In this document: positions 1-41,012 of the stretch, piece by piece
How positions within the stretch are numbered: the stretch's first letter is position 1
Layout of the letters: every line of letters begins with the position of its first letter
IMG/VR virus record: IMGVR_UViG_3300009149_000094
Coordinates: 1 to 41,012 of that record
Source: a virus
DNA length: 41,012 nucleotides
Reading direction: 5' to 3' (one strand)
The notes under the pieces: generated by a model
Seen by the model: only the letters and a program-made list of their open reading frames with translations
Told to the model about the DNA's origin: nothing
The model's database searches: none
Made by a program: the position numbers and the translations under genes

Positions 1-224
1 CCTAATTTCCAATCACCATTTATGATTAATGCTTTAATCTTATCGTAAATAGCTCCACCATGCTTTGCAACAATGTCTTCAATGTCAAGGCCAATATTAT
101 ATTTAGTTTCGTTATATTCACCGCTATTGATTAAGTCTATTGCAATGTCATTAGGGAATGTAAAATTCGACCAATCTGGTTTAACGTCTTCACCTGTCTT
201 ATTAGTTAAACAAAAGATGCTCAT
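1..224 (-). CDS. Hypothetical protein, 3' end cut by window edge
   Basis: Reading starts at an ATG at 224-222 (MSIFCLTNKTGEDVKPDW...) and stays open to the window edge, giving 74 codons without a stop. A good AGAGGAG ribosome-binding site lies about 8 bases upstream, overlapping the stop of the preceding reading frame. The visible part is acidic and soluble (a DIAIDLINSGEY stretch, then GLDIEDIVAKHGG), with no signal peptide or membrane segment. It follows the fibre-type genes and is probably cotranscribed with them, so a structural or fibre-accessory role is possible, but I do not recognise the family. The C-terminus is not in the window. Confidence 0.6.
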   Translation of the reverse strand, partial: MSIFCLTNKTGEDVKPDWSNFTFPNDIAIDLINSGEYNETKYNIGLDIEDIVAKHGGAIYDKIKALIINGDWKL

Positions 225-226
225 TT

Positions 227-889
227 TTAAATCTCCTCTAATACAAACTGAACTATTATGTTCTTAGCGTTTTCCCATCCATTCTGTTGATGAAATAAGA
301 ACGCATATTGTTTATTTGAACTTAATACGAAGTTCTCTGAACTCGCATCGTAAATATAATTTCTACCTGTCGAATGCTTCTGTGTGATATTGCTACTCTC
401 ACTATCAATTTCAAATTCAAGAGTTCCGTCATCATCAACGTTATAATCGTAGTCGTAACTTTCAGAATACACTTTAATTATTGACTCTAAGTCTCCACCG
501 TTACTATCACCTTCATATTGATTATTAAATGAAACCTTAACAACCTTTAAATCTTGAAAAGGAAGATAAGAACCGCGATCTGTTCTTACTTCATTGATCT
601 CTAAGAATCTCCACCACGTTGAACTGTTATACCCCATCATTAGAACGTAACGTGCTTTAGAACTATTACTTGATCTTAACTTCCAAACAGGAACACCATT
701 TAATGATGTTAAGTCGTATTCGTTACCATCGTTCGGGTAAGCTGGAACATCTGCAATATCAACGAGCTTAGAACTTGCTTTATTTACTTGCGACCAAGTA
801 TGAGTATGATCTTCTGTACTTGAATAGAAAACCCAAACATTTGATTCTGATCTATAACGGCCAGCTTCATCATCATTTTCATCGGCCAA
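227..889 (-). CDS. C-terminal part of a split tail-fibre/collar-type protein
   Basis: The open frame here is in the same frame as the gene ending at 935 and is separated from it only by one TAA (935-937). The frame is open from 934 and begins DLPTASEHDGEVFIV, a segment typical of the start of a repeated domain in phage fibre/collar proteins, so the biological unit probably begins in the upstream gene. The only nominal start downstream of the stop is a TTG at 889; its nearest purine-rich stretch (GGAGAA) is about 13 bases away, too far for a good ribosome-binding site. The body is Ser/Asn/Tyr-rich and beta-like (SSNSSKARYVLMMGYN, WWRFLEINEV). It could be a genuine separate gene, a readthrough extension or the tail of a pseudogene. 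I favour one long fibre protein interrupted by TAA. Confidence 0.55.
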   Translation of the reverse strand: MADENDDEAGRYRSESNVWVFYSSTEDHTHTWSQVNKASSKLVDIADVPAYPNDGNEYDLTSLNGVPVWKLRSSNSSKARYVLMMGYNSSTWWRFLEINEVRTDRGSYLPFQDLKVVKVSFNNQYEGDSNGGDLESIIKVYSESYDYDYNVDDDGTLEFEIDSESSNITQKHSTGRNYIYDASSENFVLSSNKQYAFLFHQQNGWENAKNIIVQFVLEEI

Positions 890-934
890 AACTATAAAGA
901 CTTCTCCATCATGTTCTGACGCTGTTGGAAGATC

Positions 935-937
935 TTA
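935..937 (-). other. In-frame TAA splitting a fibre-type reading frame
   Basis: The frame starting at 1699 meets TAA here after ...GSNFVKYY and stays open to 227 (DLPTASEHDGEV...). The whole span 1699-227 is 491 codons with this single internal stop. TAA, TAG and TGA all end other genes in the window, so this is not a wholesale recoding. Confidence 0.7.
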
Positions 938-1699
938 ATAATATTTTACAAAGTTTGAACCTTCAATATTTGCAATATCATCCATCGTTGCAACTGCATT
1001 GCTTGATGAAGGACTATTTGCGTTGTCGAGAGCATCTTTCTGATCTGTTGTTGGTAATGTTGCGTGAGTATGTCCAGTTTCAGAATATAAAGAATCGCCA
1101 TTAGATTTAGTTAAGAAAGGATTTCCAGAGTTTGGTGTTTCTGCATTAGACATTGCAGATTTTTCGTTTGAGGTGGGATCATTTGCATTATTATGTGTCG
1201 AATAATTAAGACTTAACTGTTCTTCTGGTAACTCTTCTATTTCTGTTTGTTGGAATCTATCGTGGTTAAGTGGATTTGTATTTACCTTAGTTCCCATAGC
1301 ATCTACACACTCACTAGGAACTGGGTGTTGTTGATCCTCTAATTGTCCACTTAAACCTTCAACATTAATTTCATCTTCACCATCTTTAGCATGTGAAGAT
1401 GCGTGTAGTTCTGGTTCGATAACGACTCTATCTCTTCCAATTTCGTCTTTACCTGTTACGTTATCCCAACCAACTAACCAATAAATTTGTTCTGTTACAT
1501 TATCGAAATATTCAGCACCATTTCCAATTGATGCATCTCCATTTGCAATAGCACTTAACAGATTGGAGTTTGTTCTATATCTGTAATAAACAGAAGTATC
1601 CTGTGGAATTTGAAACTCTTCATTTGCAGAAAAGCCCTTTACCCAAGATGTTTCAACATTTGTATTATTTCTAATAAATATTATTCTTACTGTACTCAT
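935..1699 (-). CDS. Tail-fibre/collar-type structural protein, N-terminal part
   Basis: This 254-residue protein starts MSTVRIIFIRNNTNVETSWV and overlaps the previous stop by one base (TAATG). Residues ~95-130 carry a His/Gly/Asp motif (ASSHAKDGEDEINVEGL followed by QLEDQQHP) that is common in phage tail and baseplate-associated proteins. A later GHTHATLPTTDQKDALDNA segment and the Asn/Ser-rich linker also look like fibre shaft or attachment sequence. There is no signal peptide or membrane helix. The frame continues past its TAA into the 227-934 segment, so the mature protein may originally have been about 490 residues. It is placed with other structural genes and is probably expressed late. 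The exact virion location is inferred. Confidence 0.65.
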   Translation of the reverse strand: MSTVRIIFIRNNTNVETSWVKGFSANEEFQIPQDTSVYYRYRTNSNLLSAIANGDASIGNGAEYFDNVTEQIYWLVGWDNVTGKDEIGRDRVVIEPELHASSHAKDGEDEINVEGLSGQLEDQQHPVPSECVDAMGTKVNTNPLNHDRFQQTEIEELPEEQLSLNYSTHNNANDPTSNEKSAMSNAETPNSGNPFLTKSNGDSLYSETGHTHATLPTTDQKDALDNANSPSSSNAVATMDDIANIEGSNFVKYY

Positions 1700-2193
1700 T
1701 ACACTATCCTACTTATCCAAGGAACTAAACATAAGTCTCTACAGTTTTTACCTTGGTCTATATATTTAATTCTCATCCCTGTTCCTGCTGTAAACGTCAA
1801 ATCAATATCTTCAAAATAACCATAATTATTTGTAGAATTTCTAACTTCAAATTTAGTTAAGTAAGTTGTTCCATCTTCTCTATAAATCTCAATATCAAAA
1901 TCTCGATCATTATTATTATTAGCCCAAGTTAATTCATTTAATTTTGTGTTAACTGGAAAGATAATTGGGACATCTGGCGTTAGATTAGAATAAGAAACCC
2001 AATCATTATTTGAAACTGTTCCGTTATATATCAAAGGTAATCCTGCTCTTGGAAAACCTTCTGCGTTTTGTTTTGCGTATTCGATTGCAGATTGCACCTC
2101 TTCAATAGTTGAAGGGAAGTCATTGAGCGATGTATCGAACATAACTGTCCGTGCAATCTGAAACTTTTTTCGAATGATCTTCAATAAACTCAT
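1699..2193 (-). CDS. Hypothetical virion-associated protein
   Basis: 164 residues, starting MSLLKIIRKKFQIARTVMF. The start codon overlaps the stop of the upstream gene (ATGA, 2190-2193), indicating translational coupling. The N-terminus is basic and helical; the rest is Asn- and aromatic-rich with beta-like stretches (PVNTKLNELTWANNN, FDIEIYREDGTTYLTKFEV), in the style of small phage structural or adsorption-apparatus proteins. I do not recognise a named family. The context between a short beta-rich protein and a fibre-type gene suggests a part of the collar or tail-fibre attachment, but that is inference only. Confidence 0.55.
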   Translation of the reverse strand: MSLLKIIRKKFQIARTVMFDTSLNDFPSTIEEVQSAIEYAKQNAEGFPRAGLPLIYNGTVSNNDWVSYSNLTPDVPIIFPVNTKLNELTWANNNNDRDFDIEIYREDGTTYLTKFEVRNSTNNYGYFEDIDLTFTAGTGMRIKYIDQGKNCRDLCLVPWISRIV

Positions 2194-2534
2194 TCACCAC
2201 CTACTAAGATCATTTCGTAATTTGTTCCAGCATTATTTGAAACTATTTTTACGTTACCAACCTCAACAAGGCCACTTACTTCTATAGAATCACCTATAAT
2301 AACTGTTTCGCCATTTGTTAGAGGATCTGATCCATCAAAGGTTACATAAATAACATCTTCAAAACTATTCTTACGTATTCCTAGCACTGGATTATGTATT
2401 GAAACAGCAGTACAGTTTTCACCATCTGTTCTGTCGATAGTTAAGACACTTGTCCCTACAACTCCATTTTTATGTTCCGGAGAAGACTGAATATTATCTT
2501 GAATCTCTACATCAAAATCATTAAATTCTGCCAT
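2190..2534 (-). CDS. Hypothetical small beta-rich structural protein
   Basis: 114 residues (MAEFNDFDVEIQDNIQSSPE...). The composition suggests an all-beta fold (SVLTIDRTDGENCTAVSIHN, NSFEDVIYVTFDGSDPL, GDSIEVSGLVEVGNVKIV). Its stop overlaps the start of the next gene by four bases, and the preceding gene ends two bases upstream of its ATG region, so it sits in one tight transcription unit with them. No catalytic motif, signal peptide or membrane helix is visible. A short decoration, collar or fibre-base protein fits the neighbourhood, but I cannot name it. Confidence 0.55.
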   Translation of the reverse strand: MAEFNDFDVEIQDNIQSSPEHKNGVVGTSVLTIDRTDGENCTAVSIHNPVLGIRKNSFEDVIYVTFDGSDPLTNGETVIIGDSIEVSGLVEVGNVKIVSNNAGTNYEMILVGGE

Positions 2535-2536
2535 AA

Positions 2537-2899
2537 TTACTTCCAGGAAATCTTTTCTGTTTCGTTATTTCTATGTTCTTTAGATAGTTCTATTATCTTA
2601 TCTAAAAACATATCATCTATTTTAACTTCTATTGTTGTTCCAAATTCACATAATTTGCCTTTATATGATTTATCTGGCTTCTTACCCTCTTCTGTCATAT
2701 TCTTAAACGACTCAGATAGCATCATAATCATAGATGGTCTTATAACAACTTTAATCTTTTTTTTACTATCTTCAAATGTCCCAATAAAAAAAGAATCACT
2801 TTTATTTTCTGATAGTTTTCTATGAGCTTTTATCCAATTTATTTTCTTATAAAACCTTTTAAAGCCTGCAAGATTAAGTTTTCCATCATTTATTAGCAT
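2537..2899 (-). CDS. Hypothetical basic protein
   Basis: 120 residues, lysine-rich (MLINDGKLNLAGFKRFYKKI...). An AAGGA ribosome-binding site sits 7 bases before the ATG. It is the first gene after the terminator at 2937-2968 and follows a TATAAT box at 2917-2922, so it may head its own transcription unit. The sequence mixes amphipathic helices and short strands (IKVVIRPSMIMMLSES) and has no motif I recognise. Its composition differs from the neutral, beta-rich neighbours, which suggests a regulatory or accessory rather than structural role; this is only a compositional inference. Confidence 0.5.
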   Translation of the reverse strand: MLINDGKLNLAGFKRFYKKINWIKAHRKLSENKSDSFFIGTFEDSKKKIKVVIRPSMIMMLSESFKNMTEEGKKPDKSYKGKLCEFGTTIEVKIDDMFLDKIIELSKEHRNNETEKISWK

Positions 2900-2916
2900 A
2901 TAGTAATCCTTAGATA

Positions 2917-2924
2917 ATTATACC
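2917..2924 (-). promoter_or_regulatory. GGTATAAT motif, possible -10 box for the 2899 gene
   Basis: Minus-strand GGTATAAT 18 bases before the ATG at 2899. A TTGCCT lies 19 bases upstream, inside the terminator stem, which is a poor -35 match. It belongs to a recurrent (A/G)GTATAAT set in this window. Confidence 0.4.
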
Positions 2925-2936
2925 TTATTTTGATAT

Positions 2937-2968
2937 AAAAAAGGCAAGCTATAGTGCTTGCCTTTTTA
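2937..2968 (-). terminator. Intrinsic terminator, possibly bidirectional
   Basis: Perfect 9-bp stem (2941-2949 AAGGCAAGC with 2956-2964 GCTTGCCTT) and a 6-base loop. On the minus strand the stem is followed by TTTT, and the plus strand also has a T run. It lies directly after the stop of the repeat-containing gene at 3001 and should end that transcript. Confidence 0.85.
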
Positions 2969-3000
2969 ATCATTATACTAATAAGAGTTAGAATTACTTA

Positions 3001-4104
3001 TTATACAGTTCTGATGTGCATACTTCCTGAACCATTAGCATCACCATGAGTAGAACTTCTCTTTTTAATTTGAAGTTTAATCTCAAGGTTTGCTGAACCA
3101 GGAATCTCAATTCTGGCACCGTCTGACCAAGACTCACTTGTTCCAGGTACAGCAGAAGAGTTGATGTCTGTCTTATAAACAATAATATCAGATGTATCAT
3201 CTGTCACGATTCTCATCTGAGCATTTTTGTCACATGTCCACTGATAACCATAAAGATAAGCTGTTCCAGAAGTATGAGAATATGATGCAACTGTTACCCA
3301 TGGAGTAGCTAATGCTGTAATAGTCTCAAGTCCGTCACCTGCTGCCGCAAGAGCATCTGTAACAGTATATTGCTCAGCTCCAACTGGAGTTTGAACTGCA
3401 GAAGTTACAAGACGACCTTCACTATCAACTTGTAGTGGAGCATAATCGCCATCAGCACTAACTAGTGAACCACCTGCGTCATTTCTAACTGCAAGAGGCA
3501 TTGTACCAGAGTCACCAGAAACGTGAGCTGTATCTTCTACGTGAGTAAGGTTATCTATGTCTGTTTCTATGTTACCTATGCTTGTATCGATACTACCAGT
3601 ATCAACCTTGATGCTATCTAATACAGTATCTATCTCTGTAAGTTTAACAAGAGCATCTGTATCATGAACATAAAGTTCACCATTTACATTAATGAATAAT
3701 GAAGCATAGTCACCATCAGCACTAGTATTAGCATTAGTTGGTCTTGTATCTGATCTTACACCAAGAGTATAAGAACCAATATCACCACTAGCGTGTGCTG
3801 AGTCTTCAGCTTTATCAGCACCAGAAGCAATTGATACTTCCGCATCAACTCTTAAACGACCATTAGCATCAACTTGCAATGGAGAGTAATCTCCATCCGT
3901 ACTAACTAATGAACCAGCTGCATCATTTCTTACAGCAAATACTGATATACCAGCATCTCCACTGACATGTGCTGAATCTTCAAGGTAACGACCAGATATA
4001 ATCAGTCTACCTAAACTATCTAACTGTAATTCGCTAAGCTGTGTATCTGTTAGTGTTGGTAATGACGCATTATAAATACCTACCAATAATCCAAAATCTT
4101 CCAT
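3001..4104 (-). CDS. Repeat-containing virion structural protein
   Basis: 367 residues. Three imperfect repeats of about 45 residues occupy roughly 42-86, 100-146 and 190-233; each runs ED(S/T)AH-SGD-G, then a (A/G)VR-D segment, then DGDY--L-V--GRL. A further half-repeat is at 26-38. Similar repeats are common in phage structural proteins. Between repeats 2 and 3 is an Asp/Ile-rich helical spacer (TEIDTVLDSIKVDTGSIDT), probably a short trimeric coiled coil. The C-terminal ~100 residues look like a beta-sandwich ending in SGSMHIRTV. It has no signal peptide, is followed at once by a strong terminator, and is separated by 20 bases from the upstream gene. A fibre, collar or surface protein is likely; the exact place in the virion is unknown. 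Confidence 0.75.
   Translation of the reverse strand: MEDFGLLVGIYNASLPTLTDTQLSELQLDSLGRLIISGRYLEDSAHVSGDAGISVFAVRNDAAGSLVSTDGDYSPLQVDANGRLRVDAEVSIASGADKAEDSAHASGDIGSYTLGVRSDTRPTNANTSADGDYASLFINVNGELYVHDTDALVKLTEIDTVLDSIKVDTGSIDTSIGNIETDIDNLTHVEDTAHVSGDSGTMPLAVRNDAGGSLVSADGDYAPLQVDSEGRLVTSAVQTPVGAEQYTVTDALAAAGDGLETITALATPWVTVASYSHTSGTAYLYGYQWTCDKNAQMRIVTDDTSDIIVYKTDINSSAVPGTSESWSDGARIEIPGSANLEIKLQIKKRSSTHGDANGSGSMHIRTV
3406..3981 (-). repeat. Three imperfect ~45-residue protein-coding repeats
   Basis: Units at about 3847-3981, 3667-3807 and 3406-3537 encode the recurring EDSAHVSGD ... DGDYSPLQVDANGRL pattern. They have diverged at DNA level but keep the glycine, aspartate and tyrosine positions. 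Confidence 0.75.
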
Positions 4105-4124
4105 ATAACCCTCCGTTAATGAAC

Positions 4125-4460
4125 TTAATCTTCCTTAATAAAGTCTTCATAATCCGGACAAATATCTCTGTTAATTTCTCTTATCTTTTCAATGATAACA
4201 AGAAGATCAACATTATATTTATCGTGAAGAAACTTTTCCCATTCTTTGGTTTTATCTTGATTCTCTTTTAGCTTATTTACAGCCTCTTGTTGGTCTTTAG
4301 TTCCACCAATAATCTGCTTTATTCTGCTATTAGTTTCATCTTTTAGTTGTTTAGTTAACTCGAATACTTCTTTGATACCTTTTGTCGGCTTGTATTCTTC
4401 AAGTACTCCAACCTGTAATGTTAACTCTAATGTTTTAGAGTTGATAGTAAGTAAAGCCAC
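4125..4460 (-). CDS. Hypothetical small coiled-coil protein
   Basis: 111 residues from a GTG start at 4460-4458 with AGGAG about 7 bases upstream. The N-terminus is a short beta strand pair (MALLTINSKTLELTLQVGV), followed by a long charged helical region (residues ~35-75, rich in K, E, Q) and an acidic end. This layout is like that of small phage assembly chaperones or tail-assembly proteins, but there is no sequence motif to prove it. It is the immediate upstream partner of the repeat-containing structural protein, so a chaperone or scaffold for that protein is a reasonable guess. Confidence 0.5.
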   Translation of the reverse strand: MALLTINSKTLELTLQVGVLEEYKPTKGIKEVFELTKQLKDETNSRIKQIIGGTKDQQEAVNKLKENQDKTKEWEKFLHDKYNVDLLVIIEKIREINRDICPDYEDFIKED

Positions 4461-4495
4461 TTTATTTCTCCTTTATATTGTATCATGCAATGTCA

Positions 4496-5275
4496 CTAAG
4501 ACTTGATGAATCCTTCCAATCTTATGAATGTTTTTGCTGATGCAGTAAGTAAATTAGACCTATATCTTTCTGCTTGAAATGTAATAACTACGACACCATT
4601 GTTATTAAAAACTTCTGCCTGTTCTAACTTTATATCACATATACCATGCATCGGTGACGTGCGACCAACTGCAAATAAATTTGCATCACCTATTGAGGTT
4701 CTATACATTCGCCATGTGCCAAATGTTTTTGCATCACCTAATAACCGAAACATTCTAGAGTCATTTGAGGATGCTGTAAATATGCCAACTGTTGTTTCAG
4801 AAGTATCTGTAAAAGTAGCATGCTCTGTATATATTACAGGAGTACTACCATCTGTATAGTAAACAGGTAGAGGATTAGCATCTGAAACTCTTTCTCCATA
4901 TTTGTCTACTAATACTACTCTTCTAGCTACTACTGGCTCTTCTTCGTATGTATGTCTTTCTATCTCTTGTTCTGGAACTGGTGGTCTCTTCTGCTCTCTA
5001 GCAAACATAACAGCGTTGTCTGCTGCTGTGTAAGCAGATACATCTGACCTACTGTGTATTGGATCATCTGGATTACCAAGGAATATAGTATCTTGTTTTA
5101 GTATTCTCTTTACTTGAAACTGAGCATACCCTACAGTATCAGAGGATAGGGTGACGATCTGACCAACTCTAAATAAGCTGGTATCGCTTACCTTTATCTC
5201 ACCTCTTGTACCACCATTTGCTAACAGTGATTGTTGTGAGACTGCGAGTATTCGCTTCTCTGTTATCTTTTGCAT
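4496..5275 (-). CDS. Conserved-type virion structural protein
   Basis: 259 residues, beginning MQKITEKRILAVSQQSLL. The N-terminal third is a small beta domain (VSDTSLFRVGQIVTLSSDT, QVKRILKQDTIFLGN). A Pro-rich linker, RPPVPEQEIERHTYEEEPVV followed by ARRVVLVDKYGE, at about 106-136 resembles a segment I associate with phage neck or tail structural proteins. The C-terminal half is a beta-sandwich-like region (ATFTDTSETTVGIFTASSND). There is no membrane or signal segment. It lies between small neck-region genes and the repeat protein and probably contributes to the neck, collar or adsorption apparatus. The start site has only a weak AGG. Confidence 0.6.
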   Translation of the reverse strand: MQKITEKRILAVSQQSLLANGGTRGEIKVSDTSLFRVGQIVTLSSDTVGYAQFQVKRILKQDTIFLGNPDDPIHSRSDVSAYTAADNAVMFAREQKRPPVPEQEIERHTYEEEPVVARRVVLVDKYGERVSDANPLPVYYTDGSTPVIYTEHATFTDTSETTVGIFTASSNDSRMFRLLGDAKTFGTWRMYRTSIGDANLFAVGRTSPMHGICDIKLEQAEVFNNNGVVVITFQAERYRSNLLTASAKTFIRLEGFIKS

Positions 5276-5296
5276 GACCTAAACCTATTCCATAAG

Positions 5297-5315
5297 GCTA
5301 CACCCTGTGTGTAGC
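5297..5315 (-). promoter_or_regulatory. Small stem-loop in the leader of the 5275 gene
   Basis: 7-bp stem GCTACAC/GTGTAGC around a 5-base loop in the 52-base gap between two genes. It has no T run on the minus side, so it is probably not a terminator. A leader hairpin or processing site is possible. Confidence 0.3.
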
Positions 5316-5327
5316 TATTATTTAATA

Positions 5328-5582
5328 TTAATCTTTACCTACTGACCTATTAGCTTCGTTTCTTAACTCTCCAGGCGATCTTAATGTCCTTAAGTGAGCA
5401 AGTAACTGCTTCTTCTCTTCATCAGTTAGGGCACTCATCTCATTGCCAAAAGTACTATTCTCTTCAGATATATCGTGTGCTGAATCTTTTGGTGACTTAG
5501 GTAAATGTGGCTTGTTATCTTTCTTAAGATTACATTTATCCATTTCCCACTGACCATTCTTATAAAATTTCAATGCAGACAT
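5328..5582 (-). CDS. Hypothetical small hydrophilic protein
   Basis: 84 residues (MSALKFYKNGQWEMDKCNLK...). The central part is Lys/Pro/Asp/Ser-rich and probably disordered (HLPKSPKDSAHDISEEN); the C-terminal part (ALTDEEKKQLLAHLRTLRSP) forms an amphipathic helix. It starts 9 bases after the stop of the large acidic DUF5661-like protein, with an AGGAGA ribosome-binding site. No known family is recognised. Context suggests a virion or assembly cofactor. Confidence 0.5.
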   Translation of the reverse strand: MSALKFYKNGQWEMDKCNLKKDNKPHLPKSPKDSAHDISEENSTFGNEMSALTDEEKKQLLAHLRTLRSPGELRNEANRSVGKD

Positions 5583-5591
5583 AATTATCTC

Positions 5592-6830
5592 CTAATTTAC
5601 TACATTATCAACAAGTTTTCTTTCATGCTTATTGCTCTTATCATCTTTCTTATCTTCTCTCTTTACCTTAGCATCTTTATCTTTATGCTTTAATTTTTGC
5701 TCAAGTTCTTTTTCTTTATATTTAAGTTCAAGTTCTCTAGCACGGCGAGCCATATTATAGTCTAACTCTTTCATTCTTCGCTCGTGCTCTATCTCTATAT
5801 CATTTAACTTACCAACACGATCAATATCAATACTATTAATATTCTCAACATGTTCAGTTTCTGCACCAGATTTGGCTTGTCCCATTGCCATCTCTTGCTG
5901 CTTGATAGCAAGCTCATGCTCGTGCATCTCTTGTTTTCTCTCATCTTCAGGATCATGGTGTACAGTGTGTCCGTGTATGACATGAGCTATCTCTGTTGAA
6001 GAATATCCCATCTCTGTCATTAGTTTCTCAATTTCTTCAGGTAGTAGTTTTTCAATCTCTTCTTCGCCACCTGCCTCTTGAATCACATCTGCAGGAATAT
6101 CTTCTTCTGACTCTGTAGCAGTGTCGGGCTCATCTGAACCTCCCTCTTCCGAGTCTTCTGTATCAACTGGCTCCTCTCCTTCTTCAGTTCCCTCAAGAAT
6201 TCCATCGCCATCAGTATCTTCCATTTCTTCTTTACTACCAATTGAACCTAAGAGGCCTTGTATTTCATCTTCCGAAAGCTGTTCATCATCTTGCCCTTCT
6301 GGTTGTCCTTCTTCACCTTGAGTAGGTTCTTCACCATCTTCTTCAGTCTCTTTCTCATCTTTATCTCCTTCAATATCTATATCCATGAAAGCATCTTCGT
6401 GCTTTAAGTCTTTCTTAATAAGTTCCCACCTCTCTAAGATAGACTTACTCATCTTTTTCTTGTCTTTGTCAGCATCTTCTTCCATGTCATTTAAGCGAGT
6501 ATAGTAATCTGGAAATTCTTTAAGATGATCCATAGCTATCTCTCTAGCTATACCTTTATCTTTAGTGTGCTCCATTTCAACTTTGATACCCATCTCTAAT
6601 TGTTTCTTATCAAAATCAGATGGCTTATCATTGTCAGCTAGACCACCGTTTATCTTATCTTCTTTCTTAAGTTTTTTCTTTCTATACTCTTCAGTCTGAG
6701 CATCTTGATAGTTAGACTGTGCAGCATCAACAGGGTATTCCTTTGATGGCTTATTGAGGGGTTCTTTACCCTCTTCAATCTCTTGTTTACCATCTGTAGT
6801 AACTTCAATAAACTTATCTTGCTTTTTCAT
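5592..6830 (-). CDS. DUF5661-like acidic phage protein
   Basis: 412 residues. The N-terminal third, about 58-115, has the pattern GGLADNDKPSDFDKKQLEMG, then VEMEHTKDKGIAREIAMDHL, then PDYYTRL, which I recognise as the DUF5661 type seen in many large phages. Residues ~150-270 are extremely acidic and include a DTDGDGILEGTEEG segment that looks like a calcium-binding loop. The C-terminal ~120 residues form a long charged coiled coil (RRMKELDYNMARRARELELK) ending in a basic tail. The function of the domain is not known to me. It lies directly after the connector-like gene, with a CGGAGA ribosome-binding site before the ATG. The strong charge separation suggests an assembly or internal head/neck protein. 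Confidence 0.7.
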   Translation of the reverse strand: MKKQDKFIEVTTDGKQEIEEGKEPLNKPSKEYPVDAAQSNYQDAQTEEYRKKKLKKEDKINGGLADNDKPSDFDKKQLEMGIKVEMEHTKDKGIAREIAMDHLKEFPDYYTRLNDMEEDADKDKKKMSKSILERWELIKKDLKHEDAFMDIDIEGDKDEKETEEDGEEPTQGEEGQPEGQDDEQLSEDEIQGLLGSIGSKEEMEDTDGDGILEGTEEGEEPVDTEDSEEGGSDEPDTATESEEDIPADVIQEAGGEEEIEKLLPEEIEKLMTEMGYSSTEIAHVIHGHTVHHDPEDERKQEMHEHELAIKQQEMAMGQAKSGAETEHVENINSIDIDRVGKLNDIEIEHERRMKELDYNMARRARELELKYKEKELEQKLKHKDKDAKVKREDKKDDKSNKHERKLVDNVVN

Positions 6831-6841
6831 ACATTCTCCGA

Positions 6842-7675
6842 TTAAACATAATCAATTAAGAAAGCACGCTGATAGTATCCTTTAATTGCCTTCTTCTGTT
6901 CATCTATTATCTTGCCAAGATCATCTAATCTCTTGCTAAGATATTGTGGTCCCATAGTAGATGTACTCTGTGACACACCATCTATTGATACACCGACTGA
7001 ATTATATGGAAAGATAACTGGACCTAAGATTGATAGCATTTGATATGCTGCTATATTCTCAATCAAGCTTACAATACCAGAAGGAATCTTATCTTTATCA
7101 AAGCCAGATGTATATGTTACTCTAATACCACCTGGAAAGTCTCTCACACCCATAGCTCTCATTGCATGGAATTGTGAACCAGAGAATGCCGACAGTAAAA
7201 AACCAGAGAATGTCTGACCAAAGGCAGGGACAAGTTGTATCGCACCCTCTTGAGGCATGACATGTATAAATTCTACAGGAAAGTCAACTATCCTTGTGTC
7301 ATTTACGTTACTAAAGCTCAACTCTAGCGCCTCAACATTAAGTACGTTCGGATGATTAAGTTTTATATATGCATAGTTTTGCACAAACATCTCTTTAACA
7401 TAATCATGTTTTTCTCTAAACTTAACTGGTGTTATATATAAATCAAGTTCATGTTCTACAGATGATATAGCTGCATTTATATAATGCTGTATTGTATCAT
7501 CAGTTATTTCTTCTTGACTCATTGCTGAGCGAAGAGGAATACCGAATAAGACTCTTTGTCTCATTGTTGTTGGAATGGGCATAGGTTCATATCTAACAGT
7601 TGGCTCAGTGATCTCATCTTGATCTATATTCCAAGAAGGAAATGGCTCTATCTGCGGTGTTTTTCTTAAGCTCAT
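6842..7675 (-). CDS. Head-tail connector/neck-type structural protein
   Basis: 277 residues from the ATG at 7675, chosen because AAGGGAAG lies 4 bases upstream; a longer frame from a TTG at 7699 would overlap the previous gene and has no such site. The protein has a helical N-terminal part (TTMRQRVLFGIPLRSAMSQEEI), a beta segment, and then GVRDFPGGIRVTYTSGFDKD and IAAYQMLSILGPVIFPYNSV, followed by a VSIDGVSQSTSTMGPQYLSK stretch and a C-terminal helix. This pattern is widespread in large phages near the portal and capsid genes. A role as head-completion or neck protein is inferred from that and from its neighbours. No enzyme motif is present. Confidence 0.65.
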   Translation of the reverse strand: MSLRKTPQIEPFPSWNIDQDEITEPTVRYEPMPIPTTMRQRVLFGIPLRSAMSQEEITDDTIQHYINAAISSVEHELDLYITPVKFREKHDYVKEMFVQNYAYIKLNHPNVLNVEALELSFSNVNDTRIVDFPVEFIHVMPQEGAIQLVPAFGQTFSGFLLSAFSGSQFHAMRAMGVRDFPGGIRVTYTSGFDKDKIPSGIVSLIENIAAYQMLSILGPVIFPYNSVGVSIDGVSQSTSTMGPQYLSKRLDDLGKIIDEQKKAIKGYYQRAFLIDYV

Positions 7676-7676
7676 A

Positions 7677-10019
7677 TTACTTCCCTTTAAGAGCGTCAAT
7701 GCGCTTTAATCTGTCTTTACCTGCATCATCTAAGCTACTTTCTATATTCTTCTTATACTTTGCTGTAAGCTCTGGGTTCTTCTCTGCAAAAGTTGCATGC
7801 GGATCTTTTATTGTTGTGCCTGTTATTGATTCACCTTCACCTACTGCAGATATACCAGCAGACTGATATGCTGCCTGCATTGTTGGCTCAACTTCAGTTG
7901 ATCCTTCTGGCCCAGCAGCCATTTGTTGACTTCCACTACTTAGTGAACCGGTGCCCTCTGTATCCATCTGACCAGCTTGTGCTATTGATTTCCTACCTTC
8001 ATCAAGTCTATCTTTTCTTTTCTCCCAATTTTCTTTATCTGTTTCACCATGTCTCTTCCACTCTTGCTTCAGGGCTGCTTCATGCTCTGGATTTTCTTTA
8101 TGATAATTAGCAGTCCATTCTTTTCTTGCTTTATGTCTTTCACGTGGAGACAGCCCTTTAAATTCATCACTGTTCTCATATTCACTCTTCTTATCTCTAA
8201 AGTCTTGCATTATATCGGTATAATTTTTTATAGAACCAGCTGTAGCTTTTTGAGGATTTAGTTCGGGTTCAGCAATACTATATTCACTAGACCTTACATC
8301 TCCCATATGTAAATCAGCAAGTTCTCTTAGCTTGTCATGCATATTAGTTGACATGTCATGTGGATGTACCTTATGTTTAACAGCATCTCTCATTGTTGTA
8401 TGTTTTTTACTTGCACCAATTAACATCTCTGCGTCACCAGGATGATAGTCTTGTGCCACATACTCATCTATCTTTTTTTGTTGTTCTGGTGAATAGTCAT
8501 CTCTTGGTTTCCACTCAGCGTAACCAGAACCTCTCTTATCTTCTTTAACAGGTTCTTCCTTGATAGGTTCATCTTTTGCTGGTGCCACTTTATCTGCCTC
8601 ATTTATATCTACGAGTTCTGGCTTTTCTGCTTCAACTAGATGTTTATCTTCATCTTCAAAATCACCGGCGTCATCTTCTGGCTTATCAAATAAATCAGCT
8701 AATTCGCTTTCACCAAATGCACCATCTTCATTATAGTCAACGTTTTCATCTTCATCGTTATACTTGTCTTCAGAGAATTCTGGATCGTTTTCTTTTAACC
8801 ACTTGCTAGTCTCATCATCTATTGCTTTAACTAATCTACTCTTGATGTCCTCTAATATTTCAGGATTCTCTCTTAAAAAGTCTTTATTCTTCACTAAAGA
8901 TTCTTTTATCTTAGTGAGGCTTTTTTTGACATCATCTTTGCGACCACGTATAATATTCAATACTGTGTCTTTATCAAGATTGAATGCACCAGAGTTGATA
9001 GCATCTAATAACTTCTTATTCTCTGGATGATTTCTTTCTTCATCTGTGAGTTCATTATGAACATCAGAGTAAGTATTTGTCTTTGGTTCTTCTTTAACTG
9101 GTTCTGTAGCTGGTGCTTCTGGTTTTTTAACCTCACCTTGCATAAGTTTTGTTATTATTGGGTCAGGTTTATTAGCACCACGAGCTGCATATCCATCAGG
9201 GTCTTCACTTTGTAGTTTTTCATGCTTATCATAATATTTATCAAGGTGTTCTGAATTATGATAATCATCAAGATCTTTTAGATAGTTGTCATATGTACTA
9301 TCATCAACCGACTGTGGTGACTTCTTATACATGCCACTCTTTATTATTGGATGCTCATCGAATGCATGCCCCTCATACCCCTTTGCATTTACTTTATCAT
9401 CTATATGTAGATGTTTACCATTTACTTTGATTTCTTCAAGTGGATAAGCACCTTTATGACCATGGCCTTGCACTTCTTTTGCATAAGATTCATGTGGTTC
9501 CATTTGCATATACTCATAAGAACCGCCATCTCGTGACCAGCCTTTAGTATCAGTTACAAATTTCTTTATCTTACCTTCACGCGTCTTTGGAAAACCACTT
9601 CTTTCCCATGGTTTAGGATCAACCGCTTCTATTTTTAGCTTTCCACCACCATGATCCATAGTACCATCATGTCCTAACTTTCTAGAAAAATGCATGATGT
9701 TATGAATCTTCTTCATGTGCTGACTTGCAAGGTGTTTTTGATCACTATTGATCGCAGCTTTATAATGACTAGCATGATGACTTAAAGCATCATGAACCAT
9801 ATTAGCTGTATCGCCGGTTTCATCAAGAGAATAGTCACCAAAATGCTGAACAGCTCTGTTCGATGATCTCGGCCTTCTCTTATCCTCAGCCATCTTCTCT
9901 AGTGCTTCAATTATTTGCTCACTAAAAAAGTCGTCATTTGTATTTTTTATGAGAGTCTGAAGACTACTGTTTCCTTCAGTTTTCTTCAAGAGTAACTCTT
10001 TGAAACTTGTAATCTTCAT
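7677..10019 (-). CDS. Large hydrophilic virion/assembly protein, function unknown
   Basis: 780 residues, starting MKITSFKELLLKKTEGNSS with a GAGG ribosome-binding site. It is extremely rich in Lys, Glu, Asp and His, with no membrane segment. Residues ~45-320 are His- and Gly-rich; ~320-420 are helical (DTVLNIIRGRKDDVKKSLTK); ~430-520 are acidic with Pro/Glu/Lys repeats (APAKDEPIKEEPVKEDKRGS); then a helical region with YSPEQQKKIDEYVAQDYHPG, and a Gln/Gly/Thr-rich end. No catalytic motif can be assigned. Its stop is 2 bases from the start of the connector-like gene. The composition fits an internal head protein, a scaffold or a flexible hub. A fusion of several domains is likely. Confidence 0.55.
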   Translation of the reverse strand: MKITSFKELLLKKTEGNSSLQTLIKNTNDDFFSEQIIEALEKMAEDKRRPRSSNRAVQHFGDYSLDETGDTANMVHDALSHHASHYKAAINSDQKHLASQHMKKIHNIMHFSRKLGHDGTMDHGGGKLKIEAVDPKPWERSGFPKTREGKIKKFVTDTKGWSRDGGSYEYMQMEPHESYAKEVQGHGHKGAYPLEEIKVNGKHLHIDDKVNAKGYEGHAFDEHPIIKSGMYKKSPQSVDDSTYDNYLKDLDDYHNSEHLDKYYDKHEKLQSEDPDGYAARGANKPDPIITKLMQGEVKKPEAPATEPVKEEPKTNTYSDVHNELTDEERNHPENKKLLDAINSGAFNLDKDTVLNIIRGRKDDVKKSLTKIKESLVKNKDFLRENPEILEDIKSRLVKAIDDETSKWLKENDPEFSEDKYNDEDENVDYNEDGAFGESELADLFDKPEDDAGDFEDEDKHLVEAEKPELVDINEADKVAPAKDEPIKEEPVKEDKRGSGYAEWKPRDDYSPEQQKKIDEYVAQDYHPGDAEMLIGASKKHTTMRDAVKHKVHPHDMSTNMHDKLRELADLHMGDVRSSEYSIAEPELNPQKATAGSIKNYTDIMQDFRDKKSEYENSDEFKGLSPRERHKARKEWTANYHKENPEHEAALKQEWKRHGETDKENWEKRKDRLDEGRKSIAQAGQMDTEGTGSLSSGSQQMAAGPEGSTEVEPTMQAAYQSAGISAVGEGESITGTTIKDPHATFAEKNPELTAKYKKNIESSLDDAGKDRLKRIDALKGK

Positions 10020-10035
10020 CTGTTACCTCAATAAA

Positions 10036-10341
10036 TTAAACTTGTCTAGGTTTCTCATCTGCAACAGAACAAATAACATTACCAGAAAATTCAACCTTAA
10101 CTGTTTGTTTATTGTCTGTGGGATTACCTGGGCCGACATTTATTACAATAATATCACCAGAATCAAGAGCTACAGCTTCAACACCATCTAATTTGACGAT
10201 ACATGCAGCTTTTGCTTTTATATATAAAGCAGAGAATTTTGGGATTTCTTGTGTTGTAGATGCTACATTTAGTATCAATTTCCATACTAGACCAACGTCA
10301 GACATTCTAGACGCTTGTGATGATAGGTTTCCAACTCGCAT
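10036..10341 (-). CDS. Small virion protein (decoration-type candidate)
   Basis: 101 residues (MRVGNLSSQASRMSDVGLVW...), predicted mostly beta: ALYIKAKAACIVKLDGVEAV, DSGDIIVINVGPGN, QTVKVEFSGNVICSV. This length and layout resemble small phage head-decoration or receptor-side proteins, but there is no diagnostic motif. An AGGAG ribosome-binding site lies within a small hairpin (stem 10345-10350 with 10356-10361), so translation might be tuned. A GGTATAAT box lies 41 bases upstream. It is followed within 17 bases by the 780-residue protein gene. Confidence 0.5.
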   Translation of the reverse strand: MRVGNLSSQASRMSDVGLVWKLILNVASTTQEIPKFSALYIKAKAACIVKLDGVEAVALDSGDIIVINVGPGNPTDNKQTVKVEFSGNVICSVADEKPRQV

Positions 10342-10381
10342 GTTATAACTCCTATAGTTATGTTAACTATTTATATGAGCT

Positions 10382-10389
10382 ATTATACC
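10382..10389 (-). promoter_or_regulatory. GGTATAAT motif, possible -10 box
   Basis: Minus-strand GGTATAAT in the 82-base gap before the gene at 10341. The following bases (AGCTCATA) match those after the same motif at 16253-16260. No clear -35 is seen at 16-18 bases. Confidence 0.4.
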
Positions 10390-10423
10390 ATAATCAACTC
10401 TTAACCGACATGAAAAACTTCGG

Positions 10424-12034
10424 TTAGGTTGATCTCCATCTGCCATTTATAACATTTATAAGTTGCCTTGCTCCATTAGGGTATACTATGCAAGCTGAGT
10501 TGAACCATGATGATGGACCTTCGTTGTATTCTAACTTTAGATATGTTGATGTTCCAATCTGCCAGGCTCCACGCAGTATCTCAGGTGAATGTGCATGTCC
10601 AGTAACAGAATCACCATACGCGTTCTCCATGGCCTTCAATGATCCTCTAGCGCCATTAGCACCCTTATCACCATGTGCGCCAAGTTGAACACCACCTATA
10701 CGGAAATCTTCATCCCTGGTGAGCCATCTGACTTTTGTCTTATCTTTTAAACCAATATATTTTTCAATTCCCCACCTCAAGGGATCACTATCTTCTCCAC
10801 TAACTACTGCACTTGCTAGTTTGAGACTAATACCATGGTTTACAGGATCCTTAACATACTTACCTTCTTGTAGGTATTTTAGTAACCACTCATCATGGTT
10901 ACTCTTTGGTATAATTACATCTTCACTAGACCAACTATTCAACTCATCTATATCTTTCGCTAGGTTTGTTAATTCCAAATCTAAACTGATGTTTTTCTCT
11001 GCCAACTTGGCCTTATACATTATATTCTTTTCAGTGTGATGGTTTATAGATGTTCCATTGAATATATCATGAGTTACTATATATTTAGGTTTTAATAGCT
11101 TACATGCTTCTTCCCAACAATCCTTTACAACTGGATCAGTTTCACCTGAGTGCCATTCCAGTACAAAAGCATCAATGTTGATCTTCTTTGTGCCTCTTGC
11201 AGAGTAAGTAACACCTAAATCAGTGAACTTACCACTACTATCTGCTTGCACTTGTCTGAAATGAAATATGTTATCATCCTCTACCTCAACTATTATGCCA
11301 CCTATAACATGATCGTTCTCAGCAATATATGCTGTCCTATTTGACATAAAGTTAGTTGACTTATAATCTGGATTAGTTATAGCACCTGTTGTCATTAAGA
11401 AGTGGGGAAGTTTATTATTATGTACAGGAACTGGTTTTAATCTCTGTTTTGGTGAAGCATATATGAAACTGCCATTTCTTTGACCAATTCTTGTCATTCC
11501 AGTAATAGGATCAATTTGCTTTGCAGATAATTTTACAGTAGACATGAATACATTTGAGTTAAGAGCTGTATCTTCTATTATAATATTCTCATCTGTTAAT
11601 CTTCTATCAATTCTACCTAAACTCTTTTTATCTAAGTTGTGTGCTGGATCAGATGAAACAAGAATAAGAACTTTGCCGTTGTTTTTCTTCTCCCACACTT
11701 TGATACTCTTATGAAAGCCAATATGGGGTTGACAACCTGTAACAGCTGTTGTAATAAAAAATTTCTTGTATTTGGATATATCTGATCTTAGTTTGGTTAT
11801 CTTCTTAGGTGAGATTATTGTCTCTATTCTTACATCTATAAATTTATCTGGATACTTTATTCTTGCTGCAACATCTAAGGCATTTATCGATCCCCAATGA
11901 TGTGTCAGCATATCCTTTGTGAAGGTGGTGCTGTCTGTAAAATCTTTTAGTGTTATGTCCCTCTTTAGTTTTTTGCGCAGATTTGCGTATGATAGTAATA
12001 GTTTCGCTTTCTTAGTGCTCTCCTTACTCAACAT
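10424..12034 (-). CDS. Metallophosphoesterase-like protein resembling T5 A1/DNA-transfer protein
   Basis: 536 residues. Residues ~30-65 resemble a DNA-binding N-terminal module (TTFTKDMLTHHWGSINALDV). The C-terminal half carries spaced metal-binding motifs of the calcineurin-type phosphoesterase fold: THDIFNG (321-327), NHDEW (379-383), GAHGDKGANG (452-461) and GHAHSPEI (479-486), followed by a beta-rich end (GTSTYLKLEYNEGPSSW ... YPNGARQLI). I associate this arrangement with proteins annotated in T5-like phages as A1 or DNA-transfer proteins, nucleases linked to host DNA degradation and DNA entry. Here the gene lies directly after the capsid gene and its terminator, with its own TATAAT box, rather than in an obvious early region. 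The A1 link is from memory of the motif order and is tentative; the phosphoesterase assignment is firmer. Confidence 0.6.
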   Translation of the reverse strand: MLSKESTKKAKLLLSYANLRKKLKRDITLKDFTDSTTFTKDMLTHHWGSINALDVAARIKYPDKFIDVRIETIISPKKITKLRSDISKYKKFFITTAVTGCQPHIGFHKSIKVWEKKNNGKVLILVSSDPAHNLDKKSLGRIDRRLTDENIIIEDTALNSNVFMSTVKLSAKQIDPITGMTRIGQRNGSFIYASPKQRLKPVPVHNNKLPHFLMTTGAITNPDYKSTNFMSNRTAYIAENDHVIGGIIVEVEDDNIFHFRQVQADSSGKFTDLGVTYSARGTKKINIDAFVLEWHSGETDPVVKDCWEEACKLLKPKYIVTHDIFNGTSINHHTEKNIMYKAKLAEKNISLDLELTNLAKDIDELNSWSSEDVIIPKSNHDEWLLKYLQEGKYVKDPVNHGISLKLASAVVSGEDSDPLRWGIEKYIGLKDKTKVRWLTRDEDFRIGGVQLGAHGDKGANGARGSLKAMENAYGDSVTGHAHSPEILRGAWQIGTSTYLKLEYNEGPSSWFNSACIVYPNGARQLINVINGRWRST

Positions 12035-12068
12035 ATATCAATCCTCCTTGAATAGATAATGTATATAT

Positions 12069-12076
12069 ATTATACT
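12069..12076 (-). promoter_or_regulatory. AGTATAAT motif, possible -10 box
   Basis: Minus-strand AGTATAAT 35 bases upstream of the ATG at 12034 and downstream of the capsid terminator, so it could restart transcription for the phosphoesterase-like gene. The -35 region is only A/T-rich. Confidence 0.4.
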
Positions 12077-12114
12077 AGAGATAGCACTCAGCATAAAAGT
12101 TAGATGATGGGAAT

Positions 12115-12146
12115 AAAAAAGGGAGACTATAAAGTCTCCCTTCTTT
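12115..12146 (-). terminator. Strong intrinsic terminator after the capsid gene
   Basis: Perfect 8-bp GC-rich stem (12121-12128 GGGAGACT with 12133-12140 AGTCTCCC), a 4-base loop and a TTTTTT run on the minus side (12115-12120). It lies 27 bases after the capsid stop. The plus side also has a T run. Confidence 0.9.
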
Positions 12147-12166
12147 TTTAGAAATGTCTCTACAGA

Positions 12167-13624
12167 TTATTTCCCTACGTTAGAAAATACGCAGTTGAAT
12201 CTTGGAGTATAAACGAACAATGCACCGTAAAGAACTACTGCAAATTCAAGAGCAGTTGTAACGATAGCAAAGTTAATCTTACTTAGAGGAGCTAGTTGCT
12301 TGAATCTCATGCACTCAGCATTCATATCAAGTAGGAAAGCTTCACCAAGACCAGGAAGTTTAACACCGATATCATTAACTGCCATACCAGCACCTGTATA
12401 CTTGTAGTTACCTACAAATTTTTCAGAGCTAACAGCACCATCAGTAACGGTTCTATAAACTTTAATGTACTTACATGATGGAGCACCAGTCATAGTAAGA
12501 ACAACGTGTTCAGCAGCAGCTGTTACTGTAGCAGCAGCAGGAGCTTGAATGGGAGCAGACTCACCGAAGTCATTTACGAAAGTAATTTTATACTCGTAAT
12601 CACCAGCAGCAAGTTTTCCATCAGTGCCAGCTACAGTAGCTGCAACAGAGGCACCAGCAACGGAAGGAACCTTATCGTTTACACCAACAGGTCTCGTAAG
12701 AGCTCTTGGACGCAAGAAAAGGTTTGGTTTGAAATCTACCGTTCCAGCAGTAGTGGTCATTTTATTTACATCATAACCAACGGTTTGTGATGCAAGACCT
12801 GGCATAGAACGAAATTGTGGGTAGAATTGCTTAACGAAAGAGCTTAACGCTAGAGGCTCGATATGCAATTCACTTGGAGAACCAAAGTTCTCAAGAGCAA
12901 TAACTGACAATTCTTCAATATCATCTTGGGCAAGAACGGCACCATTAAGATCTTGTTGAACTGATTTCCACTCTCCAAATCCTTCAAAATCTCCAGATCT
13001 ATGTTGAGCGTCAGTATCACCTTTAAGTAGTTGTTGTAATAGACCATTCATTGCAATTGAATTGGAAGGAATGTCAGCTACAGAACCATCTTGTGCACCA
13101 GTCACTGAATTTGTGAAGTGAGCATGTCCCCAGTACATTTCTCTTTCAAGATTCTTAAGAAGGTGCATTGTTCCTTCTTTTGCTTGCTGAGCAACGATGT
13201 CTCCAACAGTTGTTCTAACAAGAGTCATTTGATGAGTGACCTTTCTTCGTGTTCCGAAGAATACGATTCTTTGTCCATCTCGAATGTAAGTGCTATCTTC
13301 TTCTTGTGGTGCTCCACCCTCTCCCATGTATGGAGAAGAGTCACTACCATAAGAAACTAGTCTGTTGTACTGCTCAAATAAATTGTAAGCTTTGTCAACA
13401 GATACTGCAGGCCAAAACTTAAGATTTTTCATATCAAAAGTTACAGACTTAAGAGTTGCCTCTAAAGACTCTGCCTGAAGGACACCACCATAGGTTAGTT
13501 CAGTAGGTTTACCAGCTCCGCCGTATCCAGCAGAAATAGCTTTGTTAAGTGCTTCAACTTCTTCGTTAGATACGAGGCCTTGATTAAGCCCTTGAAGAAT
13601 TGAATCCATGTTTTCTTTGTACAT
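12167..13624 (-). CDS. Major capsid protein with inserted Ig/FN3-like domain
   Basis: 485 residues, ATG at 13624 with GGAG 6 bases upstream. It follows protease- and scaffold-type genes and is closed by a strong terminator, as expected for the most abundant virion protein. The N-terminus is helical (NQGLVSNEEVEALNKAISAG), then a Gly-rich KAISAGYGGAGKP motif (28-40). Next come VSVDKAYNLFEQYNRLVSYG and TRRKVTHQMTLVRTTVGD, patterns of the conserved capsid core. About residues 318-425 form an extra beta domain (AGDYEYKITFVNDFGESAPI ... YIKVYRTVTDGAVSSEKFVG) that looks like an immunoglobulin/fibronectin-type insertion. The C-terminal ~60 residues return to the core (AIVTTALEFAVVLYGALFVY). It is probably processed by the protease at 14898-16232. 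The exact capsid family is not certain. Confidence 0.75.
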   Translation of the reverse strand: MYKENMDSILQGLNQGLVSNEEVEALNKAISAGYGGAGKPTELTYGGVLQAESLEATLKSVTFDMKNLKFWPAVSVDKAYNLFEQYNRLVSYGSDSSPYMGEGGAPQEEDSTYIRDGQRIVFFGTRRKVTHQMTLVRTTVGDIVAQQAKEGTMHLLKNLEREMYWGHAHFTNSVTGAQDGSVADIPSNSIAMNGLLQQLLKGDTDAQHRSGDFEGFGEWKSVQQDLNGAVLAQDDIEELSVIALENFGSPSELHIEPLALSSFVKQFYPQFRSMPGLASQTVGYDVNKMTTTAGTVDFKPNLFLRPRALTRPVGVNDKVPSVAGASVAATVAGTDGKLAAGDYEYKITFVNDFGESAPIQAPAAATVTAAAEHVVLTMTGAPSCKYIKVYRTVTDGAVSSEKFVGNYKYTGAGMAVNDIGVKLPGLGEAFLLDMNAECMRFKQLAPLSKINFAIVTTALEFAVVLYGALFVYTPRFNCVFSNVGK

Positions 13625-13647
13625 CTTTATCTCCTTTAATCTAGAAC

Positions 13648-14343
13648 TTATTTAAGACCGTATTTATTCGCTATGATTGTAGCTTCAGCTTCTGTTCCAA
13701 GCTCTGCTTTAACCATGTCTAACGAATCAACTTTAGTTCCACTTTTCTTTAGTTCAAAAAGTTTGTTAGTAATATCAGACTTTGAAAGTGTCTCAACTTC
13801 TTCATTGTTCTTCTTAAGAGGAACAATTTCTCCAGCTGCAACGCTTTTTCTTTCAACAGGCTGATCGGCAATCTTGTTAACCATATCGATAATAGTAGAA
13901 AGTTTGTTTTCTAAAGGAGAGATTTTAGTATCGATATAAGACTTCATCAATTCTTCAGTGATTTCTTCACTTTTCTTGATTTCCTCTTTCTCTTCTTCTT
14001 TCTCTTCTTTAAGTAATTCTTTCTTAGGCTTTTCTTTTTCAGCCTCGTCAAGAACACCTTTTTCGATTTCGTCTTCTTTCTTCTCTTCGTCTTCTTCTTT
14101 CTCTTCTTTTTTCTCGAATGGTTTTTTCTCTTCTTCTTTCTCTTCGTCGTCTTCTTCTTTCTTTTCTGCTTTTTTAGCATCTAGTTCGCCGTTAGCTGGT
14201 TTACCAGCAACACCTTCACCAGGGCCTTCAATCTTGATCTCAGCAGCAGAAAATTTAGACTTCTTCAACTCTTCAATTTCTTCAAGAGTTTCGTCAATAA
14301 GACTAACTAAAGATTTTGCTAGTTCGTTATTGTTCATGTCCAT
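13648..14343 (-). CDS. Scaffold-like charged capsid assembly protein
   Basis: 231 residues. The N-terminus is a short helix (NNELAKSLVSLIDETLEEIE); residues ~58-125 are almost pure Glu/Lys/Asp; the C-terminal ~80 residues (VERKSVAAGEIVPLKKNNEE, LSKSDITNKLFELKKSGTKV) form a more ordered, conserved-looking domain ending NKYGLK. A highly charged helical protein directly upstream of the major capsid gene and downstream of a protease gene fits a prohead scaffold or core protein that is removed during maturation. No direct motif proves this. The Glu/Lys tract produces long false open frames on both strands. Confidence 0.6.
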   Translation of the reverse strand: MDMNNNELAKSLVSLIDETLEEIEELKKSKFSAAEIKIEGPGEGVAGKPANGELDAKKAEKKEEDDEEKEEEKKPFEKKEEKEEDEEKKEDEIEKGVLDEAEKEKPKKELLKEEKEEEKEEIKKSEEITEELMKSYIDTKISPLENKLSTIIDMVNKIADQPVERKSVAAGEIVPLKKNNEEVETLSKSDITNKLFELKKSGTKVDSLDMVKAELGTEAEATIIANKYGLK

Positions 14344-14373
14344 AGTATTCTCCCTTAGTTTACTTAACGTAAA

Positions 14374-14790
14374 TTACTGCCCCATCATGATAAAGTCGTG
14401 ATGTCCTTCAACTTCTTCATCAAGATCAATACCAGCACCAGCGTTAGCATTAGCAAGTTTAATACTGTTAGCAAAACCAGAAATAAGGTGAAAAACCTTA
14501 GCAGCAATCAATGAATCTATCAATTCACCAACAGTAGCAGGGTTAGCTGTATTTACACCAGCACCTTCCATCTGAATCATTCCAGGATTAGCAACACCTG
14601 CTCCAAGGAAAGGACTTACATCACCATCAACTCCACCCATCGGCTTCTGAATATCAGCACTAACGTAAGAAAGTTTAAGGTCATTAGACCCGTTCTCAAC
14701 AGTCAACTCAAGGGTATCTCGAGTATAACTAATTTTCAGCATGTCAAGATTTCTTGCAATCTTATCCATAATCTGTACTTTATTTGCCAT
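14374..14790 (-). CDS. Conserved head-cluster virion protein
   Basis: 138 residues (MANKVQIMDKIARNLDMLKI...). It contains ISYTRDTLELTVENGSNDLK, then IQKPMGGVDGDVSPFLGAGV, a pattern I recall from phage capsid-cluster proteins, and a Gly/Ala-rich part (ANANAGAGIDLDEEVEGHHD). The N-terminal part looks beta/alpha, the rest helical. It lies between the protease and scaffold-like genes. A head-decoration, vertex or assembly protein is the most likely role. An AGGGAGA ribosome-binding site precedes the ATG. The 107-base gap upstream (14791-14897) is A/T-rich with no clear hairpin or promoter. Confidence 0.55.
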   Translation of the reverse strand: MANKVQIMDKIARNLDMLKISYTRDTLELTVENGSNDLKLSYVSADIQKPMGGVDGDVSPFLGAGVANPGMIQMEGAGVNTANPATVGELIDSLIAAKVFHLISGFANSIKLANANAGAGIDLDEEVEGHHDFIMMGQ

Positions 14791-14897
14791 GTTAATCTCC
14801 CTTTTTAAAATTAAAAAACGTAAAAATGGCTACACTTCTATTTAATAGAGTTCACTATACCACACTTATTTACTTAAACATAACTAAACAAGTACCT

Positions 14898-16232
14898 CTA
14901 GGCACCCATCATGTTATATAATTTTCTTAACGAATAATTCTTTCCACATTTCCTACATTTTACTTGATTTCCAATGTGTATCTGCTCATCTCCACATGAA
15001 TCACAGGTTATATATCTAAAACCTTCTACAGCCTCAGATTGCATAACACTACCGCCAGTATGCTGCATTGGAGATCCTGAACCTGCATATCCAGCAGACA
15101 TTGCCTTCTTCATAGATTTTTTTGTTTCCGCATGATTACTGACTTCTTTAATGAACTTATTTATGTAATTCTCAGATATACCTTTTTGTCTTAATTTATT
15201 TACATGATTTTTCAAATGACTATTGTCTTTTATAGACATATCAGCATGTTGCTCATGTGACATACCAAATGGATTATTCATATGTCTTTTTATATTAGCA
15301 ACAACTTCATTTATATCATTCTTATCAGTACCTCTCTGTGTCAGTGAATTAATTACAGCATTAAGGTGTCCATCATTTTTCATTGCTTTTGCTGCATGTC
15401 TTTTAAAGGTTACATCTTGTTTAAACTGTTTACCGGTCTTTGTTCTTAATATGTCATTTTTAGGTTTATCTGATACATTTATAACTGGTTGAGCAGATAC
15501 TGGTTTCTTAGCAGATACCCTATCGATAGAGCGTTGTTCGTTTTGTCTTTCTATGTTGCCTGTTGTCAATTTAGGATTATATTTCATCTCTTTGACGAGA
15601 CTATTCACATCTCTTATATTCTTCTCAATCCTCTGCATCCTGAGTCTATCAGATATATCTATAAAGGATGGAACATCTTTCTTTGCAAGTGACATCACCG
15701 ACTTCATAAGTGCATCTTCATTAATTGTTGTATCACATTTCGCTAGATTCAATGGTTCAACTAGTGTTGCTGTATTTGCTGGAGTAAAGGTTAACGCAAC
15801 AGAGTGAATCTTTGTCCTAGCTAGATAGGATGCATCTTTAACACCACGTGACATAACACCACCCTCAACAGAAGCTTTTATTTTAAGCGGTGCATCAGTT
15901 TTATGTATATTTTTCAGGATTGCAGCAGCAGCTTTAGCATTCATATGGTCATCGTCATCGTTGTATAGATAACCTTTAGCATATATATAAGGACTTTTTA
16001 CTTTATCCCAGTAATACTTCTCTCTGTCTGTTTCGGCGTCTTCTGCTTTTAATATCTTTTTGGCCTCTGTTACACGACCAAGTGAATTAAAGAATCCTTT
16101 ACCGTGATTGTCGTTCCAGCGACCTTCTCCACTAATTAAATCGCTTATATCTGCTCCTTCAACGGAGAGTGTCTCACCTTGTGAATCTCTTAATTCAGAC
16201 CCTATGCATGCATCAATCTCTAATTTAGACAT
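14898..16232 (-). CDS. Prohead maturation protease with C-terminal zinc ribbon
   Basis: 444 residues, AAGGAG ribosome-binding site. The N-terminal ~165 residues fit a phage prohead protease of the S78 type: NDNHGKGFFNSLGRV with H43, then IKASVEGGVMS with S121, and SVALTFTPANTATLVEPLNL, comparable to the Ser/Pro-Ala-Asn end of that fold. The catalytic assignment of H43 and S121 is inferred. The middle (~165-370) is basic and probably disordered or scaffold-like (RHAAKAMKNDGHLNAVINSL). Residues 376-400 carry KAMSAGYAGSGSP ... GGSVMQSE, closely matching the capsid protein N-terminus. Four cysteines (410, 413, 426, 429; CDSC and CRKC) make a zinc ribbon. A fusion of protease with scaffold-like domain is common in phages, but the terminal zinc ribbon and capsid-like motif are unusual. 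Confidence 0.7.
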   Translation of the reverse strand: MSKLEIDACIGSELRDSQGETLSVEGADISDLISGEGRWNDNHGKGFFNSLGRVTEAKKILKAEDAETDREKYYWDKVKSPYIYAKGYLYNDDDDHMNAKAAAAILKNIHKTDAPLKIKASVEGGVMSRGVKDASYLARTKIHSVALTFTPANTATLVEPLNLAKCDTTINEDALMKSVMSLAKKDVPSFIDISDRLRMQRIEKNIRDVNSLVKEMKYNPKLTTGNIERQNEQRSIDRVSAKKPVSAQPVINVSDKPKNDILRTKTGKQFKQDVTFKRHAAKAMKNDGHLNAVINSLTQRGTDKNDINEVVANIKRHMNNPFGMSHEQHADMSIKDNSHLKNHVNKLRQKGISENYINKFIKEVSNHAETKKSMKKAMSAGYAGSGSPMQHTGGSVMQSEAVEGFRYITCDSCGDEQIHIGNQVKCRKCGKNYSLRKLYNMMGA

Positions 16233-16252
16233 ATAATAACTCCTTATGAGCT

Positions 16253-16260
16253 ATTATACT
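16253..16260 (-). promoter_or_regulatory. AGTATAAT motif, possible -10 box
   Basis: Minus-strand AGTATAAT between the HNH/P-loop gene and the protease gene, 20 bases before the protease ATG; it overlaps the TAG stop at 16259-16261. The following AGCTCATA matches the motif at 10382. Confidence 0.4.
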
Positions 16261-17347
16261 ATAACTCAAGTTTAACTAAAAAATCATATACATCATCAGC
16301 TATACCAGAAAAAACACTAATTTTCTTAGATAAACTCAATATTCGCTTATTTCGCTTATATATGGAATCAGTAACCTTACCATTTCTGCTCTTTATGCGA
16401 TCAATAATTATACTGATATCCTCTACTATAAAAATAGGAATAACTTTATACCCTTTGTTTTTATATCTCTCATAAAATGTTATTATCATAGTTGGTATAT
16501 CTATAAGAAGTGGCTTGTCGTTATAACAGTTATTTCTAATAATCTTATCCATATCTTTTTTATTTTTATCACTTTCAACTATAGTAAATTTATCTGTAAG
16601 CTTACTACAGATAGTTGTTTTGCCTGACCCAAATTGACCACAAAGCATATAAATTACTTTCTCCTTATACTTACCTTCATAGTTGTTATTTTTCTTAATA
16701 TTTTGAGTTGCTAACATAGGTTGAAGATTGCTTAATGCCCAGCATTCTTTAAATGCTATATCTTCTGTAGAGTTATATTTGTACCACGACTCAGGTCTTA
16801 CATGATCTATATGCCATACGTGTCCATAGTTATCCCACGACATATTATCATAAAATTTAGATTCTAGATGATTTTTTAAATCATCTATAGAATAATCGAG
16901 TATGTCTTTGAAATACTTATCCTGCTGATTAATTGTGGTTTTTGTTATATTTTTACCAATAGCACTCATTAAATTATTTCTAAGTTTATACTGGTGTCCT
17001 GAAGTAGGGAATCCATCAAATTCGTTTTCATTTATACCTATGCGCTTACAATATTTTTCTATTCGTGCTTTATTTAGAGATTCTTTATGTTTTTCAGAAA
17101 ACTTAACACCAATTTTACTATCTGAAATTTTGTCACCCCAAGTAATCTTCCTACCAATCTTTGAGGTATTATACACACCACTTTCAGTTGCGCATTTTTT
17201 ACATAGTTGATATCTTCTATTCCATTTAATAAGTCGTTTGCCGTGTTTACATTCGACCTCAACTTCTATATTAGAATTATCTTTAAGATCATGAACACTT
17301 ATCTTTTTTCCTCTATACTCAACATGAGTCGTAATAAGTTTATTCAT
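16259..17347 (-). CDS. HNH homing endonuclease fused to P-loop NTPase/kinase-like domain
   Basis: 362 residues. Domain order: a Cys/His cluster (C33, H35, C49, C52) like a zinc finger; a NUMOD3-like DNA-binding segment (~60-95, TSKIGRKITWGDKISDSKIG); an HNH nuclease (~165-222) with WHIDHVRP (H179, D181, H182) and SNLQPMLATQNIKK (N207, N216); then a P-loop domain from ~230 with GQFGSGKT (237-244) and a lid-like Arg-rich end (DRIKSRNGKVTDSIYKRNKR). The first part is a typical free-standing phage homing endonuclease; the C-terminal part resembles polynucleotide/zeta-type kinases. Its ATG overlaps the sigma-like gene stop by 4 bases. The gene interrupts the packaging/protease order and is A/T-richer than its neighbours, suggesting a mobile insertion. 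The kinase-like activity is inferred only. Confidence 0.7.
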   Translation of the reverse strand: MNKLITTHVEYRGKKISVHDLKDNSNIEVEVECKHGKRLIKWNRRYQLCKKCATESGVYNTSKIGRKITWGDKISDSKIGVKFSEKHKESLNKARIEKYCKRIGINENEFDGFPTSGHQYKLRNNLMSAIGKNITKTTINQQDKYFKDILDYSIDDLKNHLESKFYDNMSWDNYGHVWHIDHVRPESWYKYNSTEDIAFKECWALSNLQPMLATQNIKKNNNYEGKYKEKVIYMLCGQFGSGKTTICSKLTDKFTIVESDKNKKDMDKIIRNNCYNDKPLLIDIPTMIITFYERYKNKGYKVIPIFIVEDISIIIDRIKSRNGKVTDSIYKRNKRILSLSKKISVFSGIADDVYDFLVKLEL

Positions 17348-17739
17348 ATTATTATGCTATGCTCAACATCCAGTTCTCTTATCTCGCCTAAGATCTCTTC
17401 GTCACTATAATTATCTCTGAAACCCTTTATCATGTCACTATTTTTAAATTTATCAAGCGCTATCTTTTCAATCTTCTTGACAGTCTCTATAGATATAGAA
17501 TTGAGGTAAGCTATCTCAACATCTGAAATAGCTTGACCATCTAAATAATCTTTTGCATATTTGAAGAAGCAATAAGATGATAGCTGATGTGCTATTGCCC
17601 ATTGACAACCTGGGCAATTATGCTCCTCTTCTTCAGTAAGTTCTCTTCCTGCATTCCGTAAGGCCTTTAGCCTTAATACAGCAAGAGAGCACCATTCTTC
17701 TGGGTAGTCCTTTAATTTCCTTGGACATCGTTTATCCAT
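17344..17739 (-). CDS. Small protein with sigma-region-4-like helix-turn-helix
   Basis: 131 residues from the ATG at 17739, chosen because AAGGA is 6 bases upstream; an ATG two codons earlier is too close to it. Several cysteines (CPRK, EEWCS, NCPGCQWA) suggest a small metal-binding part. Near the C-terminus, SDVEIAYLNSISIETVKKIE followed by KIALDKFK strongly resembles the helix-turn-helix of sigma-70 region 4 (pattern EIA--L-IS-ETV--IE--AL-K). It could be a divergent phage sigma factor, a sigma appropriator or another transcription regulator. Region 2 is not recognisable in it. It lies among packaging genes and its end overlaps the HNH/P-loop gene start. The helix-turn-helix call is fairly good, the sigma role tentative. 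Confidence 0.5.
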   Translation of the reverse strand: MDKRCPRKLKDYPEEWCSLAVLRLKALRNAGRELTEEEEHNCPGCQWAIAHQLSSYCFFKYAKDYLDGQAISDVEIAYLNSISIETVKKIEKIALDKFKNSDMIKGFRDNYSDEEILGEIRELDVEHSIII

Positions 17740-17766
17740 AACCATTCCTTAGTTATTGGTTTACAT

Positions 17767-18330
17767 TTATTTAACAGCTGTTGCTGCAGGTATTTCTTCC
17801 TTTGGTTGCTTCCTGATACCAAGGATCTCAATATCGTGCTCAAGATTATTGATTGTTGCTGTGACGTGATCACCAACTTTCTTACCTACTAACTTCTCTT
17901 TTAATTCTGGCAGCACTGTATCCTTAATTGCTAGCTTTGATCTAAAGATACTAGCATCGTTGTTATCTTCTTTTGTGGTTGATGTAATTATAACAATACT
18001 TTCTGCATCTGTCTCGTCACTGACAGTAAAACCTTTATCAGCATCTTCTTTATCTGATGCACTTGTAAAATCTTTTAACTTAAAGCTGTCTGCAACCTTG
18101 TTTAACTCATCTTTACTAAAAACTTTGTTCTCCATCATAGACAATGTTCTGTACTGCAGATCATTAACAACACCCATCATGTTAGACACGTCTTGATCTA
18201 CTTTCATGCCAGCACTGTTAATGTTCTTGATCATTGCCTGAGAGATGTTCATAGCCATCTGTAAGTTTGCTAGCATCTTCTCTAACTCTTCTACTCGATC
18301 CTTTAGTGGTAATTTCTTGCTTCCCTTCAT
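17767..18330 (-). CDS. Hypothetical coiled-coil protein, possibly FKBP-like C-terminus
   Basis: 187 residues. Residues 1-75 form a coiled coil (LKDRVEELEKMLANLQMAMN). A Ser/Asp-rich linker follows. The C-terminal ~70 residues (FRSKLAIKDTVLPELKEKLV, GKKVGDHVTATINN, IEILGIRKQP) resemble the strand-helix-strand pattern of FKBP/GreA-type folds, where a GKKVGD turn is frequent. No active-site residues can be confirmed. Its ATG overlaps the stop of the kinase-like gene (ATGA), so the two are translationally coupled. A chaperone or adaptor role is conceivable but unproved. Confidence 0.45.
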   Translation of the reverse strand: MKGSKKLPLKDRVEELEKMLANLQMAMNISQAMIKNINSAGMKVDQDVSNMMGVVNDLQYRTLSMMENKVFSKDELNKVADSFKLKDFTSASDKEDADKGFTVSDETDAESIVIITSTTKEDNNDASIFRSKLAIKDTVLPELKEKLVGKKVGDHVTATINNLEHDIEILGIRKQPKEEIPAATAVK

Positions 18331-19124
18331 CGTTGACTCTCCATTTTTTTCTTTAATTGTTCTACATATTTTTTAAAGACAAATATCTCTTCACTTGTTA
18401 GTGTATTATTTGCATTGTTGCCAAAAATACCAGATAATTTACCTTGTAAATGTGTCCTCACGCTATCCTCAATTGCATCGTATGCAGTACCTTTTTTCTT
18501 TATAATTCTAGAGGATAAAACCGTATTTATTGCATTTGCTTCTTCGAGTTTTAATTGATGAACGGATTTTTCATTAGACCTATCTACAGTCTTCTTTATC
18601 TCTACGTTAGTTGCTTCCTGCTCTTTAACCGTATCTTTTTCTTTCATATCTTTATTATAATCAGACAATTGTTTCTTTTCAAACAAGAATCTTGCAGTTA
18701 ATTTATCATACAATGCAACTGCCATATTAAATTGATTTCTATTTAGTGGCTCATTATTGTCTGCACATCTCTTCCAGTGAGCGTCAAAGTCGGGATCACT
18801 CATAATTATATAAGTGGGATCATTATTTTCTTCTAATTCGCGCAAGACTTCTATATCTTCGCTAGATAGTTGACTCTTTCGGCCGTATATATCTGGCCAG
18901 ACCATCTCACCGTATATAGAACGATCAAATAAAACATCTTTGCCATCAAAATGCATATATAATTCTAAGCATTCATCTAAATATGATGGTCCAGTATATC
19001 CAGGTTCCATATATTTTTTATCTGGAGCAGACATATGATAAACTTCATATCCTCTATCTTTATATAATTCAGCCACTGAAGACTTACCAGAGCGATCAAT
19101 TCCCTCAACAATTATCCAAGCCAT
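18327..19124 (-). CDS. Thymidylate/deoxynucleoside-monophosphate kinase-like protein
   Basis: 265 residues from the ATG at 19124; GGAGG lies 8 bases upstream, whereas the ATG two codons earlier is only 2 bases from it. The N-terminus has WIIVEGIDRSGKSS with a Walker A (GxxxxGKS), and a DRSIYGEMVWPD motif follows, typical of thymidylate kinase-type nucleotide binding. A predicted strand then helix (YIIMSDPDFDAHWKRC) continues the fold to about residue 150. From ~150 on is a charged helical extension (KEKDTVKEQEATNVEIKKTV) ending in a basic helix, longer than a usual kinase. It lies between the portal and a coupled coiled-coil protein. It may supply dTTP or phosphorylate another substrate; substrate specificity cannot be read from the sequence. 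Confidence 0.65.
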   Translation of the reverse strand: MAWIIVEGIDRSGKSSVAELYKDRGYEVYHMSAPDKKYMEPGYTGPSYLDECLELYMHFDGKDVLFDRSIYGEMVWPDIYGRKSQLSSEDIEVLRELEENNDPTYIIMSDPDFDAHWKRCADNNEPLNRNQFNMAVALYDKLTARFLFEKKQLSDYNKDMKEKDTVKEQEATNVEIKKTVDRSNEKSVHQLKLEEANAINTVLSSRIIKKKGTAYDAIEDSVRTHLQGKLSGIFGNNANNTLTSEEIFVFKKYVEQLKKKMESQR

Positions 19125-19147
19125 ATTCATTTCCTCCGTATAAAAAT

Positions 19148-19155
19148 ATTATACT
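19148..19155 (-). promoter_or_regulatory. AGTATAAT motif, possible -10 box
   Basis: Minus-strand AGTATAAT directly downstream of the portal terminator and about 24 bases before the kinase-like gene start. A TGACCT at 18 bases spacing lies in the terminator stem. Confidence 0.4.
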
Positions 19156-19166
19156 AATGTAAAAAT

Positions 19167-19197
19167 AAAAAAGGTCACAGAGTTTGTGACCTTTTTA
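19167..19197 (-). terminator. Intrinsic terminator after the portal gene
   Basis: 9-bp stem (19171-19179 AAGGTCACA with 19185-19193 TGTGACCTT), a 5-base loop and T runs on both sides. It lies 27 bases after the portal stop. Like the terminator at 2937-2968 it is followed at once by a TATAAT box. Confidence 0.85.
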
Positions 19198-19219
19198 ATA
19201 AAAGAATTTAATATTAATA

Positions 19220-21181
19220 TTAATCTACTATATTATTTATCGGATTCTTTATAACTCTACCACCAAGATTTGTTGCACTTGTTGCACCCATTGTCTTAGC
19301 AGTCTCTTGAAGTTGCTTTCTTCTTCCGTGATCAACAGCTGCTTTAGCATCTGCATTAGCTCTAGCATCTAACTCTGCTTTATGAGCTTCTTCTTCTCTA
19401 TTGTGCTTAGCTGCTTCAAGAGCGTGATCTTTTTCTTGCTGTTCTTTCTCTGCTTGCATCTGCTCTTCTTGAGCTTGCTGCTGCTGTTGCATTTGCTCTT
19501 CTTGCATCTGCATTGACTTCTTTTGAGTATCAATAGTCATTATCACTTGTTGCCATTGTAAGAATGCAGGATCACCTGGAATATATTGGAGTTCTCTTCT
19601 CTTTGAAGCATCTTTATCACCAAAGAATCTCTCTCTAATTTCACCTCTTGTTAAGTTCTTCTCAACTACTGCCCAAAAAGATTGGTTAAGAGGTACATCA
19701 GCGGTAAAATCATCAATCCTGTTCTTTCTTGCATCAGTAAGTAGATCATTCATAGAACTGTGAACTGTCATCTCTGCTTGCTGTAATGCAACTTCAGTTT
19801 GAGGAGTAACGTCTGAATATCCGTCAAAGATAAACATATATTTCTTAGATAATTCAGGATCAATTGCTGGGATGATATCTTTGTTGATAAGATCTTCGAT
19901 ATACATCAAAATTGGATACAATCCTCTTTCTCTTGAGTACTCGATCTTCTGCTGATTGCCTTGCTGACCTGCAGCCTGTGCTCTACCAGTCTGAGATGAG
20001 AGATAATCTAATCCAAGCTCAACAGGATCAATCTGAAACTGCGTACATATTGATCTCATGAGGTGATTATTGAAGTTTATATATTCCATATCTCTAGCAG
20101 AACCAGACATTGGAACCCAATCAACCTCGTCTAAGCCAGCAATTATCGGTGTTCTCCATGCGTTGCTGGTACCAGATATTGAGTTGTAAAATTGTCGTCT
20201 AAAACTGGTTAACTGCTGCTGTGTAACTGTTCCTTTAAGGTGTAAAATACCCTTAGCAGCATAACCATGTGTAAAGAAATTAGAGTTGTAATTTTCAGCA
20301 TTTAAGTGATTAGTAACATTTATAATTGATAACTCTAATGGACCGTAACAATACCCCATTGAGTCGCCAAAGTTCTGAGGATTGAATAGCTTAAATATCA
20401 TATCCTCGTCGCCAAATACTGCTAATGCATGATTCTCATACGACACTTGAACATATTTATAGAAATCAACCTGATGTCTCTCTAATTCTTGTTTTGTCTG
20501 TGGATCATTATCAGATCTTGGCTTGAGATGTGGCTTAATAGCTTTTATCTCTTTCTCGATAACATCTTTAGATAGTTCTTTATTTATTAGGTATGTTTGT
20601 TCCGCTGGAACAGGTCTAAATCTATGAAGTGCACCTTTTCTAGTTTTGATCTTCTCTGTTGCTGTATAGCCGAATGTGAGAGCATCTCTAACAATTAGTT
20701 TTAAATACTCACCAAATAACAGTTTATCATCATTTGGTGTTCCATCTAACCTACCGCAATTATACACAAAAGATTCTATATTTGCTATATTTTTACGATC
20801 TTCATCATTGTATTCAAGATTGTTATCACCTCTCTTGATAACCCTAAATCCCATATCAAATTTCTTCTTCTGAGGTCTACTAAATCTAACAAGGGTGTCA
20901 ACTCTAATTTGCATGATAGATGATACAAGCCAGTCTCGTAAAGAACTATCTTTAAGCATTTTATTAGATAATCTAGATGGTCTGCTCTTGAATATACCAA
21001 AATTACCATGCTGACGATAGAATGGGTCATCAAGTATGGCTTGACGTCCAACTTTAGTTTCCTTTCTATCCTCTTCATCTATAGGTTTTTCTTCTAAATT
21101 ATCACCACTTGCTTTAAGCAGTGCATTAATTTGTTCTTGTTGATACTCTCTAGCCTTGGTAAAGAAATTATCAAAAATCAT
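19220..21181 (-). CDS. Portal protein
   Basis: 653 residues. It forms the dodecameric ring at the capsid vertex through which DNA is packaged and ejected. Recognisable features are the N-terminal clip-side region (DDPFYRQHGNFGIFKSRPSR), a wing/stem region with MGYCYGPLELSIINVTNHLN, NSNFFTHGYAAKGILHLKGT, and the conserved SARDMEYINFNNHLMRSI with FQIDPVELGLDYLSSQTGRA. The C-terminal ~110 residues are a Gln/Glu/Ala-rich helical tail (MQMQEEQMQQQQQAQEEQMQ), perhaps the barrel or an assembly tail. It lies just downstream of the large terminase and has its own TATAAT box and terminator. The assignment rests on this conserved core and gene order; family-level identity is secure. Confidence 0.88.
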   Translation of the reverse strand: MIFDNFFTKAREYQQEQINALLKASGDNLEEKPIDEEDRKETKVGRQAILDDPFYRQHGNFGIFKSRPSRLSNKMLKDSSLRDWLVSSIMQIRVDTLVRFSRPQKKKFDMGFRVIKRGDNNLEYNDEDRKNIANIESFVYNCGRLDGTPNDDKLLFGEYLKLIVRDALTFGYTATEKIKTRKGALHRFRPVPAEQTYLINKELSKDVIEKEIKAIKPHLKPRSDNDPQTKQELERHQVDFYKYVQVSYENHALAVFGDEDMIFKLFNPQNFGDSMGYCYGPLELSIINVTNHLNAENYNSNFFTHGYAAKGILHLKGTVTQQQLTSFRRQFYNSISGTSNAWRTPIIAGLDEVDWVPMSGSARDMEYINFNNHLMRSICTQFQIDPVELGLDYLSSQTGRAQAAGQQGNQQKIEYSRERGLYPILMYIEDLINKDIIPAIDPELSKKYMFIFDGYSDVTPQTEVALQQAEMTVHSSMNDLLTDARKNRIDDFTADVPLNQSFWAVVEKNLTRGEIRERFFGDKDASKRRELQYIPGDPAFLQWQQVIMTIDTQKKSMQMQEEQMQQQQQAQEEQMQAEKEQQEKDHALEAAKHNREEEAHKAELDARANADAKAAVDHGRRKQLQETAKTMGATSATNLGGRVIKNPINNIVD

Positions 21182-21215
21182 AACGATTCCTCTTTTTTAA
21201 AGATAAGCTATTAGT

Positions 21216-21223
21216 ATTATACC
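21216..21223 (-). promoter_or_regulatory. GGTATAAT motif, possible -10 box for the portal gene
   Basis: Minus-strand GGTATAAT in the 57-base gap between the large terminase and the portal gene, 34 bases before the portal ATG. A TGTTAG sits at 17 bases spacing, a weak -35. Confidence 0.4.
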
Positions 21224-21238
21224 TCATTATCTGTCGAA

Positions 21239-23170
21239 CTAACATGACCATAGAAAGCCACCACTACCTTTTATTTCTTCATCGTCTCCATCACCTAACA
21301 ACTCACTTATAGTTCCTATTTTACCTAGTGTGTTAATACTCTCTGATTCATTATTAAGCTCTATACCTGCAGCACTGGCATATTCTTCAGCAGATGGTGT
21401 CCTAAAGAAGTTACCATTAGGATCTACCACTTCGTTTGAATTAATCTCTAATCCTTCACCCATAAGAAATGCAGTCTTGCTAAATAGCATGGTCATTGGA
21501 TATCTAAATGCATCTAACCAGTGATCATTCTCAGAATCCGGTGTCTCTGTAGTTGTACCATCAGCAGATACCTTAAAGTGATATGTTCCAAATTCATGTA
21601 TAATTGGTTGACACGTATCTTTAGCTATAAATATTTTTGTATCCATTGAGCCAGGTACTTTAAGAAATTTCTTAATCACCTGAATACCAGTATTAATTGT
21701 CTTATCGATCTCGCTTACTGTTGGCAATCCAGACTTACGCATTTCTGTTACTGATCCCATATCTGCAACATCTGGAAAATACAACTGACATCGATATAAA
21801 CTGTGATATCTATGTTTTACATAGTGTATCCATTCTGGCTGACTAACATAGGTCATACCATCTGCTCTTACTATATATATATTATCTCTCTTATCTACAT
21901 AGAAATATACAACAGTGTTTGGATTTGACCAACCCCAGTCAATACCGCCATAGCATGGTAATCTTAACTGATGGCATTTTTTAACAAATAAATCATGTGT
22001 GCACTCACCAGGGAACTCCTGACTTGTTAGCTTAAACCACATCTGATTCCAAGTTTTAACGTGTATCTTCTCGTCAAACTCTTTAAAGATGATACCCTCA
22101 ATAGAAGGCTTTAAATTCATCAACTGAGATAGTGCCCAGTCAGCGCCTTCAGAACGGATCTTCTGAATAAACTCATCTATAGGCTTCAACATTGGTGACG
22201 CTGATTTTTGATTCTTAGCATCACCAAGACAGATAGATGCAGCTGGACACGTCAAGCATCCTTTACCAGGTAATGTATATTTCTCGTATTCTTTTCTTTT
22301 TTTCTGATCTTTTAACTTCCATTCTGCTGCTGTAATAGCCTCCATATCATCTTGTATAATATACATGTCAACAGGGTTTGTACCAGACCTAGAGTCAGGA
22401 CATCTCTCTGAGAACTCAAGAGCAGTCCATCTATATACAATACGACCCTCTTTCTCAGCATTTTCCATCTGTGCGTTCATGAGTCCATATCTAGATTTAC
22501 GTGTAGATATACCAACTCTCAATGCTTTCTTATTCCCCTTGGAGTCAAGCATGCCTGACATTTCTTTAAATGCCTTAAGTCCTTCACCTGAAACAGTGTC
22601 AATTTCATCAGCAACAACTAAGGGAACGTGCGGTCCGTTCAATGCTTTAAGAGTACAAGGAAGTACTTCGATTGATACTTGCTCGCCATCTATGTTAAAT
22701 ATGGATTTTTCCATATTCATCTTCATAAGTATTTTATCATCTACAGAACTTTTAGGTGGATCGATGAGTGGCTTTATCATGCGATTTAGCATGAACTTAA
22801 CCTGATAATCATAACATCGCTTTGCCTGTGCCATAACTGCACCAACATGACAGACATCTCGCTGATCATGAAGCATAACTAATAACTCAACAATAGCCAT
22901 GCCGAGCGTTTTTCCAGAACCCCGTCCAGCAACGTACAATATATCTTTTATATCATCTGGATTATTTTTGTTAACGCATATGTCATATATACGCCATATC
23001 ATGTCAAATGGATTCGTATCTGCGTATCTAGAGACAGTATGATCAGGTAGTTTCAAACCAAAAAAGAACGTGATAAATTTATACAATTCATCCTTATTCT
23101 TGCATGGCTTCAACAATAATTTTCTAAGCTGTACTACTGTTAGCTTTTTCTTTGTTTTTTTCTTACTCAT
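21239..23170 (-). CDS. terL: Large terminase subunit
   Basis: 643 residues. It is the ATP-driven motor and nuclease that cuts and packages DNA into the prohead. Walker A is AGRGSGKT (81-88); Walker B is LVVADE (184-189) with the catalytic acid. The RNase H-like nuclease begins at CYGGIDWGWSNPNTV with D411, with further acids at PDVAD (467-470) and NDHWLDAFRYP (548-552). Four cysteines (C257, C305, C308, C314; GCLTCPAASICLG) sit between the domains and could form a metal site. The start overlaps the end of the probable small terminase by 8 bases. Length and motif order fit the family well. Confidence 0.93.
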   Translation of the reverse strand: MSKKKTKKKLTVVQLRKLLLKPCKNKDELYKFITFFFGLKLPDHTVSRYADTNPFDMIWRIYDICVNKNNPDDIKDILYVAGRGSGKTLGMAIVELLVMLHDQRDVCHVGAVMAQAKRCYDYQVKFMLNRMIKPLIDPPKSSVDDKILMKMNMEKSIFNIDGEQVSIEVLPCTLKALNGPHVPLVVADEIDTVSGEGLKAFKEMSGMLDSKGNKKALRVGISTRKSRYGLMNAQMENAEKEGRIVYRWTALEFSERCPDSRSGTNPVDMYIIQDDMEAITAAEWKLKDQKKRKEYEKYTLPGKGCLTCPAASICLGDAKNQKSASPMLKPIDEFIQKIRSEGADWALSQLMNLKPSIEGIIFKEFDEKIHVKTWNQMWFKLTSQEFPGECTHDLFVKKCHQLRLPCYGGIDWGWSNPNTVVYFYVDKRDNIYIVRADGMTYVSQPEWIHYVKHRYHSLYRCQLYFPDVADMGSVTEMRKSGLPTVSEIDKTINTGIQVIKKFLKVPGSMDTKIFIAKDTCQPIIHEFGTYHFKVSADGTTTETPDSENDHWLDAFRYPMTMLFSKTAFLMGEGLEINSNEVVDPNGNFFRTPSAEEYASAAGIELNNESESINTLGKIGTISELLGDGDDEEIKGSGGFLWSC

Positions 23171-23768
23171 CTAATAAATCATCTATAATTATGTCTTCAT
23201 CTTCTGTATCATTCGATATCTTCTTATGTGGTGTGGGTGCTGATAACGTATCAAACATTGGTGATGTTTTTGAAGTTGAATTAGGTGTTGCACCCTGAAC
23301 TATTTTATATAATGTCTCGCTAACATCTTTATAATCTTTAATAGTATTGATACCAATCTTTGGTTCTGTGTTGTTCATTGGATCAGCAATAAACTCTCTC
23401 ATGCTTCTTATATGTTTAGCATTATTAACAGATAGCATAGCTGTTAAAAAGTCAACCTGCTCTATTACACTCTTAACAACCTTAGCTCTAACTCTATCTC
23501 TAAGAGTATGCTGCATGGTCTCTCTATCTAAACCCCACTTCCTCAAAGCAGCAGTCATTATTATTTGACCAAGGTCATGATTAGGAAATTGCCTGTACAT
23601 CTCATCAAATGAGCATCCAATCATAAACATCTCATATACCTTTAATGACTCAATCTCATTGAGTGCACCAGCAGTCTTATGTTTTCGTAAATACTTAGTT
23701 GCAAGTTTGATCTCTTCTTGTGATAGACCTATAACCTCATCTTCTGTAAATTTCTTTTTTAAAGCCAC
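23163..23768 (-). CDS. Probable small terminase subunit
   Basis: 201 residues from a GTG at 23768, preferred because GGAAGGAA lies about 5 bases upstream; a TTG 15 bases earlier has no such site. The protein has an N-terminal helical part with EVIGLSQEEIKLATKYLRKH, a helix-turn-helix-like segment (MIGCSFDEMYRQFPNHDLGQ), a helical middle (VKSVIEQVDFLTAMLSVNNA) and a disordered acidic tail ending DEDIIIDDLLDE. Small terminases recognise phage DNA and hand it to the large subunit. The evidence is position directly upstream of the large terminase, overlap with it, size and DNA-binding-like N-terminus. The sequence itself is not diagnostic. Confidence 0.6.
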   Translation of the reverse strand: MALKKKFTEDEVIGLSQEEIKLATKYLRKHKTAGALNEIESLKVYEMFMIGCSFDEMYRQFPNHDLGQIIMTAALRKWGLDRETMQHTLRDRVRAKVVKSVIEQVDFLTAMLSVNNAKHIRSMREFIADPMNNTEPKIGINTIKDYKDVSETLYKIVQGATPNSTSKTSPMFDTLSAPTPHKKISNDTEDEDIIIDDLLDE

Positions 23769-23986
23769 AATAATTCCTTCCAAAAATCCTCAGGATCATA
23801 ATAGCACAATTGCCAGCAATAATCTAATATTTTATCTTGAGTTTCATAGTTGTTATCTATTATACTAATAAAAGCAGATGTACTATTTGTTGTTAGATAA
23901 CTGACCCACAGATCCTGTCTAAGATCTTCATCATCAGTTAGATTCAATATCATCCTTGATATCATAGTTAACATTTTCGATTTCAC
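23759..23986 (-). CDS. Small acidic hypothetical protein overlapping both neighbours
   Basis: About 60-75 residues. The longest frame starts at a GTG at 23986, but internal starts (ATG near 23953 or the following TTG) have AAGGATGAT close by, so the true start is unclear. The recognisable part is LTDDEDLRQDLWVSYL, a pattern that recalls the start of sigma-factor region 2, followed by helices and a Trp/Tyr-rich end (YDPEDFWKELLWL). It overlaps the gene upstream by about 50 bases if the longest start is used and the small terminase start by 10 bases. A small regulator or terminase cofactor is possible. No function is proposed. Confidence 0.4.
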   Translation of the reverse strand: MKSKMLTMISRMILNLTDDEDLRQDLWVSYLTTNSTSAFISIIDNNYETQDKILDYCWQLCYYDPEDFWKELLWL

Positions 23987-24383
23987 TTTGGTAACCCTCT
24001 ACATAGTCATTGAAATCTACTGTAGTAATATTAGTCTTCCAACCTTTACCACAGTAATCTATTACAAAAGAGTTAAGAATGCTGTCAAAGTCTAGATTTC
24101 CTTCTTTTTTTAAGAATCTCTTAAACCGCCATAAGCCAATAAAAGACTGGTCATCTCTAAGTTTATTAAACTTATCAATCTTCTGTTGTAATTCGCTGTT
24201 AACAAATATCTTATAAGAAATACACTTTTCTGTGGCATTAACAGCTAAATCTACGGCTGCGACATCTCTGTGAACAATTGAACCATACATAAAAAGCTGA
24301 TTTTTAATATTATCATGCACTATGCCATTGTTAAGTAGCCATCTATGATGATCAATAAGACTTTCTATGCCTGAATTATCCAC
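23934..24383 (-). CDS. Hypothetical protein upstream of the terminase genes
   Basis: 149 residues from a GTG start at 24383, with AGGAGA about 7 bases upstream. The sequence is helical and charged (MDNSGIESLIDHHRWLLNNG, DRDVAAVDLAVN-like middle, KFNKLRDDQSFIGLWRFKRF) and ends with an acidic strand-helix (DYVEGYQSEIENVNYDIKDD). No known family is recognised. It follows the SbcD-like gene by 41 bases with a GGTATAAT box between, and probably leads the terminase transcription unit. It may be an accessory packaging factor, judged by position alone. Confidence 0.5.
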   Translation of the reverse strand: MDNSGIESLIDHHRWLLNNGIVHDNIKNQLFMYGSIVHRDVAAVDLAVNATEKCISYKIFVNSELQQKIDKFNKLRDDQSFIGLWRFKRFLKKEGNLDFDSILNSFVIDYCGKGWKTNITTVDFNDYVEGYQSEIENVNYDIKDDIESN

Positions 24384-24404
24384 ATTAATTCTCCTCTTAA
24401 CTTA

Positions 24405-24412
24405 ATTATACC
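24405..24412 (-). promoter_or_regulatory. GGTATAAT motif, possible -10 box for the terminase operon
   Basis: Minus-strand GGTATAAT 22 bases before the GTG start at 24383, directly after the SbcD-like gene. No -35 match is seen. Confidence 0.4.
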
Positions 24413-24423
24413 AAGATTAGCTA

Positions 24424-25428
24424 TTAATCGCGACTATTAACTGTATCGATGATATGTATGGCCTTCTTTATCACATCTTCTTTTTTAATGGTGCCATCAT
24501 ATGCTTTGCTAACATATTCGTTAACTATATCTTTTATAGAGAAAGAGTTGATTGCTATATTTTTCTTAGCTTTATCTGTAAATGTTAACTTAGTTAAAAC
24601 ATTCTTTTTCTTTGTTAGTTTTATGTATTCCTTAGAGTTAAGATAAGCTGTAAGTTCAGTTTTTGGACCTGACAGCTGAAGCACCCAGTTATCTTTTATA
24701 TTGAGTGTTTCTCCCAATAGAGAATGCAAAATTTCTATATTGTTATTACCTACAACATCATATTTTACACTTCTCCACATGGGGAACGGTGATCTTATAA
24801 AAGTTTTTTCATATGTATTAGTATCAAATAACATTATCCCCTTATCTTGGTCTATATGATTAACACTGTGAGCATATGGTGATCCAGGATATATAACCTT
24901 TCCGAACTCCTGTCTTCTGTGAACATGTCCAGATATTATAATAGATGATTTTAACTTATCAGCATCTACTCCAATATCTGGCCTATAAAAGCCATAGTCA
25001 GCACCAACGAATGTTTGGTGTGCAAAACATATCTCTTGTTTTACATCAGGAAAATCTTTGTGATTGTGTACATGATGTACAAAATCCATGCTATATAACA
25101 CACTATGGCCATCAACAATGTGAAAGTTATCATATAACCCCTTAAATGATTGCATTGCGTGATAAGTTGTATCATTCGGTTTAAAGTAGTCGTGGTTGCC
25201 AACAAGGTATACCATATCACATCGTTTTACAACAAAGTCTATATGTTTTCTAAATTCATACATAAGTTCTGATCTAAGGACAGCATGTGTGTCCATATCA
25301 TCACCAAGAGCAACAACAAGATCTGGTTTAAGTTCATCTATTTTTTCATTCAACCACTCAAGTAGTTGTTTAGATCTATCAAACCTTGTTATTTTTAGGT
25401 GCTTGTCACCGCATACTAATATCTTCAT
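24424..25428 (-). CDS. SbcD/gp47-like recombination endonuclease subunit
   Basis: 334 residues of the Mre11/SbcD/T4 gp47 calcineurin-fold family. Metal-binding motifs in order are GDKH (7-10), LGDDMDTH (41-48), VGNHDYF (76-82), FAHQ (135-138) and ISGHVHRR (165-172). Together with an SbcC-type ATPase it processes DNA ends for recombination and replication; the partner gene here lies about 10 kb upstream at 35360-37138. The C-terminal ~130 residues are a beta-rich capping/partner domain. The start overlaps the stop of the gene before (ATGA). The family call is secure; the exact substrate is inferred from the family. Confidence 0.85.
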   Translation of the reverse strand: MKILVCGDKHLKITRFDRSKQLLEWLNEKIDELKPDLVVALGDDMDTHAVLRSELMYEFRKHIDFVVKRCDMVYLVGNHDYFKPNDTTYHAMQSFKGLYDNFHIVDGHSVLYSMDFVHHVHNHKDFPDVKQEICFAHQTFVGADYGFYRPDIGVDADKLKSSIIISGHVHRRQEFGKVIYPGSPYAHSVNHIDQDKGIMLFDTNTYEKTFIRSPFPMWRSVKYDVVGNNNIEILHSLLGETLNIKDNWVLQLSGPKTELTAYLNSKEYIKLTKKKNVLTKLTFTDKAKKNIAINSFSIKDIVNEYVSKAYDGTIKKEDVIKKAIHIIDTVNSRD

Positions 25429-25745
25429 TCATATCCCAGTAATATCTTATCAACAGTGTTTCCAAGAATATAATTCTTATAATCTCTATCATGTCCTACT
25501 AAAATAAAATCCTCTTCTATTTCTTTTATAGGTTTTACTCTTACAGATCCTAAACTAGTATTGATACTTATAAAATTAGCACCAGCACTCTTTGACGGCA
25601 TGGTAATACGATTATTATGAAATTCAGTTAACATCTCACGATACAAGCAGCGGTTAACAAATATATATTCTGGTATATCATACCTATCTCCTGCATACTT
25701 GTTAACTGCTGCCTCTAATCTGTTAAAGATTTTATTTTGATTCAT
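25425..25745 (-). CDS. Hypothetical small protein
   Basis: About 106 residues from the ATG at 25745; a GTG one codon upstream is also possible. The sequence has an N-terminal helix (KIFNRLEAAVNKYAGDRYDI), then PEYIFVNRCLYREMLTEFHN and a beta-rich middle (SLGSVRVKPI) ending in an acidic, Leu/Gly-rich tail. No catalytic or metal motif is visible. It overlaps the genes on both sides by 4 and 14 bases, so it sits in a translationally coupled set with the SbcD-like and RecA-like genes. Function unknown. Confidence 0.5.
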   Translation of the reverse strand: MNQNKIFNRLEAAVNKYAGDRYDIPEYIFVNRCLYREMLTEFHNNRITMPSKSAGANFISINTSLGSVRVKPIKEIEEDFILVGHDRDYKNYILGNTVDKILLGYE

Positions 25746-26001
25746 CACTCATCGGATTGATAATCATCTCTGTTTGCTTGATTGATGCTTCCATCATCTT
25801 AACTTGATCATCTAAAGATGTATTAAGTGTTTTTAAGGTTGAGATTTCAGTCTCTTTCTTCATAACCTCATCATAATTACCACTAATAAAAATAGCAGCT
25901 TTCTCACAAGACTTCTTAAGTTTATTTTGTGTATCTACTAATACTTTAAAAGCACTATTCTTTTCCTTTATTATTTCTTTAATTTGATCTTTATTAAACA
26001 T
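25732..26001 (-). CDS. Hypothetical coiled-coil protein
   Basis: 89 residues from the ATG at 26001, chosen because a very strong GGAGGTGAGT site directly precedes it; an ATG 9 codons earlier would overlap the recombinase gene and lacks such a site. The protein is a single charged helix-rich chain (FNKDQIKEIIKEKNSAFKVL ... ETEISTLKTLNTSLDDQVKM), likely a coiled coil. Its position just after the RecA/UvsX-like gene hints at a recombinase accessory factor, but the sequence gives no proof. Confidence 0.5.
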   Translation of the reverse strand: MFNKDQIKEIIKEKNSAFKVLVDTQNKLKKSCEKAAIFISGNYDEVMKKETEISTLKTLNTSLDDQVKMMEASIKQTEMIINPMSDESK

Positions 26002-26017
26002 ACTCACCTCCATGTTA

Positions 26018-27124
26018 TTAAAGTTCATCTAAATTTATATTTACATTTGTATCTTTGATACTTTTGTTTCTAGCCTCATCAGCCTCAACACCTACGGATA
26101 GAATCGCTGAATAAATCTCATCTTGAATATATTTATTAGCAGCAACCCATTTAATCATATTATCTTCACCTTTAATCTTATCGTGATTACCAAACTGCCA
26201 CATAGCATTGCTAGGTTTACCAGTTGAATCACTAATTGGATGAAAGATTATACCGAGGGATTTTGCTAACTTGTAAAGCTCATTAGCTACATCAACAATT
26301 CCGTTCTCGTATTCAAGATTAAATTCAGCAACTCTATATGGAGCACCACATCTGTTCTTTTTAGCTTTTACTCTAACAACATGTCCAATCTGATTGGCTG
26401 AACCAGACATTGTTTTTCCTTCTTCGATACGTCCAGCTTTAGTCTCTAGTTTTTCAACCTGTAGCATGTAATCGCAAAAGTGTTTTAATGCTCGTCCATC
26501 TGGAAGTTTGTAAGGATTATTCATTGCCTTATATTGATCAAGCTCTTCATAAACCTGCTGAACAAGTAAAGTTGTAATGCTGTGTTCCCTTATGATGGGA
26601 AGTAATCCTTTAAGAGCTGGTCCAAGGTATTTTGCACCACTACCTCCCATTGTTATATCTGTTGTCTTTGCTTTGTGATCACCAGGATAACGAATTGATT
26701 TGACAGAGTCGATTGCAATGGCCTTTAAAGGCATGCCATCTTGAAGCATTTCAAGAACTTCGTTTTCCATATAGTCAAATATCTTAATAGGATTATTTGA
26801 TTGTCTTACAACTAGTCTACTGTTGTCGCCACCTAATTTCCTAAACCAATCTTTATTGAATGAGTATTCGGCGTCAAACAACATGCATATGGCCTCTGGA
26901 TCTTTTCTTTGTATCTCTGCCATAACTAATTGCATGATTAATGATTTACCGCTAGACTCTGGTCCAAAAAAACAAACAGCTTTTCCTTCAATTATCCCAC
27001 CATTACCAACACAGTAGTTAAGTGATGGTGAAGGCATCTCTATAACGCTATCAGTTGGTTCTGGCATATCTGCAGCTAAAATACCAAAGTCATTTGTTAA
27101 TTTTGACATCCATTTATTCGTCAT
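26018..27124 (-). CDS. RecA/UvsX-like recombinase
   Basis: 368 residues from the ATG at 27124, where GGAG lies 6 bases upstream; an ATG four codons earlier is less well placed. The RecA core shows Walker A GPESSGKS (residues ~54-61), the catalytic region LFDAEYSFN, a Walker B-type strand (LKAIAIDSVKSIRYPG), and the L1/L2-side segments (GGSGAKYLGPALKGLLPIIR, HSITTLLVQQV). It forms filaments on single-stranded DNA for strand exchange, recombination-dependent replication and repair. The C-terminal ~110 residues are a more variable extension. Its end lies near a small coiled-coil gene and its start overlaps the upstream exonuclease gene by 11 bases. Family identity is clear; UvsX-type is inferred from phage context. 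Confidence 0.88.
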   Translation of the reverse strand: MTNKWMSKLTNDFGILAADMPEPTDSVIEMPSPSLNYCVGNGGIIEGKAVCFFGPESSGKSLIMQLVMAEIQRKDPEAICMLFDAEYSFNKDWFRKLGGDNSRLVVRQSNNPIKIFDYMENEVLEMLQDGMPLKAIAIDSVKSIRYPGDHKAKTTDITMGGSGAKYLGPALKGLLPIIREHSITTLLVQQVYEELDQYKAMNNPYKLPDGRALKHFCDYMLQVEKLETKAGRIEEGKTMSGSANQIGHVVRVKAKKNRCGAPYRVAEFNLEYENGIVDVANELYKLAKSLGIIFHPISDSTGKPSNAMWQFGNHDKIKGEDNMIKWVAANKYIQDEIYSAILSVGVEADEARNKSIKDTNVNINLDEL

Positions 27125-27740
27125 CTTTATCTCCATTCTTAATTATCATTTTACTAAACATGACATGTGCAAGTTTAAAGGTGTTGTATGCATCCCACAT
27201 AGCATCATGACCTTTACCCTCAAATGTCATACCCATACGCTTAACAGATTTTCTAAGTCCAGATTGCATTTTCCAGTTGTTCATAAACATATGTATCTGA
27301 AAGAAAGTCTTGACATCAAACCATCGATGACCAAAACAAAACATAGGTAGATGTGTATTAACGCCAAACCCAGTAGAGAATTCCATATCAAATCTTTCCA
27401 TCAATTCTTTTTTAAGACATCTTGCGTCATCTCCACCCCATACTATAGGATTACGGTGACAGTTATGTTTGTTTCTAAAATTTGATAGTTTTCTATATGC
27501 TTCTGGAAGAGGTATTCCATCTTCTTCTAATCTCTTCTCTGTTATGCCTGTCAATTTTGGTATGTCGCAGATATTCGGATCAGTGCATAGCTTCTCATCT
27601 ATTGACACAAGCTGAGACAGTGTCTCTAATACCTCTCCTGTCATAATGTTACCAGCAACTGCACCGATCTGAATTATCTTATCTGACGGTTGATTCATTT
27701 CAAGATCTAATGCTAAGAAGTTATCTGTACGTTTTTGCAT
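27114..27740 (-). CDS. DEDD-family 3'-5' exonuclease
   Basis: 208 residues. Motif ExoI is LALDLEMN (D12, E14), the middle acid lies around WGGDDARCLKKEL (104-105), and ExoIII is GHDAMWDAYNT (H178, D183), the DEDDh arrangement of RNase T/DnaQ-type exonucleases. It probably degrades or trims single-stranded DNA or RNA 3' ends. It starts directly after the stop of the upstream gene with GAGGGG as ribosome-binding site, and overlaps the RecA-like gene start. A fused polymerase exonuclease is separately present in the 29859-33893 gene, so this is a second, free-standing one. Confidence 0.75.
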   Translation of the reverse strand: MQKRTDNFLALDLEMNQPSDKIIQIGAVAGNIMTGEVLETLSQLVSIDEKLCTDPNICDIPKLTGITEKRLEEDGIPLPEAYRKLSNFRNKHNCHRNPIVWGGDDARCLKKELMERFDMEFSTGFGVNTHLPMFCFGHRWFDVKTFFQIHMFMNNWKMQSGLRKSVKRMGMTFEGKGHDAMWDAYNTFKLAHVMFSKMIIKNGDKDDE

Positions 27741-28208
27741 CTAGTACCCCTCAAAATTTGTCATTTGTTGATCAGCATACCCTATCTTTTTTACGTCATC
27801 GTGGCAAAAGCGAAACACCTGCAATTTGTTTTTTAAGAATGCAACGAGTGCTTCTGTTCTTGCTTTAGTATCTTTTGCACTTACAACATCAGGATCGATG
27901 TTCACGTACATTTTCTTTGCACTATCTGAATCTCTTATCTCTTTACTCTTTAGATAATCTGATGCTCTATCTAGATATGCTATTGACTCTGTAGTTGATA
28001 ATATTGATTTAGCATCTAAGTCTAACTTGATTGCGTTCATCAACATTAAATTGGTCATATCTATAGCACTAATAAAATCTTGCATATATGTGGAAGCCTG
28101 CATTTTAGACAGGCTCCCAATATCTCTAATCTTATTACTATATCTAACCAAGCATGTTATATCAATTTTTCTCAACGAATCGTTGATGCTAATTAGATCC
28201 TTGGCCAT
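27741..28208 (-). CDS. Hypothetical helical protein in the recombination cluster
   Basis: 155 residues (MAKDLISINDSLRKIDITCL...), predicted almost all helical: NKIRDIGSLSKMQASTYMQD, AKSILSTTESIAYLDRASDY, then KMYVNIDPDVVSAKDTKART and a C-terminal helix. No metal or nucleotide motif. It sits between a probable ssDNA-binding protein and an exonuclease, in the position where T4-like phages often have a recombination mediator (UvsY-like). Sequence similarity to UvsY is not convincing, so I propose only a possible mediator or replication accessory role. GGGAGA lies upstream of the ATG. Confidence 0.5.
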   Translation of the reverse strand: MAKDLISINDSLRKIDITCLVRYSNKIRDIGSLSKMQASTYMQDFISAIDMTNLMLMNAIKLDLDAKSILSTTESIAYLDRASDYLKSKEIRDSDSAKKMYVNIDPDVVSAKDTKARTEALVAFLKNKLQVFRFCHDDVKKIGYADQQMTNFEGY

Positions 28209-28220
28209 GACATCTCTCCC

Positions 28221-29228
28221 TTATTTGTTAAAGATGTCTTCTGCCATCTTCATCAAATCTTCTGTACTTTCTTCTGTAGTAACAGTTTCAGGTGTAGGAT
28301 TTGGTGATATGACGACAGTTTCGGCTTCTTCTTTTACATCTTCAGCTTTTCCAAGTTTGATTCCTACTGCACCTGCTCCTTGTGGAACATTAGTAGTTTG
28401 TTGTGGTGTAGGTGCAACCACATCTGTAGCAAACTCTTCAACGTAAAGATCTGAATTAGATTGAGTTAAAATAGCTAAATTTGCAACTAAGATATCTCTC
28501 AATTCATCATAGGTTTTCTTCTGATAAACTGTTGTTAGATCATACCCCATATTTTCATAATCTGTTGCTACAGACTCAGGGATAGGTGATCTATCATCTG
28601 TATAAGATGGTACACCAGTTGCAGGATCTTTGACCATTGTTTGATTTTTCTTTACAGTGTATTCTGTATCAAAGCTTGTACCTGTTCTTGAGATATCAAA
28701 CCATACACCTGAATCTGTTGGGTCACTACCAAGAGATGTTGGATCTTGATTATAATCCATGATGTACTGATTCATCAGCTTTAGTACTTGCTTATGAGCC
28801 GTTGATTTAACCTCTAAAATACCTACAGTACCAGCCTTATCAATGGCATTCCATGAAAAAGCGGTCTTAGGTCTAAGATCAGAGATAAATTTGTTTGTTG
28901 CTTTTAGTCGCTCCTTGATCTGCTCTTCATTGTTACCTGCAGCAACTAATTCCATCTTGATGTTCTCTACTTTAGCTCTTAGTAGATCAAGATATTCCCA
29001 GATTGGACTCTTACCTTCTGCTTGTTTACAATCTGCATAAGGTCTACGATTCCCTGTACTTGGATCAGATAATCCCCAGCTAATTGCCCAAAAAGCATAG
29101 GGATATCCATCACAATTATCTCCAAATGGAGGTAAGAATCTGTAGATGTTACTACCTTCTTTTACTTTGTGACGAACTGCTTTACGGTAAGATTTGAGGG
29201 AATCCATGTTGATTTTGATGTCAGCCAT
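28221..29228 (-). CDS. Single-stranded DNA-binding protein, gp32-like
   Basis: 335 residues. The N-terminal part has a basic start (SLKSYRKAVRHKVKEGSNIY), RFLPPFGDNCDGYPYAFWAI, and a Pro/Gly/Arg core segment (GLSDPSTGNRRPYADCKQAE), a layout I associate with gp32-like phage proteins. Residues ~70-250 look OB-fold-like, with a helical insert. The C-terminal ~85 residues are disordered and end in a very acidic tail (TEESTEDLMKMAEDIFNK), typical of ssDNA-binding proteins, where it recruits partner proteins. The neighbours (recombinase, exonucleases, polymerase) support the role. No zinc site is apparent. AAGGAGA precedes the ATG. Confidence 0.7.
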   Translation of the reverse strand: MADIKINMDSLKSYRKAVRHKVKEGSNIYRFLPPFGDNCDGYPYAFWAISWGLSDPSTGNRRPYADCKQAEGKSPIWEYLDLLRAKVENIKMELVAAGNNEEQIKERLKATNKFISDLRPKTAFSWNAIDKAGTVGILEVKSTAHKQVLKLMNQYIMDYNQDPTSLGSDPTDSGVWFDISRTGTSFDTEYTVKKNQTMVKDPATGVPSYTDDRSPIPESVATDYENMGYDLTTVYQKKTYDELRDILVANLAILTQSNSDLYVEEFATDVVAPTPQQTTNVPQGAGAVGIKLGKAEDVKEEAETVVISPNPTPETVTTEESTEDLMKMAEDIFNK

Positions 29229-29295
29229 TGCTGTCTCCTTGTTTTACTACCCAATAGGGCATAGATTATTAAACTACCTTTAACGGCATATCTCT

Positions 29296-29303
29296 ATTAT
29301 ACT
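29296..29303 (-). promoter_or_regulatory. AGTATAAT motif, possible -10 box
   Basis: Minus-strand AGTATAAT that begins inside the TAG stop of the gene at 29302 and lies 68 bases before the ssDNA-binding protein ATG. No -35 at usual spacing. Confidence 0.35.
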
Positions 29304-29847
29304 ACGATTTAACTTTGTCAGTTTCAACTTTTTCTGGTTTACCAGCTGTTAAAGCTTCATTGAGTTCCTTGACTGCTTTATCACCTTTTTTATTTATACC
29401 TTTGCTAGGTTTTTTCTGTTGCCCACTAGCCATTACAATATGGTAACGAAGAAAAACACTTGTGTTCCTGAGATCATTAGCTACATAGTAAATCTTATCA
29501 ACGCTATTTGGCATCTTCTTGATTTGATTCTCAATCATTTTATTAACTGCATCTGGAATTTGTTGTTCAACTATTTTCATAATCAGGTTGGATAATTCAT
29601 CAATATTTTTATATCCAACACCAACAAAATTAGCAAGATTGACATGTGTGTAAGCACTAAATGCCTCATCATAATCATTACCAATCTCAATAAAAATATT
29701 ACGTAAATTACTCAGTGTTGTTATGTTGTTTTCTTTATGACGACCCTTTGCTCTCTTTATGTGCTCTAAGAAGTTTGGCCTGTAAACAACATACTCATTT
29801 TTTGATACTTTTTCAGGTGCACTATCTACTCTTACATACTCAATCAT
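29302..29847 (-). CDS. Hypothetical helical protein downstream of DNA polymerase
   Basis: 181 residues (MIEYVRVDSAPEKVSKNEYV...). After a short beta start it is mainly helical (IFIEIGNDYDEAFSAYTHVN, NLIMKIVEQQIPDAVNKMIE), and the C-terminal ~35 residues are basic and disordered (GINKKGDKAVKELNEALTAG). No recognised motif. It starts 12 bases after the polymerase stop with a GGAGATA-type ribosome-binding site and is probably cotranscribed with the polymerase and the ssDNA-binding protein. A replication accessory role is possible from the context. Confidence 0.5.
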   Translation of the reverse strand: MIEYVRVDSAPEKVSKNEYVVYRPNFLEHIKRAKGRHKENNITTLSNLRNIFIEIGNDYDEAFSAYTHVNLANFVGVGYKNIDELSNLIMKIVEQQIPDAVNKMIENQIKKMPNSVDKIYYVANDLRNTSVFLRYHIVMASGQQKKPSKGINKKGDKAVKELNEALTAGKPEKVETDKVKS

Positions 29848-29858
29848 GTTATCTCCTA

Positions 29859-32800
29859 TTATTGTATTTGTCTTATCTCATTAACCGTTATACTCACGTT
29901 TGTACGCCAACCAACACTGAGAGTGCCGACTACACATACAACACTGTTTATGGGGAATCTCATTGGTTTATCATTGTCCCACATGGTTGCTTCTATATCT
30001 GATAGACCATCTGACAACTCAATTCTTGTAAATACATATGGTCTATTTCTTTTTGATATACCACTTTTAACTGAGCTGCCATTGAATAAAAGTACCATTG
30101 ATATTGGTCTCTCATAACCCTTATCAATAAATCCTTTAGCAACTAACTCTCCGTTTATAACAATAGTACTTCTATACATGAGTGGAGCGCCTCTCTTATG
30201 TGTTCGCATAAAGCTACTGTTATGCTTTGCGATATGATCTACAATGCTATCATCTGATAATAAGGTTTTGTTAAATGCTTTATTGGTCTCTCGTTCCATC
30301 AAGAATATAGCAAGTGGATCTATATTAGTTAGTTCCGGCTTGAACTTACTTGTTATATTACCTCTAATCCTCTTATAATCAGCCATAAACTTAACTCTAG
30401 CATTAGCATATGACATGTTGTTATCCATAAAAACATCAGCAGCTCTGGCCTTTACCATTTGACCTACAGCACCTATATTAACCTTAGTGTGATTTACCCT
30501 TTGACAAAAATCTGTCAATGATTCAAATGGTCCTTTATCACATAATTCTTTAACTGCTTTTGGTCCAACACTTTTTATAACCGATACAGGTGCGACAATA
30601 CTATTGTCATAGTTCTTAAACAATGCTGCTGGATCTTTCATTGATGGTGGTTTAATAATGTCTCCCAACAGAGAGATATATGATCTCAACTTATCCTCAT
30701 CATCCTCATTATTCAAGACGGCTGTCCACCACTCAATTGGATAGTAATGCTTAAGGTACATTGTTATATATCCAAGTTCAGCGTACGCATGCGAATGAGA
30801 TTTGTTGAACGAATACCTGGAGAATGCCATAACAGCATTACAGATAGCATCCTGTTGATTCTTGTTCCAACCTCTCTTACCTGTAGCTTCTCTAATCTTA
30901 TCAAATGATGCCATCATCACATCATGTTTTTTCTTAGCAATAGCACTACGAATAATATCTGATTCTTCTAATGTATACCCTACAATCTCAACAAGAAACT
31001 GCATTATTTGCTCTTGGTATGTAAAGGCACCATTTGTCTCTTCTAATATATATTCTAAGTCTGGATGAATATACTCAACCTCCCTCTTACCGTTCCTTAC
31101 TTCAATATAGTACTCAGTTGCAGATAGATGACCACAACCCTCGATACCAGTCATCTTAGCATCCATAGCACCTGGTCTAAGTAGAGCAGTCAAGTCCATG
31201 TTATGCTTACGTTCAGTAGGAATAAAGTCTTGTATACTTGCCTTGACAACAGGAGTATTAAACTGAAAGGATGAGTCAGTCTTCTTATTGTAGAAGTCAG
31301 CATAAACGCCCTCGTCTTCTGGTAATCTATATAATAATGCAAGTCCATTACCATCTTCTTCCAGATAGTCATCACCAGTTATATCCTTGATGATCTTTGT
31401 TGCATCTGTTACAGCTGACAGCGTCTTCAATCCTAATATATCAGCCTTAACGAGGCCAGAATCCTCTACCATCTTTGCATCATACTGGGTGACAAGTATA
31501 GATGCACCCATTCCTTTGTCGTGCATCGGCATCGTTGGCACTCTTTCACCTGGTAAACTAATAGTTGATACAACAAAAGCAGATGCATGCCTTGACCAAC
31601 CACGCACTGTACCTATCAGTTTATCTACCATGAATTTTATATCTGGATTGTTCTCTAAAAATACCTTAAGTTGTTCATTTCTATCTATCTCACCTTCGTG
31701 ATATTCACCCTCTCTATCAGTATAACCATATAGAAAATCTCTCTCTGGAATCCCTTGTGGTGAATCTGGAATAGTCTTGCATACAATATCAATCTCTATA
31801 TCATTTCTATTTCGACTATATACTCCCCAAACAGCATCCTTTATAGCATTCTTAGTTTTCATAGTAGAAAAAGTAGATATTTGAGCAAAGCCATCACCAT
31901 ATCTCTTCTTAAGGTACTTCATAAGAATTGGTCTTGCAGTCTTTGAAATGTCCATGTCAATATCTGGCCAACTACCAGCTCTAATTCTTGCATGGGATAA
32001 AAATCTCTCAAAAGGTAAGTTGGCTTTCACAGGATCAACATGAATTATCTTTAGATAGTATGATAGGAGCGAACCACCGGCTGAACCCCTTGCAATATTC
32101 TGTAAGAACCCCGCATCTCTAGCATACACTCCCAGATCTTCGTATGTCAAGAAGTATGGGATAAAGCTCATAGCTTCGTTCTTCATTATAACATCTAACT
32201 CTTTCTTAAATCTGTCCTTATACTCTTTAGAATCGTTCCACCTACCATGAAACTTTATGCGTTCCATCATGTAAAATAGAGTTTGCTTATCGTAGTCATC
32301 GGTTATCTTCTGTATATTCTTAGGTATATCAATCTTTGGCAAATGAAACTCAAAGCTGACATCGATAGATTTCGCTTGCTCAGCTATCTCATATGTATTG
32401 TTAACCCACTCCTTATACATCGACGGCGTCAACCAGTCACCCAAGTGAACCTTCAGTTCCTTATACATCTGGGTAGATGTTCTCTGGTGGTATGACTCAT
32501 GAAAGTAGAAACCATCTTTGTGTCCGTTCTTTTGAAGACAGTCTTGAACAACCTTGTCTCCCTTCTCTATGAAAAATGCAGATGTTGTTGGAATACACTT
32601 TAGCTTGTAGTTATCTACCATACTGGCCAAGAATATATTGTATGCTTTCTGTAAGTTACCCTCTGTAACAAGTCTGTTATCGGCTACTCTCTTGAATCCT
32701 ATCTTATGGGTAAATCTATGTGTAACATCTACAGGAATAAACTCGACGTATAGATTGTCACCAAACAAGTGAATTAACCTATTTAGTCTGGCCTCAGCTA

Positions 32801-33893
32801 TTACATCCTCACCCTTCTCTATCGCGTTGCCGAGATAGCTGTTTACACATGCTGTTCCAAACTTAAGACCACTACTGTGATCTTTTATATCATCCAATGT
32901 TACAATTGGTATTGTTTGCTTATTATGATCTATTGCATTCACATACCCTAATGACGATAACTTCATTAAATTAAAATAACCATCATTGTTTACTGCCCAA
33001 GCGTTCAATGTAAAGTAATCCTCATCTTTTAAGTCTAGTTTAAATTTCAGACCGAGTCCTGGTATACCAATAACCTTGTCAAGCTCGTGATCAGTCTTGT
33101 TCTTACTGTTATATTTCTTTATATACTCTTTAAATCTTATTGCTCTATATAGAGACACACCAGAGCCGTGATCTGTTATTGATAAGCCTGGGGCATCATT
33201 CTCTATACACCAGTCTATCCACTTCTCTGGCGCCAAGATTCCTTCCAACATGCTGAACTGAGAGTGAACATGAAGTTGAGCTGGCTCAGGCATATCTTCA
33301 ACTTTAATGTCGTTTATATCTATTGATGGCTGATACTCAACCGTACTCTCACCAAGGGCGCTGGCAATATAACCATCTAAATTAATCGTTGCATCTATAT
33401 CTGATAATGCATCGTGTGCATTTATATCGATGTCAAATTTTTTGCATAATGTAGCTAGTTTAAGATTCAATGTGCCAAGTTCTTTCTTACCAACAACCTT
33501 GGCCCTGGCGTAAGTATCATGTACATCAAGTAAGAATATTTTAAAGAAGTCGTTGTTTCTTCCATGCCTCTTAAAGGTGGAGTATAGGAATTTCTTATCA
33601 AAGATGACGTTAAAGCCAGCAGTAACAAACTTAGAACCAAAAGAATAAAGATATTCTATTAATTTGTTAAGCATCTCCTCTTGTGTTTGAAATGTCTTCA
33701 TCTGTTCGACTGTGACGCCGTGAATATCTAGAGCGGCTTGCTCTATAGTCTCCCAGTTTGTCGGCTGACAGTATTCGTTGAATGTTTTTTGTTTTATCCC
33801 GTTAATAACCGGAATGCATGCTATCTGAATTATATCGTGCTTATACTCGTTGAGACCTGTAGTCTCACAGTCGTACCATAAAAAACCGTTCAT
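29859..33893 (-). CDS. C-family DNA polymerase (PolIII alpha-like) with fused exonuclease
   Basis: 1344 residues in one chain. Residues ~1-180 are a DEDDh 3'-5' exonuclease (WYDCETTGLN, D8, E10; AGFNVIFDKKFL, D99; HDALSDIDATI, H160, D165). The PHP domain begins at LHVHSQFSMLEG (207-218) and SITDHG (238-243). The polymerase core has NIARGSAGGSLLSYYL (603-608 GSAGGS), PDIDMDIS (643-650, catalytic aspartates) and KADILGLKTLSAVTDA. A helix-hairpin-like region follows, and the C-terminal ~110 residues look like an OB fold (SGISKRNRPYVFTRIELSDG). This makes it a replicative, proofreading polymerase of the bacterial C family, uncommon among phages, which more often carry A or B family enzymes. An unusual hairpin sits over its ribosome-binding site (see 33899-33962). 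No clamp or loader is seen nearby. Confidence 0.9.
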   Translation of the reverse strand: MNGFLWYDCETTGLNEYKHDIIQIACIPVINGIKQKTFNEYCQPTNWETIEQAALDIHGVTVEQMKTFQTQEEMLNKLIEYLYSFGSKFVTAGFNVIFDKKFLYSTFKRHGRNNDFFKIFLLDVHDTYARAKVVGKKELGTLNLKLATLCKKFDIDINAHDALSDIDATINLDGYIASALGESTVEYQPSIDINDIKVEDMPEPAQLHVHSQFSMLEGILAPEKWIDWCIENDAPGLSITDHGSGVSLYRAIRFKEYIKKYNSKNKTDHELDKVIGIPGLGLKFKLDLKDEDYFTLNAWAVNNDGYFNLMKLSSLGYVNAIDHNKQTIPIVTLDDIKDHSSGLKFGTACVNSYLGNAIEKGEDVIAEARLNRLIHLFGDNLYVEFIPVDVTHRFTHKIGFKRVADNRLVTEGNLQKAYNIFLASMVDNYKLKCIPTTSAFFIEKGDKVVQDCLQKNGHKDGFYFHESYHQRTSTQMYKELKVHLGDWLTPSMYKEWVNNTYEIAEQAKSIDVSFEFHLPKIDIPKNIQKITDDYDKQTLFYMMERIKFHGRWNDSKEYKDRFKKELDVIMKNEAMSFIPYFLTYEDLGVYARDAGFLQNIARGSAGGSLLSYYLKIIHVDPVKANLPFERFLSHARIRAGSWPDIDMDISKTARPILMKYLKKRYGDGFAQISTFSTMKTKNAIKDAVWGVYSRNRNDIEIDIVCKTIPDSPQGIPERDFLYGYTDREGEYHEGEIDRNEQLKVFLENNPDIKFMVDKLIGTVRGWSRHASAFVVSTISLPGERVPTMPMHDKGMGASILVTQYDAKMVEDSGLVKADILGLKTLSAVTDATKIIKDITGDDYLEEDGNGLALLYRLPEDEGVYADFYNKKTDSSFQFNTPVVKASIQDFIPTERKHNMDLTALLRPGAMDAKMTGIEGCGHLSATEYYIEVRNGKREVEYIHPDLEYILEETNGAFTYQEQIMQFLVEIVGYTLEESDIIRSAIAKKKHDVMMASFDKIREATGKRGWNKNQQDAICNAVMAFSRYSFNKSHSHAYAELGYITMYLKHYYPIEWWTAVLNNEDDEDKLRSYISLLGDIIKPPSMKDPAALFKNYDNSIVAPVSVIKSVGPKAVKELCDKGPFESLTDFCQRVNHTKVNIGAVGQMVKARAADVFMDNNMSYANARVKFMADYKRIRGNITSKFKPELTNIDPLAIFLMERETNKAFNKTLLSDDSIVDHIAKHNSSFMRTHKRGAPLMYRSTIVINGELVAKGFIDKGYERPISMVLLFNGSSVKSGISKRNRPYVFTRIELSDGLSDIEATMWDNDKPMRFPINSVVCVVGTLSVGWRTNVSITVNEIRQIQ

Positions 33894-33898
33894 TTATC

Positions 33899-33962
33899 AA
33901 ACCTCCAAAGAAATGTTCCACGTATCTGATATTATACAAATACGTGGAACATGTGGAGGTTT
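33899..33962 (-). promoter_or_regulatory. Hairpin covering the DNA polymerase ribosome-binding site
   Basis: Outer 9-bp stem (33899-33907 with 33954-33962) and inner perfect 12-bp stem (33913-33924 with 33941-33952), separated by a 5/1-base internal loop, with a 16-base terminal loop. The polymerase Shine-Dalgarno GGAGGT (complement of 33901-33906) lies wholly in the outer stem, 7 bases before the ATG. The terminal loop contains a TATAAT box. It may act as a translational operator, a DNA operator or both. Confidence 0.6.
33931..33938 (-). promoter_or_regulatory. TGTATAAT box inside the hairpin loop
   Basis: Minus-strand TGTATAAT in the loop of the hairpin at 33899-33962, 38 bases before the polymerase ATG. 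RNA starting from it would keep only the 3' arm. No -35 match. Confidence 0.35.
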
Positions 33963-33979
33963 TTAGGCTATCAGGCGCA

Positions 33980-34315
33980 CTAAAACGTAAATACAAGATC
34001 CAGTGATGCTGTACCAGCGATAGTTTTGTTTAACTCAACAGCTACTTCATAACTATATATACTCTCGCTAGCGAGTGAAGAGATAATACCTGCCCTGTAA
34101 GATTCCCAGTAGGCACCTTCTAGCTCAAGATTGGCATTGATAGCATTGTGTGCAACGTTCACCGTAAAAGATTTCTTACCTGCAGCAGCTGCTGCAGCAA
34201 GTTCACCTGATACGAGTGTGTATGTTGATGTTGGTGTTGACTGTATCAACGAGAGACCAAGATCATATACAGCTATCATCTCTGTTTGTAAGTTGTAATC
34301 GGTTTTTAAACTCAT
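33980..34315 (-). CDS. Hypothetical small beta-rich protein
   Basis: 111 residues (MSLKTDYNLQTEMIAVYDLG...). An Ala-rich patch (VSGELAAAAAAGKKSFTV) is followed by a helix/strand region (VAHNAINANLELEGAYWESY) and a beta end (SLDLVFTF). No signal peptide; the Ala run is in the middle, not at the N-terminus, so it is unlikely to be a membrane protein. It ends 86 bases before the polymerase start, with the regulatory hairpin in the gap. Its style resembles small phage virion proteins, which is odd among replication genes; function unknown. Confidence 0.5.
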   Translation of the reverse strand: MSLKTDYNLQTEMIAVYDLGLSLIQSTPTSTYTLVSGELAAAAAAGKKSFTVNVAHNAINANLELEGAYWESYRAGIISSLASESIYSYEVAVELNKTIAGTASLDLVFTF

Positions 34316-34326
34316 AATTTTATCCT

Positions 34327-34620
34327 CTATGATTCAGCTAATTTCTTTAGCATCCTTGATTCTTCAACCTTCTCAAGTAAGAACTCTATCTTTGCTTTCT
34401 CATAATTAACAGCTGATGTATATCCAGCATTTAAGTCTTTAGCAATAATTTTTGCACTCTCAAGTTCTTGATCTTCTGATTTATCACTGAGAAGTTGTCT
34501 AATAGTGAATTCAGAGTCAGTTATCTCTTTAACTGCTTCATCTTCAGTTATACTAATTCTATCACTAACATAGGTATCAGTTAGTGTTTTCTTGTACTTT
34601 TTATTAGTTTTCTTTGTCAT
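34327..34620 (-). CDS. Hypothetical small charged protein
   Basis: 97 residues, with a very basic start (MTKKTNKKYKKTLTDTYVSD) and a helical, acidic remainder (DQELESAKIIAKDLNAGYTS, IEFLLEKVEESRMLKKLAES). A strong GGAGGT ribosome-binding site lies 5 bases before the ATG; this site also reads GGTATAAT and should not be counted as a promoter with confidence. It lies 11 bases upstream of the next small gene. No family recognised. Confidence 0.5.
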   Translation of the reverse strand: MTKKTNKKYKKTLTDTYVSDRISITEDEAVKEITDSEFTIRQLLSDKSEDQELESAKIIAKDLNAGYTSAVNYEKAKIEFLLEKVEESRMLKKLAES

Positions 34621-34670
34621 ATTATACCTCCAAAGTATGTAATTATATTATCCTTATACTCTGAAATATT

Positions 34671-35081
34671 TTAATTAGTTGCTTTTGTTTTACGCTCTTC
34701 TCTGGTCTTTTTAAGATGACAACTTACCTCGTTATTATGCTTAGCAATATCCTTTAACTTGTAATTGCATAACACCTGTAAGTTGTCCTTATTGCAGAAC
34801 AAACGATCTACAAAGGTATTCCAATCATCAAAACCATCCAGTATAACAGGATTAATATGATCGACAGCGACATCTGTTCCCTTAAACCACTTGCCGCATT
34901 CAGCACACAAGTACCTAACTGCCGGTCTCTTCGCTGGTGTACCATCTTTCTTCTTTAGTGGGAATTCTTTTCTAACTGCTTTTTTTGTCTCTTGAACGGC
35001 TGGTGATCTTGCAAACGCACGACGTAGAGCACCACGTATTGTAGCATTCTCATTCCACTTTTTCTTTTTCTTCTTAACCAT
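34671..35081 (-). CDS. HNH endonuclease-like protein
   Basis: 136 residues. After a very basic N-terminus (MVKKKKKKWNENATIRGALR) comes an HNH-type core: YLCAECGKWF (C59, C62), VAVDHINPVI (D74, H75), then FCNKDNLQVLC (N100, C105) and SCHLKKTREER (C121, H122). This is the compact phage HNH arrangement, with zinc held by the paired cysteines. Such proteins act in phage recombination, packaging or host DNA cleavage. No ribosome-binding site is visible; a TATAAT box ends 7 bases before the ATG, so a leaderless transcript is possible. It lies next to the SbcC-like gene and may act with it in DNA processing; this is inference. Confidence 0.7.
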   Translation of the reverse strand: MVKKKKKKWNENATIRGALRRAFARSPAVQETKKAVRKEFPLKKKDGTPAKRPAVRYLCAECGKWFKGTDVAVDHINPVILDGFDDWNTFVDRLFCNKDNLQVLCNYKLKDIAKHNNEVSCHLKKTREERKTKATN

Positions 35082-35087
35082 TAATTG

Positions 35088-35095
35088 ATTATACT
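35088..35095 (-). promoter_or_regulatory. AGTATAAT motif just before an ATG
   Basis: Minus-strand AGTATAAT whose 3' end is 6 bases from the ATG of the HNH-like gene (TATAATCAATTAATG). A transcript from it would start at or near the ATG. The 35354-35361 site has nearly the same arrangement. Confidence 0.4.
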
Positions 35096-35348
35096 ATAGA
35101 CTCCACTGGCCAGTGGACTTGTTGATTTTAAGATGTTCTTGAGCTTCTTTCATCTTCACATCTTTAATGTCTTTATTTTGAGTTTGTTCAGCTACTTTAA
35201 CAGGGTTCTTCTTACTTCCCTGTTGCAAATCAGGTGCTTTAGGTAAACTTGCTTTAGCTTTTGGTACTTTAGCCTCTGGCATCTTTATTGATGGTAGTGT
35301 TGTTTGAGTTTTTAATGCTTTAAGTAATTTTTCTATTTTTTTAAACAT
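35094..35348 (-). CDS. Hypothetical basic Lys/Pro-rich protein
   Basis: 84 residues (MFKKIEKLLKALKTQTTLPS...). The middle is Lys/Ala/Pro-rich and probably disordered (KMPEAKVPKAKASLPKAPDL), and the C-terminus is helical (VKMKEAQEHLKINKSTGQWS). High positive charge suggests DNA or nucleoprotein contact. No ribosome-binding site is obvious; a TATAAT lies 5 bases before the ATG. It sits between the SbcC-like and HNH-like genes. Function not recognised. Confidence 0.45.
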   Translation of the reverse strand: MFKKIEKLLKALKTQTTLPSIKMPEAKVPKAKASLPKAPDLQQGSKKNPVKVAEQTQNKDIKDVKMKEAQEHLKINKSTGQWSL

Positions 35349-35353
35349 AATTG

Positions 35354-35361
35354 ATTATATC
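35354..35361 (-). promoter_or_regulatory. GATATAAT motif just before an ATG
   Basis: Minus-strand GATATAAT, followed by CAATTATG, so the ATG is 5 bases past the hexamer. It overlaps the stop of the SbcC-like gene and resembles 35088-35095. Confidence 0.3.
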
Positions 35362-37138
35362 ATAAAACATCACTAACAATAGATATTCCACTCCTTTTTT
35401 CAACTTTAACAATCTTAGGGAATAAAGTCTTTGCTTCTGATGCATGATCTATGACCCATATCTGCTTGTCTTTAGATATTCTATCAAGTAACTCTATAAC
35501 TGTCTCTCGACCGATAGAGTCTAATCCATCAAATGGTTCATCTAATATAATTGGATTCAATACTATTCCAAATTGCTTCTTCAGGACGTCCAGGATTGCG
35601 AAATCCGCCGCCAGGGACAATGATCTATATTCACCGCCAGATAATGATCCAATTGATCTCTCTTTAGAATTTATGATTAAAGATTCTGAGAATTTTGCTG
35701 TTACATTTTTGTCTTTATTTACCTTATATGTCTGCAGTGAATATGACGCATTACCCCATATAGCAGATATATTATCCTGGATAAGATCGTTAAAGTTATT
35801 AACAAAATCTTCCATTATATGGGCTGGAGCACCAGTTGGTGCAAATACATTGCCAACTGCACTAATCATTATCTTTTCTTTATTATTGTTATTTATCTCA
35901 TCTGATATAACTTTAGCATTTTGTAATATCTCATATATTTTAGTTTTCTTCTCTTTGTTGTTTTCCATTTTAGTTTGCTGTAGTGAATTAGATCGCTTAA
36001 GTGACCCCATGTTAATACTAATATCTGCTATTGAGGTAGACGCAGATATAAACTCAGCACTCTCATCTTGTTGCTTTTTATCTAGCATTAATAATAAATC
36101 ATCTATATCTTTTGTTTTTTTAGCAATGTTAAGAGTTATAGTATTAATTTCTTTAAAGAGTACTTCTATTTTTTCATCTATATCTTTGTTATACTCAATA
36201 CGAGTGTTTTTTAGCTCTTCTATAACATCAGATTTTAAAAGTTTCTTACCCACGGTGAACAACGGCTCTTTACAGTTTGGACACTCGTTGTCAGGATTGA
36301 TTTCGGTGAGAGGTTGTTTCTTCCTCTCTAGGTTTATTAGATCAGATGTTAATCTACTGTGTTCTCTTCTTGCTCCGTCAATTTTTCCTCTTTCTGTTCT
36401 TGCTCTTTCTCTAACTTGCTCATATCTTCCGGTGTCTGGTCTTTTGATTCCGGATAACTTGGTAATGGTGTACTGTAGTTCCTCAATCTTCTTATTGTTG
36501 CTTGAAATAATCTCATTGATGCCATCTTCATCCTCCAGTGAGTCTTTATATATTTGCATATTGGACTTTAGTCCTTGCAGTTTAACATTATTCATATAAT
36601 TATCACTATCTATAGCTTTAATCCTATCCCTGCATTCTTTATAATAAGAGTTAAACTTGTCTAAGTTCATTAACTCTAGTATAAACTCTTTCTTCTTGCT
36701 ATCATTAAGTGATACAAATCTCTTATCATATGCACCTTGTGCTGTGTACATTGTTATTAGGAATTGATCATATGTTAAACCAATCTTTTGTTCAAATTCT
36801 TCTTGTCTTATATCTATTCTGCTTCCGTTTTTAAAGTATTCAACCTTTGTTGGTCTACATCGTTTAATAGAATAAGTATCCGTACCGACAAGCATATCAC
36901 ATTGAACACTACCAGATTTGGTGCCATTTCTAAATATTTCTGTTTTTGTTATTTTTCTTGGCACTTTATCAAATAAAGCAAATGACAAGGCGTTGAATAT
37001 AGCAGTTTTACCTGAACCATTACCTCTATTATCATCATAGTTATAACCTTCTAGTAAAACTAAACCAGTCTTATCAAATTGAATTTCTGCTTCTTTTATA
37101 CTAAGTATGTTCTCAATTTTGAGATTGGAAATTATCAT
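35360..37138 (-). CDS. SbcC/gp46-like recombination ATPase
   Basis: 592 residues of the Rad50/SbcC/T4 gp46 family. Walker A is GNGSGKT (39-45); a zinc-hook CPNC (286-289) lies in the middle of the coiled coil; the ABC signature is SLSGGEYRS (498-506), Walker B IILDEP (530-535) and the H-loop VIDHAS (562-567). It works with the SbcD/gp47-like nuclease (24424-25428) on DNA ends. The coiled coil on each side of the hook is short, as in gp46-type proteins. The start has AAGGTGG. A plus-strand open frame of 382 codons inside it is judged a shadow. Confidence 0.9.
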   Translation of the reverse strand: MIISNLKIENILSIKEAEIQFDKTGLVLLEGYNYDDNRGNGSGKTAIFNALSFALFDKVPRKITKTEIFRNGTKSGSVQCDMLVGTDTYSIKRCRPTKVEYFKNGSRIDIRQEEFEQKIGLTYDQFLITMYTAQGAYDKRFVSLNDSKKKEFILELMNLDKFNSYYKECRDRIKAIDSDNYMNNVKLQGLKSNMQIYKDSLEDEDGINEIISSNNKKIEELQYTITKLSGIKRPDTGRYEQVRERARTERGKIDGARREHSRLTSDLINLERKKQPLTEINPDNECPNCKEPLFTVGKKLLKSDVIEELKNTRIEYNKDIDEKIEVLFKEINTITLNIAKKTKDIDDLLLMLDKKQQDESAEFISASTSIADISINMGSLKRSNSLQQTKMENNKEKKTKIYEILQNAKVISDEINNNNKEKIMISAVGNVFAPTGAPAHIMEDFVNNFNDLIQDNISAIWGNASYSLQTYKVNKDKNVTAKFSESLIINSKERSIGSLSGGEYRSLSLAADFAILDVLKKQFGIVLNPIILDEPFDGLDSIGRETVIELLDRISKDKQIWVIDHASEAKTLFPKIVKVEKRSGISIVSDVL

Positions 37139-37157
37139 CTAAACCACCTTTACATAG

Positions 37158-37165
37158 ATTATACT
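37158..37165 (-). promoter_or_regulatory. AGTATAAT motif, possible -10 box for the SbcC-like gene
   Basis: Minus-strand AGTATAAT that begins in the TAG stop of the zinc-ribbon gene, 20 bases before the SbcC-like ATG. No -35 match at 16-18 bases. Confidence 0.4.
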
Positions 37166-37520
37166 ACTCGTCGCGTGGTGGTTTAGTTCTGGTATGTAGT
37201 TGCTTTTTGTCGTCAAAGTACACCCAGTTCATTTCTAACATAGTCTCTAAGGAGTATGTTCCACCATTAACGAGACGAGGTACCTCGTTCTTCCAATAGT
37301 GGACATCTTGTCTGTCTTTAAGAATCTCTTCCTGATTGTCTATCCATTTTTTGTTTGTTAGCTTGTCTGCTACTTCTCTTACCTGTGCAGAGCCAGAGAG
37401 TACAGGCATCTGTCTCTCCATATACTCTTCACATTTATTACATGGGGTCACTGTTCGCTTAACTGATGCGAATATCTGCTCTTGATGTCCACATTTACAT
37501 TTGAATGTGTACTTAGGCAT
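37164..37520 (-). CDS. FmdB-like zinc-ribbon protein
   Basis: 118 residues. The N-terminus has MPKYTFKCKCGHQEQIFASV with cysteines 8 and 10 and a second pair (TPCNKCEEYM), an FmdB/CxxC-type zinc ribbon. The C-terminal half contains VHYWKNEVPRLVNGGTYSLE and WVYFDDKKQLHTRTKPPRDE, patterns I recall in phage zinc-ribbon proteins. Its ATG overlaps the GroEL-like gene's TAA by one base, so the two are coupled. A regulatory, chaperone-adaptor or virion role is all possible; function unproved. Confidence 0.6.
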   Translation of the reverse strand: MPKYTFKCKCGHQEQIFASVKRTVTPCNKCEEYMERQMPVLSGSAQVREVADKLTNKKWIDNQEEILKDRQDVHYWKNEVPRLVNGGTYSLETMLEMNWVYFDDKKQLHTRTKPPRDE

Positions 37521-39220
37521 TATTGCTCCTCGGCCGTTTGCATCATATCTTGAAAAGCTTGCTTGCTAAGTTCCATTTGATTCTCAAGACCAGAATCTCT
37601 TGGGACAACAACGATACCACCAAGAGTCATAAGCAACGATGCAACTGATAGAGCATTACCAATACTTACTCTACATACCTTAGCAGGTTCAATGACGCCG
37701 CACTCAAATGGATCACTGATCTCATGTGTATCAGCATTGAATATCTTATTGGGTAGTTTACCCTCATAGATCATATGCTCTTGCAAGTTGTACCAAATAT
37801 CCTCAAACTGTTCACCACAGTTCTCTAATAGAATCTTGAAAGGGTGTCTCAGCGCTTTAGACATAATAAATCTAGATTTCGGATGTTGATCTGCTTGTTC
37901 AATTATATCTGCCAACATAAGATGAACACTACAGCCACCAGGAATAATGCCTTCAGCAATAGCAGAGCGAACTGCTTCTACAGCATCTTCAACACGACCT
38001 TTTTTCTCTCTTATCTCTAGATCAGATGCACCACCAACCCATATAGTAGATATACCACCTGTCAATTTACCGATCGCAGCTTTAATAAACATACGATCGT
38101 AGTCTGAGTGACAAGATTCAGCTATAGATTTTAATTCCTCAACTCTACTATTGATAGCTTCTGTATTTGGTTCAGCAATAACAAACGTCTCATACATATT
38201 ACATTTTGCCGTCTCAAATCCACCAAAATCTGTATATTCAATATCTTCTATATTACCTGGATCAAATACTGCAGCTCCTGTATAAGCGGCCATATCCCTG
38301 AGGAACATTGACCTTGAATTTGGCATACCAGTTCTTGGTGTTTTAACTGGGGCAAAAACAAAACCAGCTTTCACATTCTTCGCAATCTTATCTAAAACTG
38401 TATCAGAAAAATCATGAGCAAAGATGATTATGGGAGAACCATATAAGTCTGTCCCCTCCATTGCATCTTGCATATATGAGAGTGTTTTTAAATTATTGAT
38501 TGTTCCATCGTATAGAAATACTGCGCCATTGTCCATTGCAACTTGTTGACCAGCCCTATCATTAATAAATACTGGTCCAATCTGACCAAGCTCTTTAAGA
38601 CCTGCTGTAACGATATAACCATCGATCGAATCGACCTTCATGTCATTGCCCTGAGACTCTTCTATAAGAACTGTCCCATCGTCTCCAGCAGACATAATAG
38701 CCTCAACTGCTGCACTAGCTATCTCTGTATCTCCATTAGCTGATATAGTTGCAACACTTACTAATTGCTCAGAAGTAAGGTCTACAAGTGCATGATCTTT
38801 TAGAAAGTTACACACAACATCGCTATATAACTTCTTTAACTCATTAACAACTTTCTGTGGATTGTATTTTGGGTTATCTTTCAAGAACTCGTGTCCTGCT
38901 TTGATAAGGGAGTCAGCAAGTACGATAGCTGTTGTTGTACCATCTCCAGCTTCCTTAGCTGTATTAAGACATATCTCTTTTGCTGCTTCAATTATGATAT
39001 TAGCCTCGGCCTTATCAACACCAAGAGATTTTGCAACAGTCACACCATCTTTTGTAACAAGAGGTGATTGTCCATCTCTTTCAATCAGAACACCTCTACC
39101 ACCAGGACCAAGAGTGGATCTAACTATTGTTGCCATGTTTTCAATGGTGCTACATACGACATCGTTGATGATCTCTTTATCAGAGACAATTTTTTTAGCC
39201 TTACTTTTTTGATATAACAT
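37520..39220 (-). CDS. GroEL-like chaperonin
   Basis: 566 residues, close to the usual length of GroEL. ATP-site and fold motifs are present: STLGPGGRGVLIERDG (35-50), VTKDGVTVAKSLG (55-67), KEAGDGTTTAIVLAD (89-103), GDDGTVLIEES (179-189), and KKGRVEDAVEAVRSAIAEGI with D412, matching the catalytic aspartate of GroEL. The region where bacterial GroEL binds its partners (after GYIVTAG) is diverged, and the C-terminal Gly/Met repeats of GroEL are absent. It would fold phage proteins in the host, perhaps the capsid protein. No GroES gene is in this window. Phage chaperonins are known from a few large phages. Start has AGGTTTGAG-type site. Confidence 0.92.
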   Translation of the reverse strand: MLYQKSKAKKIVSDKEIINDVVCSTIENMATIVRSTLGPGGRGVLIERDGQSPLVTKDGVTVAKSLGVDKAEANIIIEAAKEICLNTAKEAGDGTTTAIVLADSLIKAGHEFLKDNPKYNPQKVVNELKKLYSDVVCNFLKDHALVDLTSEQLVSVATISANGDTEIASAAVEAIMSAGDDGTVLIEESQGNDMKVDSIDGYIVTAGLKELGQIGPVFINDRAGQQVAMDNGAVFLYDGTINNLKTLSYMQDAMEGTDLYGSPIIIFAHDFSDTVLDKIAKNVKAGFVFAPVKTPRTGMPNSRSMFLRDMAAYTGAAVFDPGNIEDIEYTDFGGFETAKCNMYETFVIAEPNTEAINSRVEELKSIAESCHSDYDRMFIKAAIGKLTGGISTIWVGGASDLEIREKKGRVEDAVEAVRSAIAEGIIPGGCSVHLMLADIIEQADQHPKSRFIMSKALRHPFKILLENCGEQFEDIWYNLQEHMIYEGKLPNKIFNADTHEISDPFECGVIEPAKVCRVSIGNALSVASLLMTLGGIVVVPRDSGLENQMELSKQAFQDMMQTAEEQ

Positions 39221-39234
39221 CTCAAACCTTCCTA

Positions 39235-39939
39235 TTATCTTTGTTGTTTTACTTTCATAAAATCATCGACTATCTTTTTATTCTTTTTCATCTTACGGTC
39301 ACTCTTCTCAAATCCATAGTAGGAATGACCTAGCTTTAGTGCAGCTTCAAGTGCAGATGATGCACCACCGAACGGTTCAAATATAATAGAACCAGGGAGA
39401 ACATCTGACATTCTTATCAAGAGTTCAGCTAGGTCCAAAGGATATGCTTCATCCAGAGAGCCAGTATCTATCTTCCATGTGTTACCTGGACAAGATAAGT
39501 CCTCATCACTTTTCAAATATTCTTTTATAGGGAGTCTATCTAATTTCCACACAGATCCGTTGCAAAAGTACATGACATACTCATGTGAGTTTACAAGATT
39601 GACCTCTGATCTCTTACCCGGTAACCACGTCTTCTCTACTATGATATTATCTACATGATCAAATCCTTCCTCTACAGCTATGTTAGCAACCTCAAACGGT
39701 CTGCTCTTGCACTCTATTGGGGCATAACATATCAAGAACATAACTCCATTCTTGACCATATTAGACTTGACTTTCTTTAGTAATTCTCTAAGTTTGTCAG
39801 GGTTATAGCCATCTCTCTTACGAATAGGGACACGAGACATACATATCTCAATCCCATGAGGAAAGACTGCGTCTTTGTCAAAGGGATCGAGTGAGCTTAT
39901 TCTAATATTTGTACTAAAAAGATTGTTTAGATTATCCAA
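39235..39939 (-). CDS. DNA methyltransferase-like protein with altered catalytic motif
   Basis: 234 residues. The C-terminal half has YPLDLAELLIRMSDVLPG and FEPFGGASSALEAALKLG, the AdoMet-binding FxGxG motif and the region before it as in beta-class amino-methyltransferases; SYYGFEKS follows. Where the catalytic (S/D)PPY is expected, residues 31-39 read EICMSRVPI, so the usual motif is missing. It may be an inactive or diverged methyltransferase, or another AdoMet-binding enzyme. The N-terminal ~100 residues are variable. It lies between the GroEL-like and dUTPase genes. Confidence 0.6.
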   Translation of the reverse strand: MDNLNNLFSTNIRISSLDPFDKDAVFPHGIEICMSRVPIRKRDGYNPDKLRELLKKVKSNMVKNGVMFLICYAPIECKSRPFEVANIAVEEGFDHVDNIIVEKTWLPGKRSEVNLVNSHEYVMYFCNGSVWKLDRLPIKEYLKSDEDLSCPGNTWKIDTGSLDEAYPLDLAELLIRMSDVLPGSIIFEPFGGASSALEAALKLGHSYYGFEKSDRKMKKNKKIVDDFMKVKQQR

Positions 39940-39956
39940 TACTTACCTCTGATAAC

Positions 39957-39964
39957 ATTATACT
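39957..39964 (-). promoter_or_regulatory. AGTATAAT motif, possible -10 box
   Basis: Minus-strand AGTATAAT starting in the TAG stop of the dUTPase, 18 bases before the methyltransferase-like ATG. No -35 seen. Confidence 0.35.
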
Positions 39965-40391
39965 AAGCACCAGTAGAACCAAAACCACCTGCTCCACGGT
40001 CTGTACTATCATCTATCACAAGTACGTGCTCTATCTCGTAGTCTGGTCCAAAAGGATGTATTATCATTTGGCATACTTTATTTCCAGCTTTAATATGAAT
40101 CGGCTCATCTGTCACGTTTGTTGCTACTATATTTGGTTCACCGCGATAGGATTCATCTACAATCTCAGCTAACAAGGATAACCCTCTACAGCCAAGACCA
40201 CTCTTTCCTTTTATGTGTGCGTACGTACTAACAGGAAGCTCCATCTTGAATCCAAGAGGGTGCTTTGTTACCTTACCTCTCTCAAAAACAATGTCTTCTG
40301 TAGCAAACAGATCAAAACCAGCATCTGTCTTGTGAGCTTTAACAGGTAGCTTACCACCCTCTAATACTTGCACCTTGATAATATTATTCAC
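39963..40391 (-). CDS. dut: Trimeric dUTPase
   Basis: 142 residues, the usual length. It hydrolyses dUTP to dUMP and pyrophosphate, keeping uracil out of DNA and feeding dTMP synthesis. The five trimer motifs are in order: AGFDLFA (24-30), GKSGLG (62-67), EIVDESYRGE (76-85), AGNKVCQMI (102-110) and RGAGGFGSTG (132-141). Motif 3 has the substrate-sugar/metal aspartate and tyrosine. It is next to a probable helicase and a kinase-like gene elsewhere, fitting phage nucleotide metabolism. AGGTAAA precedes the ATG. Confidence 0.93.
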   Translation of the reverse strand: MNNIIKVQVLEGGKLPVKAHKTDAGFDLFATEDIVFERGKVTKHPLGFKMELPVSTYAHIKGKSGLGCRGLSLLAEIVDESYRGEPNIVATNVTDEPIHIKAGNKVCQMIIHPFGPDYEIEHVLVIDDSTDRGAGGFGSTGA

Positions 40392-40453
40392 TTTACCTCC
40401 ATTATTGTTTTAAATCTTGTATTTGTTTTACCAAACATTAAAAATAAACCATC

Positions 40454-40467
40454 AGTTATTAATAACT
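40454..40467. repeat. 14-bp perfect palindrome in the 125-base gap before dUTPase
   Basis: AGTTATTAATAACT lies in an A/T-rich gap (40392-40516) that has no gene and no clear terminator. It could be a protein-binding operator, but its A/T content makes chance likely. The gap otherwise shows only A-rich short direct repeats (TAACAAA). Confidence 0.3.
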
Positions 40468-40516
40468 AACAAAAAATAACAAATAGTAGAATTGTTTTGT
40501 TTTCAGCTAACTAAAA

Positions 40517-41012
40517 CTAAAGCTTAAGCAATGGATCATCAGCCTTGATAACAGTTACGTCATCTGTTATTTCCTTGTACATCTTTATCCTACCTCTAGC
40601 ATGTCTAGTGAGCATCTTTGAACCTAAGGGAATATAATCATAAATAATACAAGTGTCTTTTATTGGTGTTTTACGTAATCCTCTACCCATTGACTGCGTT
40701 ACGATACCTTTACTTGCCATAAAGTTAGCCATAACTAATACTTCAATGTTCTTAGTGTCCGAACCTTCCCCAACTTTACCTGTAGTACCAACTAGCCCAG
40801 GTATCTTCCTCCTGTTTAGCTGATCCACATACGACTGTGATTTCTTGTCCACTCCTTGAGCAAACGGTATGCCAAACTGCTTAGATAATTCTGTTCCGTG
40901 TTCTATCTCTGCGACAAGGCATAATAATGATTTTTTATCATTTATTGTTTTTTCTATATCATTATATATTTGTTTTTTCATAGCATCGTTATTTAACACA
41001 TGCTCTTTGTAA
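40517..41012 (-). CDS. SF2 helicase C-terminal part, 5' end cut by window edge
   Basis: The frame is open to the window edge (about 164 residues visible), so the true N-terminus lies outside; an internal GTG at 40999 is not a convincing start. Motif V is GTTGKVGEGSDTKNIEVLVM and motif VI is QSMGRGLRKTP, the second RecA-like domain of UvsW/RecQ-like or DEAD-type SF2 helicases. The N-terminal motifs (Walker A, DEAD) are beyond the window. It leads a replication gene set (dUTPase, methyltransferase-like, chaperonin). A UvsW-type role in recombination and fork repair is a fair guess only. Confidence 0.75.
   Translation of the reverse strand, partial: YKEHVLNNDAMKKQIYNDIEKTINDKKSLLCLVAEIEHGTELSKQFGIPFAQGVDKKSQSYVDQLNRRKIPGLVGTTGKVGEGSDTKNIEVLVMANFMASKGIVTQSMGRGLRKTPIKDTCIIYDYIPLGSKMLTRHARGRIKMYKEITDDVTVIKADDPLLKL

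Follow-up and report, generated by a model that had tools for sequence, protein, structure and literature searches.

The 1344-residue DNA polymerase gene of the viral record IMGVR_UViG_3300009149_000094 (positions 1 to 41,012; this stretch of 41,012 nt is termed the window) is preceded by a hairpin at 33962-33899 of the minus strand, which contains the ribosome-binding site of the gene in its stem and a promoter-like box in its loop. This arrangement raises the question of whether polymerase synthesis depends on where the RNA begins, as was proposed in a sequence-only reading of this DNA, in which the hairpin is a promoter-choice switch. All of the hairpin elements described in that reading are present on the minus strand, in the 86 nt that separate the stop codon of a 111-aa gene (33980) from the polymerase ATG (33893). 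Their coordinates are summarized in Table 1. The polymerase is a fusion of an N-terminal RNase_T exonuclease, a PHP domain and a PolIII-alpha domain, and is of the PolIII-alpha type instead of family B, to which T4 gene 43 belongs. A search for a family match of the 111-aa protein gave none.

Table 1. Features of the polymerase leader and its neighbourhood in the window.
Feature	Position	Strand	Basis or remark
Upstream 111-aa gene	33980..34315	-	neighbour conserved among relatives; possible source of read-through RNA
Outer 5' arm AAACCTCCA, anti-Shine-Dalgarno	33954..33962	-	sequence, fold; outer-helix shuffle test p = 0.015-0.033
Inner 5' arm ATGTTCCACGTATTTG	33937..33952	-	sequence and fold
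TTTGTATAAT, probable promoter -10 region, TATAAT in hairpin loop	33931..33940	-	intergenic GTATAAT enrichment
Predicted RNA start (+/- about 3 nt)	33924	-	inferred from TATAAT spacing
Inner 3' arm CAGATACGTGGAACAT	33913..33928	-	sequence and fold
U-rich tail TTCTTT of inner terminator-like hairpin	33907..33912	-	terminator scan
Outer 3' arm TGGAGGTTT	33899..33907	-	sequence, fold
Shine-Dalgarno GGAGGT, 7 nt 5' of ATG	33901..33906	-	sequence; predicted accessibility
Polymerase gene, 1344 aa	29859..33893	-	domains: RNase_T exonuclease, PHP, PolIII alpha, finger, HHH

The outer arms form 9 perfect pairs, so that the 5' arm is the exact anti-sequence of the arm that carries the full GGAGGT, as had been noted. 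The inner repeat, described before as 12 bp, contains 13 perfect pairs (ATGTTCCACGTAT with ATACGTGGAACAT), and folding lengthens this stem to 16 pairs, including one G-U pair. The TATAAT is located in the loop as described, but the loop is reduced from 16 bases to 8 nt (TATAATAT) upon folding. The two stems are separated by the expected internal loop, with a single nucleotide on the 5' side and TTCTT (5 nt, 33908-33912) on the 3' side. The hairpin is far more stable than expected by chance: its fold z is -6.75, and no shuffle out of 200 reaches its stability. For the leader as a whole, the folding energy is -38.8 kcal/mol, as compared with a mean of -14.9 (sd 2.9) and a best value of -26.9 for 3000 shuffles. 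An Rfam search of the window gives nothing above the curated gathering threshold, and identity with a microRNA precursor is rejected, because the sub-threshold matches are chance matches to the long stem. Neither an exact search of IMG/VR with the inner arms and the segment from the Shine-Dalgarno (SD) site to the start codon nor a distant DNA search of phage genomes gives a match.

Approximately 25 pairs interrupted by an internal loop resemble the known phage RNase III sites, for which those of T7 serve as comparison. The hairpin might accordingly be a long duplex in read-through RNA that is cut by RNase III, either activating or inactivating the downstream message. This explanation is the least probable of those considered, because the hairpins of relatives are often too short (9-13 pairs) and the box in the loop is left unexplained.

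The loop box belongs to a motif that is strongly concentrated between genes. The coding (minus) strand of the window has 20 GTATAAT sites, of which 15 fall within the 1740 intergenic bases that constitute 4% of the window, while none of the five sites on the opposite strand is intergenic. The larger intergenic gaps of the window contain 10 sites, as compared with 0.5 expected from shuffles. Some sites lie immediately 5' of an ATG, and these may be due in part to the spacing of the ribosome-binding site. GTATAAT is found 5' of replication genes (polymerase, SSB) and of the portal gene alike, and thus has the appearance of a general -10 promoter motif. In a profile of 103 distinct intergenic GTATAAT sites from the window and its relatives, TGG is favoured before TATAAT and a clear -35 region is lacking. 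The box in the polymerase leader has no clear -35 region either, and its TATAAT is preceded by TTG, not by TGN. From its sequence and position, TTTGTATAAT is regarded as a putative promoter, which would start RNA near 33924. The possibility that GTATAAT boxes generally favour hairpin loops is rejected, because 8 of 103 intergenic and 8 of 81 coding sites lie in stems at p <= 0.05, so that intergenic sites show no excess. The association of GTATAAT with hairpins is limited to terminator-like hairpins before the polymerase gene. In 51 of 184 distinct sites in the window and its relatives, GTATAAT is followed by an ATG after exactly 6 nt, a spacing far more frequent than any other, suggesting that many messages are leaderless. 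A number of these ATGs do not serve as start codons but mark the 5' end of the SSB leader hairpin described below.

The inner inverted repeat around the -10 box could alternatively be a DNA operator that binds a dimeric repressor or activator. The long perfect palindrome is indeed centred on the box, and GTATAAT is also flanked by inverted repeats, such as TTATCCACC / GGTGGATAG, before another gene in three relatives, L039 (14856), L043 (14953) and L035 (10605). These repeats are imperfect in L035, and their half-sites resemble DnaA boxes. A DNA operator is nevertheless very improbable for the polymerase leader, because the second tier of the structure (the outer arms with their 1/5 offset) would make no sense, and because the arm sequences are absent from the other promoters of the window and from relatives.

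Polymerases with 46-60% identity, together with the preceding gene of 110 aa, are encoded by many IMG/VR contigs. A scan of bacterial genomes gives one near relative only (L116), a phage-like contig binned in a Flavobacteriaceae MAG. The closest neighbours of the window in the polymerase tree are L009 and L014, followed by clade B (L004, L007, L015, L017, L079, L084 and L116) and L028, and next by L053, L011 and L030. The N-terminal exonuclease domain is absent in one polymerase clade (L011, L030, L035, L039, L040, L042-L044 and others). The polymerase match exceeds the protein by 0.6-1.4 kb in L004-L007, L083, L087, L088 and L116; the extra length lies within one 1681-aa frame in L004 and is spread over several frames in L007, and likely represents inteins or introns.

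A generic terminator scan of the minus strand picks out the inner stem followed by the tail TTCTTTGG. The 5 nt on the 3' side of the internal loop therefore correspond to the U-rich tail of a terminator-like inner hairpin, a feature that the sequence-only reading overlooked. Read-through transcription may therefore stop before the SD site is made, although termination may be weak because the U-tract is short and interrupted. In nearly all relatives, a terminator and a GTATAAT-like box are located between the two genes, and in the more distant ones an ordinary intrinsic terminator is followed by TTTGTATAAT and then by the polymerase gene. This arrangement, as well as the terminator-like score of the inner stem, is consistent with plain insulation, in which the inner hairpin is the terminator of the upstream gene, the polymerase promoter lies within it, and pairing of the SD site is a by-product. 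We consider this explanation unlikely, because pairing of the full SD site of the window by the 9-bp outer stem is better than in shuffles (p = 0.015-0.033), outer helices over the ribosome-binding site recur with individual support in L011, L030, L053 and L091, and the U-tract of the window is poor.

The recurrence concerns the layout and not the sequence. In L011, L014, L030, L053, L028 and L091, an inner hairpin is likewise combined with an outer helix that covers the ribosome-binding site, but the sequences are unrelated. A significant outer helix is detected in 8 of 33 polymerase leaders and in 5 of 98 leaders of other genes (Fisher p = 0.004), while a rank test gives p = 0.19. The SD site is predicted to be less accessible in front of polymerase genes (median 0.36) than in front of other genes (median 0.51; p = 0.0014). 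An earlier test of SD pairing gave a weak difference (p = 0.06), for which wrongly assigned start codons are partly responsible; the accessibility and outer-helix tests are the better ones. A terminator-like hairpin encloses GTATAAT in 5 of 108 distinct cases (the window, L091, L096, L097 and L028; the L097 leader is the same as the L053 leader). All of these are among the 36 hairpins in polymerase leaders and none among the 72 elsewhere (p = 0.003). These p-values serve as guides only, because the leaders are related by descent and the counts are not independent, and a Fisher value obtained from hand-picked leaders is optimistic. The closest sister lineages differ from the window, in that the loop of L014 has no clear box and the hairpin of L009 is only weak.

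The SD site of the window is predicted to be closed in RNA from upstream and substantially opened in RNA that starts in the loop. In upstream-started RNA, the predicted free fraction is 0.00, with a pairing probability near 1 and an opening cost of 10.9 kcal/mol, in agreement with the earlier claim that the site is paired in such RNA. In loop-started RNA, the predicted opening cost is decreased to 1.4 kcal/mol and the free fraction is about 0.44-0.53, with values of 0.24-0.48 for seven possible starts and 0.53 with a different flank. The site is thus predicted to be largely freed, to about one half. In L053 and L028, a start in the loop barely raises the predicted accessibility. Within the window, the leader of a 97-aa gene (34620-34327) at 34621-34670 of the minus strand also forms a fold, a weak one of -8.7 kcal/mol, in which GGAGG is paired and a TATAAT lies between the arms.

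It is fairly probable, as a model, that the hairpin is a composite cis-element (a 'latch') that ties polymerase synthesis to its own promoter. Computation provides the sequence, its fold, the enrichment of the motif, the predicted accessibility and the recurring layout, and from these results we infer an active loop promoter, read-through, termination, repression and an insulating purpose. RNA from the upstream operon would form the inner stem, followed by the U-rich tail, and could terminate there. RNA that reads past this point would fold the outer stem, by which the SD site would be locked and translation prevented. RNA from the TTTGTATAAT box would begin in the 3' half of the hairpin, such that neither the terminator nor the SD lock can form, and would be translated. 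Polymerase dosage would thereby be insulated from upstream transcription. The poor U-tract, the box with TTG before TATAAT and no clear -35 region, the deviating leaders of L014 and L009, and the small predicted gain in SD accessibility in L053 and L028 speak against this model. The proposal of a promoter-choice switch is partly supported, by the predicted closing and freeing of the SD site, by the intergenic enrichment of the loop motif and by the recurrence of the layout before the polymerase genes of relatives, but the element is better described as insulation than as a switch in time. GTATAAT precedes genes of many kinds, and nothing points to a special class of late promoter. If this model is correct, one 64-nt element would make polymerase output independent of upstream transcription by acting on both transcription and translation, and would represent a compact natural design of a promoter insulated from read-through.

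Similar elements are known from T4. In the long upstream transcripts of T4 gene e (lysozyme), soc, 49 and I-TevI, the ribosome-binding site is paired, and for e and I-TevI a promoter within or just after the 5' part gives a short RNA that lacks the 5' arm and has a free ribosome-binding site (PMC3014915; PMC2988022). The window hairpin resembles the e and I-TevI leaders in that the ribosome-binding site is predicted to lie in a stable helix of upstream-started RNA, and in that the putative promoter TTTGTATAAT is positioned between the arms, so that its RNA would omit the 5' arm and bypass the helix. It differs from the four T4 leaders in that theirs belong to late genes or endonucleases and use a promoter of the late class, whereas the window element precedes a replicative polymerase, its GTATAAT box is of a type that also precedes many other genes, including replication and portal genes, and its inner stem is also terminator-like. 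The window element would thus unite the mechanism of the e and I-TevI leaders with a promoter-terminator element. Elements of the latter type, termed PeSLs, are reportedly dense in shuffled regions and are said to mediate gene shuffling, according to work of Arbiol in 2010 and Comeau in 2014. As cited in PMC4503421, PeSLs are composite promoter-terminator motifs of T4-like phages that form one small intergenic cassette. Relative to this description, the window element is similar in that a promoter and a terminator stem-loop are joined in one intergenic cassette, at the sequence level, and dissimilar in that it is present in one copy before a core gene, contains an added SD lock and has its box in the loop. 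Scanning of up to 16 kb per relative gives five terminators with a box in the loop, one per locus and all before the polymerase gene, and not many copies in shuffled regions. The combination of a terminator, a loop promoter and an SD lock before a replicative polymerase, with recurrence of the layout only, was not found in the open-licence literature searched.

Clade B, L096 and L024 have a different hairpin over the SD site, of the form UCUUAAYCCC-stem-loop-stem-YCUAAGGAG. It is represented by model R1 and occurs in the polymerase leaders of L004, L007, L015, L016, L017, L024, L079, L096 and L116. In the R1 alignment, 98.9% of the cells pair and 4 of the 10 pairs contain double compensatory changes. 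None of 500 shuffles reaches its covariation score, and slid structures collapse. Matches to the R1 covariance model are restricted to polymerase leaders (42 loci), with a single match per record in the four records that contain the hairpin. The outer-helix shuffle test is not significant for these sister-clade leaders, because the helix is short; their support comes from covariation instead. The visible promoter boxes are mostly located upstream of the R1 hairpin. All RNA would therefore carry this hairpin, suggesting that its control is based on opening or binding instead of promoter choice. Judged from the sequences, translational control of the PolIII-type polymerase is likely in this phage family.

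A conserved leader structure is also present before the SSB-like gene (29228-28221; phrog_1192) of the same phages. Two tandem hairpins, AUGCC-loop-GGUAGU, are located at 29229-29301 of the window (minus strand), directly after a GTATAAT box and just 5' of the SD site, and are also found in L004, L007, L011, L014, L016, L018, L030, L051, L053 and L116. In this alignment, 96% of the cells pair, 4 pairs contain double changes and none of 500 shuffles reaches the covariation score. By analogy, SSB could control its own synthesis through these hairpins, as in T4 gene 32, the SSB gene of T4, which also has a leader structure.

The R1 and SSB leaders suggest another explanation for the window hairpin, namely an autogenous operator, in which the polymerase or another phage protein, when present in excess, binds the leader and stabilizes the closed SD site, with the box being incidental or secondary. 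The precedent is gene 43 of T4 and RB69, in which a leader hairpin lies near the ribosome-binding site of the polymerase and, in T4, the bound protein blocks this site (PMC3014915). The window is similar in that the hairpin lies near the ribosome-binding site of a replicative phage DNA polymerase, and different in that the polymerase is of the PolIII-alpha type and not of family B. This explanation accounts for an SD-pairing hairpin that covaries, occurs in polymerase leaders only and mostly follows its promoters, as well as for a structured leader at the SSB gene. It is rather unlikely for the window hairpin, however, because this hairpin shares no common sequence with that of the sister clade, because a hairpin of -38.8 kcal/mol should be shut without any protein, and because of the different polymerase family.

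A wider form of the proposed model is put forward tentatively, as a possibility. In this form, a three-in-one element of terminator, loop promoter and SD lock would guard the polymerase across a group of uncultivated phages, its layout being kept while its sequence turns over, and would be replaced in one clade by the covarying hairpin, which would act as translational operator for the PolIII-type polymerase. If these proposals hold, control of the replicative polymerase and of SSB by leader RNA, known mainly from T4, would extend to phages whose polymerase is unrelated and of the bacterial type.
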